From NCBI GenBank assembly GCA_022842725.1, contig JALHOZ010000021.1, positions 1 through 64,000 on the forward strand: a DNA stretch of 64,000 nucleotides, written 5' to 3'. This document shows positions 1-64,000 of the stretch, in pieces. The notes below the pieces were generated by a model. That model had not been told where the DNA came from. It saw only the letters and a list, made by a program, of their open reading frames with translations, and ran no database searches. The position numbers and the translations under genes are program-made. Positions within the stretch are counted from its first letter, which is position 1; every line of letters starts with the position of its first letter. The stretch comes from Saprospiraceae bacterium. Its GTDB lineage: Bacteria; Bacteroidota; Bacteroidia; Chitinophagales; Saprospiraceae.

Positions 1-300
1 CTTCCTTTTGAAAGGGATTTCAAAAAGAGTCGGGAAGGTGATGAAAAAAGACCTTCAAGACCCAACATGGTAAATTATTTTATCAATATCGGTAAAATAG
101 ATAATGTTTTTCCTGTAGCCCTCATCGAACTCCTCAGTACACAAACAGGTATTACAAAAAAGAGTATTGGTGATATTTATTTGTATAAAAAACATTCTAT
201 TATTCAGGTAGATAAAACCATGGTTAAAAAACTGGAAGATGGTTCCAACAATCTGAAGTTCAATGGAAGAAAAATTATTGTTAAAAAAGACACTTTATAA
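1..300 (+). CDS. DEAD-box RNA helicase, C-terminal DbpA-type RNA-binding domain (partial)
   Basis: The reading frame is open from the first base and ends with TAA at 298-300, so this is the 3' end of a gene that begins outside the window. The first ~22 visible residues are a basic, charged linker (KKSREGDEKRPSRPN). The remaining ~77 residues fit the DbpA-type RNA-binding domain found at the C-terminus of DEAD-box helicases: NYFINIGKIDNV, then a segment on GITKKSIGDIYLY, and a closing GRKIIVKK strand. In the family this domain anchors the helicase on structured RNA, often rRNA. The ATG at 67 is internal to the domain linker and is not a real start. typA follows 21 bases later on the same strand. 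The helicase core is not visible, so the assignment rests on the tail domain only. Confidence 0.75.
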   Translation, partial: LPFERDFKKSREGDEKRPSRPNMVNYFINIGKIDNVFPVALIELLSTQTGITKKSIGDIYLYKKHSIIQVDKTMVKKLEDGSNNLKFNGRKIIVKKDTL

Positions 301-321
301 TCTCTCATCACAAGCAATTTT

Positions 322-2100
322 ATGTTATCAATACGAAATATAGCCATCATAGCCCACGTCGACCACGGAAAAACAACGCTGGTTGATAAAATCATTCACG
401 AATGTAAGGCGATGGATCAAAGAAAAGACACCGGCGAACTTATACTCGACAACAACGATTTGGAAAGAGAAAGAGGAATCACCATTTTATCCAAAAACGT
501 TTCGGTACGATATAAAGATGTCAAAATCAATATCATCGACACACCAGGTCACGCTGACTTCGGTGGTGAGGTAGAAAGGGTGTTGAATCTGGCAGATGGT
601 GTTTTGTTGCTCGTAGATGCTTTTGAAGGCCCGATGCCACAAACGCGTTTTGTACTCAACAAAGCAGTAGAAATCGGATTAAAACCCATTGTTGTCATCA
701 ATAAAGTAGATAAAGAAAATTGCCGTCCGCTTGATGTTCAAAGTGATGTTTTTGACCTTATGTTTAACCTTGGAGCTACTGAAGACCAATTGGACTTTGT
801 TACTCTTTTTGGTTCAAGCCGTGATGGGTGGATGAGTTTTGATCCTGAAATCAGGACAAAAGATGTTCAACCTTTGCTACAGGCGGTACTTGACGTCATT
901 CCTGAAGCGCCTTATCAGGAAGGACCTATGCAGATGAGCATCACCTCTCTTGACTACAATGTTTTTCAGGGAAGGTTATCAATAGGCCGTGTCGTAAGAG
1001 GAAATATCAAAGAAAATACGGACTACTTCATCTGTAAAAAAGATGGTTCTATGAAAAAAGTCCGTATCAAAGAATTATATGTATTTGAAGGTTTGGGAAA
1101 AGTAAAAGTCCCTACCGTTCGTTCCGGAGACCTTTGTGCCGTGGTAGGTGTGGAAGACTTTGAAATCGGAGACTCGTTTGTGGATATGGAAAATCCTGAA
1201 GCATTGCCAAGAGTAGCGGTGGACGAACCAACCATGAGCATGTTGTTTACCATCAATACTTCTCCGTTTTTCGGAAAAGAAGGTAAGTTTGTTACTTCAA
1301 GACACCTGAGAGAACGACTATACAAAGAATTAGAAAAAAACCTGGCTTTGAGAATCGAAGATCAGGATACAGAAGATAAATTTTTGGTATTCGGCCGTGG
1401 AGTCCTTCACTTATCAGTTTTGATAGAAACCATGAGAAGAGAAGGATATGAGTTGCAGGTCGGAAAGCCTGAAGTTTTGATAAAATATGTAGATGGTGCC
1501 AAACATGAGCCGATTGAAACCATGGTGATTGACGTTCCTGAAACTGCAGCAGGTAAAGCTATCGAATTGGTTACCCAAAGAAAAGGTATGCTGAAAGTGA
1601 TGGAACCTAAAGGAGATATCCAACATCTTGAGTTTGAAATCCCTTCACGAGGTATCATAGGATTGAGAAACAATATGCTTACTGCTACCTCAGGTGAAGC
1701 CGTTATGACCCATAGGTTTTTGCAATACGAGCCTTACAAAGGTGACTTACCTACCCGTTTAAAAGGATCTTTGGTTTCCATGGAACAAGGACAGGCATTA
1801 CCTTTTGCCATAGACAGACTACAAGATAGAGGAAAGTTTTTTATTGATCCGGGTGAACAGGTTTATATCGGACAGGTCATCGGCGAACATTCAAGAGACA
1901 ATGATCTTGAGGTCAACGTAATCAAAGGTAAAAAACTTACCAACATGAGAGCTTCAGGTTCTGATGAAAATATGAAAATAGCACCAAAAATCCAGATGTC
2001 ATTGGAGGAGGCTATGGAATATATTAAAGATGATGAATACCTTGAAGTTACGCCGGTCAACCTGAGACTCCGAAAAATCAACTTTAAGCCTGGAAATTAA
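322..2100 (+). CDS. typA: Translational GTPase TypA/BipA
   Basis: Ribosome-associated GTPase of the EF-G family, involved in ribosome assembly and stress or cold adaptation. All G motifs are visible: G1 AHVDHGKT (11-18), G2 RGITI (51-55), G3 DTPGH (73-77) and G4 NKVD (127-130). These are followed by an EF-Tu domain-2-like barrel, EF-G-like domains III and V (the [10 protein letters not shown] segment near 440) and the BipA-specific C-terminal domain. At 592 residues it has the normal family length. The ATG at 322 gives [17 protein letters not shown], the usual TypA N-terminus. It lies just behind the helicase tail and may be cotranscribed with it. No promoter box was seen in the 21-base gap. 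Confidence 0.97.
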
Positions 2101-2162
2101 ATTTTCAGGGTTGGTGGATTGTGTAAGATAATCAAACCGAATGTTTTTTTAAGGATATATCG

Positions 2163-2170
2163 TACTTTTG
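2163..2170 (+). promoter_or_regulatory. Bacteroidota -7 box (TACTTTTG) for the kinase/peptidase pair
   Basis: Matches the TAnnTTTG consensus, 68 bases before the sensor kinase ATG and after the typA stop. No clear -33 TTTG was found at the expected distance, so support is from the -7 box and its position. Confidence 0.5.
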
Positions 2171-2238
2171 TCACTACGACTTCAGACTATCAATTTGATT
2201 TTAACAACAATTTGAGGTAAGAGTCAGTTTATTCCTTA

Positions 2239-3438
2239 ATGAATCTTTACAAACAAAACAGTTTTTTTAAAATCATCTTATTGATTACAGGAGCCATTAT
2301 TCTTGTAATCACGCTACTGTATTCCAATTACCTGGCAACCAAACTCAAAGAAAACGAACAAAAAAATATTTATATTTTTAAGGAGGCTTTGAAAGAAATG
2401 TCAAGCATCCAGGAATCTCTGTTTCTGGCAGAAAGCGGCAATGATCCGGACGCGCAGTTTGATCTCAACAGAGACATAACCTTACTCGACACCATCATCA
2501 GGTCATTTCCACTACCCATCATCTTTGAAGATGAAAGCGGCATGCTCGAAGGTCAAAACTTCGAAGAAGAAAAAAATACTGATCAGAAGTTTTTACGTGC
2601 GAAAAGAGAAGCTTTTATCAAAACAGGTCAGGATCCGCTCATAGGAACCGGATATGCCGCCAAAATTTATTATTTTAACTCTCCGCTAAACGATCATATA
2701 AAGTTTTTTCCGGTGGTACAGGTACTATTGATCAGTAGTTTTGTCGGCTTCGGATATTATCTTTTTAATGTTTCCCGACGTGCTGAACAAAATCAGGTAT
2801 GGGCCGGAATGGCAAAAGAAACCGCCCATCAATTAGGCACTCCCATCAGTGCCATCATGGGTTGGGTAGAATATCTTAAAGAAATTTTTAAAGAAACGCC
2901 CGACCAAAATTATATTGTTGAAGAATTAAAAAAAGATGTGGATCGGTTGGAACTTGTCGCGGACAGATTTTCCAAAATCGGCTCAAAACCCGTACTTGAA
3001 TCCTGTAATCTTTATGAAGAATTACTTGAAGTAAAAAATTACATACAAGCAAGGTCAGCCAAAAAAATAAGTTTTGAAATTATTCATCCCGATGAAGTCA
3101 TTTTGGTCAATATCAACAAACACTTATTTGCCTGGGTCGTTGAAAATCTAATGCGCAACAGTCTGGACGCAATGGAAGGAAAAGGAAAAATCTGGATAGA
3201 AGTAACGGACAGCGAACCTTATGTTTCCATTGATGTCAATGATACCGGTCAGGGCATTCCTAATAACAGATTCAAATCTGTATTCAAACCCGGATATTCC
3301 ACTAAAAAAAGAGGTTGGGGACTTGGTCTTTCATTGGCTAAAAGAATTATCGAAGAATACCACAAAGGTAAAATTTACGTAAAATCTTCAAAACCCCGGG
3401 AGAAAACAACTTTTACCATCAAATTGCACAAAAATTGA
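2239..3438 (+). CDS. Membrane sensor histidine kinase
   Basis: Two-component sensor kinase. There is a transmembrane helix at about 10-32, an extracytoplasmic domain of ~125 residues, a second helix at about 157-176 (PVVQVLLISSFVGFGYYLF), then the kinase core. The phosphoacceptor is H197 in AKETAHQLGTPISA. The ATPase domain shows an N box (ENLMRNSLDAMEG), G1 (DTGQGIP) and F/G2 (KPGYSTKKRGWGLGLSLAKRI). The H-box is the ETAHQLGTP variant common in Bacteroidota. No response regulator is adjacent, so its partner is elsewhere. The M14 peptidase gene starts 6 bases after the stop, which suggests an operon. The ligand cannot be inferred. Confidence 0.9.
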   Translation: MNLYKQNSFFKIILLITGAIILVITLLYSNYLATKLKENEQKNIYIFKEALKEMSSIQESLFLAESGNDPDAQFDLNRDITLLDTIIRSFPLPIIFEDESGMLEGQNFEEEKNTDQKFLRAKREAFIKTGQDPLIGTGYAAKIYYFNSPLNDHIKFFPVVQVLLISSFVGFGYYLFNVSRRAEQNQVWAGMAKETAHQLGTPISAIMGWVEYLKEIFKETPDQNYIVEELKKDVDRLELVADRFSKIGSKPVLESCNLYEELLEVKNYIQARSAKKISFEIIHPDEVILVNINKHLFAWVVENLMRNSLDAMEGKGKIWIEVTDSEPYVSIDVNDTGQGIPNNRFKSVFKPGYSTKKRGWGLGLSLAKRIIEEYHKGKIYVKSSKPREKTTFTIKLHKN

Positions 3439-3444
3439 TCTTGT

Positions 3445-5199
3445 ATGCGCAAAATCGGGTTTATTGTCGCGTTTTATTTTTTATTTTCATGGCTGTTTGC
3501 CCAAAAACCACAAGTTATGTCGTTTGACCTGACCACCCATTTTGAAAAAAACAACAATTACACACCGACATATCAGGAAATCATTGATTTTTACAACACG
3601 ATTTCCCAAAAATCCGGGTTTGTTCAGGTGACCGCATTTGGCAATACCGATAGTGGATTTCCTTTACATGAAATTGTGCTTTCAAAACATGGTTTTGACC
3701 CCAAACAAATCAAATCAGCCAACCTGCCGGTATTACTCATCAATAATGGAATTCATCCCGGCGAACCCTGCGGCATCGATGCTTCCATGATTTTTACACG
3801 AAATATCCTTCAGGCAGGAATGTTGGATTCTGTTTTGGATAAAATGGTTATTGTCATTATTCCGGTATACAATATCGGTGGATGTCTCAACAGAAGCGGC
3901 ACCAGCAGGGCAAATCAACTAGGACCTGAATCCTATGGTTTCAGAGGCAATGCCAAAAACTACGATTTAAACAGGGATTTTATCAAAGCAGATGCATCCA
4001 ATACCCGAAGTTTTTATACCGTTTTTAAAAAATGGGATCCGGATATTTTTGTAGACACCCATACATCCAATGGGGCAGATTACCAATACACCATGACCCT
4101 GATTGCCACCCAAAGTGATAAAGCAGGTCCTGTAGGAGGTAAATTTTTGGAAGAAGATATACTACCCTTTTTGTATACAAAAATGAATGAAAAAAAATAT
4201 GAAATGATACCATATGTATATCCTTACAAAAAAGGAATACCCGATTATGGAATTCGTTCATTTTTGGACTACCCCAGATATTCATCCGGATATGCATCAC
4301 TGCATCACACCTGGTCATTTATGCCTGAAGCCCATATGCTCAAACCTTACAGGGACAGAGTGTATAGCACGCTCGCCTTTTTGGAAACTGTTGCCGATTT
4401 TATATCAAAAAATCCTCAAAAAATAAAGTTGGTCAGAAGTCTTTGGAAAAAGGAAAGCAGGGATAAATTGTCGTTTCCATTAGATTACACTTTAGATGAA
4501 ACAAAAACAGACAGCCTTTCTTTTCATGGTTATGAAGCGGCCTACAAACCAAGTTTGATATCCGGTAAAGACAGGTTGTATTATGATCGGAATAAACCAT
4601 TTACCAAAAACATTCCTTATTATTCAAATTATATCCCTTCTTTGACGGTGACCAAGCCCAAAGCTTATATCATACCGCAGGGATATAAAGAAATTATCGA
4701 AAGACTTGAAGAAAACGCAGTTGTTGTGACCAGAATGGAAAACAATACCGTTTTGAAAGTAGAAAAATACAGGATCACCGATTACAAAACAAGTAAAACA
4801 CCTTATGAAGGCCGTTTTCCTCACAGTGATGTCAAAACCGAAATATTTACAACGGAACAGGCATTTTTTGCCGGTGATTTTATCGTCGAAACGGATCAGG
4901 AAAACGTCAGATATATTATCGAAACACTCGAACCTCAGGCACCGGACAGTTATTTTGCCTGGAATTTTTTCGATGCCATATTGGCACAAAAAGAATATTT
5001 TTCAGCCTATGTATTTGAGGATCTGGCTGTTGAAATTCTGGCAAAAAACCCCGAATTAAAACAAAAACTGGAAGATAAAAAAAGTAAGGAACCGGCTTTT
5101 GCTGATGATGCCTATGCCCAACTTGAATTTGTGTATAAAAACTCACCTTATTATGAACCCAATCATAAAGTCTACCCTATCGCCCGCCTGAATCCCTGA
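3445..5199 (+). CDS. Secreted M14-family zinc carboxypeptidase
   Basis: The signal peptide covers residues 1-20 (ends LFAQ). Zinc-ligand pattern of the M14 family: HPGE (H104, E107) and DTH (H206), with the substrate-binding NYDLNRDF segment at 172-179. The N-terminal half is therefore a carboxypeptidase-like domain; the C-terminal ~250 residues form an additional domain typical of the larger Bacteroidota M14 proteins. The likely role is periplasmic or extracellular peptide trimming. No T9SS sorting domain is seen. It is 6 bases behind the sensor kinase and shares its promoter. Substrate specificity cannot be read from the sequence. Confidence 0.85.
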   Translation: MRKIGFIVAFYFLFSWLFAQKPQVMSFDLTTHFEKNNNYTPTYQEIIDFYNTISQKSGFVQVTAFGNTDSGFPLHEIVLSKHGFDPKQIKSANLPVLLINNGIHPGEPCGIDASMIFTRNILQAGMLDSVLDKMVIVIIPVYNIGGCLNRSGTSRANQLGPESYGFRGNAKNYDLNRDFIKADASNTRSFYTVFKKWDPDIFVDTHTSNGADYQYTMTLIATQSDKAGPVGGKFLEEDILPFLYTKMNEKKYEMIPYVYPYKKGIPDYGIRSFLDYPRYSSGYASLHHTWSFMPEAHMLKPYRDRVYSTLAFLETVADFISKNPQKIKLVRSLWKKESRDKLSFPLDYTLDETKTDSLSFHGYEAAYKPSLISGKDRLYYDRNKPFTKNIPYYSNYIPSLTVTKPKAYIIPQGYKEIIERLEENAVVVTRMENNTVLKVEKYRITDYKTSKTPYEGRFPHSDVKTEIFTTEQAFFAGDFIVETDQENVRYIIETLEPQAPDSYFAWNFFDAILAQKEYFSAYVFEDLAVEILAKNPELKQKLEDKKSKEPAFADDAYAQLEFVYKNSPYYEPNHKVYPIARLNP

Positions 5200-5207
5200 A
5201 AATTCTG

Positions 5208-5215
5208 TATCTTTG
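5208..5215 (+). promoter_or_regulatory. -7 box (TATCTTTG) for RNase P RNA
   Basis: TAnnTTTG match beginning 9 bases after the M14 peptidase stop and ending 5 bases before the first base of the RNase P RNA P1 helix. This spacing fits the transcription start of the RNA. Confidence 0.75.
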
Positions 5216-5219
5216 TGCG

Positions 5220-5590
5220 ACATCCCGCTCTATCGCGCCTGAACAACATGTCAGGTGAGGAAAGTCCGGACAACGTAGAGCACCGCACCATGTAACGCGT
5301 GGGGTCCTTTCAAAGGAAAGGATACAGAAAGTGTCGCAGAAAATAACCGCCCCGTCAGTTAGCTGATGAGGTAAGGGTGAAAATGTGGGGTAAGAGCCTA
5401 CAGGTATGGATAGTAATATCTGTATCGGATAAACCTTGCGGGTTGAAATGCCATGTATATCCTGAATCCTTTACGGAAAAAAATGGCTCGTTTTTATGAC
5501 TTCGGTCTGTCAGGAGGGGTAGGCAGCGCAGATAAATGATAGAGACTCAGTATTTTGTACTGAGTACAAAATCCGGCTTACAGGGATGTT
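5220..5590 (+). ncRNA. rnpB: RNase P RNA (bacterial type A)
   Basis: Catalytic RNA of RNase P, which matures the 5' ends of tRNAs. Diagnostic conserved blocks appear in order: GAGGAAAGTCCGGAC (P4 5' strand), CAGAAAATAACCGCC, GGTAAGGGTGAAAA, GGTAAGAGCCTACAG, GCGCAGATAAATGAT, and ACAAAATCCGGCTTACAG near the 3' end. The ends are set by the P1 pairing of ACATCCC (5220-5226) with GGGATGT (5583-5589). A length of ~370 nt is normal. It is flanked by a -7 box and an intrinsic terminator, so it is an independent unit. Confidence 0.95.
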
Positions 5591-5596
5591 TTAAAA

Positions 5597-5630
5597 AAAA
5601 AACCTTATGAAAATTTTCATAAGGTTTTTT
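5597..5630 (+). terminator. Intrinsic terminator after rnpB, probably bidirectional
   Basis: Near-perfect inverted repeat AACCTTATGAAAA/TTTTCATAAGGTT followed by a T run. The A run on the other side lets it also serve folE, which converges on it from the minus strand. Confidence 0.9.
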
Positions 5631-5676
5631 ATTTAAAACATGAAAGTATTTATGAAACCAAAATTTTTCTGAAAAA

Positions 5677-6405
5677 TTATTTTCCTATACAGGCAAAAAA
5701 CTCTTGTCTTACAGATTCTTCTTCAAAAGAACCGCTAAAATAAGATGTCACAGTACTGCTTGTTATATCTTTTACTCCTCTGCTGGATACACAAAGATGG
5801 GTTGCTTCGATAAAAACAGCAACATGTTCCGACTGAACGGCTCTTTTGATGTCTTCTGCAATCTGCATGGTAAGTCTTTCCTGAACCTGTGGTCTTTTTG
5901 CGTAATGCTGTACAATCCTGTTTAATTTTGATAGTCCGATAACCTTTCCGGAAGATTTGTACGCCACGTGTGCTTTGCCTATGATCGGGACAAAATGATG
6001 TTCACAATGTGAATAAAAAGTTATGTCTTTTTCCACAAGCATTTCTTTATATCCGTACTTGTTGTCAAAAAGTTTAATATCGGGTTTATTGTCCGGATTT
6101 AATCCGCTGAAAACCTCCTTAACGTACATTTTGGCTACCCGGTAAGGTGTACCTGCAAGGCTGTCATCTTTCAGGTCAAGACCCAAAGTTTCCATGATTT
6201 TACGGAAATGATATTCTATTTCCATCACCTTTTGGTCGTCTGTTTTGACAAAAGCATCCGGCCTCATCGGTGTATCTATGCTGGTCCAGATATGATTGTC
6301 CCCTTCCTCTTCAAATGCCTTCATTTTATCTTCAGGAAGAGATTCCAAATAATCTTCCGGCGCTTCTATTCTTAATTTTGTAGGAATACTTTGCGTATGT
6401 ACCAT
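5677..6405 (-). CDS. folE: GTP cyclohydrolase I
   Basis: Converts GTP to 7,8-dihydroneopterin triphosphate, the first step of folate/tetrahydropterin and possibly queuosine synthesis. The core motif SHCEHHF (132-138) supplies zinc-binding C134 and H137, the second zinc Cys lies in ATHLCVSSRG, and the GKVIGLSKLNRIV and RPQVQERL segments are typical of type I enzymes. The C-terminal ~180 residues are the catalytic domain. The first ~55 residues are an acidic extension not needed for the fold, and the 242-residue total is slightly longer than the family average. It shares the bidirectional terminator with rnpB. No TAnnTTTG was found upstream. Confidence 0.96.
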   Translation of the reverse strand: MVHTQSIPTKLRIEAPEDYLESLPEDKMKAFEEEGDNHIWTSIDTPMRPDAFVKTDDQKVMEIEYHFRKIMETLGLDLKDDSLAGTPYRVAKMYVKEVFSGLNPDNKPDIKLFDNKYGYKEMLVEKDITFYSHCEHHFVPIIGKAHVAYKSSGKVIGLSKLNRIVQHYAKRPQVQERLTMQIAEDIKRAVQSEHVAVFIEATHLCVSSRGVKDITSSTVTSYFSGSFEEESVRQEFFACIGK

Positions 6406-6556
6406 GTTTCGATTTTTTATCTAAACAGCATACCTTGATTTTTGTTTAACATATTGAACACTTTATTTAAACAAAATGATGTTTTCAACCAACAAACCTG
6501 ACAGACTATCAGATTATTCTCATTAAAAGAAGCTCCTTGTAGAAAAATATTAAAAC

Positions 6557-8452
6557 TTATAAATCATCGATTCCGGAAGGTCTTTTGTCCCCGGACCATT
6601 TGAATCCTTTAATTTTAAGGCTCTCGTGATTGGTAGTCATGGGATACACTTTGGACTTGACATCGATGTAAAATAAGATATCCGTGATTTCGTTATTATC
6701 CAGACGAAAGGTTATATAACTACTTCTGGACTGATTGACACCAATATATCTTTTTTGTTCGTCCTTGAGATAATAGACGACCGTAGCGTCTCCATCCACC
6801 TTCATGTTTTTCATTTTGCCCTTTTCAAATCCCGCATCTATATATTTCCCTCTGATCTGGTCATAATACAACAAATCTTCGCTATGAACAATGGTTCCGT
6901 TTTCACGGATTGACAACTTGTCCATCGTTTTATTTTTCATATAAAAATGCATGGTATCACCTGTAATTTGTGTTGTGTCAGACCATACGACAGGTTCGTC
7001 AAATAATGTAAAAACAGAATCTTTCAGATTGTACACTATAGAGTCACATATCATCTGGAGATCGTCTTTAAAAACCCTGACATCATGAAAGCCCACAAAA
7101 TAATCCACTGTATCTGTGGTAAGTGAATCCAAAGGGATCAGGGTTCTGATACTTTTGAAGGTATCCGCTTTCATATGCATCAAGGTCGTGTCCACTTCTG
7201 AGGTAAAATAAGGTCTGTGGCCGGGTTCGTTGTACGCAAGTAAAAAATTGTCATCTCCGCGATACCTAACGTGATCTGAATATATTGTGGTTTTGGCAGA
7301 AGTGTCTCTCCAAATAACCCCTCCGTCGGCGACACCAATTTTGACGGATTTATCATAATCCAGTGTATCGGCTGTAATCACCATAGGCGGATCACTAACG
7401 GTGGATCTTCCTCTGGTTTTAAATTTTTCGGTTTTTTTGTCAAATTCCACATACGGACCTTCGACCTGGTTTTTCGTACTTTTATAGTAGGCATCCCCTT
7501 TTAGGGTATAAAATTCATTTTTCCTGTCATAGGTTATTTTTTTGGCGAAAGCCGTATCAGATTCAGATATATATGTACTTATTCCGCCATCTGAAGACAG
7601 AATCACCAAATCCTTTTTGCCATCATAATGAATGGTATCTGCCAGTGCACGTGCATTTCCCGAACGATATTGCGCATTTTTTATAAAATCTCCTTTTTTA
7701 TCATCGAGATCAAACCAACCGTCTTCGGCATAAATGTCCACAGTGTCTCTTTTGATCCGGGTTGGCGCCAAAAAGTGCGTTATCTGTGTTTCCGTTTCGA
7801 ATCCAATAGAATCAGAATACAAAACAAAGTCACTGCCGTCTACCTTTACATTTTCTTTAAAGACTGCTTTTTTCTGGTGAACAAAATAAACCCCTTTCTT
7901 ACTGACCAAACGCGAGCTGTCCTGCTCCAACAGGGCATTTTGATTGTATTCCGCTACTTTTGTAGATACGTTATACCGCAATTTACTGGTATACAGCTTT
8001 TTCTGCCCGTTTTCCAAAATGATATCTCCATACAGCCAGGCTACCAGAGAGTCGGCATTGTACACCATGGAGTCAGCAAATATCCTGATGGTGTCATTCT
8101 GAAGCATCACCACCCGATGTCGCATGCGGAGGATACTACCTCTGATGATCGCAGTATCACAAAACATAAAAGTACGGGAATGATATACTTTTACATTGCC
8201 GTTGAGGTATTGGGTTGCCGGGTCCTCTCTTGCGTCAATGATCTGGTTGTCTTCGGCGTGTAATGAAAATTTTCTGTTGAGGGTATCCTTTTTTAAATCT
8301 TTGAGATCCGGTTTTTGAAAAACTTTTGATTGTGCTTTTAAGTCCGAAAGTCCGAAGACGGTCAGCAAACTGATTAATAAAAGCCATATATAAAATCGAA
8401 ATCCTGTCATACATGAAGGCAAAACCATTGTTTTATAAAACGTCCCATACAT
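6557..8452 (-). CDS. OstA-like protein (LPS transport, LptA/LptD N-terminal-like domain)
   Basis: Exported protein made almost entirely of short beta-strand units (DTVDIYAEDGWFDLDDKKGDF, DTIHYDGKKDLVIL and similar), the pattern of the OstA/LptA beta-jellyroll that conducts lipopolysaccharide across the periplasm. A hydrophobic signal segment FYIWLLLISLLTVF is followed by LKAQ. Three in-frame ATGs precede it (8452, 8428, 8410); the last gives the most compact signal peptide (MTGFRFYIW) and may be the true start. At 631 residues it is much longer than LptA and lacks the LptD outer-membrane barrel, as is usual for the Bacteroidota OstA-like group. It stands alone between folE and tRNA-Val. Confidence 0.82.
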   Translation of the reverse strand: MYGTFYKTMVLPSCMTGFRFYIWLLLISLLTVFGLSDLKAQSKVFQKPDLKDLKKDTLNRKFSLHAEDNQIIDAREDPATQYLNGNVKVYHSRTFMFCDTAIIRGSILRMRHRVVMLQNDTIRIFADSMVYNADSLVAWLYGDIILENGQKKLYTSKLRYNVSTKVAEYNQNALLEQDSSRLVSKKGVYFVHQKKAVFKENVKVDGSDFVLYSDSIGFETETQITHFLAPTRIKRDTVDIYAEDGWFDLDDKKGDFIKNAQYRSGNARALADTIHYDGKKDLVILSSDGGISTYISESDTAFAKKITYDRKNEFYTLKGDAYYKSTKNQVEGPYVEFDKKTEKFKTRGRSTVSDPPMVITADTLDYDKSVKIGVADGGVIWRDTSAKTTIYSDHVRYRGDDNFLLAYNEPGHRPYFTSEVDTTLMHMKADTFKSIRTLIPLDSLTTDTVDYFVGFHDVRVFKDDLQMICDSIVYNLKDSVFTLFDEPVVWSDTTQITGDTMHFYMKNKTMDKLSIRENGTIVHSEDLLYYDQIRGKYIDAGFEKGKMKNMKVDGDATVVYYLKDEQKRYIGVNQSRSSYITFRLDNNEITDILFYIDVKSKVYPMTTNHESLKIKGFKWSGDKRPSGIDDL

Positions 8453-8535
8453 TATTAAGTTGTCATTGTTTGGTCCAAATCCTTAAAAAGTACTTTTACA
8501 AAAAAGAAGACAGGCAAAAAAGGAAAACATGAGGT

Positions 8536-8570
8536 AAAAAAAAAGCAGCCTTGAAAAACAAAGCTGCTTT
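8536..8570 (-). terminator. Intrinsic terminator of tRNA-Val
   Basis: On the minus strand AAAGCAGC pairs with GCTGCTTT and is followed by a T run. It directly follows the tRNA 3' end. Confidence 0.85.
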
Positions 8571-8573
8571 GTG

Positions 8574-8648
8574 TGGGAGATACTGGGCTCGAACCAGTGA
8601 CCCCCTGCTTGTAAGGCAGGTGCTCTGAACCGACTGAGCTAATCTCCC
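8574..8648 (-). tRNA. tRNA-Val (anticodon UAC)
   Basis: Cloverleaf on the minus strand: acceptor GGGAGAT/ATCTCCC, D arm TAGCTCAGTCGGTTCAGAGC, anticodon stem CCTGC/GCAGG with loop CTTACAA (anticodon TAC), and T loop GTTCGAGCC. The 3' CCA is not encoded. A -7 box lies upstream and a terminator downstream. Confidence 0.95.
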
Positions 8649-8684
8649 TTGATGTTCAGAGAATGCTTTTCTTCAAAAGCGACG

Positions 8685-8692
8685 CAAAGGTA
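8685..8692 (-). promoter_or_regulatory. -7 box (TACCTTTG) with -33 TTTG for tRNA-Val
   Basis: On the minus strand TTTG, 20 bases, then TACCTTTG: both elements of the Bacteroidota promoter at normal spacing, ending 36 bases before the tRNA 5' end. Confidence 0.75.
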
Positions 8693-8790
8693 ATCGCATT
8701 TTTTAATTAGGACAAATTTAAAAGGACTTTTTTTAAAAATATTTTTTGAATTTTTTTTTGAAAAATAATTCGAGAAATAAAATTTACGCT

Positions 8791-8798
8791 TATCTTTG
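8791..8798 (+). promoter_or_regulatory. -7 box (TATCTTTG) for tRNA-Gln
   Basis: TAnnTTTG match ending 19 bases before the tRNA 5' end, inside an otherwise very AT-rich spacer. Confidence 0.65.
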
Positions 8799-8817
8799 CA
8801 CCCGAATTAGAAATAAT

Positions 8818-8888
8818 TGACCTATGGTGTAATGGTAACACTCCGGTTTTTGGTACCGTCATTCTAGGTTCGAGTCCTAGTGGGTCAA
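8818..8888 (+). tRNA. tRNA-Gln (anticodon UUG)
   Basis: Acceptor TGACCTA/TGGGTCA, D stem GTGT/ACAC, anticodon loop TTTTGGT (anticodon TTG), T stem CTAGG/CCTAG with loop TTCGAGT. The outermost anticodon-stem pair (27-43) is a C/T mismatch. The 3' CCA is not encoded. Confidence 0.94.
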
Positions 8889-8892
8889 CATA

Positions 8893-8929
8893 AAACCCTG
8901 ATTAACGTAAAGTTTTTCAGGGTTTTTTG
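8893..8929 (+). terminator. Intrinsic terminator of tRNA-Gln
   Basis: AACCCTGA pairs with TCAGGGTT across a 16-base loop and is followed by a T run, right behind the tRNA. Confidence 0.85.
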
Positions 8930-9022
8930 TTTCTGTTACAAACAACCTGTAACCAAGAGATCCGAAACATCCCGGGGTACTTTCTTGTCCAAATAAGATG
9001 TTATTGCCAAAATCCATAAATC

Positions 9023-9030
9023 TACATTTG
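9023..9030 (+). promoter_or_regulatory. Possible -7 box (TACATTTG) before the esterase gene
   Basis: Matches TAnnTTTG with a TTG 16 bases upstream, but ends one base before the only plausible ATG (9032). A start point 4-7 bases downstream would fall inside that codon, so either this is a chance match or the true start point is elsewhere. Confidence 0.3.
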
Positions 9031-9031
9031 T

Positions 9032-9832
9032 ATGAAAATTATACAAATTCTTTTTTTTCAATTAATCCCTTTTTCACTTCTTGCACAGGTTCAGGACTCT
9101 ATTCCGGTTTATTCTACCTTTACCGTGGATTCAAAAATTATATCAGAAACCAGGGTCATTAATGTTTGGTTGCCACCTGATTATACAAATAACGACAAAA
9201 CCTACCCTGTTTTATATATGCCGGATGGCGGCATAAAGGAAGACTTTCCGCATATTGCCAACACGCTTGCAGATTTGATCAAAAAGCATAAAATTGCACC
9301 CATCATTTTGGTGGGCATAGAAAACACGGTGAGGCGCAGAGACTTAACCGGTTTTACTGAAGTAGCTTCAGATAAAAAAATCGCTCCGGTATTTGGTGGC
9401 TCTGATAATTTCAGGGCTTTTATCCGCGAAGAATTGTTTCCCGAAGTGGAAAAAAGATACCGGACGTCAGGTTATAAAGGTATCATCGGTGAGTCGTTGG
9501 CCGGTTTGTTTGTCACGGAGACGCTTTTGTTACAACCGGATATGTTTGACTTCTATATAACCATGGATCCTTCTCTGTGGTGGAATAACCATCAATTGGT
9601 ACAACAAGCACCATTATATCTTTCCCATTTTAGGGATCAAAAAATAAAATTCTGGTTTGCCGGTTCCAACGCCAAAGATATATCAAAACACACCAAAAAT
9701 CTTTCAAAAATCCTGCAAAAACATCCTGTTCCCGGTCTTACGTGGTATTATGCTGATGAACCAAAAGAAAAACATCACACCATATTCCGTGCTACCAAAG
9801 AAAAAGCGTTACTTTGGACATTAGGTATATAG
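9032..9832 (+). CDS. Secreted alpha/beta-hydrolase (esterase D/Fes-like)
   Basis: The signal peptide covers residues 1-19 (ends FSLLAQ). The rest is one alpha/beta-hydrolase domain of the putative-esterase family: strand-rich LYMPDGG (62-68), the nucleophile elbow GESLAG with S155, the MDPSLWW motif, and a late His region KEKHHTIF. This family hydrolyses esters such as siderophore or carbohydrate acyl esters; the substrate here is unknown. The same family recurs at 57817-59052, where it is fused to a TPR-like tail. It is monocistronic, with tRNA-Gln upstream and a GNAT gene downstream. Confidence 0.85.
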   Translation: MKIIQILFFQLIPFSLLAQVQDSIPVYSTFTVDSKIISETRVINVWLPPDYTNNDKTYPVLYMPDGGIKEDFPHIANTLADLIKKHKIAPIILVGIENTVRRRDLTGFTEVASDKKIAPVFGGSDNFRAFIREELFPEVEKRYRTSGYKGIIGESLAGLFVTETLLLQPDMFDFYITMDPSLWWNNHQLVQQAPLYLSHFRDQKIKFWFAGSNAKDISKHTKNLSKILQKHPVPGLTWYYADEPKEKHHTIFRATKEKALLWTLGI

Positions 9833-9921
9833 TTTATAAAACCAATATTCTTCCGAAAAAAGTTTCAAAATGTGGATACCATAAAATTTCAAAATAAATA
9901 CAAACCAATTTTCCCATTTTT

Positions 9922-10488
9922 ATGATCTTACGACAAGCGCTACCGGAAGATGCTGAAAAAATTACGGAACTGTTGCTCATGGCCATGGTAGATATTATAT
10001 TTGTTTTTATCGGACAAAAAGATGAAACGGAAGCAAAAAAATTTCTGCTCCCTTTGGTAGCGCAAACCAACACCCAATATTCTTATGAAAATTGTTTGGT
10101 CGCAGAAGAAAATGGAAAAATTATAGCCGCTGCAAACGTGTATGCCGGAGCGCAACTAGTTGTGTTAAGAGAACCTGTTCTTCAACAGATCCGAAAAATA
10201 CGTGGTGATGATTTTTATGTGGAAGATGAGACCGGGCCTGGAGAGATATATCTTGATTGTCTGGCCGTTGATCCTGAATACAGAGGTCGTGGATTGGGTT
10301 CGGAGATATTGGCTCACCTGATCCGGTATCATGTTGTTGACCGGCAACAAAAACTGGGCTTATTGGTAGATGAAGACAACCCGGATGCCAAAAGACTGTA
10401 CCTGCGATCGGGCTTTCATTCCGTTGGTCGCAAAACACTTGCCGGCAAAAATATGGAACATTTGCAGGTAAAACCGGAAGAATACTAG
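9922..10488 (+). CDS. GNAT-family N-acetyltransferase
   Basis: The N-terminal region (LRQALPEDAEKITELLLMAM) is the usual GNAT start. The acetyl-CoA-binding motif A is DCLAVDPEYRGRGLGSEIL (RGRGLG loop), followed by motif B residues DNPDAKRLYLRSGF. Length (188 aa) is normal. The acceptor substrate cannot be predicted. It converges on the LOG-family gene: the two stop codons overlap in the tetranucleotide CTAG at 10485-10488. Confidence 0.88.
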   Translation: MILRQALPEDAEKITELLLMAMVDIIFVFIGQKDETEAKKFLLPLVAQTNTQYSYENCLVAEENGKIIAAANVYAGAQLVVLREPVLQQIRKIRGDDFYVEDETGPGEIYLDCLAVDPEYRGRGLGSEILAHLIRYHVVDRQQKLGLLVDEDNPDAKRLYLRSGFHSVGRKTLAGKNMEHLQVKPEEY

Positions 10489-11240
10489 CCCTTTTTTTGT
10501 ATTTGTTTTTCGCCTAATATCCAGATCGGTTTATAATCTTTTTTTGTTTTCAAACCGGCGGGACCCGTGGCAAAATCAAAAATAAACCTGACCACTTCGG
10601 GTACATCATCGGTAAAAAGAACCAAATCGAGGTCTGATTTACTGATGGTCCCTTGTTCTGCCATAAATTCGATGTGATTGATCAGATCTTTGTGGAATTC
10701 CCTTCCCATAATAACGACAGGAAAAGGATCCATTTTTTTGGTTTGAATGAGCGTAATGGTTTCAAAAAACTCATCCAAAGTTCCAAATCCACCGGGTAGT
10801 ACGACAAAAGCAAAAGAATACTTTCTTAGTATTTCCTTACGTACAAAAAAATGTTCGATATTCACATATTCATCCAGATAAGGATTGTGGTGTTGTTCTT
10901 TGGGAAGGACGATATTACATCCAATAGAGAGCCCTCCTGCTTCTTTTGCACCACGATTGGCCGCTTCCATCAGACCCGGACCTCCTCCGGTCATAATGGT
11001 AAATCCTAATTTTGACAATTCATAAGAGACCAACCTCGACAATTGATAATACATATGGTCTTCACCAAACCGTGCCGACCCGAACAGGGTAATACTCGGA
11101 CCAATAAAATGTAACTTTCGGAAAGCTTTAACAAACTGGCGAACGACACTGATGGTGTATAAAAACTCCTTCCACCGACTTCCGGGACCGGATAAAAAAT
11201 CTTTTTCGGTTTTATTGATCTTTTCAAAATCAGGATTCAT
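10485..11240 (-). CDS. LOG-family protein (TIGR00730 Rossmann fold)
   Basis: Shows the LOG signature MTGGGPGLMEAANRGA and the catalytic PGGFGTLDEFFE (PGGxGTxxE), with FGSARF before them. Family members are nucleotide 5'-monophosphate phosphoribohydrolases of the cytokinin-activating LOG type; in bacteria the physiological substrate is often unclear. A start at 11246 would use TTG; the ATG two codons later (11240) is preferred and gives MNPDFEKINK. A -7 box lies 25 bases upstream. It overlaps the GNAT stop by 4 bases in the convergent direction. Confidence 0.9.
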   Translation of the reverse strand: MNPDFEKINKTEKDFLSGPGSRWKEFLYTISVVRQFVKAFRKLHFIGPSITLFGSARFGEDHMYYQLSRLVSYELSKLGFTIMTGGGPGLMEAANRGAKEAGGLSIGCNIVLPKEQHHNPYLDEYVNIEHFFVRKEILRKYSFAFVVLPGGFGTLDEFFETITLIQTKKMDPFPVVIMGREFHKDLINHIEFMAEQGTISKSDLDLVLFTDDVPEVVRFIFDFATGPAGLKTKKDYKPIWILGEKQIQKKG

Positions 11241-11265
11241 ATTCAAGATACAATGGTATAAAAAG

Positions 11266-11273
11266 CAAAGATA
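11266..11273 (-). promoter_or_regulatory. -7 box (TATCTTTG) for the LOG-family gene
   Basis: TAnnTTTG match on the minus strand, ending 25 bases before the preferred ATG at 11240. Confidence 0.6.
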
Positions 11274-11335
11274 AATAAATAAAGAAAGTTGATTTGAAAA
11301 TGTTCGGATTTGAAAGGCCCAAATACTTAAAAATA

Positions 11336-11364
11336 AAAAACCCTTCTATGAATGAAGGGTTTTT
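11336..11364 (-). terminator. Terminator behind the partial tRNA copy
   Basis: Inverted repeat CCCTTC/GAAGGG (7-base loop) with flanking A and T runs. It resembles the terminator at 11422-11458 and occupies the same position relative to the broken tRNA copy. Confidence 0.75.
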
Positions 11365-11367
11365 ATT

Positions 11368-11413
11368 AGGTGGGCTCACCAGTCCCGATAAAAATCGGGA
11401 TGAACCTGGGACC
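11368..11413 (-). pseudogene. Partial tRNA copy (3' end) interrupted by a palindrome
   Basis: Plus-strand GTGGGCTCACCAG and TGAACCTGGGACC match the 3' part of the neighbouring CAU tRNA (GTGGGCCCACCAG...TTGAACCTGGGACC). Between them the four bases GACT are replaced by the 18-bp palindrome TCCCGATAAAAATCGGGA. The 5' half of the tRNA is absent. Together with the second terminator this looks like a tandem duplication of the tRNA tail. Confidence 0.7.
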
Positions 11414-11421
11414 ATTTTAAC

Positions 11422-11458
11422 AAAAAAACCCTTAATTCGTTTGAACTAAGGGTTTTTT
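11422..11458 (-). terminator. Intrinsic terminator of the CAU tRNA
   Basis: ACCCTTA/TAAGGGT stem flanked by A and T runs, directly after the tRNA 3' end on the minus strand. Confidence 0.85.
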
Positions 11459-11465
11459 AATTGGG

Positions 11466-11539
11466 TGGGCCCACCAGGACTTGAACCTGGGACCTACTGA
11501 TTATGAGTCAGGTGCTCTAACCAACTGAGCTATAGGCCC
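11466..11539 (-). tRNA. tRNA with CAU anticodon (Met or lysidine-modified Ile2)
   Basis: Acceptor GGGCCTA/TGGGCCC, D arm TAGCTCAGTTGGTTAGAGC, anticodon stem CTGA/TCAG with loop CTCATAA, T loop GTTCAAGTC. CAU can decode AUG (Met) or, after lysidine modification, AUA (Ile2). The elongator-type acceptor excludes an initiator tRNA, and the GGGCC start leans slightly towards Ile2, but sequence alone does not settle it. Confidence 0.93.
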
Positions 11540-11550
11540 GAAAAGGAGTG

Positions 11551-11558
11551 CAAAAATA
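11551..11558 (-). promoter_or_regulatory. -7 box (TATTTTTG) for the CAU tRNA
   Basis: TAnnTTTG match on the minus strand with a TTG about 19 bases further upstream, ending 11 bases before the tRNA 5' end. Confidence 0.7.
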
Positions 11559-11598
11559 CACTTAATTTATTTTCAAACAAGGTTTTTAGAAAAAAATA

Positions 11599-12297
11599 TT
11601 ACTCTTTATGTTCATTTGTTGTATCCTCGTCCGATTCCTGAACCGGAAGTATATCACTAACAGGAAGTGGTTGATTTTCATGGGACTCTGCCTTAAAAAA
11701 GGATCGGTAAAACAATAAAATACTGACGACACCACAAAAAATGGACGAATCCGCGACATTAAAAACATGGCGGAAAAACTCAAAATTTTGTCCTGCCAAT
11801 CCGGGCATCCAATCGGGCCAGGCACCTTCATACATCGGAAAATAAAACATATCGACAACTTTGCCCGTAAGAAATTTACCGTAGCCACCCCCTTCCGGAA
11901 ACAGAGTCGCTAATCCTCCGTGAAAATAGGACTCAGAAAATATTAGCCCGTAAAACATACTGTCAAAAATATTTCCCATGGCTCCTGCAATCACTAACGA
12001 AAAAGCAAAAATTAGCCCTGAAGACTCTTTTTTATCCAAAAGATTTTTTAGCAGGTATAGTAAAAATCCTGCCATCAGAATTCTGAAGATACTCAATACA
12101 TATTTTCCTGTTTCGCCTCCGTATTTTAATCCGAAAGCCATACCTTCATTTTCAATAAAATGAATTTTTGCCCACGGCAAACCGAAAATATCAAAACCGT
12201 CTCCATATAAAATATGGGTTTTTACCCAGATTTTTGAAGCCTGATCTATAAGTAATACCAAGGTTATGGTAAGAATGGCTATCCACTTCTTCTGCAT
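11599..12297 (-). CDS. lspA: Lipoprotein signal peptidase (SPase II)
   Basis: Inner-membrane aspartyl protease that removes signal peptides from lipidated prolipoproteins. Four hydrophobic segments are visible; the catalytic Asp motifs are GAMGNIFDSMFYG (family GNxxDR region) and VFNVADSSIF (family FNxAD). The N-terminal LVLLIDQASKIWVK carries the conserved DQxxK. At 232 residues it is longer than the E. coli enzyme (164 aa), as is common in Bacteroidota, because of the loop between the catalytic segments and a polar C-terminal tail. A -7 box precedes it. Confidence 0.96.
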   Translation of the reverse strand: MQKKWIAILTITLVLLIDQASKIWVKTHILYGDGFDIFGLPWAKIHFIENEGMAFGLKYGGETGKYVLSIFRILMAGFLLYLLKNLLDKKESSGLIFAFSLVIAGAMGNIFDSMFYGLIFSESYFHGGLATLFPEGGGYGKFLTGKVVDMFYFPMYEGAWPDWMPGLAGQNFEFFRHVFNVADSSIFCGVVSILLFYRSFFKAESHENQPLPVSDILPVQESDEDTTNEHKE

Positions 12298-12316
12298 CTT
12301 ATTGTATAATTGACCG

Positions 12317-12324
12317 CAAAAATA
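12317..12324 (-). promoter_or_regulatory. -7 box (TATTTTTG) for lspA
   Basis: TAnnTTTG match on the minus strand, 19 bases before the lspA ATG. Confidence 0.6.
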
Positions 12325-12414
12325 GAGAATACTACCTTTATATACCTAAATCCGGACTATATTTTCACGGAAAATAGATGAAAGATATTAATTTTACGAC
12401 CATATTCATAGCAC

Positions 12415-13041
12415 ATGGAACCTTCACATTGGTGGGAATTGCTGTATCATCAGGTTAAACAAACCAGTTATTGGGAATGGACGAGCACCATTTCGCAGAT
12501 AGCCAGTGTGTATTTTGCCCAAAAAAACAATGTTCTTGTCTACCCTACCGGAATCCTGGGTGTTGTCATAGCAGCTTATTTGTACTTTTTTGTGGCTTCG
12601 CCTCCTTTATATGCTGAAGGCTGCGTTCATATTTACTATTTTTTTGTCAGCCTTTACGGCTGGTGGGTTTGGACAAGAAAAAATGCACAAGACCAACCCG
12701 AATACCCTATTTTGTGGTCTACTCATTCTGAACGTTTATTTTCCGTTTTAATCTGGACTACAAGTTGGCTGGTTTTATACCTTGTACTGGACCTCCTGAC
12801 AGACAGCAATACGCCCGGACTTGATTCTTTTGTTTCTTCCTCTGCCATAACGGCTATGTGGCTCATGGCCAAAAGAAAAGTTGAAAACTGGTTTTTCTGG
12901 ATAATATCAAATGTCATTGCTATCCCTCTTCACATCTACAAATCCTTTTATTTGTTTACCCTGATGTACCTGATCTTTTTGATCATGGCGGTCATAGGTC
13001 ATAAAAAATGGGTTTCCCAGGTGCAGTCCCAACATACATAA
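12415..13041 (+). CDS. pnuC: Nicotinamide riboside/mononucleotide transporter PnuC
   Basis: Integral membrane protein with about seven hydrophobic segments. PnuC signatures are VYFAQKNNVLVYPTGILG, YFFVSLYGWWVW and a C-terminal ENWFFWIISNVIAIPLHIYK segment. The family takes up NAD precursors by facilitated diffusion, with phosphorylation inside trapping the substrate; some PnuX relatives carry other vitamins. No NadR gene or riboswitch was seen nearby. Length (208 aa) is typical. It ends in a strong hairpin terminator. Confidence 0.9.
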   Translation: MEPSHWWELLYHQVKQTSYWEWTSTISQIASVYFAQKNNVLVYPTGILGVVIAAYLYFFVASPPLYAEGCVHIYYFFVSLYGWWVWTRKNAQDQPEYPILWSTHSERLFSVLIWTTSWLVLYLVLDLLTDSNTPGLDSFVSSSAITAMWLMAKRKVENWFFWIISNVIAIPLHIYKSFYLFTLMYLIFLIMAVIGHKKWVSQVQSQHT

Positions 13042-13046
13042 AATAA

Positions 13047-13141
13047 AAAAGTCCTCTTGGGAGAGGACTTTTCTATCTATTCAACCTTTACTAAAAACAA
13101 TTAACCAATAGTATGAAACACTTTCGTATAACTTATTTGGT
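13047..13141 (-). ncRNA. Candidate small RNA (about 95 nt)
   Basis: A promoter-like box (TACCTTTG, 13146-13153, with TTG 20 bases upstream) points into a gene-free stretch that ends at the strong minus-strand terminator 13049-13073. No reading frame or RNA family was recognised. The call rests only on the promoter-terminator arrangement. Confidence 0.35.
13049..13073. terminator. Terminator after pnuC, bidirectional
   Basis: AAGTCCTCT/AGAGGACTT with a 4-base loop. T runs occur on both sides (TTTT after it on the plus strand, TTTTTTATTTT on the minus strand), so it can also end a minus-strand transcript. Confidence 0.85.
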
Positions 13142-13145
13142 GATG

Positions 13146-13153
13146 CAAAGGTA
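13146..13153 (-). promoter_or_regulatory. -7 box (TACCTTTG) without an annotated gene downstream
   Basis: TAnnTTTG with a CTTG element 20 bases upstream on the minus strand. It reads away from the lipoprotein gene, towards the pnuC terminator. Confidence 0.45.
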
Positions 13154-13338
13154 CGCACAAACTTGTTACAGGTCAAGGACATTAACTAATTTTAACAATA
13201 TTTTATTTTGAATTTAACAATTATGAATATTGCAAACAGAATTTAATTTTGAATATATAAAATATACATAATTTAATACAAAATATTGTTGTTTATAAAA
13301 ATTAGATATTTTTATCCTTGTGAATAAAAAATTAAATA

Positions 13339-13353
13339 GGGTCTGCTGAAAAA
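13339..13353 (+). repeat. Solitary 15-bp terminal repeat of the MITE found at 49.5 kb
   Basis: GGGTCTGCTGAAAAA preceded by TA, identical to the left end of the element at 49539-49767. No matching inverted end was found nearby, so it is likely a relic. Confidence 0.55.
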
Positions 13354-13420
13354 AGAAAGCCCTTTGGTTTATTTGTATTAACCTTTGTGCCTTTTTCGTT
13401 ACGTAGATTGAAAAAAATCC

Positions 13421-14464
13421 TCAAAAAGGATACCGTTCTACAATGGTCGTCAACGATTCGATCAACTTTTTTCCTTCAGTGGAAAACTTTTTGTAGTCCT
13501 TTTTATCTTTGGCCAAAACGGCAAGCATAAAATTATCTGCAATAATCTCTTCAGGGTGAATGATATAACGTGTGTTATCCTTTATTTTTGTAAAAAAAAC
13601 CGGTGTAGCTGTTACAGGCAATGTCGTTTTGCCCAAAACATCGACACCAACGACCCAGGAATTTCCTCGTTTGACCACGGGATAGAGGTCAAATTCCAGA
13701 TATTCAAAAAATGAAGGCACAGAAGCTTCCCACGAAGATTTCCGACTGGTTATCAGAGGCAAAGCCCATGTCGTCTGATTAGTATTTTTTGGATCCGGCA
13801 AACTTATGACATATTGTTTTGTCACTCCATCAGGATTGGTCAATAGTTTGTCCAACAAGACTTTGGGCAAAAGGGGTTCTGAAGAAATTTTTTCAAAACC
13901 AATCAGGCTGTACAAAGTATCTCTTAATGCCGGATGATTTTTAGACAGAATATGAAAAACTTCATGAATCATAATCGGCAACTGAATTTCTTCACTGTAA
14001 CCATCAAAAATATTTTCCGGAATACAAATCAGATTTCCTCTGGTGTAATACACATCTTTGCCGTAATGATTGGTTTTGATTTTTACCAGCTGTATATCCG
14101 GCATGATAGCGGGATTCAGGTTTTTGAGTAAACGATGAACTTCTGCCATCGTTTTGGTCATGATTTTTTTTTCATTACCCTTCCAGTCAGAAACTTCCGA
14201 AGAAATAAATTTTTTAAACAACGAAAGATTCACTTCTTTTGTATTGAAGGGCTCCGGTTTTTTCATCTGAATGGACATATCTATCGGCCTGACAGACTCA
14301 AAATACTTTTCAACATCTTTATGGATAATAGCTTTTGATGCATCAACACTGTCCAGAAAAACAACAAAATCTGATTTTGAAGTCCCTAGTTTGGATTTTG
14401 TCCCACATGTATTGAGACTTATGACCCATATCACCGAAAAACAAAGGATATATAACTGATGCAT
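13421..14464 (-). CDS. Lipoprotein with metzincin-like HExxHxxSxxH motif
   Basis: Not assigned to a named family. An N-terminal hydrophobic segment ends in SLNTC (lipid-modified C20 likely), so it is probably an outer-membrane or periplasmic lipoprotein. Residues 167-177 read HEVFHILSKNH: the zinc-protease HExxH plus a third His at metzincin spacing, with Ser in place of the usual Gly. The preceding segment IPENIFDGYSEEIQLPIMI resembles the strand and helix before such active sites. The C-terminal third (from about 240) looks beta-rich. The start lies 4 bases after the tex stop, so the two genes are probably cotranscribed. Peptidase activity is an inference from the motif. Confidence 0.7.
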   Translation of the reverse strand: MHQLYILCFSVIWVISLNTCGTKSKLGTSKSDFVVFLDSVDASKAIIHKDVEKYFESVRPIDMSIQMKKPEPFNTKEVNLSLFKKFISSEVSDWKGNEKKIMTKTMAEVHRLLKNLNPAIMPDIQLVKIKTNHYGKDVYYTRGNLICIPENIFDGYSEEIQLPIMIHEVFHILSKNHPALRDTLYSLIGFEKISSEPLLPKVLLDKLLTNPDGVTKQYVISLPDPKNTNQTTWALPLITSRKSSWEASVPSFFEYLEFDLYPVVKRGNSWVVGVDVLGKTTLPVTATPVFFTKIKDNTRYIIHPEEIIADNFMLAVLAKDKKDYKKFSTEGKKLIESLTTIVERYPF

Positions 14465-14468
14465 AGAA

Positions 14469-16595
14469 TTAATGGATTAACATAGATAAATTGATCCTTT
14501 TTCTTTGTTCGTCGACCTCAAGAACCTTCACCAGGACTTCTTGTCTCAGTACCAGCACATCTGTCGGCGACTGAATAAATCTGTCGGTGATCTGTGAAAT
14601 ATGTACCATCCCGTCCTGTTTGACTCCGATGTTAACAAAGGCACCAAATCTCGTGAGATTGGTCACAATACCGGGAATAACCATGCCCGGTTTTACGTCT
14701 TTTATTTCTCTGATTCCGGGATCGAAAGAAAAAACTTTGGCCTCACCTCTGGGGTCGAGACCCGGCTTATCCATTTCAGCCATAATGTCTTTAAGGGTCG
14801 GCAGACCTATTGTTTCCGTGGTATATTTTTCCAACGTTACGGACTGACGCAATGTTTTGTTTTTAATGAGCTGTTCGACAGTGACTCCGGCATCTTTAGC
14901 CATCTTTTGTACAACCGGATATGATTCAGGGTGGACACCTGTATTATCCAGAGGATTTTTTCCGGTTCGGATTCTAAGGAATCCGGCACATTGTTCAAAA
15001 GCTTTATCCCCTAGCCTGGGCACCTCTCTCAACTCCTTTTTTTCTTTAAATTCACCGACTTCATTGCGGTATTCTATGATATTGCGCGCAATGGCCGGAC
15101 CAAGACCTGATACATAAGTCAACAATTCTTTACTGGCAGTATTGACATTGATACCGACTCTGTTGACACAGGATTCGACAGACAGTTCGAGGCTTTCTTT
15201 AAGTTTTGCCTGATTTACATCGTGTTGATACTGACCTACACCGATAGATTTTGGGTCTATTTTGATCAATTCTGCCAGTGGATCCATCAATCTTCTGCCT
15301 ATGCTGACAGCTCCTCTTACGGTAATATCATGATCAGGAAATTCTTCCCGGGCAATTTCGGACGCTGAATAAATGGAAGCTCCGCTTTCACTAACCATAT
15401 AAATCTGAATATGCGGAGGCAAACCCAGACTCTGAACAAAACTTTCGGTTTCTCTGGCTGCCGTTCCATCGCCAATAGCGACAGCATCAATATCGTAATC
15501 CTGAATACACTTTCTTAATAAAAAGGCTGCATTCTGAATCTGATTCTGTGGAGGATGAGGATAAATAGTGTCATTCAACAAAAGTTTTCCCTGTTTATTC
15601 AGGCAAACCAATTTACAACCTGTCCGGAAGCCGGGGTCGAGTGCCAACACATTTTTTTCTCCGAGTGGAGCTGCCAAAAGCAATTGTTGCAGATTGACAG
15701 CAAAAACCCTGATGGCTTCTTCATCGGCTTTTTCTTTAAACTCCTGCCATATCTGGCTCTCAATAGAAGGAGAAATCAATCTTTTCCAGGCGTCTTTGGC
15801 GGCATCTCCCAACAAATCAGCCTCAGAACCATTTCCTTTTATAAATTTCCTGTAAATCAGTTCGAGAGCTTTTTCTTCATCCACATCCATGGAGAGTCGA
15901 AGAAAACCTTCCTGTTCTCCACGTGCCAAAGCCAGAAAACGATGGGAAGGACACTTAAACAAAGGCTCTGAAAATTCAAAATAATCACTGTATTGAGTTG
16001 CTGCTTCTTTTTTGGTACCCACTACTTTGGATGATAGTACCCCAAATTTCCGGAACCGTTCTCTGAATCTTTCGCGCAGACTTTGGTCTTCATTCATCCA
16101 TTCTGCGATGATGTCAGAAGCACCTTTTAGCACTGCTGCTGTATCTGCAAAACCATCACAGACATACCTTTGGGCTTCGTGGTGCAAATCGCGGTCTCTT
16201 TGCTGCATGATCAGTTTTGCCAAAGGTTCCAAACCCGCATCTTTGGCAACATCTGCTCGTGTTTTTTTCTTTTTTTTATAAGGCAGGTAAAGATCTTCGA
16301 GTTCAAGGAGGTCGGTACATTTCCTGATTTTTTGTTCCAACTCAGGGGTAAGTTTCCCTTGTTCTTCAATACTTTTCAGGACCGTTTCTTTTCTGTCTGC
16401 CAGTTCTTCAAGCTTTTTAAGCGTTTTCTGAATCAGAGCGATGTCCACTTCATCCAAAGAACCTGTTCTCTCTTTCCTGTACCTGGCGATAAAAGGTATG
16501 GTGGCTCCTTCTGCAAGCAACTGAAGGGTATTTTTGACGGAATGCTGAGGTAATGCGGTGAGTTTAGCAACTTCTTCCCAAAAAATATCTGACAT
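14469..16595 (-). CDS. tex: Tex-family RNA-binding transcription accessory protein
   Basis: Tex/YhgF orthologue: N-terminal helical domain (GATIPFIARYRKERTGSLDE), YqgF/RNase H-like domain (NVLALDPGFRTGCKLVCL), tandem HhH motifs (VNTASKELLTYVSGLGPAIARNI) and a C-terminal S1 RNA-binding domain (GMVIPGIVTNLTRFGAFVNIG, from about residue 630). It binds nucleic acid and affects transcription and RNA turnover. A start at 16619 would be a TTG lying inside the -7 promoter box, so the ATG at 16595 (MSDIFWEEVAK) is chosen. It forms a probable operon with the lipoprotein gene 4 bases downstream. Confidence 0.95.
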   Translation of the reverse strand: MSDIFWEEVAKLTALPQHSVKNTLQLLAEGATIPFIARYRKERTGSLDEVDIALIQKTLKKLEELADRKETVLKSIEEQGKLTPELEQKIRKCTDLLELEDLYLPYKKKKKTRADVAKDAGLEPLAKLIMQQRDRDLHHEAQRYVCDGFADTAAVLKGASDIIAEWMNEDQSLRERFRERFRKFGVLSSKVVGTKKEAATQYSDYFEFSEPLFKCPSHRFLALARGEQEGFLRLSMDVDEEKALELIYRKFIKGNGSEADLLGDAAKDAWKRLISPSIESQIWQEFKEKADEEAIRVFAVNLQQLLLAAPLGEKNVLALDPGFRTGCKLVCLNKQGKLLLNDTIYPHPPQNQIQNAAFLLRKCIQDYDIDAVAIGDGTAARETESFVQSLGLPPHIQIYMVSESGASIYSASEIAREEFPDHDITVRGAVSIGRRLMDPLAELIKIDPKSIGVGQYQHDVNQAKLKESLELSVESCVNRVGINVNTASKELLTYVSGLGPAIARNIIEYRNEVGEFKEKKELREVPRLGDKAFEQCAGFLRIRTGKNPLDNTGVHPESYPVVQKMAKDAGVTVEQLIKNKTLRQSVTLEKYTTETIGLPTLKDIMAEMDKPGLDPRGEAKVFSFDPGIREIKDVKPGMVIPGIVTNLTRFGAFVNIGVKQDGMVHISQITDRFIQSPTDVLVLRQEVLVKVLEVDEQRKRINLSMLIH

Positions 16596-16617
16596 GAAAT
16601 CTGTTTTTAAAGTCGGC

Positions 16618-16625
16618 AAAGATAT
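16618..16625 (-). promoter_or_regulatory. -7 box (TATCTTTG) for tex
   Basis: TAnnTTTG match ending 22 bases before the ATG at 16595. It overlaps the TTG at 16619, which argues against that codon as a start. Confidence 0.65.
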
Positions 16626-16767
16626 GAAAATAAAATATGTTAGATGATGTCAATCTCCATTCGGTGACAAATACCTTCCACAAATACATTAGAATAAATT
16701 AATCTGTAGTCCTATACAGACGTTTTATTTGCACACTACCCTATCAAAAACAGACTTACTTAAAATG

Positions 16768-16932
16768 CGAAGAGCCCAGGTAACTGACTTACAAGGGCTC
16801 TTTCGACTAAGGTCTCAAAATAAGAAAACTACTTCTTTTGGATAACCTCCAATATCTTAAGTAATATATATTCTACCAAAACTGTGCCAATGAATATTTT
16901 CGTTGACACTTTTTAATACTTTTCTTTAAAAA
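16768..16932 (-). ncRNA. Candidate small RNA (about 165 nt)
   Basis: Starts just downstream of a TACCTTTG box on the minus strand and ends with the hairpin AGAGCCC/GGGCTCT (16771-16803), followed only by a weak T-rich tail. It could be a Bacteroidota structural small RNA such as a 6S-like RNA, but no family-specific motif was recognised. Confidence 0.35.
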
Positions 16933-16937
16933 CATCA

Positions 16938-16945
16938 CAAAGGTA
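16938..16945 (-). promoter_or_regulatory. -7 box (TACCTTTG) of the candidate small RNA
   Basis: TAnnTTTG match on the minus strand in a gene-free region. A TTTTTG lies about 24 bases upstream, slightly beyond ideal spacing. Confidence 0.4.
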
Positions 16946-17081
16946 ACGCATTTCGAACATATTAAGTTTCAAAAATATATGTTTAATTTATATATTTTTT
17001 TTGTAAATATGTAATACACTTTTATTCAATCAAAAAAAGACATTAAAATGGTACTCCAAATATCCACTAAAAAAAAGACGA

Positions 17082-18563
17082 TTATGATTTTTTGGAATAA
17101 TTCGGTGATTCTTTGGTGATGGTAATGTTGTGCGGATGACTTTCCAATATCCCGGATCCTGTGATTTTGACCATGCGGGCGTTTTTCATCATATCGACAT
17201 TGGAAGCGCCGCAGTAACCCATACTGGCGCGTAAACCGCCAATGTACTGGACCATTACTTCTGCAACAGACCCTTTATAAGGTACCCTGCCTTCGATACC
17301 TTCGGGAACCAGTTTTTTGACATCGTCTTCCACATCCTGAAAATAACGGTCTTTCGAACCGATTTCCATGGCACCCAGAGATCCCATGCCACGATATACT
17401 TTAAATTTTCGTCCTTCAAACAAAATGGTTTCGCCTGGAGCTTCTTCGGTGCCGGCAAATAATGATCCTGCCATAATACTGTCAGCTCCTGCAGCCAATG
17501 CTTTGGCGATATCACCTGTGTATTTGATACCACCGTCACCTATGATGGGAATACCTTTTTTGCGCACTCCGGAACTTGCATTCATGATCGCAAATAATTG
17601 AGGTACACCGACTCCGGCAACAATCCGGGTAGTACAAATACTACCGGGACCCACCCCAACTTTTACAGCATTCACTCCGGCCTGAGCCAACGCTTCTGCA
17701 CCTTCAGCTGTTGCGACATTACCACCTACAATCTGAAGATATTTATATCGTTCTCTGACACTTTTTACCGCATCCAACACTCCTTTGGAATGACCGTGTG
17801 CTGTGTCAATACAAATGACGTCAACACCTACCTGAACCAAAGCATCGACCCTTTCATACAAATCTGCTGTGACACCGACGGCAGCTCCTGCAAGAAGCCT
17901 TCCGTGATTGTCTTTGGCTGAAGAAGGATAACTCTCCAGATTGATGATATCTTTGTAAGTAATCAGACCCACCAGTTTGTTGTGGTCATCTACCACAGGA
18001 AGCTTTTCGATTCGATATTGTTGCAATATTGTTTTGGCCTGTACCAAGCTGGTTCCAGCAGGTGCAATCACCAGATTTTCACTCGTCATAATTTCGGTGA
18101 CCGGTCGGTCCATATTGGTTTCAAACCTTAAATCTCTGTTGGTCAGGATACCTTTGAGTTTATGCTGTTGATCTACAACCGGGATACCACCAATTTTATT
18201 TTCGCGCATCAGTTTGAGAGCATCTCTAACCCTGGCTTCTTCGGTAAGGGTCAACGGATCGAGGATCATCCCGCTCTCTGATCGTTTAACCATACGAACC
18301 TGATTGGCCTGCGCCTCAATGGTCATATTTTTATGTATAAAACCCATACCACCTTCTCTGGCCATAGCAATGGCGAGTTTGTATTCGGTGACCGTATCCA
18401 TGGCTGCGGAAACGATAGGAGTTTTGAGTCTTATATCTGTGGTAAACTGTGTACTGATGTCCACTTCCCGTGGCAATACATCTGAATAAGAAGGAATCAG
18501 GAGCACATCATCAAAGGTGAGGGCTTCCTCGAGGGTGGTATATTTTTTAATTATTGAATCCAT
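17082..18563 (-). CDS. guaB: Inosine-5'-monophosphate dehydrogenase
   Basis: Oxidises IMP to XMP, the committed step of GMP synthesis. The catalytic loop GPGSICTTR contains C310. Two CBS domains (about 95-210) are inserted in the TIM barrel, and the C-terminal [10 protein letters not shown] and [10 protein letters not shown]-like segments are typical. The frame is open to a TTG at 18569, but that codon is part of the -7 box TATCTTTG; the ATG at 18563 ([20 protein letters not shown]) matches the family start. The -7 box ends three bases before this ATG, so the mRNA may be leaderless. Confidence 0.97.
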
Positions 18564-18566
18564 GTG

Positions 18567-18574
18567 CAAAGATA
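18567..18574 (-). promoter_or_regulatory. -7 box (TATCTTTG) with -33 TTTTG, abutting guaB
   Basis: On the minus strand TTTTTG, 16 bases, TATCTTTG, CAC, ATG. Both promoter elements are present and the box ends three bases before the guaB start codon. Confidence 0.7.
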
Positions 18575-18791
18575 CAGATATTTTTTATTTCAAAAAGAAC
18601 TCGAAGAATAAATTGAAAACAATTCAAACCAATATTCAGGGACTTTTCTGTTTTTTATCAACATCGAATAGTACCGGATAACTGAAATAACGGGATCCTT
18701 TTTGCATCCTGAAACATTTTTTAAATTTAAGAAAATCAACTTAAAAAATATATTCATAAGCTGATATTCTTTTCAACTAAAGTTGGACATG

Positions 18792-18799
18792 TATCTTTG
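18792..18799 (+). promoter_or_regulatory. -7 box (TATCTTTG) for tadA
   Basis: TAnnTTTG match ending 14 bases before the tadA ATG, implying a very short leader. Confidence 0.65.
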
Positions 18800-18813
18800 C
18801 GAAAAATCACATC

Positions 18814-19257
18814 ATGTTATCCGTATACACAGACGAATATTTTATGAAACAAGCTATTCTGGAAGCGCAAAAAGCTGCTGATTCTGGAGAAATTCCTGTC
18901 GGAGCTGTGATTGTCTGTCAAAACACCATCATCGCACGTGCTCACAATCAGACCGAAAGACTACATGATGTGACTGCGCATGCAGAGATCATTGCTATAA
19001 CGGCTGCATCAGAATATTTACAAAACAAATATCTTACGGACTGTACCCTTTACGTCACACTTGAGCCTTGTGTCATGTGTGCCGGTGCCATCCATTGGTC
19101 AAGAATAACCAGAGTTGTTTATGGTGCAAGTGATGAAAAAAGAGGATTTATGCGCTTTGGAAAAGAACTATTACATCCGAAAACAAAATTGGAATATGGT
19201 GTAAGTCATGAAATATGCAGTACCATCTTAAGGGATTTTTTAGAAAAAAAACGATAG
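18814..19257 (+). CDS. tadA: tRNA-specific adenosine-34 deaminase
   Basis: Converts A34 to inosine in tRNA-Arg(ACG), allowing wobble decoding. The zinc and catalytic motifs are HAE (H56, E58) and PCVMC (C86, C89); the surrounding EIPVGAVIV and LEPCVMCAGAIHWSRI are characteristic of TadA. Length (147 aa) is normal. It has its own promoter box and ends at the bidirectional terminator shared with the giant gene downstream. Confidence 0.95.
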   Translation: MLSVYTDEYFMKQAILEAQKAADSGEIPVGAVIVCQNTIIARAHNQTERLHDVTAHAEIIAITAASEYLQNKYLTDCTLYVTLEPCVMCAGAIHWSRITRVVYGASDEKRGFMRFGKELLHPKTKLEYGVSHEICSTILRDFLEKKR

Positions 19258-19320
19258 ATAACTTCACAACCTGTTTATAATATGCAGCTTATGGCAATTT
19301 TGAACTTTGCTGATATTAAA

Positions 19321-19360
19321 AAAAAAGGGTTTTACAAAAATATTTGTAAAACCCTTTTTT
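19321..19360. terminator. Bidirectional terminator between tadA and the SdrD_B giant gene
   Basis: Nearly perfect 40-base inverted repeat AAAAAAGGGTTTTACAAA.../...TTTGTAAAACCCTTTTTT between two convergent genes, with T runs on both strands. Confidence 0.92.
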
Positions 19361-19376
19361 AAGGTTCTCAAAAAAA

Positions 19377-22300
19377 TTAATAATTTTCGATTCTGTAAAA
19401 CCTTCTGTTTATCACTTTGCCGTCAAACAAGATTTGCAAAGTATACATTCCCTGTGAAACATCCGTCAATAAAATTTTCTGATTTCCGGAATGCAGAATA
19501 CCTTGTTTTACTTCCCTACCCTGGCTGTCATACAGGCGGAAAGGTACATTTTCAGTTCCGGCCGGAAGTTCCACATTGATGTCATACATCGTAGGATTCG
19601 GATAAATCAAAAATTCTGTTCCCGGGTCAACTACTGAAGCATTTTCAGGTAGTTCGAGCAATCCGTTTGCTATTTTGTACCCCAGATTAAAGCTAAGTCC
19701 CGGATTCAAAACATCAACAAAAATCAACCGGGAAGTACCCTCTCCTCTTTGATTATTTATCTGACTGTCCATACTTTCGTTCATCATAATAAATGATTTA
19801 CCCTCCAAAGCCGGAATTTTAACATAATACTGACCAGGGTCCAGTTTATCCAGTTTAAAGTAACCGGTAACATCTGTTAAGGTAGATTTGACAAAAATAT
19901 TCTGTTGATTAAACAATAGAACGACGGTATTTTCCAGTACCACATCTGCCGAAGTAAACTCAAAATCGCCGTTTGCATCCTCCCATACATAACCTGAAAC
20001 AAACGTCGCAGGGCTGAAATACATACCTCCGTTTTTGAAAATCATGGAAGGAGAACTATTTTCATTAATCAGATCAGATCTTCCATCCGTATTGATATCA
20101 TTACAAATCAGTAATGAATGAACCGCTCTTTTGGTGATTCTATAGTTGGGTTTTGGCTCCACTTTGACATAACAATTACCACTATCTGACATAGTATGTG
20201 CATACATTCCCAGGTGATTGGTCATACGTTCTCCGAGGATATTTCCCTGATCATCGACCAGAGTCACTTTTATATTCGAAATGACCTGTTCTTCAGCAGC
20301 TTTCATACCATCTTTGTTGACATCATCCCAAATGATACCCATGACGACTCTGTTCTGTGATGAAAACATACCGGCATCTACATCGAGAAATACGGAACCG
20401 TGGGCCAGCGATATTAAAGGTGTTGCACCTGTATTATCGACGTCACTATCAGTAGCTGACGAATTCCCGTTATAAGGAACGGTAAACTCAAAACCTTCTT
20501 TTAATTCAAAATGCAGATAATACAATCTTGATCTCAGATTATTAAATTTGTACTTACCTTCACTATTGGTTCTGATTGTATCGACCAACTGACCATTGCT
20601 GAGGAATAAAGAAACTTTTACGCCTTCAATGCCGGGTTCGCCTTCATCCTGATTACCATTTTTATTGAGGTCATTCCACACAAAATCACCAATACAAGCC
20701 GGCAGATAAGCCGCACCATCGACATTGAGTATTTGTTGTCCTGACATAATGGTAAAAACATCTGTTGTACCTCTGCCAAAAGTATTAACTATATCAGAAT
20801 CCGAATCTTCACTTCCTGTATTGGAAGGAGATAGCAGATATTCGTCAGGAATGACAAATTTTACATAATAATTTCCCGGACGGACATTATTAAATATATA
20901 AGCTCCGACAAAACTGTTTCCTCCCAGGCCACCGGTTTTTGTAAAGGCAAAAAGATTTCCGGTTTCAGTATATAATTCTACCCTGATATCCGCGATTCCC
21001 GGTTCGTTTTCAGCAAAAATGCCATTGCCGTTAAGATCCAGCCAAACCCTGGAACCGATGACTCCTCCTCTGATGAGTCCGGCATCCAGATTGTTATAAT
21101 TACCGGCATTGATAAAATCCCTATTGGTGATCCGTCCCTGAAGGTCGGCTTTACTGTTGATATTATCCTGTCCTACATTGGACAAAGCAAAAATATATCC
21201 GGGTATGGGCTCGAATAAAATCCCGTAATTTCCGGCCGCCAGATTATCAAAAACATAATTTCCCGTTTGATTTGTGGTCGTTGTCCTTTTAATCTGACCA
21301 TTTTTATCCAACAAACTTACAGAGATATTGGCCAAACCCGGCTCTCCCGGATCCTGTAATCCATTATTATTAACATCTTCCCAGACAAAATCGCCTAAAG
21401 AAATTTTTGGTGCATATCCCAGGTCTATGTTAAAAAGACTATCACCCGGAAATAAAGCAATCACGCGGGAAGTACCCGAGCCAAACTCATTGGTTATTTC
21501 ACTGTCGACTTCCGGATTCTGGCCTGTATACAGTACAAAAACACGATTTTCCACATCCGGAACAGACAGGTAATACGAACCGAAAAACAAACCTTCAAAT
21601 GAATATCTGCCAAGTTCGTCGGTAAACGTCAAACCTGCTTCCTGACCATCCAATGTCCAGAGTCTCACTTCGACACCTTCGAGCAGGATATCTGAACTTT
21701 CGCGAATTTCATTTGCGTTGGCATCCTGCCAGACCACACCATTGATTTCGCCCAATGCATTTTCATCAATGATGTAACCTGCATCCATATCTGTAAGGTC
21801 AGTTTGAAAATCCAGGACCAAAGTATCAGTTGTACCTGACCCAAAAGCACCTGTGACATCACTGTTGATCAAAAGATTGTCCGTAATATGATTGGTAAAC
21901 AACAGATTTTTGGGCAATCCGAATCTTATATAATAATCTCCCGGAAACAATCTGTCAAATTGGTAATAACCGGAATTAAATGTTCCGGGTCTGATATTGG
22001 TCATCACAGAATCCAGTATTTGGTTTGACAAATTGTAGAGATATACCGTAATACCGTTTATTCCGTTTTCATTGGCATCCTGCAACCCGTTTTCATTTGT
22101 GTCCAACCAAACAAAATCACCTATTGATGACTTTCGGACGTAACCGGCGTTGAGGCTTAGCAATCTTTCGCCTTCCAAAACAGTGACCAGGATGGTTCCT
22201 CCCGGAAGATCCTGTACATCATTGTCCACTTCCGGATCATTGCCTTGTCGGTATTTGGTAAACGTCAGACTGTCATAAACCGGAAAAGTTATTCGATACA

Positions 22301-25300
22301 CATCAGCCGGTACATTGTCAAAAAGATACCTTCCTGTTGAATCCGTTTTTACTTGTTGTATGGTATCTCCACTCAGATTTACCAAAAGAACGTCAACATT
22401 CGCATAGATTGGTTCATTTGGTTCAAATATTCCGTCAGCGTCTGCATCTCTCCAGACCAATCCGCCCAATTCTGTTCTTTTGGTGACCAATCCCAGGTCG
22501 ATATCCAAACTTTCTTCTCCTGAAATGAGGTTAAATGGTAAAGTGGTCAGGGTATCACCTGTTTTGAAAAAATCCGAATTTATGGTTTCGCCGGATTCCT
22601 TATACAAAGTCAAAACGGTACTATCCGGAATGGTTGCACGCAGGACATAAGAGCCTGGTACAATATTTTCGAAAGCATAAAAACCTGTAGCATCCGTTGT
22701 GATCTGATCAATTTCTGTTTGAGAAGGCATTTCCAATAAAGAGATGGTAACACCCTCCTGACCGGATTCGCCGGCATCCTGAAGTCCATTTTCGTTGGTA
22801 TCGAACCACACAAAATCTCCGATTCTCGCGGTTCTGAAAGCTCCTGCATCGATATCAGATTTTGTTTCACCGGCTGTCAAATCAAAAGCCATAACCATGC
22901 CTGTTGTTTGTTCCGCTTTGGAATCATTCAATCCATTACCCGCATTGGTTTTCGTAAAAAACCAACCTTGTGGCAATTCGAAAGTAACAGTGTATGTTCC
23001 TGCCCTCAAATCAGTGAAGTAGTAAAATCCGTCTACGTTGGTGGTTGTATTTTTATTGATTTGTTGTCCTCCTGAAGTCATTCCGTCCAAAAAAACAGAA
23101 ATTTCCGGTATTCCATATTCATCCAAATCCTGTATTCCGTTGGCATTGTTGTCCTCCCATACAAAATCTCCGATCATCCCCCGGCTTATTTCTGTGTATC
23201 CGGCGTCTATGTCGTCCCGGTTTGCTCCACTGATAAGAAACAGGTTTTCGACCCTGTTGTTTTCATTCATATCATTGTCAAAAGAAGAATCTCCAACCTG
23301 AAACAATGTAGCAGAAAGATCTGCAACGCCGGGAAACTGAATGGTATATTCTCCCGGTTTGAGGTCTTCAAACCTGTAAAATCCTTCACTGGAAATCACG
23401 GTCCTGTTGACCTGCTGACCTCCTGCTGAACCAAAAAGCTGAATCTCGAGCCCATCCATTCCTTGTTCGTCAGCATCCTGAAGACCGTTTCCGTTTTGGT
23501 CCATCCACACAAAATCACCTACAGAGGCAAATCTGTAAAGTGCAAAATCGATATCATTGATGGTCAAGCCACTTTCAAGGGTCAGGCCGGAAACAAACGT
23601 TGTCAGCGACTGATAAGTATCCGGCAGTAAAACAGAAATATTGTAATCACCCGGAGGCAGACCATCAAAAATGTACTGACCGTTCTGATCAGAAAATACT
23701 GAAATTGATATCTGATCTCCGGCATTGGTTGTACCAATGAGATTAAATTCTACATTGGGCATTCTGCTATCATTAAAACCGAATATGCCGTCACAATTTT
23801 TATCTTCCCAAACCATTCCTCTGATGGCGCCCGGCAGATAAAGCCCGGCATCGATGGTTTGATTGTTTTCTCCTGAAACCAAATCAAAAGTATGGCTTTC
23901 AAACATAACATCAAAATCATTGTCAACGGTGTCATCATTTCCCTGATTGGCCGGACCGGCATTATATTCTCTGGTTTGGTCCAGTCTGACGGTATAATTT
24001 CCAGGATTCAGGTTTTCGAAAAGATATTGACCGTTATTATCTGAGGATGTGATTTTTAAAACCGCCGTCCCAAAAATATCTGTTCCCGATAAGGAGACAT
24101 CTATACCAATGATTCCCGGTTCGCCGGATTCAAATAAACCGTTTCCGTTCAGGTCTTCCCAAATGAGATCTCCTAATGAGGCGTATGCATAGGTAGCGAC
24201 ATCCATATGTCCGGAATTTTGGCCACTACAAACAGATATTTGATCAATCAGACCGTCAGAGCTGTTATTATCTCTGGTTGTATCCTGATCCAATTTTTGA
24301 GGACTGAACCCAAAACCTGTTGTATTTTCTGTCTGAACCTGATAGATTCCCGGGACGAGCTGACCGAAAGAATAATTTCCAAAAGTATCTGTAACTGTTG
24401 ATTGGATGACCTGATTTCCAAAAACATCCACTCCTTCAAGGGTAACAGAAATATTAAAAATCCCCGATTCTCCGGCATCCTCAAAACTGTTGACATTGGT
24501 ATCATTCCATACGGTGCCTGACACAGAACCATAACGGTATACGCCGGCGTGAAGTGAATTTAGAATATTTCCACCAAGAACGGTTATATTTATAATTTCA
24601 AAATCGGAAACTATTTTGTTTGAAAGAGAAGATGAATCCGGTTTTTGGGTGACAAAATATTCATCTGAACACTCAAAGGATAAGGTATATGTTCCCGGTT
24701 TAACATCATCAAAAGAATAAATACCGTTTCCATCTGAAACAACAGAATCAACAACAGATTCGCCACAATTTGTCATCCCGGACATAAAGATGCGGATATT
24801 ATCCAATCCGGTGTCCGTGTCCTGTAAGTAGCCATCTGCCTTTAGGTCTTCAAAAACCTTTCCAGACAAGGTGGCAAATTGCACAAAACCGGCATCAATG
24901 GTATCCGTCTGTGAACCTGCTGTAAAAGCGTAAACAGGTGTTTGTCCGTTTGCGGAAATATTGCTGTTGGTCAAAGGATTGTTTGACAAACAAGTGGCAA
25001 AAAATTCATTTGGAAGGTCAAAATCAAGCAGATAGTTTCCCGGCCCAACATCAGAAAATGTGTATTTTCCGGTGGCATCAGAAAATGTTGTTTGCATGAT
25101 ATTCTGGTTACCATCGATAAGTTTTACTTCTACCTGAGCCAATCCTGGTTCGCCGAAATCCTGCACACCGTTATAGTTGACGTCATGCCAGACAAAATCT
25201 CCGATTTCAACTGCGGGGATAAAACCAAAATCAACATTGGTTACGGTGGTGCCATTTAATAAAGAAACGGCGTTGGTTGATCCCGGACCAAATACATTGG

Positions 25301-26456
25301 TAATGTCACTATTAATTTGTTCATTTACCGAAATTTTTTTTTGTAAAAATATTTTTCCGGAAGGTTTCTCAGCAACCAAATAATATTGCCCCGTTGGAAC
25401 CTGATCAAAAATATATTTTCCGGCAGGATTGGTTGTCGTTTGGCTGACCAACTGCCCCTGAGTCGTTCTTAAACTAATATTCACACCACCAAGAAGCGGA
25501 TCGGAGACGTCTTTCCGATCATTGAGATTGACATCTTCCCACGCCACTCCCTGAATGGAATTGATTGCACAATCGATGTAATTGAAATGACGGCAACATT
25601 GATCCAGTGTATTTCCATTTTGGTCATACACCTCGGCGCAAATGGTATAAGTACCAAATGTTGCGTGTGGTTTTGCCATTATATTGATGGTATTTTGGTC
25701 TTCTCTTGACGTAACAGCAAAATTTTCCGGGACCGTCCAGTGGTATGACTTTCCCCTGTTAAATTTGTCAACAAAAAAGACGACACAAGTATCTTTACAA
25801 AAAGAAACCAACGGTACATAATGAACAACAATCTCGATATGATCAATCATGGCCGTAACTTCCTGAACGGAAGCATTACGCACCTGAATTTCCAGGGTAA
25901 AATCTTTGGCGTTCATCCAGGCGGAATTCCAATCGATGCCCCAGGTATCTGTTTTACCACCGTAGCACCATTTTTTATCAGAGCCGTCAGCATTGGCGGA
26001 CCAAGGTTTTTGTAGCGGAATCGAGTTTGCTTTATTTTGAGAAATGACAGATTGGTTATTTGCCAATAAAGTCACCGACATTTCTGATATTGAGGACGGC
26101 CTGTTGCTTTGGCCTTTGACAAAAACTTCAATTCCTTTGATGGTAGCGCCGGCAGGGATATTGGCAGCAAAATCCGAAAAATGTAGGTGACTCCCTTGTT
26201 TCAGTGAAGTCAGCTTCAGTGATGCCTTTTGATTGTCTTCATCTTTTGCAAGAAGCGGATTCAACCATTTGGAATAATATGAGAAATTTGATTGAGCTAT
26301 TTTTCCGGGACGCAGCGTTGATTGTGTCAACCTTGGTTCGACAGAAACACCTACCGGGCAGTAGGAACCCGATTGAGCAACCAAAAAATGCGTGGATAAT
26401 AATAGCACCAATAAGGGCCACACTCTCTGAAAAGAGCCCGATGATAAAAGTTTCAT
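19377..26456 (-). CDS. Giant T9SS-exported surface protein with about 17 SdrD_B repeats
   Basis: 2359 residues. The signal peptide is about 1-28 (LVLLLSTHFLVAQ). An N-terminal beta-rich region (29-215) with strands such as GATIKGIEVFVKG is followed by an Ig-like part to about 300. Then come about 17 SdrD_B/Cna-B-like repeats of roughly 110-130 residues, each opening with a GDFVWxDxNxNGxQDxxExG-type motif (Asp/Asn ladder, a likely Ca2+ site) and containing GxYxFxxLxPGxY. The last ~80 residues (FLIYPNPTMYDINVELP ... GMYTLQILFDGKVINRRFY) are a type A T9SS sorting domain. The protein is therefore probably secreted, attached to the surface, and acts as a long stalk or adhesin. No enzymatic domain was seen. 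It has its own promoter box and terminator. Confidence 0.93.
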   Translation of the reverse strand: MKLLSSGSFQRVWPLLVLLLSTHFLVAQSGSYCPVGVSVEPRLTQSTLRPGKIAQSNFSYYSKWLNPLLAKDEDNQKASLKLTSLKQGSHLHFSDFAANIPAGATIKGIEVFVKGQSNRPSSISEMSVTLLANNQSVISQNKANSIPLQKPWSANADGSDKKWCYGGKTDTWGIDWNSAWMNAKDFTLEIQVRNASVQEVTAMIDHIEIVVHYVPLVSFCKDTCVVFFVDKFNRGKSYHWTVPENFAVTSREDQNTINIMAKPHATFGTYTICAEVYDQNGNTLDQCCRHFNYIDCAINSIQGVAWEDVNLNDRKDVSDPLLGGVNISLRTTQGQLVSQTTTNPAGKYIFDQVPTGQYYLVAEKPSGKIFLQKKISVNEQINSDITNVFGPGSTNAVSLLNGTTVTNVDFGFIPAVEIGDFVWHDVNYNGVQDFGEPGLAQVEVKLIDGNQNIMQTTFSDATGKYTFSDVGPGNYLLDFDLPNEFFATCLSNNPLTNSNISANGQTPVYAFTAGSQTDTIDAGFVQFATLSGKVFEDLKADGYLQDTDTGLDNIRIFMSGMTNCGESVVDSVVSDGNGIYSFDDVKPGTYTLSFECSDEYFVTQKPDSSSLSNKIVSDFEIINITVLGGNILNSLHAGVYRYGSVSGTVWNDTNVNSFEDAGESGIFNISVTLEGVDVFGNQVIQSTVTDTFGNYSFGQLVPGIYQVQTENTTGFGFSPQKLDQDTTRDNNSSDGLIDQISVCSGQNSGHMDVATYAYASLGDLIWEDLNGNGLFESGEPGIIGIDVSLSGTDIFGTAVLKITSSDNNGQYLFENLNPGNYTVRLDQTREYNAGPANQGNDDTVDNDFDVMFESHTFDLVSGENNQTIDAGLYLPGAIRGMVWEDKNCDGIFGFNDSRMPNVEFNLIGTTNAGDQISISVFSDQNGQYIFDGLPPGDYNISVLLPDTYQSLTTFVSGLTLESGLTINDIDFALYRFASVGDFVWMDQNGNGLQDADEQGMDGLEIQLFGSAGGQQVNRTVISSEGFYRFEDLKPGEYTIQFPGVADLSATLFQVGDSSFDNDMNENNRVENLFLISGANRDDIDAGYTEISRGMIGDFVWEDNNANGIQDLDEYGIPEISVFLDGMTSGGQQINKNTTTNVDGFYYFTDLRAGTYTVTFELPQGWFFTKTNAGNGLNDSKAEQTTGMVMAFDLTAGETKSDIDAGAFRTARIGDFVWFDTNENGLQDAGESGQEGVTISLLEMPSQTEIDQITTDATGFYAFENIVPGSYVLRATIPDSTVLTLYKESGETINSDFFKTGDTLTTLPFNLISGEESLDIDLGLVTKRTELGGLVWRDADADGIFEPNEPIYANVDVLLVNLSGDTIQQVKTDSTGRYLFDNVPADVYRITFPVYDSLTFTKYRQGNDPEVDNDVQDLPGGTILVTVLEGERLLSLNAGYVRKSSIGDFVWLDTNENGLQDANENGINGITVYLYNLSNQILDSVMTNIRPGTFNSGYYQFDRLFPGDYYIRFGLPKNLLFTNHITDNLLINSDVTGAFGSGTTDTLVLDFQTDLTDMDAGYIIDENALGEINGVVWQDANANEIRESSDILLEGVEVRLWTLDGQEAGLTFTDELGRYSFEGLFFGSYYLSVPDVENRVFVLYTGQNPEVDSEITNEFGSGTSRVIALFPGDSLFNIDLGYAPKISLGDFVWEDVNNNGLQDPGEPGLANISVSLLDKNGQIKRTTTTNQTGNYVFDNLAAGNYGILFEPIPGYIFALSNVGQDNINSKADLQGRITNRDFINAGNYNNLDAGLIRGGVIGSRVWLDLNGNGIFAENEPGIADIRVELYTETGNLFAFTKTGGLGGNSFVGAYIFNNVRPGNYYVKFVIPDEYLLSPSNTGSEDSDSDIVNTFGRGTTDVFTIMSGQQILNVDGAAYLPACIGDFVWNDLNKNGNQDEGEPGIEGVKVSLFLSNGQLVDTIRTNSEGKYKFNNLRSRLYYLHFELKEGFEFTVPYNGNSSATDSDVDNTGATPLISLAHGSVFLDVDAGMFSSQNRVVMGIIWDDVNKDGMKAAEEQVISNIKVTLVDDQGNILGERMTNHLGMYAHTMSDSGNCYVKVEPKPNYRITKRAVHSLLICNDINTDGRSDLINENSSPSMIFKNGGMYFSPATFVSGYVWEDANGDFEFTSADVVLENTVVLLFNQQNIFVKSTLTDVTGYFKLDKLDPGQYYVKIPALEGKSFIMMNESMDSQINNQRGEGTSRLIFVDVLNPGLSFNLGYKIANGLLELPENASVVDPGTEFLIYPNPTMYDINVELPAGTENVPFRLYDSQGREVKQGILHSGNQKILLTDVSQGMYTLQILFDGKVINRRFYRIENY

Positions 26457-26525
26457 TATTTTGAGTTTTAAGACCTAATCCTGTTTTTCCGCTTTCGCAG
26501 AATACATATATCACTATATAAATCA

Positions 26526-26533
26526 CAAAATTA
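26526..26533 (-). promoter_or_regulatory. -7 box (TAATTTTG) for the SdrD_B giant gene
   Basis: TAnnTTTG match on the minus strand, 69 bases before the start codon. The surrounding stretch 26470-26740 is very AT-rich and otherwise featureless. Confidence 0.5.
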
Positions 26534-26742
26534 CACGTCAAACATGAAACTACAAAATATATTATACATTTTTTTAATATAAAATATAATGATTATACGT
26601 TAAATACAAAATATATATAATCTTAATGTGAAATATTGTAGCAATTATCACCTGAAAAAGTGCATAATTTTATCAGGCACCAGAGAATCGATATACCCTT
26701 TATGGTCATCAACAAAAGGTTTGTCCAAACTTTATATTTCTG

Positions 26743-27495
26743 TTAATGAAGTTTTTTCTTTTTTAAATCAGCCAACCTCCTGATGACTTCAGAAGCCATA
26801 AACAAGCCAAATAAAGCAGGCATGTAAGAGATGGTACCGTAATATGATTTTTTGTATTTGGCACCGTCGGTCATCTTCAGAGCTTCTTTAGGTTGAATTT
26901 CTTCGCTGTAGACGACGAGAATGCGGTCTCTGATGCCCCTTCTTTTGAGAAGTTTTTTAACTGTTCGCGCAAATTTACATTCTTTGGTTTGTGAAATATC
27001 CCGAATCCGTATGGCTGTCGGATCGAGTTTGCCCCCTGCACCCATAGAACTGATAAATTTCATTCTGCTTGCTCTGGCCAACTGAATGAGATTTAACTTA
27101 GGTTGGATGCTGTCTATACAATCGAGAATAAAATCGTAGGTATTATTTCTGAGCAGATTTTCCATATCATCCGGATTCATAAAATGATCGATACAGTGTA
27201 GTTTTATATCCGGATTGATATCCAAATATCTATCTTTCAATAATTCTACTTTTGATTTGCCGACCGTGCTGTTGAGTGCCTGCAACTGTCTGTTTTTATT
27301 GGTTGGATCCACGACATCACCATCGATGATCGTCATCTCACCGATACCGGCTCTTACCAGAAATTCTCCGGCAAAACTCCCTACTCCACCGAGTCCGACC
27401 AATAGTACATGAGCATTTTTTAATTTTTTTAGCGCTTCCGTACCAATTAATAACTCACTCCGCTCAAGCCATCCCGCAATACCGTTTCCTTCCAT
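26743..27495 (-). CDS. tcdA: tRNA threonylcarbamoyladenosine dehydratase
   Basis: E1-like ThiF/MoeB-family ATPase that cyclises t6A37 to ct6A in tRNA. The nucleotide loop is GLGGVGS (39-45 counted from the TTG), then TIIDGDVVDPTNKNRQ with the conserved Asp/Asn-Arg-Gln, DYxxDCIDSIQPK-like FILDCIDSIQPK, and the TcdA-type FISSMGAGGKLDPTAIRI. The frame is open to a TTG at 27510, but the ATG at 27495 (MEGNGIAGWLERSELL) is a better start. It overlaps the end of the TatD-family gene upstream by about 49 bases, so the two are translationally linked. tsaE at 38.2 kb acts earlier in the same modification pathway. Confidence 0.92.
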   Translation of the reverse strand: MEGNGIAGWLERSELLIGTEALKKLKNAHVLLVGLGGVGSFAGEFLVRAGIGEMTIIDGDVVDPTNKNRQLQALNSTVGKSKVELLKDRYLDINPDIKLHCIDHFMNPDDMENLLRNNTYDFILDCIDSIQPKLNLIQLARASRMKFISSMGAGGKLDPTAIRIRDISQTKECKFARTVKKLLKRRGIRDRILVVYSEEIQPKEALKMTDGAKYKKSYYGTISYMPALFGLFMASEVIRRLADLKKKKLH

Positions 27496-28130
27496 GTAAA
27501 AAATCTGCAAACATTATCAAAAAATATATTTTCCGCCTCCCGGATTTGAATGCGGCGAAGGTCTGAAAAAATTTTGTATCTGTCACCAATTGACAGGGAA
27601 TACTCACTATCCGTCTCTAAAAAAATCATATCAAGTGGCAAATATTCCAACGTTTCTTTGAAAGAAACCGGCATGTTGAGATACGGAGCCACCGATAAAT
27701 AAATACCTTTATCGAGCAGTTGACCCGCCAATATTTTGTTTCTGACAAATCCATGAATCACCCAGGGTGTTTTACCCATTTGTTTTTTCAAATCCATCAC
27801 TTCCTGAAATGCCCTTACACAATGAATAATTAACGGGCATTGTAAGCTGTTGGCCAATTGTATTTGTTGCACTAAAATATCCATCTGAACATTCAGGGAA
27901 GGCCCCTTTAATCTGTCCAAACCACATTCTCCGATTGCCAAAAAACCCATATTTTCTGAATAATCAGACAACAGCATAAGCTCTGATTCCGACAGTTTTT
28001 CGGGTGTCCACCACGGATGATATCCTATAGTAAACCATTGGCCCGGTATCTGTTTTCCCGGGTGAACAGAAATGATTTCCACACCATTCTCCGGCATAAT
28101 CCGTCGATGTGTGTGGAAATCAATATACAT
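27447..28130 (-). CDS. TatD-family metal-dependent hydrolase
   Basis: Amidohydrolase-fold protein. Metal ligands are HTH (H6, H8), GECGLD, PLIIHCVRA, WVIHGF and LETDSE, all positioned as in TatD/YcfH proteins. At 227 residues it is somewhat shorter than E. coli TatD (260). Family members are DNases or RNA-processing nucleases; the precise role here is unknown. Its 3' end overlaps tcdA. A -7 box (TAGATTTG) lies only 10 bases before the ATG, so the leader would be a few bases long. Confidence 0.88.
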   Translation of the reverse strand: MYIDFHTHRRIMPENGVEIISVHPGKQIPGQWFTIGYHPWWTPEKLSESELMLLSDYSENMGFLAIGECGLDRLKGPSLNVQMDILVQQIQLANSLQCPLIIHCVRAFQEVMDLKKQMGKTPWVIHGFVRNKILAGQLLDKGIYLSVAPYLNMPVSFKETLEYLPLDMIFLETDSEYSLSIGDRYKIFSDLRRIQIREAENIFFDNVCRFFTWKETVLRDGLSGVSY

Positions 28131-28140
28131 AGGTATGTTT

Positions 28141-28148
28141 CAAATCTA
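28141..28148 (-). promoter_or_regulatory. -7 box (TAGATTTG) for the TatD/tcdA pair
   Basis: TAnnTTTG match on the minus strand, 10 bases before the ATG at 28130. Confidence 0.5.
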
Positions 28149-28211
28149 AGTGGGTTGCGTTGTTTTGATTCACAATTTCTTATTGTAAACAAAGTCCGGA
28201 AAACCCAAAAT

Positions 28212-29792
28212 TTATTTAGGTCCCGCGTCAATAATCTCCTGATTGACCCCTGCTTCGTACTTTTTAAAATTAGTTTTGAAGAGGTCAGCCAATTTTTTCA
28301 GGGTATTTTCATAACCCTTTTTATCTACCCAGGTATTGGAAGGAATCAGGATATCCGCCGGAACATTAGGGCAGGTCAACGGAACACTTAATCCGAATGT
28401 TTCTTCCTGCTTAAAAGACACATTGGCAAATTCATTGTTGTGAATGGCATCGATGATGGCTCTTGTATATTTCAGTTTTATCCTGGAGCCGATTCCGTAA
28501 GGTCCTCCTGTCCAACCTGTGTTAATCAACCAGGCATTGGTGTTGTGTTCCTTAATTTTTTTGGCAAGTAATTCAGCATATTTGTTCGGATGCCATGGCA
28601 TAAAGGCGGCGCCAAAACAAGCTGAAAATGTAGCCGATGGTTCTGTTACGCCCATCTCTGTTCCGGCCACTTTTGCTGTATAACCGGATATAAAGTGATA
28701 GGATGCCTGCTCTGGTGTCAGTTTACTGACCGGAGGCAATACACCGTAGGCATCACAAGTCAGAAAAATGATATTTTTTGGATGACCTGCCACACACGGA
28801 ATATAGGCATTGTCAATAAACTCTATCGGATAGGATGCTCTTGTATTTTCTGTGATTGAAATATCATCATAATCTACCTCTCTTGTGCTCGGATCATAGG
28901 ACACATTTTCCAATACGGTGCCGAATCTGATGGCATTAAAGATTTCAGGTTCTTTTTCTTCGCTGAGGTTGACAGCTTTGGCATAACATCCCCCCTCGAT
29001 ATTGAAGACCCCTTCATCTGTCCAACAATGTTCGTCGTCTCCTATCAAACCTCGGTTCGGGTCGGCACTCAACGTTGTTTTACCCGTTCCTGAAAGGCCA
29101 AAAAATATAGAAACGTCATCTGTTCTGCCCACATTGGCTGAACAATGCATCGGCATAATGCCTCTCAAAGGCATAAGATAGTTCATCACGGTGAAGATAC
29201 CTTTTTTCATTTCACCGGCATATTCTGTTCCCAAAATCACGATTTCTCTGTTTTCATAATTCAGAGAAATACTGGTTTTTGAGGTCATTTGGTTGGTATA
29301 TTTATTCGCAGGAAAAGCACCTGCATTATAGATGATATAGTCCGGATCACCAAAAGATTTTAATTCGTCTTCTGTAGGTCTGATGAGCATATTCCTCATA
29401 AAAAGTGCATGGTAAGCACGGGAACAAACCACTCTGACTTTTAACCTGAATCTTGGGTCCCAGCCTGCATAACCATCGACGACATATATGATTTCTTTGC
29501 TGTTCAGATAGTCGACCGCACGAACTTTATTGATCATAAAGGTGTGTTCATCCATCGGGAGATTGACATTTCCCCAATCGATATTTCCCTCAGATTCCGG
29601 ATTGGTGACAATTCTTCTGTCTTTCGGACTTCGGCCTGTTTTCTCTCCGGAGTAAACCAATAAGGCTCCTTTATCAGAAATAATACTTCCTTTTTCATTT
29701 TTGATAGCCATTTCATAAAGAGCAGGAACACTCAGATTTCTGTAAATAACAGGTTCAGTGATGCCTAATTTTTCAAGATTAAATGATTTCAT
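28212..29792 (-). CDS. pckA: Phosphoenolpyruvate carboxykinase (ATP)
   Basis: Interconverts oxaloacetate + ATP and PEP + CO2, used in gluconeogenesis or anaplerosis. The kinase-1a P-loop is GLSGTGKTT (232-240), followed by the kinase-2 region [22 protein letters not shown] and the Mn-ligand segment MHCSANVG are also present. At 526 residues it has standard length for the ATP-type enzyme. Monocistronic, with a TAACTTTG promoter box and a leader of about 40 bases. Confidence 0.97.
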
Positions 29793-29835
29793 ACGTATCT
29801 TTAATTTGGATTTGTGAAGGAATACAATGTTGAGG

Positions 29836-29843
29836 CAAAGTTA
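29836..29843 (-). promoter_or_regulatory. -7 box (TAACTTTG) for pckA
   Basis: TAnnTTTG match on the minus strand, 43 bases before the pckA start codon. Confidence 0.6.
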
Positions 29844-30014
29844 CAAATTTTACATAAATACAGGATTTATAATAGTCAGATTTAACTTTTCAAAAAAATA
29901 TTTTTTTATCTGAAGGGATTTATACCCTGAGATTTGATACATAATGCACAAAATGGGTACATTCTTTGAATTGACTTTATTTAACCTGCTGAAACTATCT
30001 TTTTACAGAAAATA

Positions 30015-31868
30015 TTACAAATCATTATCTGTAATAATTCCGACGGTCTTTTGATCGCTTATGACAATGACGGCTTTGTCAGAGTTATTATCCAAATAAT
30101 CCTGTATTTCCGTAAGCGGAGTAGTCGTTTCGACCAATTTAACACCTTCATGAATAAATTGAATGATTGGGTCTTCTGAATCTTTATGTTTTTCGATGTC
30201 AGACCGACACACCAATCCGATAAACCTGTCTTTGCCATCTTCAACCACCAGGTGGCGGAAGTCCTGCCATTCCATAATATAAAAAGCAAATGCTACGGTT
30301 GCTTCTGAAGAAATAGTCTGAATTTTATTTGACATCACATCCTTGGCCGTCAGGGCTTCAAAATGTTGCTGAAAAAAGTAATGCAATTTGTCTTCGATGA
30401 TGGGTTGCCATTCAGAAACAGGAACATCTTTTTTTTGATATTCCAAAGATGTGGTCACCAGAATTTTAGAAATCAATGAAGGTTTAAACCTTGATAAAAG
30501 TTTTCTGTGATTGTCTATCATCCACGTTGCACCTGTTTGACTTTTATGAATTCTGTCCGAAATTACTTTCAAATGTTTATCCACCAAACCTGGATCCATC
30601 CCTTCTTCTTTGAGCGCTTTGGAAGCCAAAGGAATAAGGGTTTCCTCACTCAATGTAACAGCCTGCAAATTTTTTCCAAAAAAATCAAGTTCAGACAAAA
30701 TTCCATATCGTGCTGCTTTATAAAAATTATTTTTTACAGAAGAAAAATTAATCTTTTCAAAAAAATCATCTTCCTGATATTTTGCCGCTTTCATGAGTCC
30801 CAACCAAAATACCAGATTGGCCATTTCGTCTTTTAATGTCGGTCCTGCAGGAATATATCGACATTCTATCCGGATATGTGCCTGATTCCGGTCAACTCCG
30901 TAACAAAGCCTGTTCCAGGTATACGTGGTTCCTGTATGCAAACGAACGGACCGCAAACCTGGTTTGAGACCTTTTGCCATTTCGTCTTTTGCTGAAGGAA
31001 ACCCTTCTCCCCGGAAAACCAGCGGAAATCTGGCAACTTCATTTTTCCAAAGATAAGAAGGACTTTCTCTGAGCCACTGATCACCAAAATAAACGCGGGA
31101 AACTTTTTCTCTGTAATGATTATAATGGATTCTCGTGTCCAGACTTTGTTTAAAAAGGGCGATTCTGTTTTCAGACCATAATTCTTTTCCGAAAAGTAAT
31201 GGAGAATTGGTACAAATAGCTAATAATGGACCGGAAATCAACTGTGACCAATTGTAATAATGGGCAAACCGATCCGGATTGATCTGAAGGTGCATTTGAA
31301 AACTGGTATTACACGCTTCAAACAAAATCGTATCCAATTTTACATGCAGATCGTCAACACCCTGCAAAAAAATTTCAAATTTTTTTCCTCTCAATTTCAA
31401 CAATTCCTGACTGAGGACTTTGTACCTGTCAATAGGAGTCATTGAATCAAAAGTAAGATTTTCTGAGGTAATCGTTGGCAAAATACCTGCTAAAAAAATA
31501 TCAGAATCCACTTTTTGAGCTGCTTTGCGGGCTTTTTCTGTCAGATTATACAGTTGGTTTGCCATTTTTTGGATGCCGGTACCGTTGAGCGATTGAGGAT
31601 CAAGATTAATTTCCATATTGAAGAGCGCCAACTCATTGGTATACTGAGGTTCTTTCAATTGTTCCAATACCTGTAAAGCTACATTTTTGGGTTCGCCCAA
31701 ATGATTGATAAAACACAATTCCTGCTCTACTCCGAATGTTTGATCCTCTTTTTCAATTGCGCCTTCTGCCAACAATCGGTCGAAAGCTTCAATATCCTCA
31801 AAAATTTGTCTGTAAAAAACATTACGCTGAGACAAATTTTCTATTTGTTTGATGGCGAAGGAACCCAT
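30015..31868 (-). CDS. GCS2-type glutamate-cysteine ligase-like protein with C-terminal CBS pair
   Basis: Residues ~1-450 resemble the GCS2/carboxylate-amine ligase family (GVEQELCFINHLGEP near residue 46, FNMEINLDP, AGILPT, and later FRGEGFPS and HIRIECRYIPAGPTLKDEM). The C-terminal ~150 residues are two CBS modules (LTAKDVMSNKIQTISSEATV ... FIGLVCRSDIE; VKLVETTTPLTEIQDYL ... VGIITDNDL). CBS pairs usually bind adenosyl ligands, so ligase activity may be allosterically controlled. The product may be gamma-Glu-Cys or another gamma-glutamyl compound. A separate CBS protein gene lies just upstream in the same direction. The protein ends abruptly within the last CBS strand (TDNDL), as some CBS proteins do. 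Confidence 0.83.
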   Translation of the reverse strand: MGSFAIKQIENLSQRNVFYRQIFEDIEAFDRLLAEGAIEKEDQTFGVEQELCFINHLGEPKNVALQVLEQLKEPQYTNELALFNMEINLDPQSLNGTGIQKMANQLYNLTEKARKAAQKVDSDIFLAGILPTITSENLTFDSMTPIDRYKVLSQELLKLRGKKFEIFLQGVDDLHVKLDTILFEACNTSFQMHLQINPDRFAHYYNWSQLISGPLLAICTNSPLLFGKELWSENRIALFKQSLDTRIHYNHYREKVSRVYFGDQWLRESPSYLWKNEVARFPLVFRGEGFPSAKDEMAKGLKPGLRSVRLHTGTTYTWNRLCYGVDRNQAHIRIECRYIPAGPTLKDEMANLVFWLGLMKAAKYQEDDFFEKINFSSVKNNFYKAARYGILSELDFFGKNLQAVTLSEETLIPLASKALKEEGMDPGLVDKHLKVISDRIHKSQTGATWMIDNHRKLLSRFKPSLISKILVTTSLEYQKKDVPVSEWQPIIEDKLHYFFQQHFEALTAKDVMSNKIQTISSEATVAFAFYIMEWQDFRHLVVEDGKDRFIGLVCRSDIEKHKDSEDPIIQFIHEGVKLVETTTPLTEIQDYLDNNSDKAVIVISDQKTVGIITDNDL

Positions 31869-31900
31869 AATTCAGTATTTTATAAAAATCTAATCAGATA

Positions 31901-32302
31901 TCAATGCTGAAAAGCAAACTTAATCAGGTCATGGTTTGTAATGATACCTACCAATTCTTTTCCATCGACTACCGGCAATGAATGAAAGGTGTTTGACAAA
32001 AATATATCTGCCGCCAGACCAATGGTATCATCGCAATCCAATGTCACCGGGTTGGGCGTCATGATATGTTGGACCAAAATCTGAGACCTGTCAAGGGTAT
32101 TGCTTTTTTCTAATTCTTTTCGATACAATTTCAATAAATCCAACTTACTGACGATTCCCACCAGATTGTTATGTTCTGTTACCAAAATATGGTGAATCGG
32201 TACAGCTTCAAAAAGTTCTTCAAGCTTCATGATTGAATGCTCCGGCCTAACGGCAACCACTTTGGTAGTCATTACATGTTTAATTTTTGTTTCTGTGTTC
32301 AT
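31901..32302 (-). CDS. CBS-domain protein
   Basis: Consists of two CBS modules only: IKHVMTTKVVAVRPEHS ... LVGIVSKLDLLKLYRK and VQHIMTPNPVTLDCDDTI ... LVGIITNHDLIKFAF. Such proteins sense ATP/AMP-type ligands and regulate partners. A start at 32323 would use TTG; the ATG at 32302 (MNTETKIKHVM) is preferred. It lies 32 bases upstream of the GCS2-CBS fusion gene on the same strand, which suggests the two are expressed together and that it may act on the ligase, though this is inference. Confidence 0.85.
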   Translation of the reverse strand: MNTETKIKHVMTTKVVAVRPEHSIMKLEELFEAVPIHHILVTEHNNLVGIVSKLDLLKLYRKELEKSNTLDRSQILVQHIMTPNPVTLDCDDTIGLAADIFLSNTFHSLPVVDGKELVGIITNHDLIKFAFQH

Positions 32303-32517
32303 CTGTGATAATTTTAGGTTCAAAACAAATACCTCTGAGCGATTAATGCATAAAAATCCGAATCAGATATCTGTTTCTTACAATGATAACACAATATTAA
32401 ACAGAAATAACAGGTCAAATCCTGATGAATATCATATGACAAACTGATTAGAGTCAAAGGATAAACATGATGATTCCTTACCTGGTACTACCTTAACAAT
32501 ACCTTTTTAAAATAAAA

Positions 32518-32545
32518 AAGCCGGCTGCTTTGGGCAGACCGGCTT
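32518..32545 (-). terminator. Terminator of the split T9SS gene
   Basis: AAGCCGG/CCGGCTT stem; on the minus strand it is followed by TTTTTTATTTT. It lies 23 bases after the stop codon of the downstream fragment. Confidence 0.88.
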
Positions 32546-32567
32546 CTATGTTTATTATAAAACCGAT

Positions 32568-33647
32568 TTATTCTATAAAAATCATTTTTTTCGTTGCTGT
32601 AAAACTTCCTGCAGAAATCTGATAATAAAAGACTCCTGACTGACGAACAACAGACTTGTCAATATTTACATGATGGGTTCCTTTGTCATACCATTTTGAC
32701 GAACTGTATACAACTTTACCGGCTACATCCATAATTTTCAGATCAGCCTGCTCATCTGAAGGAAGGGTAAACGATATAGTTGTTTGGTTTGTAAACGGAT
32801 TGGGAACATTTTGTCTCAACACAAAAACATTGGCTGATGATTCACTTTCATTTTTACTTCTATATTCTACCTTACAACTTTTCAGGCTGCTGTCATAAGC
32901 TGCTGCAGTGGTAATCTGAGAAGATGCAACAAAAATCTGATCTGTGTCAACCTCTTTTTTGGCTGTCAATACCCAGTAAAAAGCTACCTGGTCATTATCC
33001 AAGTTTTCCGGTTGATTTGAATTCCAGCTGGTTGTCAAAATACCTGGTTTGTTGTCAAAAACACCGACATGAGCATCTGTAATTTCAATCTCACCGGATT
33101 CCACACCAGCAAAACTAAATACTTCAGGGTCAAAATGTGTTGTCATCTGGAAGCCTGACAAATCTTTGAAACCTTCAGCATAAACCGGAATTCTGACTGT
33201 TTCACCTTTGGACGCTGTCACTCTTTCAGTCAAAAACGAAAGGGTTTTGTTTGTTCTGGCTTCTGTCGGGTCACCGTCGACATTCAGGACAATGGAATTA
33301 TTTACATCACCAATTTTTACGGCAACAAAATTCTGATTGTTTTTATTTTGCTGGAAATTAGGATACAACATTTTTTCTGTCATCGGCCAAGGGTGATTCG
33401 AATCCGCAAAAGACAACGATGCCGGAATAAATTTCCACGATTTTTGTTGATTCGGAAATTCCGTTACGGTACCCAAAATCACCTTTCTGAGGCTAACCAG
33501 GTCAAGTGAATTGATCTTTTCGTTGGCATCAATATCACCGGCAATCACCAAATAAGGATTGTTTAATGATTGTACACCAAGAATATGTCTTTGAATCAAT
33601 ACGATATCCAGGGTTGATAATCCTTCATCCAAATCTTCATTAGACAC
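32568..33647 (-). CDS. C-terminal fragment of giant T9SS protein: dockerin, cohesin-like and sorting domains
   Basis: Continues the frame of the 33711-37904 gene after an in-frame TAA; 21 sense codons separate that stop from the GTG at 33647, the first available start codon here. Visible parts: dockerin-type duplicated motif (LSTLDIVLIQRHILG and INSLDLVSLRKVILG, about 11-60), a cohesin-like beta domain (about 125-260, starting VTASKGETVRIPVYAEGF), and a T9SS type A sorting domain (NVFVLRQNVPNPFTNQTTIS to the end, about 275-359). It has no signal peptide, so alone it could not be exported. It is probably a non-translated remnant, unless the stop is read through or is a sequencing error. Confidence 0.8.
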   Translation of the reverse strand: MSNEDLDEGLSTLDIVLIQRHILGVQSLNNPYLVIAGDIDANEKINSLDLVSLRKVILGTVTEFPNQQKSWKFIPASLSFADSNHPWPMTEKMLYPNFQQNKNNQNFVAVKIGDVNNSIVLNVDGDPTEARTNKTLSFLTERVTASKGETVRIPVYAEGFKDLSGFQMTTHFDPEVFSFAGVESGEIEITDAHVGVFDNKPGILTTSWNSNQPENLDNDQVAFYWVLTAKKEVDTDQIFVASSQITTAAAYDSSLKSCKVEYRSKNESESSANVFVLRQNVPNPFTNQTTISFTLPSDEQADLKIMDVAGKVVYSSSKWYDKGTHHVNIDKSVVRQSGVFYYQISAGSFTATKKMIFIE

Positions 33648-33710
33648 TGCCGAAAGTTGATAGTCAAAATTCTTTTTGACATTGGTAAACTGGAAGGTTC
33701 CTGTCTGACC

Positions 33711-36700
33711 TTATAATATACTCTTCGGATATTCCGGTTGGTTACTTTCCAAAATCAGGTTGGCTCCTTTTAATGGTCTTGCATCTGCCAGTGTAATTCT
33801 ACCCGAAATGGTACCTACCAATCCGTTTGAATTTTCACAAACATTGGAATTGTCCTGAAGCACCAGGGTAATAGTACAAAAATCACTGTTGCCTTCAAGG
33901 TCTGTCACCGACATATCCAGTAATAATTCTTCCGAATCACCATTAGAAATATCATTACAAGAAAACAATCTTCCAGACGAATTGGTAGCCGGTATCCATT
34001 TCTGAGCGACACCATCCACATATTCGGCAAATGTAGCCGGCAATCCATTACCTTTAAAATAATGTTCTGTATTCAAAGAATCTCTTACCGGAGTGGCACC
34101 GTCAAAGGTAAACCAAAGATCGGCATAATCTGTACAGTTGTCCGTACTTCCCAGATCGTAATCGATGGCCCAGATTTCTACCTGACCATTTGAATTCATT
34201 ACCGCAGTGGTAATGGAGCTCAAACAATAAGGTGTTGGTTTTTTGCCATCTGCTACGGTCAACAAATATTGGCAAACCGACACGTTTCCACATTTGTCTT
34301 CTGCTGTCCAACGAACTTTGTGCGTTCCGTCAGGCAATATCCTTTTGTAATTGTTGGTATTTCCTGAAAAATTGATCGAACCGTCATTATACAAATCAAT
34401 AGTATAGGTATAATTGATCAACTCAGAAGGTGTACACAAATCATAAGCTGTAATACTTTCAGAAACTTCACCTTCACAATTTCCATATGAAAAGACCGTT
34501 CTGTCCGCACAACTCGCCTCAATGACAGGTGCTTCGGTATTATGCATTTTAATAATTTGAACGTGTTCAAACCAACCTTCTCCGTACACAGGATTTTGTT
34601 CATTGTATGTGCACCAATCCAGTACGGTCCAGGTTCTTAATATTTTTTCGCAGGCACCATCGACAAAACTGAATACCTGATCTTTGTAGTGCATAGCAAT
34701 CAAACTACATTCATCGTCATAAACTTCTGGCCTTGCATTGATCTTAGGAAGGTTTTCAGGCAATAATGCTGCTCCGCACTTGTCGGTTTCATAATTTTCC
34801 GGCCATCTCAGGTCATTGATATCAAATCCGTCAAACGGGTCATAATCAAACAATGTGATGGTTTGGATACAATCGTCTTTTAATCCCTGGAAATCTTCAG
34901 CTGTCCAGGTTCTGTTGATGTAACCCGTACCACATTGTGACAAATAAGGATCGTCGACCTTTACAACTTCTTTGACACTACAATTGTCCACTGCAGATGG
35001 TTCTCCCGTGATATCAAGATCCTCGTAATCAGCCTGACAATCCAGGGTAATATTCGGCGGACATTTGATATAAGGATTCAATTTATCTTGTACGGTTGCA
35101 CGAACCATGCAGGTATTCATATTGCCATGAACATCAGTAACTTTCATTTCCACCATAATTTCCTGACCTATTTCGGCACAACAAAATATAGCTTGTTTTG
35201 CAAATAACGTATCGCCTGCAAGACAAGAATTAACCGTTTTTCGTACTTCAATTTCACGAATGGCACAGTTATCATGGCTTCCGTCGTCAAATGAAGATGC
35301 AAAAACAATGGCTTGTTGATTGGCAGCTATAGAGACCACAGTATTCAGGTGGCAAACTGCTGTCGGCAGTATATTGTCGCGAACAGTCACACGGGTACAA
35401 CATTCGCTGATGTTATCACATTCATCCTTAACTTCCCATTTGATAAAGTTATGACCTATTGGAAGATTGGAAACCGTTCTGGTATTTTGATTGGCAAATT
35501 CTTTGGAGTAACTTGCTTCCTGACAAGGATAATCATCTGAAAAAGGTCCGAAAGCATGAGAAAGATTGTATGTAAAATTATCGGAACAATCAAATAATAT
35601 CTCCGGTCTGTCAAATACTCTTGTGGCAAAACAGTCATATTGATTGGTAGAAATGGTCATATCTGCAGGACATTCCATATCCGGTCCTTCATTGTCAACC
35701 ACCTTGATGATCTGATTATGTTCCAGTACAAGACTGTTACACCATTCGATTACCTTATGTGTTCTTATAATTTTGTACGAATTTTTACAAATCGGCAGGA
35801 TGACATCTGTATAAGGCACAATCTGCACATTATCACAAAAGTCACCTGTCACTGTACCGGTCACATCAAGACCAGGTATTACTGTACCGTAGTCAGCACA
35901 AGAGAGAGCGGGTTCGTCTACATCATCATAATTCGGTGGAAAAATAATGGCTGACAATCCGTTTCGGTATACATATATAGTCTGACAACAAGTATTTGCA
36001 TGATTATCATATTCGTCAAAACCATCCCAACATCTTCTGATGACTCTCACATAAGGACCTTCACAACCCTCTTCAAGGATTTCGTCCTGGTATGTGATGA
36101 TTGCATTGGTGCAATAATCGCCGTCTTCAATCCAGTAAGACTGGTTGCCCAGGTCTATCCAGTTGACGTTATATGAATATGGAAAAGGAATTTCTGCTCC
36201 AACCTGGTCAAAACTCAAAACAACTTCGTTGATGGTTCCGCCTTCTCCGCTAGAAACGTCATGAATGGTTACCGTCCAATCTCCTGTCGGGTCGATACCA
36301 TCAAATATACTTAATGATGTCAAAGGTCTAAAATCACCTGAAACAGCCGGAGCTACCATATTACACATAGACAAAAGAGCTGCATTCGTTTGAGCTGCAT
36401 CATCAAAAATATCCACGAGTAAGTCATCACCTGTACAAGGACCGGCATTACTTCCCGGACCAACAAATAAAGTTACAGACATTCCGTTGGGAGCCTGAAC
36501 AGTGGCAACAAGGTCAGAAACCCTGGTATGTGAAACATTTAAATGTACCCCTACATCAGAGATAGAAAAACCACTAAAATTGTGTACCGGAATAACATAT
36601 GACCTGGAATTTGGTGTCCCAGGAAACAAAATATTTCCTTCTATAAAAGCAGGCAGGTTGATTCGGGAAGACATCGGAGAACCCGGAGTCAAATCTCCCA

Positions 36701-37904
36701 CACAGGTCGTATACACGTCATTGCAGGTAAACACCGGACCGAATTTGTCTTCTACCAGAATATGTCCCCAACAATAATTTCCGTCAGGTGCCGTAACTTT
36801 AACCCTGAGGGTTTGACCTATTTGAGCTTTTCCGACTGTATTTCCAAGGCTGAAACCCTGAAGCGAAGTAATGTCTACTTCATAATCATCATAACAACCA
36901 TAAAAGTCTCCTTTTAAAATATATTCTGCACCTACTTCTGCACTACATTCCAAACCTAAAGTGACATTTACCTGATCATTACAAGCTATGGTCGTGGTAG
37001 ATGGTTCGTATGGAAATACACTGATTTGAAACTGGCAATCAAGGATTTCGTCTCCTTCCCAATCAAAAATCTGGTAATCCATCAAATGAGTACCTACAGG
37101 AAAAGCGTCACCACTTTCATATGGATGTAAACTGTTATTGACAATGATAAATTCTTCGGCAGTACCTAAAACCGAAAGTACTACAGAATTGGCCATAGAG
37201 GCTCCTGACACCAACATTTGAGCCGGTATACAGGTTTCAGAAGAAATGGATGCTTCTCCGGTGGTATTACCGGCGTCATTTCTTCCCATACGGAAAATAC
37301 TAACAAAAGGTGGTGGTGTCACCACTTCCACACTATAGGATTCTCCCGGTGGAATGACAATGTCATCCAATGATGTTGTAAACATCTGCATATTTAAGGT
37401 AGGAACCAATTCACTTTTCGTAAAAATCAAATTATTGGACTGGTCATACACATTTATCGTTACAGACGGACTGTTGGAAGACTGATAAACGCCCATTTCC
37501 AAATCATTCAATACAAAAGGTGTCTGATAGGCATTGGTAAACGTCCTTCTGAACCTCGTCTGACCGATTGGACAAAATATGGTGGCATTCACCAGGTCCG
37601 GATCATTGTTTTGTGTGACCAATTCCTGCGGAGGCGGATTGGAAGAAACGAGATTAAAATCGTAAATGATTTCTCTCGAACATTCTCCCGGATCAGCTTC
37701 AACAGCAATATCACCCGGACAATCTGCCATCATCATGGATGCTGATGCCATTTCCCATGGAAAATAGGCAGAAAGATTTCCCTTCCCGTCCTGAGCCCAT
37801 ACTAAAGGCGTTTCATGATGACGTGTCGATGTTTTGTAAGACGCAAACGTTTGGTTTACTATACCAAAAATCAACAAAAATAAAAGTGTAAAATACTTTT
37901 TCAT
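33711..37904 (-). CDS. Giant secreted HYR/P-domain protein, interrupted by in-frame TAA
   Basis: The signal peptide is 1-21 (LLFLLIFGIVNQTFA). The N-terminal part (60-300) begins DCPGDIAVEADPGECSREI, a HYR-like motif. A proprotein-convertase P domain spans about 425-567 (VIPVHNFSGFSISDVGVHLNV ... GDWTVTIHDVSSGEGG). Several Cys-rich HYR-type beta domains follow (for example DNEGPDMECPADMTI, DKLNPYIKCPPNITL). The reading frame stops at TAA 33711-33713 inside a carboxypeptidase-regulatory-like domain (GRITLADARPLKGANLIL), and the same frame then continues into the fragment 32568-33647. The intact protein would be about 1778 residues. Without the C-terminal sorting domain, the 1397-residue product would reach the periplasm but not be T9SS-sorted. 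Confidence 0.88.
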   Translation of the reverse strand: MKKYFTLLFLLIFGIVNQTFASYKTSTRHHETPLVWAQDGKGNLSAYFPWEMASASMMMADCPGDIAVEADPGECSREIIYDFNLVSSNPPPQELVTQNNDPDLVNATIFCPIGQTRFRRTFTNAYQTPFVLNDLEMGVYQSSNSPSVTINVYDQSNNLIFTKSELVPTLNMQMFTTSLDDIVIPPGESYSVEVVTPPPFVSIFRMGRNDAGNTTGEASISSETCIPAQMLVSGASMANSVVLSVLGTAEEFIIVNNSLHPYESGDAFPVGTHLMDYQIFDWEGDEILDCQFQISVFPYEPSTTTIACNDQVNVTLGLECSAEVGAEYILKGDFYGCYDDYEVDITSLQGFSLGNTVGKAQIGQTLRVKVTAPDGNYCWGHILVEDKFGPVFTCNDVYTTCVGDLTPGSPMSSRINLPAFIEGNILFPGTPNSRSYVIPVHNFSGFSISDVGVHLNVSHTRVSDLVATVQAPNGMSVTLFVGPGSNAGPCTGDDLLVDIFDDAAQTNAALLSMCNMVAPAVSGDFRPLTSLSIFDGIDPTGDWTVTIHDVSSGEGGTINEVVLSFDQVGAEIPFPYSYNVNWIDLGNQSYWIEDGDYCTNAIITYQDEILEEGCEGPYVRVIRRCWDGFDEYDNHANTCCQTIYVYRNGLSAIIFPPNYDDVDEPALSCADYGTVIPGLDVTGTVTGDFCDNVQIVPYTDVILPICKNSYKIIRTHKVIEWCNSLVLEHNQIIKVVDNEGPDMECPADMTISTNQYDCFATRVFDRPEILFDCSDNFTYNLSHAFGPFSDDYPCQEASYSKEFANQNTRTVSNLPIGHNFIKWEVKDECDNISECCTRVTVRDNILPTAVCHLNTVVSIAANQQAIVFASSFDDGSHDNCAIREIEVRKTVNSCLAGDTLFAKQAIFCCAEIGQEIMVEMKVTDVHGNMNTCMVRATVQDKLNPYIKCPPNITLDCQADYEDLDITGEPSAVDNCSVKEVVKVDDPYLSQCGTGYINRTWTAEDFQGLKDDCIQTITLFDYDPFDGFDINDLRWPENYETDKCGAALLPENLPKINARPEVYDDECSLIAMHYKDQVFSFVDGACEKILRTWTVLDWCTYNEQNPVYGEGWFEHVQIIKMHNTEAPVIEASCADRTVFSYGNCEGEVSESITAYDLCTPSELINYTYTIDLYNDGSINFSGNTNNYKRILPDGTHKVRWTAEDKCGNVSVCQYLLTVADGKKPTPYCLSSITTAVMNSNGQVEIWAIDYDLGSTDNCTDYADLWFTFDGATPVRDSLNTEHYFKGNGLPATFAEYVDGVAQKWIPATNSSGRLFSCNDISNGDSEELLLDMSVTDLEGNSDFCTITLVLQDNSNVCENSNGLVGTISGRITLADARPLKGANLILESNQPEYPKSIL

Positions 37905-38237
37905 TATATCGGTTTTAAGATTTAACTGAACGATAAAACCTCCGGGCCATCGTTGTAAGGTCCGAAGATATTAGCGTGTAAGTTTGGTTGACATCATATT
38001 GCAGAAACCTGTTATATGTTGCCTGAATTATTAAATCAAATATTATACCATTTTTTAATATAAAGTTTACATAATAAATAACATACTGATATTCAATTAT
38101 TTATTTTATATAAAAAAATACATTCAAAGTTAATATAATATGTTCAGGACATTCAAACACGATAAAATATTACATCAGTGTGTCCTGTTTTTGTTCCATG
38201 ATGTAAAAATTGATTATCATTGCACTAAAATGTATGT
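37905..38237. other. AT-rich intergenic region between divergent genes
   Basis: Divergent promoter region for the giant gene (minus) and tsaE (plus). A near match TATCATTG occurs at 38214-38221 ahead of tsaE. No clear TAnnTTTG was found for the minus strand, and there is no reading frame or repeat of note. Confidence 0.5.
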
Positions 38238-38666
38238 ATGGAATTAATCCTTGAGTCGACAGAACTTTTGTCCATGCCTGAAGCAGCCCAAAAAATACTG
38301 CAGCAGTTTGACAATGTCCGCATTTTTGTTCTTTCCGGAAACTTAGGGGCCGGAAAAACTACTTTAATAAAAGAGTTATGTCAACAGATCGGTTATTCCG
38401 GGAATGTCAGCAGCCCTACTTTTTCTATCATCAACGAATATGGCACAGACAAAAAAACCATCTACCATATGGACTTATATCGTTTGGAAGATATACATGA
38501 AGCCCTGGAAATCGGCATCGAAGAATATCTGTATTCCGGCTCTTATTGTTTTATCGAATGGGCTGAAGTGATTATTCCCATTTTGCCTCTTCCCTTTGTT
38601 GTCATAGAGATCAATACTGTTTCTGAATGTAGCAGAAATATCTATGTTAAAAAAATCGAGGGGTAA
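38238..38666 (+). CDS. tsaE: tRNA threonylcarbamoyladenosine synthesis ATPase TsaE
   Basis: ATPase subunit of the TsaB-TsaD-TsaE complex that makes t6A37 in ANN-decoding tRNAs. P-loop GNLGAGKTT (34-42), switch region SSPTFSIINEY, and HMDLYRL with the following EALEIGIEEYL segment are diagnostic. Length (142 aa) is normal. The start gives MELILESTELL. It stands alone upstream of the alanine dehydrogenase gene, with about 130 bases between them. Confidence 0.96.
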   Translation: MELILESTELLSMPEAAQKILQQFDNVRIFVLSGNLGAGKTTLIKELCQQIGYSGNVSSPTFSIINEYGTDKKTIYHMDLYRLEDIHEALEIGIEEYLYSGSYCFIEWAEVIIPILPLPFVVIEINTVSECSRNIYVKKIEG

Positions 38667-38770
38667 TCCTCTCTAAAGGTTTATAGATTCTTTTTGTATT
38701 CAGAGAAAATAAAAATAAGTCAGACGGAAAAAATCAGACCTTTGGTATCCTGAATGTAATTTTTTTTTAG

Positions 38771-38778
38771 TAGGTTTG
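38771..38778 (+). promoter_or_regulatory. -7 box (TAGGTTTG) for alanine dehydrogenase
   Basis: TAnnTTTG match ending 15 bases before the ATG at 38794. Confidence 0.6.
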
Positions 38779-38793
38779 TCCTATAATTAATGT

Positions 38794-40023
38794 ATGAATA
38801 CGTCAAGCAAACCCATTCATTTTTCAGATTTTTTTACGGAAGGTCATTTTGAGACCCAACCTGAAACATTATTATTTGAAACCAAACCCCGTTCTCTGAC
38901 GATAGGTATTCCCAAAGAGACTATATTATGCGAACATCGGGTAGCCCTTGTCCCCCACTCTCTCCGTGCTCTTATCGGATACGGACATCAGGTTGTGGTG
39001 GAAGCGGATGCAGGAAAAGATTCTTATTTTTCAGACCATCACTATTCCGAGGCCGGGGCATTGATAAGTCCTTCGAGAGAGGAAGTTTTTAAATCGCATA
39101 TCATTGTCAAAGTTGCACCACCGACCATCGAAGAAATTGAACTGATGAGTCCTGACAGCATCCTGATCAGCCCTCTTCAAATTCCGATATTGCAGGATGA
39201 ATATCTCGAACGACTTCGAAAAAAAAAGATCACTGCCCTGGCAATGGAATATCTCAAGGCTGAAGACGGATCCTTTCCGATTGTCAGAACCATGAGTGAA
39301 ATAGCTGGAACAAGTGCCGTGCTGACAGCAGCAGAATATCTGACCAATTCACAAGGTGGCCGTGGCGTCCTGTTAGGTGGTATATCAGGTGTCCCTCCGG
39401 CAAAAATTGTCATCCTGGGTGCCGGCTTTGTTGCTGAAAATGCAATCCGTGTCGCTCAGGGATTAGGTGCATCCGTTCGCGTATTTGACAATAATATTAC
39501 CAAACTTATGCGTTTGCAGAATGTTTTGGGCAGACATATTCACACTTCAACCTTCAATCCGGTTCATCTTGCTTACCAATTGCTGAGTGCAGATGTTGTC
39601 ATAGGTGCCATGCATTCCAAAACAGGAAGAACGCCCATTCTGGTCACTGAAGAAATGGTAAGCAAAATGAAAGACGGTTCTGTCATCATTGATGTAAGTA
39701 TTGATCAGGGAGGTTGTATCGAAACTTCCAAACTTACGACACTCGATGCGCCCAGTTTTGTAAAACATGGTGTCGTTCATTATTGTGTCCCCAATATCGC
39801 TTCCAAAGTCAGCAGAACAGCCTCGCAATCCATAAGCAACATCATCACACCTTTATTAATAAAGATGGGAAGTATGGCACACATAGAACAATTATTATTC
39901 AGTCATAATGGCATCAGAAACGGATGTTACGTCTATAAAGGTTTTATTACGAATGAATATTTAGCAAAAAGATTTGAACAAAAATACACCCCGATTGATT
40001 TACTGTTAACCAGTCACCTTTAA
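38794..40023 (+). CDS. ald: Alanine dehydrogenase
   Basis: NAD-dependent oxidative deamination of L-alanine to pyruvate (or the reverse). N-terminal AlaDh/PNT domain with IGIPKETILCEHRVALVP and the substrate-binding AMEYLKAEDGSFPIVRTMSEIAG; Rossmann domain with VILGAGFVAENAIRVAQGLGA; late DVSIDQGGCIETS and VPNIASKVSRTAS. There is an N-terminal extension of ~35 residues (SKPIHFSDFFTEGHFETQP) before the conserved core, so the 409-residue total is slightly longer than B. subtilis Ald. PntA is the alternative family, but the protein lacks its membrane part. The hypothetical gene downstream starts 9 bases after the stop. Confidence 0.92.
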   Translation: MNTSSKPIHFSDFFTEGHFETQPETLLFETKPRSLTIGIPKETILCEHRVALVPHSLRALIGYGHQVVVEADAGKDSYFSDHHYSEAGALISPSREEVFKSHIIVKVAPPTIEEIELMSPDSILISPLQIPILQDEYLERLRKKKITALAMEYLKAEDGSFPIVRTMSEIAGTSAVLTAAEYLTNSQGGRGVLLGGISGVPPAKIVILGAGFVAENAIRVAQGLGASVRVFDNNITKLMRLQNVLGRHIHTSTFNPVHLAYQLLSADVVIGAMHSKTGRTPILVTEEMVSKMKDGSVIIDVSIDQGGCIETSKLTTLDAPSFVKHGVVHYCVPNIASKVSRTASQSISNIITPLLIKMGSMAHIEQLLFSHNGIRNGCYVYKGFITNEYLAKRFEQKYTPIDLLLTSHL

Positions 40024-40032
40024 AAAAAAATA

Positions 40033-40581
40033 ATGGATATAGGAAGTCTGAACTCAAAAATAAACCGGTACAAACAAGTTTTGGAAAATACGGAAAATTA
40101 CAGAAAAGCCTGGCATGAAGAAATCAAACCCATGCTTATGGGATCACTTCAGGATATTTTACAACAAGCGGATTTACCCAAAGCCGTTCTGGTCGAAAGA
40201 AATAACATCGAAAATCTGGAATCTGTCATGCTTGATCTGGGAAGAACAAGTAGTGGTATCACCGAAAACATGGAAGATACCGGTGTCAAAAGAACCATGA
40301 TCAAATCCAACGGTTCGCTGATATACCAACAACTATTTAATGGTAAGATCATGGTCATGATCGTCAGCCCTTACATTGAAGGTTACGGTCAACCTAAACC
40401 ACCTATGACATTGGAAATCCTTCGTCCCGACGAACTCAAATCTCCTTTTATCCTACGACATGTAGAGGCATTCCTCAGAGACATCACTGAATGGGAGGAC
40501 TACGACGACGAACAACCTCACAAAAGTGGCCAAAGTTTTAACCCTATCGGATTTAACAACGGTTCAGCTTCTGAGGAATAA
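40033..40581 (+). CDS. Conserved-type hypothetical protein in operon with ald
   Basis: Not recognised. The 182-residue soluble protein has an amphipathic helical N-terminus (LNSKINRYKQVLENTENYRKAW), a middle rich in short beta strands (IYQQLFNGKIMVMIVSPYIEGYG), a PKPPMTLEILRPDEL segment, and an acidic, low-complexity tail (EWEDYDDEQPHKSGQSFN). No signal peptide, membrane segment or catalytic motif was seen. The 9-base spacing behind ald suggests joint expression. It converges on the metzincin gene, with 13 bases between stops. Confidence 0.75.
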   Translation: MDIGSLNSKINRYKQVLENTENYRKAWHEEIKPMLMGSLQDILQQADLPKAVLVERNNIENLESVMLDLGRTSSGITENMEDTGVKRTMIKSNGSLIYQQLFNGKIMVMIVSPYIEGYGQPKPPMTLEILRPDELKSPFILRHVEAFLRDITEWEDYDDEQPHKSGQSFNPIGFNNGSASEE

Positions 40582-40594
40582 ATTTAATTTTGGT

Positions 40595-43279
40595 TTAATC
40601 CGTCAAAATAAACCCTCCGGAAAGAATATTCATAAAGGCATTGTTGGATAAGGTGATACTTTTGGCCCTTCCGGAAAAATCTTCAGGAACAGTCACTGTT
40701 ACGGGTGTATTCACAATCACATGCGTACAGGCTGACGGTATAGCGCCAAGACTCCAGTTGGATGAAACATTCCAGTTACCGGACATACCTGTCCATGTAT
40801 TGGTAGCTGTTGTTAATACACCTTCATCGATCATACCATCACAGTCATTGTCCCTGCCATCACAAATTTCCGGAGCACCGAGATAGGTATTTGGGTTGGT
40901 ATCATCACAATCATTTGGTCCTTTACAAAATCCGTCATTATCCACATCTCCACCTGTTCCGTTATTGCAAAAAGCCAAAAAATTGCCATTGCCCGGCAAG
41001 CCCGCATTACCCGTAAAATTATAGGCTGAGCTGCAAAAACTACTGTAAGAAAGGGGAAAACAACCCGTAAAATTATTTCCATTCAGATAAATGAGAGAAA
41101 GGTCCACATTACTCAATGAGGGCAATAAAGCACCGGAGAGATTATTATTGTCCAAATAAAGATTTTTCAGACCGGATATCAGGGCAAGATTTGCCGGTAA
41201 TGTTCCTGAATAATTATTTCCACCCAAATCTATGGTTTCAATGTGTAAAAATCCTGAAAACCAGGTGGGTAAGGCTCCTGAAAAATTATTGTCATACAAA
41301 ACCAAGGTTTTTAACAACCCGATATTAGTCATTGATGAAGGCAAGGTTCCCGACAATCCATTGTTCGGCAGTCGGATTTCCATCACCCTGTCATCATCAT
41401 TGCAGGTTACGCCAAACCAGTTACACACATTACAATCGGACCCTGCCGCACCGTTTTGCCATCCGGTTTTGTTTGTCCATGAAGGTCCGTTGGTTGCATT
41501 ATAAAAATTGATCAATTCCTGAAAATCGGGATGGCAGGGCAGATTGATGTCATAAGCACAAAATCCGAAATATCCGAAATCATTACTACCGCTGTCCACA
41601 ATTCTGACCCATAAGTTTTCGCCGGGGGTTCTTCCGGAAAGCGCCACTCTGGCGTGGTTTCCTCCTCCCGTATTGTCATCACAGGCAACCTGGACCAAAG
41701 AACCACAATTGCCGGAATAAACCTGCATCAACATATCTGTCAATCCACCGGACACCTGACCGGTTTCGATCGTGATACTTCCTGACGGGGGCACCTGAAC
41801 CCGAAACCACACATCTCTGATACCACCGGGTGTTCCGCAACTAAACCCCGGCGTTGCACCTGAAGGAGTAGCGTTAATATTTGAAAAAGTTGCCAGGGTA
41901 CAATCTCTTCTGACCGGCACTACAATGGCATCACCACAAATGTTATTGGGTGGTGGTAAACTGCCACACGTTTGACCGGTCAAACAAGGTGCAAAATGAT
42001 AATTATCGTACAATCTCTGTCCTACCACAGACCCGAATCCCAGCGACAATGTGATGCCCACACCGGGAATCAACTGACAATGACTCATGATCGTTCCGGG
42101 TGAAGAAACAGGATTATTTTGATCAAAACATCCGGATCCTTCTATGGTCTGATTATTTTGAAAAGCATAGGTATTTCCGCAGTCGTCGACTTGGGTGTAA
42201 TTGCCGTTCCAAACGCAGGCGTGGGTGTGTCTTAAACCCATTACGTGACCGATTTCATGTGAAACCAGATAGGTATTATAACTATAGTTTGGAAATGTAT
42301 TGTTGCTGAGTTCCAAAGAAGTATTGGTACAAAATGGTCCGGGAAACTGTGGATAATCGTTACAAAATCCACCCAAACCATGGGCAAGACCGCCTCCCAG
42401 ATTCCGTGTTGACAACAGCACGGCAATTTGCCCCAGGTAATTATTCTGCCGGTTATTGACAAAAGCCTGGCCCATAGCACTCAGATTAGTGGCTGTAGCA
42501 TATGGATCGGCGGTCGTCCATATAAAAATATCAGATACGACGAGAGGAACATCATGGATAGCATACACAGAAATGACGTTGGACATCAATAGATTGACCC
42601 AGGTGGTGGTTGCCGGACTGGATCCATTAGCTACAAAAGCCTGATAATCGACTTCAACAAACACTTCGAGGCAGTTTCCGTATCGGCTTCCACCAGCCTG
42701 AGGTTTGGTGTTTTCATTTTCATTTTCAGCATATTCAGGTTCAGAAAAGTGAACCGGTTTCATTTTGGCGTAAGCCCCTTTATAAAATCCTCTGTCATCT
42801 TTGCCGATTTCATAATTTCCTTCCGGCAAAGCAATCACAAGATAAACATCTGATTCCGATATGTTTAACGTAGCCCATCCGTTACCGTCAGGCAATTGCG
42901 CTCTTAAGGTTTTGACGGAATGATCCCAAGCCAGTGTTTTTCCGTCAGAAGTGCGTATCCTGACATTTTCTGCCATAACTTTCATTTCTGCAAAAGGCAA
43001 AACATAAGACTTTCCAGCCAGAGAAAATGCCATTTCAAAACTTCTTTGATTACTGACAGACCATTTTTGTAATAAACTTTCGTTCAACGTATACAAGTCT
43101 GTATTTTCAGGAAGATGTTGAACTTTGGCGGTATTCGGGTCAAGAGGAACAAACAATACTAAGGGAGAACCGGATAAGATATCCCCAGGTCTTGTATTTT
43201 CAATAGTTTGACCGACCTGTGCAAAAGCCATCATTGGTGAAAAGATCAATACAAAAAAGAATATTTGTTTAATAAACAT
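40595..43279 (-). CDS. Secreted reprolysin-type metzincin with LRR and MopE-like Ca2+ segments
   Basis: The signal peptide is about 1-20 (LIFSPMMAFA). Prodomain-like region to about 200, then a zinc metalloprotease domain with HEIGHVMGLRH (H341, E342, H345, H351) of the metzincin type and a downstream Met-turn candidate (GTIMSH). A beta-rich domain follows (about 445-580, DVWFRVQVPPSGSITIETG), then plant-type leucine-rich repeats (GLKNLYLDNNNLSGALLPSL) and a Cys/Asp-rich DVDNDGFCKGPNDCDD / PEICDGRDNDCDGMIDEG segment. The protein ends at ILSGGFILTD without a recognisable T9SS sorting domain, which is unusual beside its neighbours. It has a promoter box (TACTTTTG) 24 bases upstream. Confidence 0.87.
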   Translation of the reverse strand: MFIKQIFFFVLIFSPMMAFAQVGQTIENTRPGDILSGSPLVLFVPLDPNTAKVQHLPENTDLYTLNESLLQKWSVSNQRSFEMAFSLAGKSYVLPFAEMKVMAENVRIRTSDGKTLAWDHSVKTLRAQLPDGNGWATLNISESDVYLVIALPEGNYEIGKDDRGFYKGAYAKMKPVHFSEPEYAENENENTKPQAGGSRYGNCLEVFVEVDYQAFVANGSSPATTTWVNLLMSNVISVYAIHDVPLVVSDIFIWTTADPYATATNLSAMGQAFVNNRQNNYLGQIAVLLSTRNLGGGLAHGLGGFCNDYPQFPGPFCTNTSLELSNNTFPNYSYNTYLVSHEIGHVMGLRHTHACVWNGNYTQVDDCGNTYAFQNNQTIEGSGCFDQNNPVSSPGTIMSHCQLIPGVGITLSLGFGSVVGQRLYDNYHFAPCLTGQTCGSLPPPNNICGDAIVVPVRRDCTLATFSNINATPSGATPGFSCGTPGGIRDVWFRVQVPPSGSITIETGQVSGGLTDMLMQVYSGNCGSLVQVACDDNTGGGNHARVALSGRTPGENLWVRIVDSGSNDFGYFGFCAYDINLPCHPDFQELINFYNATNGPSWTNKTGWQNGAAGSDCNVCNWFGVTCNDDDRVMEIRLPNNGLSGTLPSSMTNIGLLKTLVLYDNNFSGALPTWFSGFLHIETIDLGGNNYSGTLPANLALISGLKNLYLDNNNLSGALLPSLSNVDLSLIYLNGNNFTGCFPLSYSSFCSSAYNFTGNAGLPGNGNFLAFCNNGTGGDVDNDGFCKGPNDCDDTNPNTYLGAPEICDGRDNDCDGMIDEGVLTTATNTWTGMSGNWNVSSNWSLGAIPSACTHVIVNTPVTVTVPEDFSGRAKSITLSNNAFMNILSGGFILTD

Positions 43280-43303
43280 AAAATTTAAATTTTAATCGTA
43301 AAC

Positions 43304-43311
43304 CAAAAGTA
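43304..43311 (-). promoter_or_regulatory. -7 box (TACTTTTG) for the metzincin gene
   Basis: TAnnTTTG match on the minus strand, 24 bases before the ATG at 43279. Confidence 0.6.
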
Positions 43312-43474
43312 TTGAGAGATCTCAATACCATTTAAACAAAATACTCATTAGGAAAAAGGACACCCCCGATTATATTACAGATGACAAAATTATTCAATAT
43401 TTACAAATTTAAAACAAAAAGACACTTTTTTTTAAAAAAAATATGATTCTATACAGCAAAGAATCGAATAACCT

Positions 43475-43482
43475 TATTTTTG
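43475..43482 (+). promoter_or_regulatory. -7 box (TATTTTTG) for the glycosyltransferase gene
   Basis: TAnnTTTG match. A start point around 43487 would place the proposed ATT start codon (43499) about 12 bases into the mRNA. Confidence 0.5.
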
Positions 43483-43498
43483 TTGCAAAATCAATATC

Positions 43499-44560
43499 AT
43501 TTCTACCAAATTATTTCAAACCATCAAAGAAGATATTCCGGAACATTCCACGATCCTTTTCGGAATATTGCATTGGGGAATGGGTCATGCAAGTCGGTCG
43601 GTTCCTGTCATCAGGGTATTAATACAAGAAGGTCATACGGTACATTTGGCCGCTGATGGTCACATTATAGATTGGTTGTCTTCTGAATTACCGGATGTAA
43701 AAATCCACCGGTTGCCTGAAACAAATTTCAGATATCAGACTAACCGGATGTTGGTAAATGCTATGTTGCAGTTTTTTTCTTTCCTACGATTTCTTAGACA
43801 GGATAAAATACATGCGGGAAGGATATCCCGGATGATCGGGGCCAATGTCATTATCTCAGACAACCGGTTTTGTTTTTATAATCATAAAATTCCGGTCAAC
43901 ATTTATATCAGTCATCAGATTCAAATATTTTATCCTGTAAAATGGATCAGCAGGATGATGACAGCCGCACATCAGTATTTTATTAGAAAATATTCAATGT
44001 GCTGGATACCGGATGATCCGACGATTAAACTGGCCGGCATGCTTTCCGACTCAAATGGTATTCGTCATTATAAATATATTGGTATCCTGAGTAGGTTTTC
44101 GCCGTTTGTGGAAAAAACAAAATCAATCGATATATTGGTCATCCTTTCGGGTCCCGAACCTCAGCGCACCTATCTTGAAAACCTGCTCATTCCGTTGTTG
44201 AATCAGTTTAAAAATACCGGGATAGATTTTGTTCGAGGCACCAATAGTACAGTCCAAAAACAACCCTTTCCACATATCAATGTAATAAACATAATGGGTT
44301 CTGCCGAACTTGAAAAGAAGATAAATCAAAGCAAACTTTTGATTTGCAGACCGGGCTACTCCACCCTTATGGATTTGTATACCAAAAATATTCCGGCCAT
44401 CCTGATACCCACGCCGGGACAATCAGAACAAGAGTATTTGTGTGATTATCACAGTGTATCAAAAGGAAAATTCACTCCTCTTTTACAAAAAAATATTGCC
44501 GGACAATTACCAGGAATCATTTCAAAAAAATTAGCAGAACTGCATTCTCCAAAAGAATAA
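43499..44560 (+). CDS. MurG/GT28-like glycosyltransferase, probable non-AUG start
   Basis: GT-B-fold glycosyltransferase resembling family 28. The N-terminal strand and glycine loop read STILFGILHWGMGHASRSVPVI, and the donor-binding half contains ILVILSGPEPQRTYLENLL and ICRPGYSTLMDLYTKNIPAILIPTPGQSEQEYL. The first conventional start is TTG 43568, but it would remove the first beta strand (TILFGI), which is encoded in frame upstream. Between the upstream stop (TAA 43469-43471) and 43568 there is no ATG, GTG or TTG. An ATT at 43499, behind the promoter box, is therefore the best candidate, with ATC 43490 or 43496 as alternatives. The acceptor is unknown. A frameshift relative to a lost upstream start cannot be excluded. 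Confidence 0.8.
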   Translation: MSTKLFQTIKEDIPEHSTILFGILHWGMGHASRSVPVIRVLIQEGHTVHLAADGHIIDWLSSELPDVKIHRLPETNFRYQTNRMLVNAMLQFFSFLRFLRQDKIHAGRISRMIGANVIISDNRFCFYNHKIPVNIYISHQIQIFYPVKWISRMMTAAHQYFIRKYSMCWIPDDPTIKLAGMLSDSNGIRHYKYIGILSRFSPFVEKTKSIDILVILSGPEPQRTYLENLLIPLLNQFKNTGIDFVRGTNSTVQKQPFPHINVINIMGSAELEKKINQSKLLICRPGYSTLMDLYTKNIPAILIPTPGQSEQEYLCDYHSVSKGKFTPLLQKNIAGQLPGIISKKLAELHSPKE

Positions 44561-44617
44561 AAAGAAGTACCTTGTGGCGCTTTTTCAAATTTTGCAGACA
44601 CTAAACAAATCACCATC

Positions 44618-45556
44618 ATGACACCTAAAATCCTGATTACGGGAGCAAACGGTCAAATAGGACAGGTCCTGACCAAGGCATTACGGACCAAATACGGACA
44701 GGAACAGGTCTTGGCTACAGATGTCAACAGCATAGAAAACAATGAACCCTTTGAATTTCTGGACATTATGGATACCACAAAACTTCATGAAATTATAGAT
44801 CGTCACGGCATCACCCAGATATACCACCTTGCGGCATTGTTATCTGCCAGCGGTGAAAAAAACCCGTTAAAAACATGGGATATTAACCTCAATGCTTTCC
44901 TGACTATTTTAGAAACTGCCAGAGAAAAAAAACTTGATAAAATCTTTTTCCCGTCGACGATAGCCGTTTTTGGCAAAACCACTCCAAGAACCGACACGCC
45001 GCAGGATGTTCCCCTGGTGCCTTCTACCGTTTACGGTATGAGCAAAGCTACGGGAGAGTTATGGTGTCAATATTACCACGATCGTTACGGTGTTGACGTC
45101 AGGTCTTTGCGATATCCCGGCATCATCGGCTGGCAATCCCTTCCCGGAGGAGGTACAACAGATTATGCTGTAGAAATATATCACGAAGCCCTGAAATCAG
45201 GAAATTTTGAATGTTTTCTCAACAAAGACACACGATTGCCGATGATGTATATGGATGATGCTATCAAAGCCACCATTCAATTGATGGAAGCAGATTCAGA
45301 TCGATTATCCATACGGTATGGGTACAATATTTCCGCTATGAGCTTCAGCCCTGAAGATATTTATCTGGAAATCAAAAAACATATACCTGATTTTACGATT
45401 AGTTACAAGCCGGATTACCGGGAAGCCATCGCAAGAAGCTGGACCGAATCCATAGACAGCAGCCTTGCCCAAAAAGATTGGGATTGGAAGCCTGACTATG
45501 ACCTGACTTCCATGACGACCGATATGTTAGACCATTTACAAAACATGTATAAATAA
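44618..45556 (+). CDS. L-threonine 3-dehydrogenase, SDR (epimerase-like) type
   Basis: Oxidises threonine to 2-amino-3-ketobutyrate with NAD+. Rossmann motif GANGQIG (9-15), short-chain dehydrogenase catalytic Y139xxxK143 (YGMSKATGE), and the family-typical [21 protein letters not shown] and [16 protein letters not shown] segments. The assignment as threonine dehydrogenase rather than a sugar epimerase is supported by the kbl gene 8 bases downstream, which encodes the next enzyme in the pathway. Length (312 aa) is normal. Confidence 0.92.
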
Positions 45557-45564
45557 GACAGATT

Positions 45565-46767
45565 ATGCAAACCGACAGAAATACCACCATAACAGATATC
45601 GCTTCAGAGTTGCAGGCATTAAGAGATGCCGGTTTATTTAAGACTGAAAGAATCATCACTACACCGCAAAGTGCCCTGATCAATACCACTTTGGGGAAAG
45701 AAGTTCTGAATTTTTGTGCCAACAATTACCTGGGACTATCTTCTCACCCTGAAGTCATACAAGCTGCCAAAGAAGCTATTGACACGCATGGTTTTGGCAT
45801 GTCTTCGGTGAGATTTATCTGTGGCACGCAGGATATCCATAAAAAACTGGAGCAGGAAATCGCACGTTTTGTCGGTCAGGAAGACGCCATATTGTACGCG
45901 GCCGCTTTTGATGCCAATGGCGGACTTTTTGAACCGCTATTGGATGAAAGAGATGCTATCATATCTGATATGCTCAATCATGCGTCTATCATCGATGGTA
46001 TCAGGTTGTGTAAAGCAGCAAGGTACCGGTACGAAAACAATAATATGGAGGACCTCGAACAAAAACTCCGTGAAGCACAGTCCAAAGGAGCCCGACGAAT
46101 CCTCATTGCCACGGATGGCGTTTTTTCGATGGATGGAATCATCGCCAGTATAGACAAAATCTGTGATCTTGCAGATCAGTACGGTGCCATGGTCATGGTC
46201 GACGATTGTCACGCTACCGGGTTTGTCGGAAAAACGGGCCGCGGATCAGCAGAACACAATAATGCTTTTGGAAGAGTGGATATTATCACCGGAACTTTTG
46301 GCAAAGCTCTGGGTGGAGCTTCCGGTGGATTTACAGCAGCTAAAAAAGAAATAGTCGAACTTTTGCGTCAAAAATCAAGACCATATTTGTTTTCCAATAC
46401 GTTGGCGCCTTCCATCGTGGGAGCGTCTATCCGGGTCTTGGAATTACTCACGGCCAGTACGCACTTAAGAGATAAATTGGAAAAAAACACCCAACTTTTC
46501 AGAAAAGGAATGACGGAAGCGGGATTTGATATCATTCCCGGAGTTCATGCGATTACTCCTGTTATGTTGTACGATGCACCATTGGCTCAAAAATTTGCTT
46601 CGCGACTATTGGAAGAAGGAATATATGTCATTGGTTTCTTTTTTCCGGTGGTTCCGAAAGAAAAAGCACGTATACGTGTTCAGATCAGTGCCGGTCATGA
46701 AACAGAACATATCCATCGTGCGGTAGAAGCATTCACCAAAGTAGGAAAAGAATTGGGAGTAATTTAG
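45565..46767 (+). CDS. kbl: Glycine C-acetyltransferase (2-amino-3-ketobutyrate CoA ligase)
   Basis: PLP enzyme of the alpha-oxoamine synthase family; cleaves 2-amino-3-ketobutyrate with CoA to glycine and acetyl-CoA. The PLP lysine is K247 in [24 protein letters not shown] (about 213-222) holds the pyridine-interacting residues, and [11 protein letters not shown] is the typical N-terminal motif. Length (400 aa) matches E. coli Kbl. It follows threonine dehydrogenase by 8 bases; the two genes form a threonine-to-glycine catabolic operon. Confidence 0.95.
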
Positions 46768-46830
46768 AGTTGTTGAGTTGTTAAGTTGTTAAGTTGTTGG
46801 ATTTGTTCGATTTGTGGAAACTGAGTCGAT
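46768..46830 (+). repeat. TTG-rich degenerate tandem repeat
   Basis: Successive 9-base units of the form GTTGTTAAG/GAGTTGTTG directly after the kbl stop, followed by GATTTGTTCGATTTGTGG. The same style recurs at 57.4, 59.35, 61.2, 61.7 and 63.8 kb. Confidence 0.6.
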
Positions 46831-46857
46831 GTGTGTCAACGGAATCATGAGAGAACA

Positions 46858-46929
46858 ACCCTAAAACCTAGTGCCTAATACCTGACTCCTAATACCTAGC
46901 ACCTAAAACCTAGCGCCTGGCACCTAAAC
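46858..46929 (+). repeat. CCTA-rich tandem repeat
   Basis: About nine degenerate units of 7-8 bases (CCTAATAC, CCTAGCA, CCTAAAAC, CCTAGCG and similar) just downstream of the regulator gene stop. Confidence 0.65.
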
Positions 46930-46932
46930 AAA

Positions 46933-47769
46933 TCACCTAACCATATTGGAGGCCCGGTGTTGTTTGAGCAACTGTTCGAGGGTGCGGTTCAATCCTTTTA
47001 TAGCTTCAGCTTGTGACTCGATGGTTTGAGACATATCCTTCATGTTTTCCTGAAATCCATTCTGAAAATGAGAGGGCGATGCATTAAACGAAGTTATTTT
47101 GAGGTGGATAGCCCAAACTTCAAAAACTTCGTCGGCAGGTAGTGTGTAGGGTTCGTAAAAACGATTGTCAGAAGCCAGCTCTAAAACCCCGTGGGACTGA
47201 ATTTTATTGATCACCCGTTTGACTACCACGCCATGAGGTGTGACGACTACATAAACATAATTATTTCTCAGAGAGGTAAAGCCACCTTCTCTTTTGACCG
47301 GACTACAGATTACTTTTTCACCGGAAAACAGAGTGGGCTCCATGCTATCGCCATTGATTTCAAAACAGCGGAAGTCGCCCTTTTGATCCTTAAACTGCGG
47401 CAAGGAAAAACTATGCATTTCACTTAAAAAAACTGGATCAAAAAACTGCTCACTATATCCGGCCTGCGCCGCCACAGGGACATACAGGATGTTTTGACAG
47501 GGCTCCGCAACAGGTGTATCTTTGATCATATCGTCTTCCAAAAGAGGAAAACCGGAGCCTGTAAAAACATATTGTGCATTGATAGGCAGATTTTCAAATG
47601 CCTTCCGCAGCAGATCAATGGTAACATCCCGTTCGCCACTTAATATGGCACTCATACTTTGTGGTATATATTCGAGAGAGAGAGCGAGTTGCCTGGCAGA
47701 TTTAACGACATTTTTCTCTTTCAAAAGAGAAATACATTCATTAAATCTTTTCGTGACGATGTTACACAT
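46933..47769 (-). CDS. LexA/CI-like regulator: HTH plus S24 peptidase domain with coiled-coil tail
   Basis: An N-terminal HTH (about 8-60; ARQLALSLEYIPQSMSAILSGER) is followed by an S24/LexA-like C-terminal domain with the Ser-Lys dyad S142 (GDSMEPTLFSGE) and K184 (GVVVKRV). A possible self-cleavage site is the Ala-Gly at 103-104 (AAQAGYSEQF). The last ~45 residues (MSQTIESQAEAIKGLNRTLEQLLKQH) look like a coiled coil. Proteins of this type are repressors inactivated by RecA-stimulated cleavage or use the fold for dimerisation only. No divergent target gene is adjacent. A -7 box TATATTTG lies 24 bases upstream. Confidence 0.85.
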   Translation of the reverse strand: MCNIVTKRFNECISLLKEKNVVKSARQLALSLEYIPQSMSAILSGERDVTIDLLRKAFENLPINAQYVFTGSGFPLLEDDMIKDTPVAEPCQNILYVPVAAQAGYSEQFFDPVFLSEMHSFSLPQFKDQKGDFRCFEINGDSMEPTLFSGEKVICSPVKREGGFTSLRNNYVYVVVTPHGVVVKRVINKIQSHGVLELASDNRFYEPYTLPADEVFEVWAIHLKITSFNASPSHFQNGFQENMKDMSQTIESQAEAIKGLNRTLEQLLKQHRASNMVR

Positions 47770-47792
47770 AAGATCAGCGTTGGTTTACGGGG

Positions 47793-47800
47793 CAAATATA
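47793..47800 (-). promoter_or_regulatory. -7 box (TATATTTG) for the S24-type regulator
   Basis: TAnnTTTG match on the minus strand, 24 bases before the ATG at 47769, next to a very AT-rich stretch to about 47880. Confidence 0.6.
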
Positions 47801-48065
47801 AAACAAAATATATATAAAATTAAAATAATATGTATTTTTTTTAAATATTATACTTTATATATACTAATAGTTTATATACATGATGGTCATCCGGTTGGTT
47901 TTTGGCTGCTTGCAACGTACCCTCTACCCATTTTAAATCAAAAACCGCTCGTTTTTATACAAAAATCAAACAGCAGACCCTTTTGAAAGACCTTTTTTAT
48001 ATAAAATTAGTATTTTCCGGAATGGATGATTTGTATCAATTGGTTACAATTTCCTATTAAAATTG

Positions 48066-48073
48066 TACTTTTG
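48066..48073 (+). promoter_or_regulatory. -7 box (TACTTTTG) for asnS
   Basis: TAnnTTTG match ending 29 bases before the asnS ATG. It lies within the extended reading frame that starts at TTG 48063, so that upstream TTG is not the real start. Confidence 0.65.
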
Positions 48074-48101
48074 TCTTTTTTTTCGAAAAATCCCATATTT
48101 T

Positions 48102-49535
48102 ATGTCTAAAAGAACACGAATCAAGGATATTTTATCAGCAACACCGGGTCAGGACCATACGGTCATGGGCTGGGTCAGAACATTCAGAAATAATCAGTTT
48201 ATCGCTTTAAATGACGGTTCCTGTCTGGCAAATCTTCAGATAGTGGTCGATTTTGAAAATGAGGACCCAACTTTGTTAAAACGAATCACCACGGGAGCAG
48301 CCATCAAAATCGATGGTGAACTGATCGCCTCCCAGGGCAAAGGTCAAACGGTCGAACTGACAGCCAAAAATATCGAGATCCTGGGTGATTGTGATCCGGA
48401 GGTCTACCCTCTTCAACCTAAAAGACATAGTCTGGAATTCCTGAGAGAAATTGCTCACCTGAGGTTCAGAACCAATACTTTCAGTGCCATATTCAGGGTA
48501 AGACATACCCTGGCGTATGCTATTCATAAATTTTTTAACGACAGAAATTTTGTCTACCTCCACTCTCCCATTATCACCGGCAGCGATGCGGAAGGTGCCG
48601 GAGAAATGTTTCAGGTGACAACCCTGGATTTGAATAATATTCCCCGGACGGATGAAGGAGATATTCACTTTAAAAAAGATTTTTTTGGTAAAGCGACCAA
48701 TCTTACGGTTTCCGGACAGTTGGAAGCGGAGCTGGCAGCCCTTGCCCTTTGTGACGTGTATACCTTCGGACCGACGTTCAGGGCTGAAAACTCCAATACT
48801 ACAAGACATCTCGCTGAGTTTTGGATGATAGAGCCGGAAGTGGCCTTTAATGATCTGAATGACAATATGGATCTGGCTGAAGATATGTTGAAATATCTGA
48901 TTCAATATGTTTTGGACCACTGTCAGGAAGACTTATTGTTTTTGGAACAAAGACTGGTAGAAGAAGAAAAACAAAAACCTCAGCAAGACCGTTCTGAAAT
49001 GTCTTTGATTGAAAAGCTGAAATTTTGTTTGGCCCATCCTTTTGAAAGACTGACATATACAGAAGCCATTGAAATATTAAAAAATTCCACGCCTAATAAA
49101 AAAGGTAAGTTCCAATATCCGATCGAAAAATGGGGTGCTGACCTGCAATCCGAACACGAACGATATCTTGTTGAAAAACATTTTAAAAAGCCGGTGATTC
49201 TGACCAACTACCCGAAAGAAATCAAAGCTTTTTACATGAGACTTGATGAAGGAGAAAAAACCGTGCGCGCTATGGACGTTTTGTTTCCGGGCATCGGTGA
49301 AATCATCGGTGGATCGCAAAGAGAGGAACGATATGACGTTTTGCTCCGCAGAATGGAAGAAATGCATATTCCGGCTGAAGAGATGTCCTGGTTTCTGGAT
49401 ACCCGAAGATTTGGTACCGTGCCACACGCAGGATTTGGATTGGGATTCGAACGTCTTGTGCTATTTGTGACCGGCATGACCAATATCCGTGATGTGATTC
49501 CGTTCCCGAGGTTTCCCGGTAATGCAGAATTCTAA
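48102..49535 (+). CDS. asnS: Asparaginyl-tRNA synthetase
   Basis: Class IIb aminoacyl-tRNA synthetase. The N-terminal OB anticodon-binding domain is [21 protein letters not shown] (about 18-38); motif 2 is [21 protein letters not shown]; motif 3 is [15 protein letters not shown] at the C-terminus. The Asn-type sequence is supported by [13 protein letters not shown]. The frame is open to a TTG at 48063, but the ATG at 48102 ([17 protein letters not shown]) matches the family start and lies behind the promoter box. Its stop is 3 bases before the left end of the MITE. Confidence 0.97.
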
Positions 49536-49538
49536 GTA

Positions 49539-49767
49539 GGGTCTGCTGAAAAACACAAAAAATACTAAAAATCAATATCTTATGTTCAATTTTCATGTAT
49601 GTAAGTGCATTCCTTTTACAACATTATATTGAAATTTCGTGCGTCTAAGTTCCTTACTAAACTTGTTTTTTGTTAGCCAGCAATAAACCATCTTCTGCGT
49701 TTAAGGCAAATCGTCCCGAAAACTTTCGGGATGAATCTGATTCATTGCTGACTTTTTCAGCAGACCC
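49539..49767. mobile_element. MITE-like element, 229 bp, with 15-bp perfect terminal inverted repeats
   Basis: Ends are GGGTCTGCTGAAAAA (49539-49553) and its exact inverse TTTTTCAGCAGACCC (49753-49767). The dinucleotide TA flanks both sides (49537-49538 and 49768-49769), as expected for a TA target duplication. The interior has no transposase frame and carries a CCCGAAAACTTTCGGG hairpin. A solitary copy of the left end occurs at 13339. Confidence 0.82.
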
Positions 49768-49769
49768 TA

Positions 49770-50048
49770 CGTCCGGGTTCTGAATTTTCGGATCAAAAAA
49801 CATACATCATTACTTCCGTGTGATTGGTTTTTATAAACTATCCCCTTTCCTGATCTCAAATGAGGTTATGGTTTGTTTATAACAGCTGAGGGTCGTCATC
49901 ACATATCCATACGGCAAATCCCTGCGATAGGGATGGTAGCGGACACGACCGCAACGTAGTGGAGGGAAGTAAAGCGGACAGCGCGACCCGAAGGGGATCG
50001 CCCAAAAAATTGTGTACAATAAATTTCCCAAAAAAAAATTACCTTTTA
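49770..50048. other. GC-richer structured intergenic segment
   Basis: Between the MITE and the serine hydrolase gene. It contains short inverted repeats (TCCCTGCGATAGGGA near 49918 and a GCGCGACCCGAAGGGGATCGCCC-like stretch near 49981) and is much richer in G+C than its surroundings. It resembles the REP-like intergenic sequences seen in Bacteroidota. No gene recognised. Confidence 0.45.
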
Positions 50049-51362
50049 TCAGTTACCTGCTTTTACAAATCTGGAGGTTGTGAATGTGCCGTCCGTGAAG
50101 TGTATGGAAAAAAGGTATATTCCTACAGCAAGTTGGGAAACGTCCACTTTTTGTGTCAAAACGGATGCCGGTAATTTTATCTCTTTGACCACAACCCCGT
50201 TGGCCTGAAACAAAGATATTTTTTGAATCTCTTTTGAAGATGTAATCATCACCTCTCCGTGGGCAGGATTGGGTGTCACCGTCATTTTTGACGTGACCTC
50301 ATCGGTAGTGGAGGTGGGACACTGAATTTCGTTAAATCGGGCCCAAATCTCATCGTTCAACAAAAACGGGACCGGCAAATCCCCGGTATAATTGCCCATT
50401 CTGATCATCACCAGATTTTGAGACGGTACAACATTGAGAAATTGTCCGTTTTTGCCCAATGCTGAATACATATCGGCAGGAGCATTCAAAAACAAAGATC
50501 TGTTGTATACAATCTGGCTGCCGGGCAACATGGCTTTGTCTTTGCCGTTGAGCCACCACAAATAACCATAGGATAGGTTGATATCCTGAGAGGTATTGAC
50601 CATCTCATTCCAATAGGTTTTATCTTTCATAACCTCCAGATTTCCCCAATTGCCCTGGTTGAGCACAAGGGAGCCAAATCGGGCCATAGATCTGGGTTTG
50701 CTGAAAAATACATTGTTAAAGTCTATTTTGACAAACAACCCGGACATTCCGGTTTTGGTAAACAATTGCTGATTGCCAAAAACATTGAGGTTTTGCCCTG
50801 TTGCATTGGTGATTACTTTGTCCAATAAGGTGTACGGACCATTGTGGTAAGCCCATCGGGTACCGGCATCTGCTTTATATTTCAGACATTCCGGATTGGT
50901 ACAAAACCCGTCACCGGTGCCATCGTCCAATCCCGACGTCATGGTGAGTTGGTTGCGCACGGTGATCATATCTTCTTTGGCAAGGGGCAACGATGTCCAG
51001 CCTGTACCGAGATATTCTGAAGTTTTGTCACTGATGTCAAGTTTATCCTGCTCCTGTGCCAAACCGACCAAAAACGAGGTAAGGGTTTTTCCGGCAGAAG
51101 CCCAATACCACATACTGTCCTTGGTAAACGTACCAAAATATTTTTCCAGGACGATCTTTCCATCTTTTAAAACGATAAATGCTTTGGAATCCTGTTCCTG
51201 CAGGTAATTGTAAAGCGCCGGTATTTTGTCTGTACACCATCCTAATGAAGCAGGATCAACGGTCTCCCAATTGTCATTATTGACCGGAGGAAAATAATAG
51301 TTTTGAGCTTCAGGATTCCCTTTTCCAATCAGGAAAAAAACGACTAACCATACCAAACGCAT
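50049..51362 (-). CDS. T9SS-exported class C beta-lactamase-family serine hydrolase
   Basis: The signal peptide ends near residue 19 (GKGNPEAQ). The serine hydrolase domain has S89xxK92 (SAGK) and the tyrosine motif Y172-H-N174 (YHN), so both catalytic elements of the class C beta-lactamase/D-aminopeptidase/esterase fold are intact. The last ~85 residues (MTVTPNPAHGEVMITSS ... VGIYLFSIHFTDGTFTTSRF) are a T9SS type A sorting domain. The substrate may be an ester or peptide; penicillinase activity is not implied. Confidence 0.9.
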   Translation of the reverse strand: MRLVWLVVFFLIGKGNPEAQNYYFPPVNNDNWETVDPASLGWCTDKIPALYNYLQEQDSKAFIVLKDGKIVLEKYFGTFTKDSMWYWASAGKTLTSFLVGLAQEQDKLDISDKTSEYLGTGWTSLPLAKEDMITVRNQLTMTSGLDDGTGDGFCTNPECLKYKADAGTRWAYHNGPYTLLDKVITNATGQNLNVFGNQQLFTKTGMSGLFVKIDFNNVFFSKPRSMARFGSLVLNQGNWGNLEVMKDKTYWNEMVNTSQDINLSYGYLWWLNGKDKAMLPGSQIVYNRSLFLNAPADMYSALGKNGQFLNVVPSQNLVMIRMGNYTGDLPVPFLLNDEIWARFNEIQCPTSTTDEVTSKMTVTPNPAHGEVMITSSKEIQKISLFQANGVVVKEIKLPASVLTQKVDVSQLAVGIYLFSIHFTDGTFTTSRFVKAGN

Positions 51363-51388
51363 ATATAAAATATTTTAAAAATTACTTT

Positions 51389-51778
51389 TTACGTTTCCGA
51401 TTGTTTGTTTTTGACAGCATCGGCGTCATACCTGACCATGAGGTTGATCCACAGTGACCGCGAACATCTCAACAACGGAAAATAAACCAACAGCGCTACG
51501 ATCACCAAAACGCCCATAGCTGCATTGACCGTCATGCCAAAGCCGATGATACAAAGTCCGACCACACCCAGGAAAAAAAATCCCGATACGATATAAGATA
51601 AAAACATGGCGCCGTAATAAAATCCAGGTTCGGGAAGAAACGACTGACCACATTCGGGACAATTTTCAGGCATGTCTACCGGTTTTGCAAAAGAAAATGG
51701 TTTGATGTACAGATCTCCCTGCTGACAGCGCGGACATTTGCACATAAACGTGTTGGTGATAAAACTTCTTTTAGACAT
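51389..51778 (-). CDS. DUF983 membrane protein with zinc-ribbon-like cysteines
   Basis: A short N-terminal metal-binding region with C15PRC18 and C40PEC43 is followed by two hydrophobic helices (YGAMFLSYIVSGFFFLGVVG and ALLVYFPLL). This is the architecture of the DUF983 family. The function is unknown. It lies 79 bases downstream of purE on the same strand and may be read from the pur transcript. No T9SS or catalytic motif. Confidence 0.85.
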   Translation of the reverse strand: MSKRSFITNTFMCKCPRCQQGDLYIKPFSFAKPVDMPENCPECGQSFLPEPGFYYGAMFLSYIVSGFFFLGVVGLCIIGFGMTVNAAMGVLVIVALLVYFPLLRCSRSLWINLMVRYDADAVKNKQSET

Positions 51779-51857
51779 ATATTTTGAATAAGGGTTTAAT
51801 GTGAATATTGTACTTATAAAACAAAATAAAAATGATGTTGGGGGCGATTTTTTTTAC

Positions 51858-52358
51858 TTATGACCTCTCCTTATCCATTTTTTCTGCTTTGGCCATCACC
51901 TGTTCTTTTAAATCATTTTTGTAGTCGGCCACTTTTTGTAATAAGGCCACATCACTCGTCCCCAGGATACTGGCAGCCAAAATACCTGCATTTTTGGCGG
52001 CATTGAGGGCTACGGTGGCTACCGGGATCCCGTTAGGCATTTGTAATATCGACAGGATTGAATCCCAACCATCCAATGAGTTGGAAGATTTGACCGGAAC
52101 GCCTATCACCGGCAAGGGCGTGATGGAGGCTACCATACCCGGAAGGTGTGCTGCGCCTCCTGCTCCGGCGATGATGACACGAATGCCTCTGCCTGCGGCA
52201 GATTTGGCAAAGTCAAACATGCGTTCGGGTGTCCTGTGCGCAGAAACGATGGATATTTCAAAAGGAATACCAAAATATTCCAACATGTTGGCTGCTTCCT
52301 GCATGACCGGAAGATCAGAATCGGAGCCCATGATGACGGAGACAATGGGTGAGTTCAT
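51858..52358 (-). CDS. purE: N5-carboxyaminoimidazole ribonucleotide mutase
   Basis: Class I PurE; moves the carboxylate from N5-CAIR to C4 to give CAIR in purine synthesis. The [10 protein letters not shown] motif (11-20), [13 protein letters not shown] and the [25 protein letters not shown] segment identify the family. Length (166 aa) is normal. It follows purK by 7 bases, so PurK supplies its substrate from the same operon. A large opposite-strand reading frame over this locus is a shadow. Confidence 0.97.
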
Positions 52359-52365
52359 AGGTTAT

Positions 52366-53529
52366 TTATTTATTTCCCGAGGTACCGGGACTGTTAACAA
52401 TGACATGTTGATACAAATCAGCGGCTATTTTTTTGACTTTTTTGAGTTCTTTGCCGATGATGGTGATATGTCCCATCTTGCGAAAGGGTTTGGTCGTGGA
52501 TTTTCCGTAAAGGTGGGCGTACACGCCTTGTCGTTTGAGGGCATCTTCCAATCCTTCGTAGTTTGTCGGACCTTCAAATCCTTCGGCTCCCAGGAGATTG
52601 ACCATAGCAGCAGCGTGATGTGCTTCGGTGCTGCCCAGAGGCATGCCTGTGATGGCTCTGAGGTGGTTTTCGTACTGAGACGTGTAATTGGCCTCAATCG
52701 TGTGGTGTCCGCTGTTGTGCGGTCTGGGTGCCACCTCGTTGACCAGGACATTATTTTGAGTGTCTACAAACATTTCGACGGCCAGCAAACCGACGATGCC
52801 GAGTTTTTCGGCGACATGGATGGCCAATCGGGTGACTTCTTCACTCAGCTGAAAACTGATATCTGCCGGGGCAAACAAAAACTCCACGAGATTGGCTGTA
52901 GGATGAAACTCCATCTGTACCGGTGGGAAAGCTTTGAGGTCACCGGCTTCATTTCTGACGACGATGACGGAGATTTCCTCACGAATATCGACTTTGGACT
53001 CCACCACGGAAGGCAAGTCAAACAGATTTTTGAGGTCTTCTTCTGTGCGGACGACCTGTACGCCTCTGCCGTCGTAGCCTTCTTTGCGCAATTTCTGCAC
53101 AAAAGGCAGTTTGACGTGACCGTCGGTGATGGCTTTGCGCAATTCTGCTGCATCGGCAAACAAAAGAAAGTCGGCGGTAGGAATGGAAAAACCTTCGTAA
53201 AACATTTTTTGCAGTCCTTTGTCGCGTATGAGTTTGAGCACAGAAGGTTGTGGAAATACTTTTTTGCCGGTGGCTTCCAGTTTTTCGAGGGCTTCGACAT
53301 TGACATTTTCAATCTCGATGGTAATGATATCGACCCCTTCTCCAAAACTTAGCACATCCTGGTACGAAGTGATATCTCCCGTCACAAAATGTTGACAAAC
53401 GATGCGGGCGGGGCAATCCTCACTTTTTTCCATGATGGTCATGGGCAAATGTTTGACGCTGCCGGCCTGATACAACATCTTACCCAATTGTCCGCCGCCT
53501 AATATTCCTATTTTTTGTTGTGTATCCAT
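52366..53529 (-). CDS. purK: N5-carboxyaminoimidazole ribonucleotide synthetase
   Basis: ATP-grasp enzyme that carboxylates AIR with bicarbonate to give N5-CAIR. N-terminal IGILGGGQLGKMLYQA, ATP-grasp segments LRKEGYDGRGVQVV and SVIVVRNEAGD, and the ending ALLAVEMFVDTQNNVLVNEVAPRPHNSGHHTIEA are typical PurK. Length (387 aa) is normal. It sits 12 bases after holA and 7 bases before purE. Confidence 0.96.
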   Translation of the reverse strand: MDTQQKIGILGGGQLGKMLYQAGSVKHLPMTIMEKSEDCPARIVCQHFVTGDITSYQDVLSFGEGVDIITIEIENVNVEALEKLEATGKKVFPQPSVLKLIRDKGLQKMFYEGFSIPTADFLLFADAAELRKAITDGHVKLPFVQKLRKEGYDGRGVQVVRTEEDLKNLFDLPSVVESKVDIREEISVIVVRNEAGDLKAFPPVQMEFHPTANLVEFLFAPADISFQLSEEVTRLAIHVAEKLGIVGLLAVEMFVDTQNNVLVNEVAPRPHNSGHHTIEANYTSQYENHLRAITGMPLGSTEAHHAAAMVNLLGAEGFEGPTNYEGLEDALKRQGVYAHLYGKSTTKPFRKMGHITIIGKELKKVKKIAADLYQHVIVNSPGTSGNK

Positions 53530-53541
53530 ACGATTTGCTGA

Positions 53542-54579
53542 TCAATAAATAGCCATCTTTTTTGCCATGGTCAATTCCTGTTCAAAAAATATGGCTAAAA
53601 GTATTTCTTTGCTGAGGGCGGCATCGTCATCACTGGAGCCGATACCTTTTCCTTTCATGTCCGCTTCCATCAGCGAACGAAGGATATTTTTGATGCTGTC
53701 TCTTGAATAATTTTTGGCTGCCGTCCGGTAATCTTTGACAAAATATACGGTAGAAATCCCCAACATTTTGGCCAGAACGGGATCACTTTCTTTGAAGTGG
53801 GTGCTTGCGATCAATACTTTGTAAAAAAACGAATGCAGCTGTGCCACCATAGGAATGAGAAAACCGCTTTTGTTGGCTTGTGCAAAATAATCGATGATAA
53901 GGGCTGCCTTTGAAAAGTTTTTTTCGCCGAAAGCATTGGAGAGTTCGAATACATTAAACTCCTTGATGACACCTACCTGGTCTGCTATGAGGTCCCGCGT
54001 GATTTTGCCACCTGAAGGCAGGCCGATACAAATTTTGTCGAGTTCATTGGTGATTTTGGAAAGGTCGCTGCCTACGTAATCGGTTACGAGGTCCGCTGCT
54101 GCTGAATCGATGGTAAATCCTTTGCTGCGAATGTATTGGGTCACCCATGCGGCAATCTGATTTTCGTAGAGCGGTTTGGACTCAAATACGAGGGCAGACT
54201 TTTCGAGGGCTTTATAAAATTTTGTTCTTTTGTCCGGTTTTTTGTACTTGTGGCAAAAAACCAGAATGGTATGAGGAGCGGGTTTTTCGAGATACGAGAT
54301 GAGGTCATCCCAACCTTTGAGTTCCTGAGCTTCTTTGATGATGAGCACTTTTTTGTCCGACATCATCGGAAACTGGCGTGCTTCGTCTATGATGGAGCCG
54401 ATTTGGGTATCTTTACCGTAGAGGACCAGTTGGTTGAAAGCTTTTTCGCTTTCGTTGAGCACTTCGGATTCGAGTACGTGGGCGACCTGGTCAATGAAGT
54501 AAGGTTCTTCGCCAAAAAGGAAATAAACCGGTTGATGTTTGCCGGAGCGTATACTTTTGAGAATTTCTTCGAAGGTCAT
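53542..54579 (-). CDS. holA: DNA polymerase III delta subunit
   Basis: Clamp-loader subunit that opens the sliding clamp. Family pattern: PVYFLFGEEPYFIDQV at the N-terminus, GKDTQIGSIIDEARQFPMMSDKKVLII, and the C-terminal collar helices with LSKITNELDKICIGL. It lacks a P-loop, as expected for delta. Length (345 aa) is normal. It is the first gene of the holA-purK-purE run, with a TACTTTTG box 29 bases upstream. Confidence 0.93.
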   Translation of the reverse strand: MTFEEILKSIRSGKHQPVYFLFGEEPYFIDQVAHVLESEVLNESEKAFNQLVLYGKDTQIGSIIDEARQFPMMSDKKVLIIKEAQELKGWDDLISYLEKPAPHTILVFCHKYKKPDKRTKFYKALEKSALVFESKPLYENQIAAWVTQYIRSKGFTIDSAAADLVTDYVGSDLSKITNELDKICIGLPSGGKITRDLIADQVGVIKEFNVFELSNAFGEKNFSKAALIIDYFAQANKSGFLIPMVAQLHSFFYKVLIASTHFKESDPVLAKMLGISTVYFVKDYRTAAKNYSRDSIKNILRSLMEADMKGKGIGSSDDDAALSKEILLAIFFEQELTMAKKMAIY

Positions 54580-54607
54580 GGATGCTGGTAATAGCCGAAA
54601 TGAAGTG

Positions 54608-54615
54608 CAAAAGTA
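54608..54615 (-). promoter_or_regulatory. -7 box (TACTTTTG) for the holA-pur operon
   Basis: TAnnTTTG match on the minus strand, 29 bases before the holA ATG; divergent from the tRNA-Ala promoter 41 bases away. Confidence 0.65.
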
Positions 54616-54656
54616 AAAAAAAAATTCATTTTATTGTGTAAAATGAAAAAGCGTAC

Positions 54657-54664
54657 TACTTTTG
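54657..54664 (+). promoter_or_regulatory. -7 box (TACTTTTG) for tRNA-Ala
   Basis: TAnnTTTG match 16 bases before the tRNA, with ATTG about 20 bases further upstream at -33 position. Confidence 0.7.
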
Positions 54665-54680
54665 TGGGCCAAAATAAAAA

Positions 54681-54754
54681 GGGGAATTAGCTCAGTTGGC
54701 TAGAGCGCTACGCTGGCAGCGTAGAGGTCACCGGTTCGAGCCCGGTATTCTCCA
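54681..54754 (+). tRNA. tRNA-Ala (anticodon GGC)
   Basis: Acceptor GGGGAAT/ATTCTCC (one G-T pair), D arm TAGCTCAGTTGGCTAGAGC, anticodon stem CTACG/CGTAG with loop CTGGCAG (anticodon GGC), T loop GTTCGAGCC. The 3' CCA is not encoded. It marks the boundary between housekeeping genes and the AT-rich accessory region. Confidence 0.96.
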
Positions 54755-54762
54755 CATGAAGG

Positions 54763-54787
54763 AAGCCGTCGGAAGACGGCTTTTTTT
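54763..54787 (+). terminator. Intrinsic terminator of tRNA-Ala
   Basis: AGCCGTC/GACGGCT with a 4-base loop and a seven-T tail, 9 bases after the tRNA. Confidence 0.92.
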
Positions 54788-54987
54788 GTTGGGAGGTGTA
54801 TGGTAATTAGTCTGGGGAATAGTGAGTTATTCATTTTAGAGACATAGAAAGCAGAAAATTGTGAGAGTAGAAGGATTTTCGTTCCAAAATCATTCCATTA
54901 GTAATGAAGCCAGATGTATAATATAACATTTACATTAAACATTATAAAATCAATTTCTAAAATCCGCTGTCACTTGAAGTTATTTTT

Positions 54988-57135
54988 TTATTGATTTATT
55001 AATTCGTTCTTTACCTTTATGAAATTCTCTTCAAAAAAGACCCTTCTTTGATTTCTTAAGTCTTGCCAATTACCTACGTCTGAAAATTGATAAAATTGGT
55101 TTTCATTTATGCCTGAATAATGTTCAATTTGTTGTATTAACCATTTGTCATCAATCTCTTTTAACTTTTTATTTGTTTTACTAACATTTTCTTTAGAAGG
55201 AAGTGGACACAAATTAAAAAGAGCGTTTTTTATGTTTTTTGAGTTTTCAATGTTACTTCTATCAAAGACTGATTGAGGAATTATGTGATCCACATCGGTA
55301 TTACTATTTGGTGTACCCATCAAACTGTTGGTTGCATAAATATGATATACTAGAGTCTTTGCAATAGCAAAAGAAATATCTTCTTCTTCTATTTTGAAAG
55401 AATCATTTATTTGTTTAATAATTTTTAACCAGTTTTGATCTTGGACTATTTCAAATTTTTCAGGTAAAGAAGATAAGCTGCTTAAATTTCTACCTATTTT
55501 GGAATCACTAGATCCCCTCCATTTAAGTGTAACATACTCATAAATAAGTCGATCTGCTAATATTATTGCATTATTTATAAAAATTTTAGTTTTTGTTGAG
55601 TTACTAATTGGTTTTCCTTTCTTTTTAAAATCTGAAAAAACAATAAACAAAAAATTTAAAGCGATAGCATCACTAGTCAAACTTAAATATGTCTGGTTCC
55701 AGGAAGTTAAATATTTAAAGTAGGGAGCATCTGCAAGAACTTTGCCCATTAAATTAAGATCATTGATAAGATCATCAACATCAGATTCCCAATTAATGTC
55801 TTTATTTAATGCAAGTTTATCTACATCTTCCTTCTTTATTCCCATTTCATAGATTCCGCTTAAAATTTTAAAACCAATTGTAAGTTTTTTTTCCAATTCA
55901 TTATTCTTTGAGTAATTAAGTTTTGGAAGTAAAAAATTTAAATCAGAAAGACGTTCATATAATGTTGCAGGATAATCCCATCGGACAGTATTTTCATAGG
56001 TAGTGTTAATTGCTTCATATAGAGGACGTCTGTGCTTCTCTATTTCTTTAGATGGTGAATTCACAGGTATATTCCATGCAGGTTTTGCAGACAAAATTTC
56101 TACAGCGGATAATTTAGTCCCCTCTTTATTTATTAACATAAATATCATCTGGGAATCTGTAGCAGTAATATCTTGCGTTTCTATAATGCCAATTATTGCT
56201 TCTTGCAAACGGTTTTTAATGATCTCAACTACTTTGATGGAATTTGATATATCATCCCAATTTTTTTGAATGAGTAAATTTAAATTTTTTGCATTTATGC
56301 TGTCGAGGGGATGACGACCAATAATAAAATCATAAAAAGTTTTTCTGTCCGGATCGCCTGTTCCATTATCGAAATTATTCTTTAAATATTCATTTATAAA
56401 AGTTGTTAGCTTTTGGCCAGAAAGAACTTTACCACCATCTACCACATATGATAAATTGTTTATGAGTTTTCTAAAATCAAAAGGATTAGTAAATCCGGAT
56501 TTTATCGAAGTTAAGTTATGAGTAATCTGAATAATATACAGTAATTCATTCAAATTACCCCATAAACTCCGATTGTATTCTTCAGAATTCTGAACATCCA
56601 TTTGACTTTCGGCAACTTGAGTTTCAGTTAAGAAATCTGGTTCGGAAAAATCCCCTTGATAGTCTTCTTCAATTGTAGATGTATTTGAGATAGTGGAATA
56701 TGTTTTACCATCGAAAAAAAACTCTGACTTCCCTTCTCTTATTGCATTTGTTTTAGCTTCTTGAAATCCATCTTCGTCGGAATCATTTAAATAATCTGAA
56801 ATTTTTTCCCAAAACTTGTCTTTTATATCTTGTGCTTGATCAGAATTTTTGAAGCCAAAAAATTTTTTTGCCCATGTATAAATATGCTCAGGATTTTGCT
56901 GCATTAAGGTAAGAGCATTTCTTCGTTGGCGTCCATCTAACAACCAACGTGTAGATTTACTTCCAAAACTTTGTTTATTTATTATTGTAACACCTATAGG
57001 GTATGCTTTGAAGACGCTTATTGCCAATTTTAAGTTTTGTTCGAACTTCCAAGTTTGCTTTCGTTGAAAACGAGGATATCTTATGCTATGATCACTTAAG
57101 AATGTTAGAATTGTTTCGGGTCTGACTTGATACAT
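54988..57135 (-). CDS. DUF262/DUF1524 protein (GmrSD-like, candidate defence nuclease)
   Basis: The N-terminal DUF262 domain has YPRFQRKQTWKFEQ (20-33) and the nucleotide-binding DGRQRR (67-72; family DGQQR), with the central motif altered to DGRQR. A long helical middle follows. The C-terminal DUF1524 part has the HNH-type DVDHIIPQSVF (H617) and the later Asn-rich LFNLCPLPSKENVSK. This GmrS-GmrD fused layout occurs in type IV restriction enzymes acting on modified DNA and in related phage-defence proteins such as SspE and BrxU. At 715 residues it fits a single-chain member. The gene is more AT-rich than holA-pur and sits directly beyond tRNA-Ala, consistent with acquisition. No partner gene is adjacent. 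The role in defence is inferred from the family. Confidence 0.85.
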   Translation of the reverse strand: MYQVRPETILTFLSDHSIRYPRFQRKQTWKFEQNLKLAISVFKAYPIGVTIINKQSFGSKSTRWLLDGRQRRNALTLMQQNPEHIYTWAKKFFGFKNSDQAQDIKDKFWEKISDYLNDSDEDGFQEAKTNAIREGKSEFFFDGKTYSTISNTSTIEEDYQGDFSEPDFLTETQVAESQMDVQNSEEYNRSLWGNLNELLYIIQITHNLTSIKSGFTNPFDFRKLINNLSYVVDGGKVLSGQKLTTFINEYLKNNFDNGTGDPDRKTFYDFIIGRHPLDSINAKNLNLLIQKNWDDISNSIKVVEIIKNRLQEAIIGIIETQDITATDSQMIFMLINKEGTKLSAVEILSAKPAWNIPVNSPSKEIEKHRRPLYEAINTTYENTVRWDYPATLYERLSDLNFLLPKLNYSKNNELEKKLTIGFKILSGIYEMGIKKEDVDKLALNKDINWESDVDDLINDLNLMGKVLADAPYFKYLTSWNQTYLSLTSDAIALNFLFIVFSDFKKKGKPISNSTKTKIFINNAIILADRLIYEYVTLKWRGSSDSKIGRNLSSLSSLPEKFEIVQDQNWLKIIKQINDSFKIEEEDISFAIAKTLVYHIYATNSLMGTPNSNTDVDHIIPQSVFDRSNIENSKNIKNALFNLCPLPSKENVSKTNKKLKEIDDKWLIQQIEHYSGINENQFYQFSDVGNWQDLRNQRRVFFEENFIKVKNELINQ

Positions 57136-57330
57136 ATTTGCTAAATTAGTGTTTTTAATTTTTTATAAAAATAAAATAAACCTTTTACAAGTGGTTGATT
57201 TGCCAATTAAGTTTATTTTAATCACAAAGTTTAAAGGCTTTTAGATAACTTATTAACATCCTCCATAAAGTCTTCGAAAATCACTATAACTTATTGATTT
57301 ACAAACAATATTAAAGAATACCCTAAACCT

Positions 57331-57402
57331 TTCTGAACACAAATATAAAAGAGATTCTTGTCAAATAGTATATTTTAGTAAAAAAAAGTGTAAAAAGGGG
57401 GG
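57331..57402 (+). repeat. 72-bp direct repeat, copy 1
   Basis: Begins TTCTGAACACAAATATAAAA and matches 59259-59330 at about 67 of 72 positions. The two copies flank the esterase-TPR gene in direct orientation. Confidence 0.8.
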
Positions 57403-57416
57403 CAGAACCATTTATG

Positions 57417-57501
57417 ATTGTTGAGCTGTTGATTTGTTGAGTTGATGCTTTGCGGACTTCAGAAAGCCTTTCGGAATGATGAGTTGGTTATTTGATAAGC
57501 T
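57417..57501 (+). repeat. TTG-rich repeat, copy near 57.4 kb
   Basis: GTTGAGCTGTTGATTTGTTG-type units followed by TGATGAGTTGGTTATTTGAT and a GGGTCGATGCGGCG end, which is shared in outline with the copies at 61.2 and 61.7 kb. Confidence 0.5.
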
Positions 57502-57711
57502 GGGTCGATGCGGCGTTGATAAGTCGACAAAACCGGACATGATGACAATTTTAAGAATAAACATTTAACCCTAAACCGTTCATTGATTCCGGAATAAAGA
57601 AGTTTTAAAAAAATAAGCAGGACACCAGTTGCAAACTGGCGCCAGCGAAGGGGATTTAGAAGTACTTACTTTCAATGTAGTACTAATATATATTAGAATT
57701 TCGAATGTTCA

Positions 57712-57753
57712 ATTTAACGCTGAATCTGCCATTTTGCCAAACTGCTGTTAAGC
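57712..57753. other. attC-like box pair (weak candidate recombination site)
   Basis: ATTTAAC (57712-57718) and GTTAAGC (57747-57753) fit the RYYYAAC and GTTRRRY core patterns of integron attC sites and pair over TTAAC/GTTAA. The 42-bp span is shorter than known attC sites and the interior pairs poorly. It lies 64 bases downstream of the esterase-TPR stop codon. Confidence 0.25.
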
Positions 57754-57816
57754 GGTCGGCTTTTATCTCGCTTTCACGTGTTTATTTTGGTTATAAATAG
57801 TAACGTAATAAAAATC

Positions 57817-59052
57817 TTATTTTTGATCATTTTCAAGTTCTGTCAATTTTTTCCTGGAAATTTCATTTTCCTTTAATTCCAATGCTTTTTTCAATTGAAT
57901 AATAGCATTTGCTTTATCGCCAATGGCTATAAAATAATCGCCATAAGAATCATAAACATAAAAGCTTTCAGGGTAATTTTCCACATTGAGTTTAAAAAGG
58001 CTTTCTGCAGTTTTATAAATTTTTCTGCTTAAAAAATCATAACCCATATAATTGATTTCACCCATAAAAGGCTTTATTTGATAACCCATTTTTTGAGATA
58101 TTTGGGAAAAATGGTTTTGATATTTAGTGACTATTGTACCCGTAGAATCTGAGAAATCCTTCATGCTGAGTTTTAAAGGAAAAAAATCGAAGAAAAAACG
58201 TAATGCGTCATACTCTGTAATGAGTGGCACTGAGCCATGGGTGTCATCAGGATAGTATTTACCTCTATACTTTAAGCCATTTTGTTTATTTTTCTCAAAA
58301 GCAGCTTTCAATGTCAATATAGAACGGATATGTTTTGAATCAATAGAAGTGTCTATTTCTACTTTTTTTATATCCATGCCATCTTCCAACGTATTGGCAA
58401 TACCCAGATACAAGGACTTACCATCAAATTTTTTTTCAGCTAAAACCGTTTGCGTTTCTTTCAAAAGCTTTTGATTATCCCACCACATACTCGGGTCAAT
58501 GCAGATATAGGAATTAAACAAATCGTTGTGATGAACAAAAGTTTGCATCACCGCCAAACCGCCCATTGAATGTCCTATGAGCATTTTATAGGGTGCTGTA
58601 GGATATTTGGCATCGATATACGGAATCAATTCCTTTTCGATAAAGGCAATAAAATTTTCGCCACCTCCCGATGTTTTATAGTAGGTACTATCCTCTGGCA
58701 CGAAAGGGTCAGCATCAATGTGCGTGGGTGTTAAATCTCTGGTTCGGTCTGTGTTTGATATGCCCACCACAATCATTTTGGGGCATATCATATTACCGTT
58801 GGTGGTACTCAATTGCTGAATCATACCTACCACAGATGAAAAATGTCCATCACCATCCAATACATAAACGACTGGAAACTTTTGATTAGTGCCACCAGGA
58901 ACATGCACCCAAATTTTCCTTTGTTCATCCAATATTTTAGATTGGATACTGTCTCTTTTACCAATGACAAAATTTCCTTTTTCCACTTTTCCTTGTGCAA
59001 AGACAAGGTTAGTTAATATGCTAAGGATGAGGAGCAGGATTATTTTTTTCAT
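57817..59052 (-). CDS. Secreted alpha/beta-hydrolase with TPR-like C-terminus
   Basis: The signal peptide is 1-20 (LILSILTNLVFAQ). Residues ~30-290 are an esterase-D-type alpha/beta-hydrolase: VVYVLDGDGHF (61-71), nucleophile elbow GHSMGG with S162, CIDPSMWWDN, and a late YPDDTHGSVPL with the likely catalytic His. Residues ~335-411 look like TPR helices (ESLFKLNVENYPESFYVYDSYGDYFIAIGDKANAI). The same domain without a tail is encoded at 9032. The gene is bracketed by 72-bp direct repeats, so it may have been gained or moved as a unit. The substrate is unknown. Confidence 0.85.
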   Translation of the reverse strand: MKKIILLLILSILTNLVFAQGKVEKGNFVIGKRDSIQSKILDEQRKIWVHVPGGTNQKFPVVYVLDGDGHFSSVVGMIQQLSTTNGNMICPKMIVVGISNTDRTRDLTPTHIDADPFVPEDSTYYKTSGGGENFIAFIEKELIPYIDAKYPTAPYKMLIGHSMGGLAVMQTFVHHNDLFNSYICIDPSMWWDNQKLLKETQTVLAEKKFDGKSLYLGIANTLEDGMDIKKVEIDTSIDSKHIRSILTLKAAFEKNKQNGLKYRGKYYPDDTHGSVPLITEYDALRFFFDFFPLKLSMKDFSDSTGTIVTKYQNHFSQISQKMGYQIKPFMGEINYMGYDFLSRKIYKTAESLFKLNVENYPESFYVYDSYGDYFIAIGDKANAIIQLKKALELKENEISRKKLTELENDQK

Positions 59053-59258
59053 TTTTTAAAATATTTACATTCAATTTATTTAATTTACGATTGTCTTCTA
59101 AGCTGCCGCATAACTCATAAATATCCCCACCTCCATTTTTCCCTCCGTATAAAACACTGACTTATCATGTATACAATTTTCTGTTTCCATTTTGAACTTT
59201 CGGTTTTAAACGTTTGTGCTACGGATATATTACGTAAAAAAACGTTTATCCTCCTCCT

Positions 59259-59330
59259 TTCCGAACACAAATATAAAAGAGATTCTTGTCAAATGGTATA
59301 TTGTCGTAAAAAAAAGTGTAAAAAGCGGGG
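59259..59330 (+). repeat. 72-bp direct repeat, copy 2
   Basis: Begins TTCCGAACACAAATATAAAA; about 93% identical to 57331-57402, located 207 bases upstream of the esterase-TPR start. Confidence 0.8.
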
Positions 59331-59388
59331 AGGAAGGACCTTTTTTATTGTTGATTTGTTAATTTGTGGATTTGTTGATTTGGGTCAA

Positions 59389-59415
59389 CGGACTGAAACA
59401 GGGTTATGTATTTTA
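59389..59415 (+). repeat. 27-bp exact dispersed repeat, copy 1
   Basis: Starts CGGACTGAAACAGGGTTATG and is identical over 27 bases to 63848-63874. Both copies follow a TTG-rich tandem stretch. Confidence 0.7.
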
Positions 59416-59477
59416 GATTGCAAAATTGGGCCAGCAAAGGGTTTTTGTTTATTCTGCTTGATGTTATTCGTTCGGTT

Positions 59478-60041
59478 TTATTCACAATTTATATTGGTTA
59501 ATATATTTTTTGAATTCGAATTTTCTATCTTGGAAAGTTTCCAAATGCTATCATCTATATTTACTGAAATTAAACCCTTGTTTTTTTCTACGAGATACTT
59601 GTCGAAATCTATTTTATTTTCTGTTAATATTGAGTCAATTTCATTTTCAGTAAAATCTATTATGGTGTCACGAATAGTAATGTAAGGACCAAATAAACTT
59701 TTCGAATAGTCTAAATTATGAAAACTAATATTTAAAGTGTCATTCTGATTAGATAATTTAACTTCAAGATAATCTTCACAGTGTCCACACTTGCCTAAAC
59801 TTTCGTATGATTGTGTATGAAATAATTTATATTGAGAAACTTTATACTTCAAAGTATCATTGTTTTTATTGATAAAAATCAAAACATCGCTTTCTGAATA
59901 TGGAAACCATTTATAATATTCAGGACTAAATTCGCTACAAAAAATTTCTTTAGAGTGAAAGAGTGAGTAATATATTAGTGTTAAGGACAGAAGAATTAAA
60001 GATATTGAGATAAGTAAAATTTTCTTGATTTTTTTATTCAT
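59478..60041 (-). CDS. Unrecognised membrane-anchored or exported protein
   Basis: No family recognised. A basic N-terminus (MNKKIKK) and a hydrophobic segment ILLISISLILLSLTLIYYSL (8-27) indicate a signal anchor. The rest (~155 residues) is hydrophilic, with a CxxC pair in GKCGHCEDY near residue 86, short beta-prone segments and a Lys/Asn/Asp-rich composition. It is AT-rich like its neighbour. The gene is followed by repeat sequence rather than another gene and lies 111 bases after the stop of the 60153 gene on the same strand. It could be part of a mobile cassette-like set. Confidence 0.7.
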   Translation of the reverse strand: MNKKIKKILLISISLILLSLTLIYYSLFHSKEIFCSEFSPEYYKWFPYSESDVLIFINKNNDTLKYKVSQYKLFHTQSYESLGKCGHCEDYLEVKLSNQNDTLNISFHNLDYSKSLFGPYITIRDTIIDFTENEIDSILTENKIDFDKYLVEKNKGLISVNIDDSIWKLSKIENSNSKNILTNINCE

Positions 60042-60077
60042 ATTATTTTTTTAATATCTCGTTTATGAAGTTTCGCT

Positions 60078-60159
60078 AAACTGACGCTAACGTTACTGCG
60101 ACATCCGTCGTGCTGACGAAGGAAGCATGATCGTGATCGTCGCTTGTTATAGTCAGTTT
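60078..60159. other. Long attC-like hairpin overlapping a gene's stop codon
   Basis: Nested imperfect inverted repeats: AAACTGAC/GTCAGTTT (60078-60085, 60152-60159), TAAC/GTTA, GCGAC/GTCGC with one extra base on one arm, and TCGTGCT/AGCATGA around the loop. The 82-bp size, AAC...GTT inner cores and unpaired base resemble folded integron attC sites, though the 7-base consensus boxes are not matched exactly. The outer right arm contains the TGA stop of the gene at 60153-60986. Confidence 0.4.
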
Positions 60160-60986
60160 GCTTTATTCTTGCGTTGAATTCTATAAAAAAAATACCTATC
60201 AAAATCATTTCCTAAGTTATAATTAGAATCATAATCAATACATTCTATAATATATTCATCATTTATTTTATTTGCAATCACTTTTGTTTCCTTAGTTTGA
60301 ACAACAACAGGCATATCATCTCTGTCGATCTTAATTTTTTTATATACATCAGCTTTCTTTGAAAATAATTCATCCTTAACCTTTTCTTCATCTATTGTTA
60401 CAATTTTAGTTAACTTTAGTAAGTTTTTGTCTTTTATAACCTTCATTGATTCTATTCCTGTAATTGTATCAGACATATTTAGAAGTTTTACCTCTTTAGT
60501 ATAATCAATTACATCAGAATATAGCACGTCCATTATAATTTGTAAATACTCCTCAAAATGTAAGCCGAATAAAAATTCCTGGTTATGTAATAATTGCTTA
60601 TACTCTCCAAGAGATTCTATTTTTTCGCATTGTTTATAAAGAACGTCGCTTTTCAGCACCCTTGTAATTTTAGTCGTATCAACTAACAGTTTCAACCTAT
60701 TATTTGACGTTACTTCAAAAACAAATGTTAGACTAGTAAGAGTCTCTTTAGTCCAAAATTGGTTATTATTAATATCAATTAGATTACATTTAAAAACTCT
60801 TTCAGAAATACGACCTAAGTTGATTTCATAATTACAGAGATCAGGTCCTGAATCATTTATTACAATTTTCTGAACATTAAAGATTGCGTTGTTATTATTG
60901 GATAGATTTAAATTCTCTCCTTTATTTTGGGAATTAAGGTTGAGAATAAACATTAATTTTATGAGTACAAATAATATTATTTTCAT
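60153..60986 (-). CDS. Unrecognised exported protein
   Basis: No family recognised. The signal peptide is about 1-19 (ILFVLIKLMFILNLNSQ). The mature part (~258 residues) is hydrophilic and Asn/Lys/Asp-rich, with a beta-rich first half (QKIVINDSGPDLCNYEINLG) and a helical middle (YKQCEKIESLGEYKQLLHNQEF). The C-terminus has no T9SS sorting domain. The strongly AT-biased composition and the hairpin overlapping its stop codon set it apart from the housekeeping genes. Possible roles as an effector or surface protein are speculation. Confidence 0.7.
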   Translation of the reverse strand: MKIILFVLIKLMFILNLNSQNKGENLNLSNNNNAIFNVQKIVINDSGPDLCNYEINLGRISERVFKCNLIDINNNQFWTKETLTSLTFVFEVTSNNRLKLLVDTTKITRVLKSDVLYKQCEKIESLGEYKQLLHNQEFLFGLHFEEYLQIIMDVLYSDVIDYTKEVKLLNMSDTITGIESMKVIKDKNLLKLTKIVTIDEEKVKDELFSKKADVYKKIKIDRDDMPVVVQTKETKVIANKINDEYIIECIDYDSNYNLGNDFDRYFFYRIQRKNKAN

Positions 60987-61212
60987 ATTTCAAAATTGAC
61001 TATAACTTGATACTATACGCCATTAAATGTTAGCAACTTTCGGGTTTTTCAATCTTTGGCAGACCTTTCTAATCTCCCTTTCCAAAAAGAAAAAACCAAA
61101 TTCAAAAAAAGCGTTTCTATTCATATCGCTACCTTATGATATTACAAATGTAAAAAAGATTTTTGAATGGTAGAGGAGTTTTGGAAGAAAAATTTTTTGG
61201 TGACGATTTGGG

Positions 61213-61262
61213 GCTTCGCGGACGATATGATGAGTTGATTATTTGATAAGCTGAATCGAAGC
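61213..61262 (+). repeat. TTG-rich repeat, copy near 61.2 kb
   Basis: ATGATGAGTTGATTATTTGA followed by AAGCTGAATCGAAGCGGCG. It closely parallels the 57.4-kb copy (TGATGAGTTGGTTATTTGAT ... GGGTCGATGCGGCG). Confidence 0.5.
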
Positions 61263-61631
61263 GGCGCTAGAGGGTCGACCATCTCAAGGGTGGAACTTTA
61301 AAAACCAGAAAATCACAAGAATTAAAGCACAAAATACAGACCCTGTGCGTCACCCTTCCATTTCAAGGGAAGGGAGGGGATGGGTAAAAACAACTCAATG
61401 CGTAGCATTGATAATCAACAATTTATGTACTGTTCTTAAGCATGGTTTTTACTCACCCCCGGGCCCCTCTCTTGGAAAAAGAGGGGTGTCTCGTAAGCCT
61501 TAAAATTGCCGTCAATCAGTTATGTCTCCAAAATCCAAAAATTAGTTAAAACTTCGTTTTACATAAAGCATTAAAGCCCCAAAGTTCAAAACCTGTCTGT
61601 AATCTACAGTAACTTTTATAAAATTTTTCAC

Positions 61632-61690
61632 CTGCGAGCCGTAGTTCGCAGTTCCTTCCCTATTTTGAGCCCTTGTAGGTGGGCTCAAAA
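61632..61690. repeat. Two adjacent perfect hairpins
   Basis: CTGCGA/TCGCAG (61632-61651) and TTTTGAGCCC/GGGCTCAAAA (61663-61690, 8-base loop). They lie in a gene-free area and could be a terminator-like or REP-like structure; no T run follows. Confidence 0.6.
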
Positions 61691-61716
61691 TTACTGCGCA
61701 ACGGTCAGTCACAAGG

Positions 61717-61770
61717 AATGTTGAGTTGTTGTCCCGATTGATATCGGGATGTTAAATTGTTGAACTGAAT
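61717..61770 (+). repeat. TTG-rich repeat, copy near 61.7 kb
   Basis: GTTGAGTTGTTG, then the palindrome TCCCGATTGATATCGGGA, then TTAAATTGTTGAACTGAATC and GATGCGGCG. The palindrome is of the same type as the one interrupting the tRNA copy at 11383. Confidence 0.5.
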
Positions 61771-62003
61771 CGATGCGGCGCAAATGTGTCGACTTTTACG
61801 GCCAGTTAATCTCTTTTTCTGCCTCCCCTAACCCCTCCGAAGGAGGGGAACTTCGATTGTCGGCCAATTTGAAATGGTCTTTACTTCGTTTGGTTGTCGT
61901 GAACTCCAAAGTCTCCCCTTCGGGGAGATTTAGAGGGGACTTAAGTTAGTGGCACAAGTAAAAAACTTGGGCGGGCATCAGGGTCGAATTCTAAAATGTA
62001 AAC

Positions 62004-63629
62004 CTAAATTTTTACCATTTTGATACAGGTTTTGACTTTACTGTTTCCAATGGTCATGAAATAAACACCTGTTTGAAAAGTACTTACATCAATGGTAAAA
62101 TCGCCTTTGTTTATTGATTTTTCCAGTATAAGCCTGCCCGTTATGTCTTTAATTTGTAAAGTATTGTTATTAAGTAAAATGGGGTTACCCTGAAATGTCA
62201 CTGAAACAACATCTGATGCCGGATTTGGAGATACTTTCCATTGAAAATCAACTTCTGCGTTCAATGCTTCATCTGCTGAAACAATTGATTCTTTTAAAAT
62301 TACAAATACTAATGTTTCACTTTCCGGGAGTTGGGTAAATGTATAATTTTGCATGCCAAATACTTCGACTGAATCAATTAAACCACTATAATTGTAAAGC
62401 AATATTTTGGAAGCGTCTTCCGGTAAATCGATGGTAAAGGTTGTTCCTTCAATATTACTCCATCGGTAATAATTTTGCCACACCCACATATCTTTCTCCC
62501 CGTCTGTTAGTTTATATATACCCGAATTATTGGGATCCAAAGATGTATAATTCATACCCACGCCGAGATCCATGACAAGTTTAAATGTTTGCCCTTTGAG
62601 ATTAGGCACATATGGATATAATTGATTGCACATACCATAAACGGAATCATTTTCGACGGTGTTAAACAAATTCCAAACCAACGCAAATTCAGTTGCATGA
62701 GAAGAACTGTCGCTTTTTACAGCACCTAAATTATTCCATATACAGGTAAATTGTCTTTTGGCAGATTCTACATCACTAATCCCCAGTATATTTGCTTTAT
62801 AACTGAATTCAGTTGTATAAAAACTGATTGGTCTTGTTATCCCGATTTCTTCCTGAATTTCGTTAAAATCCGCCTGGGCAGAAAATCTCCAATAAAATTC
62901 GTTTTGTTTGTCTACTATCGGGGCAAATGTATTGTCATTATACGTATGTATATCGAATCCTGCCAATTTCCCATTGTTAATCAAATCTACAATGGCTGTG
63001 GCATATCCATTGGCATCATTCCAACTAAAAGCATTTTGCGATGCCCATCCTCCGGGAATGGCCCTCAAACTTGTATCAATGGAATGAATTCCATCAGCCA
63101 ATCCTTCTAAGGCATCATGATAATTTTCGGGGCCTTCTGCTATTGTTCTGGGAACATAAGGAGTATTGATATCCGGTTCATTAATAGCCGAAAACACAGA
63201 AATACCCCAGTTTTTAATGTTTTTAGAAAGCAAGTAGGGAGAATTAGGTCTCCACCTTTCAGCAAAGCTTCTGCCGATTTCGTACCACTTATCATATGAT
63301 CCCAATGCATTGTACCAACCATAATATTCAAAAAGTATCATTGGAGTGATACCTCCCCGGTACAATAAAATCATGATACTGTCAATAGAAGAAGGATTAC
63401 CCATCTTTGTATCTGAATCGTAATAGTAAGAGGGATAAAGACTAACCCTGGTTCTTTTTGCACCGCAAAAATTTAAGGCCTCTATCTGATGTATTTCTTG
63501 ATCTGTAGTTTCACCATTGGTAAAATTGCCACTTCCTGTCAGGTAGGTAATATCTTGTGCTATGTTGGTGTCAGCAAACATAAAAAAAATACTCACCAAC
63601 AAGCCATGCACTAAAATCTTCTTTACCAT
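62004..63629 (-). CDS. T9SS-exported glycosidase-like protein (clan GH-A fold)
   Basis: The signal peptide is about 1-24 (VSIFFMFADTNIAQ). Residues ~30-330 look like a (beta/alpha)8 barrel: RTRVSLYPSYYY, ILFEYYGWYNALG, the acid/base-type motif SAINEPD (E151), and the candidate nucleophile YTTEFSY (E274), at the strand-4 and strand-7 positions used by clan GH-A enzymes. A beta domain follows (350-450), then a T9SS type A sorting domain (WKVSPNPASDVVSVTFQGN ... GVYFMTIGNSKVKT). It probably cleaves an extracellular polysaccharide; the exact GH family was not determined. A TATATTTG box lies 24 bases upstream. Confidence 0.75.
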   Translation of the reverse strand: MVKKILVHGLLVSIFFMFADTNIAQDITYLTGSGNFTNGETTDQEIHQIEALNFCGAKRTRVSLYPSYYYDSDTKMGNPSSIDSIMILLYRGGITPMILFEYYGWYNALGSYDKWYEIGRSFAERWRPNSPYLLSKNIKNWGISVFSAINEPDINTPYVPRTIAEGPENYHDALEGLADGIHSIDTSLRAIPGGWASQNAFSWNDANGYATAIVDLINNGKLAGFDIHTYNDNTFAPIVDKQNEFYWRFSAQADFNEIQEEIGITRPISFYTTEFSYKANILGISDVESAKRQFTCIWNNLGAVKSDSSSHATEFALVWNLFNTVENDSVYGMCNQLYPYVPNLKGQTFKLVMDLGVGMNYTSLDPNNSGIYKLTDGEKDMWVWQNYYRWSNIEGTTFTIDLPEDASKILLYNYSGLIDSVEVFGMQNYTFTQLPESETLVFVILKESIVSADEALNAEVDFQWKVSPNPASDVVSVTFQGNPILLNNNTLQIKDITGRLILEKSINKGDFTIDVSTFQTGVYFMTIGNSKVKTCIKMVKI

Positions 63630-63652
63630 ATTGATTACCTTTAATATTCAGG

Positions 63653-63660
63653 CAAATATA
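63653..63660 (-). promoter_or_regulatory. -7 box (TATATTTG) for the glycosidase-like gene
   Basis: TAnnTTTG match on the minus strand, 24 bases before the ATG at 63629. Confidence 0.6.
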
Positions 63661-63762
63661 AGATCTTACGGACAGTAATTAAGAATTTCTTTTAACTTAA
63701 CCATTGTTCCTGATTTTGGGGAGTGGTATAATTCAAACTTTTTCCTGATCTGTGTCACATGG

Positions 63763-63843
63763 TAATTGTTGATTTGTTGAATTTTTGATTTGTTGATTTG
63801 TTGAACTGGTCAGTTGTCGACTTGTTGATTTGTCGATTTGGAG
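63763..63843 (+). repeat. TTG-rich tandem repeat, longest copy
   Basis: About nine successive 7-10-base units such as GTTGATTT, GTTGAATTT and TCGACTTG, followed directly by the 27-bp repeat at 63848. Confidence 0.65.
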
Positions 63844-63847
63844 TCGT

Positions 63848-63874
63848 CGGACTGAAACAGGGTTATGTATTTTA
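63848..63874 (+). repeat. 27-bp exact dispersed repeat, copy 2
   Basis: Identical to 59389-59415 (begins CGGACTGAAACAGGGTTATG) and also preceded by a TTG-rich stretch. Confidence 0.7.
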
Positions 63875-64000
63875 CAGAAGCACAAGTTATAAACTTGCGT
63901 CAGCAGTGGGGTAATTTGCACCCATAAAAAAACTTAAGGAAAAGGAAAAATTATTGAGAACTAAAAACGTTACCCTATGATAAAACCGGGTGGCCTTTTT

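Follow-up and report, generated by a model that had tools for sequence, protein, structure and literature searches.

The uncultured Saprospiraceae bacterium represented by the window (that is, the whole stretch of 64,000 nucleotides that was analysed) carries a gene for a large secreted surface protein with an in-frame stop codon. On the minus strand, a single frame of 1,778 codons extends from position 37904 to position 32571 and contains exactly one internal stop, a TAA at positions 33711-33713 (codon 1398); neither a second stop nor a frameshift was found elsewhere in that frame. The upstream ORF (33711..37904, minus strand) runs from an ATG to the premature TAA and encodes 1,397 amino acids, and the continuation (32568..33710, minus strand) comprises, in the same unshifted frame, 380 codons and a terminal stop at 32568-32570. 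The first listed start codon in the downstream half is a GTG at 33647, and the first ATG lies 109 codons in.

Domain searches identified, ahead of the stop, an HYR domain (PF02494, 48.2 bits; 37017..37127) and a proprotein convertase P-domain (P_proprotein, PF01483, 23.5 bits against a cut-off of 21; 36213..36560), and, beyond the stop, a dockerin type I domain (Dockerin_1, PF00404, 24.2 bits against a cut-off of 22.9; 33477..33617), a cohesin domain (PF00963, 37.6 bits; 32922..33224) and a T9SS C-terminal sorting domain (Por_Secre_tail; 32580..32804), the last of these matched both by PF18962 (37.4 bits) and by TIGR04183 (39.2 bits, likewise above its cut-off). All five lie on the minus strand and score above their Pfam cut-offs, and together with the ORF lengths they bear out the sequence-only reading, which had described a frame interrupted by this TAA and continuing unshifted through dockerin, cohesin-like and T9SS domains. 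That reading had also placed the TAA within a carboxypeptidase-regulatory-like domain; a CarboxypepD_reg match (PF13620; 33648..33812, minus strand) does span it, covering residues 30-84 of the scanned fragment with the stop at residue 63, though its 24.3 bits fall below the cut-off of 32.3, as do the scores of the three orthologues that were scanned (24.8, 18.6 and 17.6 bits). An NCBIfam scan confirmed the downstream T9SS tail and returned no match for the upstream half. The C-terminal sorting domain expected of a T9SS type A substrate is therefore present, but only past the stop, while the start of the upstream ORF (MKKYFTLLFLLIFGIVNQTFA) resembles, as judged by eye, a signal peptide; by the same judgement the downstream half lacks a signal-peptide-like start.

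The distribution of intact homologues was established by searching 198 genomes, the window's own included, with the 643 residues obtained by reading through the stop. Some match was found in 188 of the 198, because proteins of this type have many paralogues, and among the matches listed (150 rows, counted by hand) only the window's own contains a stop. Within the same genus, seven of nine genomes (G002-G007 and G009) carry a collinear orthologue whose single open frame measures 1,667-1,857 amino acids from stop to stop (the N-terminus of the G002 copy being cut by a contig end) and whose identity to the window gene in the upstream half is 43-48%. In G008, a genome that is 65% complete, only a paralogue was found, and in G001 the C-terminal frame crosses the stop position, the gene being broken farther upstream by another lesion. 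A contig search with the orthologue alignment returned 28 loci, of which eight correspond to G001-G007 and G009, five others (L092-L095 and L100) were inspected, and the remaining 15 were left out; L093, L094 and L095, from more distant Saprospiraceae, are open across the stop position, L092 ends ahead of it, and L100 resembles paralogues. The same search with the downstream half alone found no relative. In the alignment, the column of the stop holds a sense codon, with no gap, in all eight same-genus rows that cover it, so that the stop is absent from each of the 11 covering orthologues (eight from the same genus and three more distant), as is expected of a nonsense pseudogene.

The homologues mostly lie in differing gene neighbourhoods, and orthology consequently rests mainly on full-length collinearity, which takes in an N-terminal part that is missing from most paralogue matches. 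A partial exception is a purE/purK-like pair located approximately 1.2 kb upstream of the gene, and on its strand, in G003 and G009, with a matching pair on the gene's strand approximately 14 kb upstream in the window. Orthologues in Saprospiraceae metagenome-assembled genomes, such as Bacteroidetes bacterium OLB9 (LNBW01000049.1) and Saprospiraceae bacterium UBA7687 (DLGT01000047.1), display the same full-length domain order as the window gene, but in one open frame, whereas the window copy is interrupted by the internal TAA.

Given collinear orthologues on both sides of the TAA and an ungapped alignment at its position, the split frame is, on these comparisons, not a product of chance. That it might instead represent two natural genes, the second initiated at an internal start, is scarcely credible: while the GTG at 33647 formally opens an ORF of 359 amino acids, the orthologues are single frames across the stop position and hence are not pairs of genes, the stop falls within the weak CarboxypepD_reg match, and the downstream ORF lacks the signal-peptide-like start that, by eye, is found in 22 of 25 other short-frame T9SS tails. 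None of the 11 covering orthologues has a separate second gene with its own signal peptide, and none ends at the stop ahead of a separate downstream gene, which is the arrangement that the sequence-only reading had named as contradicting a split gene. The single-frame orthologues and the missing signal-peptide start thus led to rejection of two natural genes, and for annotation the locus is best described as a single gene interrupted by a premature stop (or an intact gene with a base-call error), rather than as two genes. A promoter and terminator scan was not usable, yielding 26 promoter-like sites where 18.8 were expected and six terminator-like sites where 4.3 were expected.

The G001 copy (L053; contig C204, 1577-6735) consists of two overlapping frames with approximately 45 residues missing between them, and its break, near 3616-3667, looks like a frame-shifting deletion, representing either an independent lesion or a misassembly in the same gene. 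Since that copy is broken by a different lesion, the loss of the window gene, or the error in it, is not unique.

Suppression or readthrough of the stop, which would yield a minority of full-length protein, accords with a downstream frame that is intact and not evolving faster, but is very improbable in light of several additional observations. The stop is conserved in none of the 11 orthologues, and TAA terminates 16 of the 20 window ORFs that were checked (one of these being this gene's own end). No UAA-reading anticodon was found in the 32 of the genome's 33 tRNA matches that were read by ARAGORN. The RNA beyond the stop is not unusually structured, its predicted fold being no stronger than those of shuffled sequences (z -0.52, with 53 of 200 shuffles as strong). 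An altered code or a suppressor tRNA was rejected on the same TAA usage and tRNA readings, and stop suppression is disfavoured overall. A related scheme, in which a real TAA is either polymorphic in the population or subject to partial readthrough, with the result that periplasm-kept and surface-shown forms are both made, appears similarly remote. The 33rd tRNA match (contig C7, 43637-43717, 29.5 bits, above the Rfam cut-off; positions 338-418, minus strand, of the segment 43300-44000, L142) lies beside a tRNA-Asp; ARAGORN scanned that stretch without making a call, and the match resembles a degenerate copy of its neighbour, bearing extra bases at the anticodon loop.

The age of the stop was addressed by comparing divergence on its two sides, since in a long-dead gene the portion past the stop would be expected to evolve faster. 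All 28 genome pairs are less identical after the stop than before it, and to nearly the same degree whether or not the window is included: mean identity falls from 46.0 to 38.1% in the seven window-orthologue pairs (ratio 0.83) and from 61.0 to 50.2% in the 21 orthologue-orthologue pairs (ratio 0.82). Relative to the rest of the tree, the window's branch has a length of 0.39 before the stop (and 0.39 in the last 700 columns before it as well) and 0.31 after. Relaxed selection past the stop was accordingly not seen in either the identity or the branch ratios, and a very recent loss of the gene would leave no such signal. Furthermore, the frame offers 699 single-step paths to a stop codon and has taken no second one, which limits neutral divergence since any loss to at most approximately 1.3%, a rough estimate that assumes equal rates. 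The solitary TAA, the lack of any other stop or frameshift, and a tail half that is not evolving faster together imply that the lesion is either recent or not present in the organism at all.

Nonsense pseudogenes are a common form of bacterial gene loss, and the window gene resembles them in having one premature in-frame stop, homology on both sides of it, and a genome that retains many related genes, but differs in showing no wider decay, which points to either a very recent event or a sequencing error. The account that we consider probable, if far from assured, is that a genuine and recent nonsense mutation, in the strain or in the population, interrupts an ordinary gene for a large T9SS-secreted surface protein. 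In its favour are a lone stop in 1,778 codons, open orthologues in 11 of 11 cases, the identity and branch ratios, the presence of both paralogues and the T9SS, and the other lesion in the G001 copy; against it are the lack of visible decay beyond that one stop, and the fact that the residue found at the stop column in most orthologues is not one step from TAA. The claim in the sequence-only reading that one sense-to-stop change is enough is not established, given the latter observation and a window lineage too divergent (43-48% identity upstream) to reveal the former codon.

That the stop is an error of base calling or consensus in a draft assembly (arising, for example, from low coverage or mixed strains), with the real gene intact, is a substantial possibility, to which we nevertheless give a less than even chance. 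As judged from the letters themselves, a wrong base call fits equally well as a real nonsense mutation, and both are ordinary occurrences. The draft genome comprises 87 contigs, the named relatives among the 28 contig-search loci are all metagenome-assembled genomes, and the remainder of the 5.3-kb gene is undamaged, with no faster evolution of its tail half. Against such an error, the assembly contains no duplicate of the stretch that conflicts with it, its eight DNA matches being the window itself and seven short paralogue matches with 66-92% identity; no other break was seen among 20 window ORFs in a scan that did not involve comparison with orthologues; and the change is a substitution in a non-repetitive context, whereas the typical long-read error is an indel. 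The sequence-only reading had offered inactivation, suppression and wrong base calls as explanations, of which the analysis leaves recent inactivation and base-call error as the two serious candidates, suppression being disfavoured by the tRNAs, the TAA usage and the fold.

Passage to the cell surface through the T9SS requires both a signal peptide and a sorting domain, and if the stop is real, neither half of the protein would be expected to reach the surface by that route. Under a genuine nonsense mutation, translation would end at codon 1398. Export of the HYR/P-domain part over the inner membrane would still take place, but without the C-terminal sorting domain this part would not cross the outer membrane via the T9SS, and its probable fate would be retention in the periplasm or degradation; the secreted half would thereby lose its sorting signal, as the sequence-only reading had anticipated for a real stop. 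The downstream part, without a signal-peptide start, would either not be made or not be exported. Loss of the gene would probably be tolerated, because several paralogues of the window gene and no fewer than 150 T9SS-tailed frames are present in the genome. If real, the allele would be a further instance of how readily one protein can be lost from a very large T9SS surface repertoire.

The T9SS machinery is represented in the window's genome by a single SprA match, uninterrupted by stops, that scores 2008 bits (cut-off 200). PMC9304909 reports the system in every one of the five Saprospiraceae genera that it describes, and a literature search found nothing concerning the window gene itself. 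In the 4.6-Mb genome, 150 of 233 candidate T9SS C-terminal sorting domains were scored (83 were left unscored), and all 150 exceeded the cut-off, so that at least that number are present. The window itself encodes a further T9SS-tailed protein of 2,359 amino acids (19377-26456, minus strand), with 17 SdrD_B-like matches and a series of CarboxypepD_reg-like ones.

Among these tails, the 26 with a frame of at most 400 amino acids were inspected, one of them being the window's own. The 22 of the other 25 that have a signal-peptide-like start include four (L118, L132, L136 and L139) in which a same-frame ORF of more than 300 amino acids ends within 100 bases in front; given the tails' own signal-like starts, these ORFs were taken for neighbouring genes. 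The three exceptions are L138, which lies at a contig edge, and two frames with no obvious signal peptide, namely L130 (contig C9, 18200-22300), with a frame of 178 amino acids at 3245-3778 of that segment, and L133 (contig C10, 12400-16400), with a minus-strand frame of 203 amino acids. L130 and L133 could be remnants of other broken genes, which would count against the event in the window being unique.
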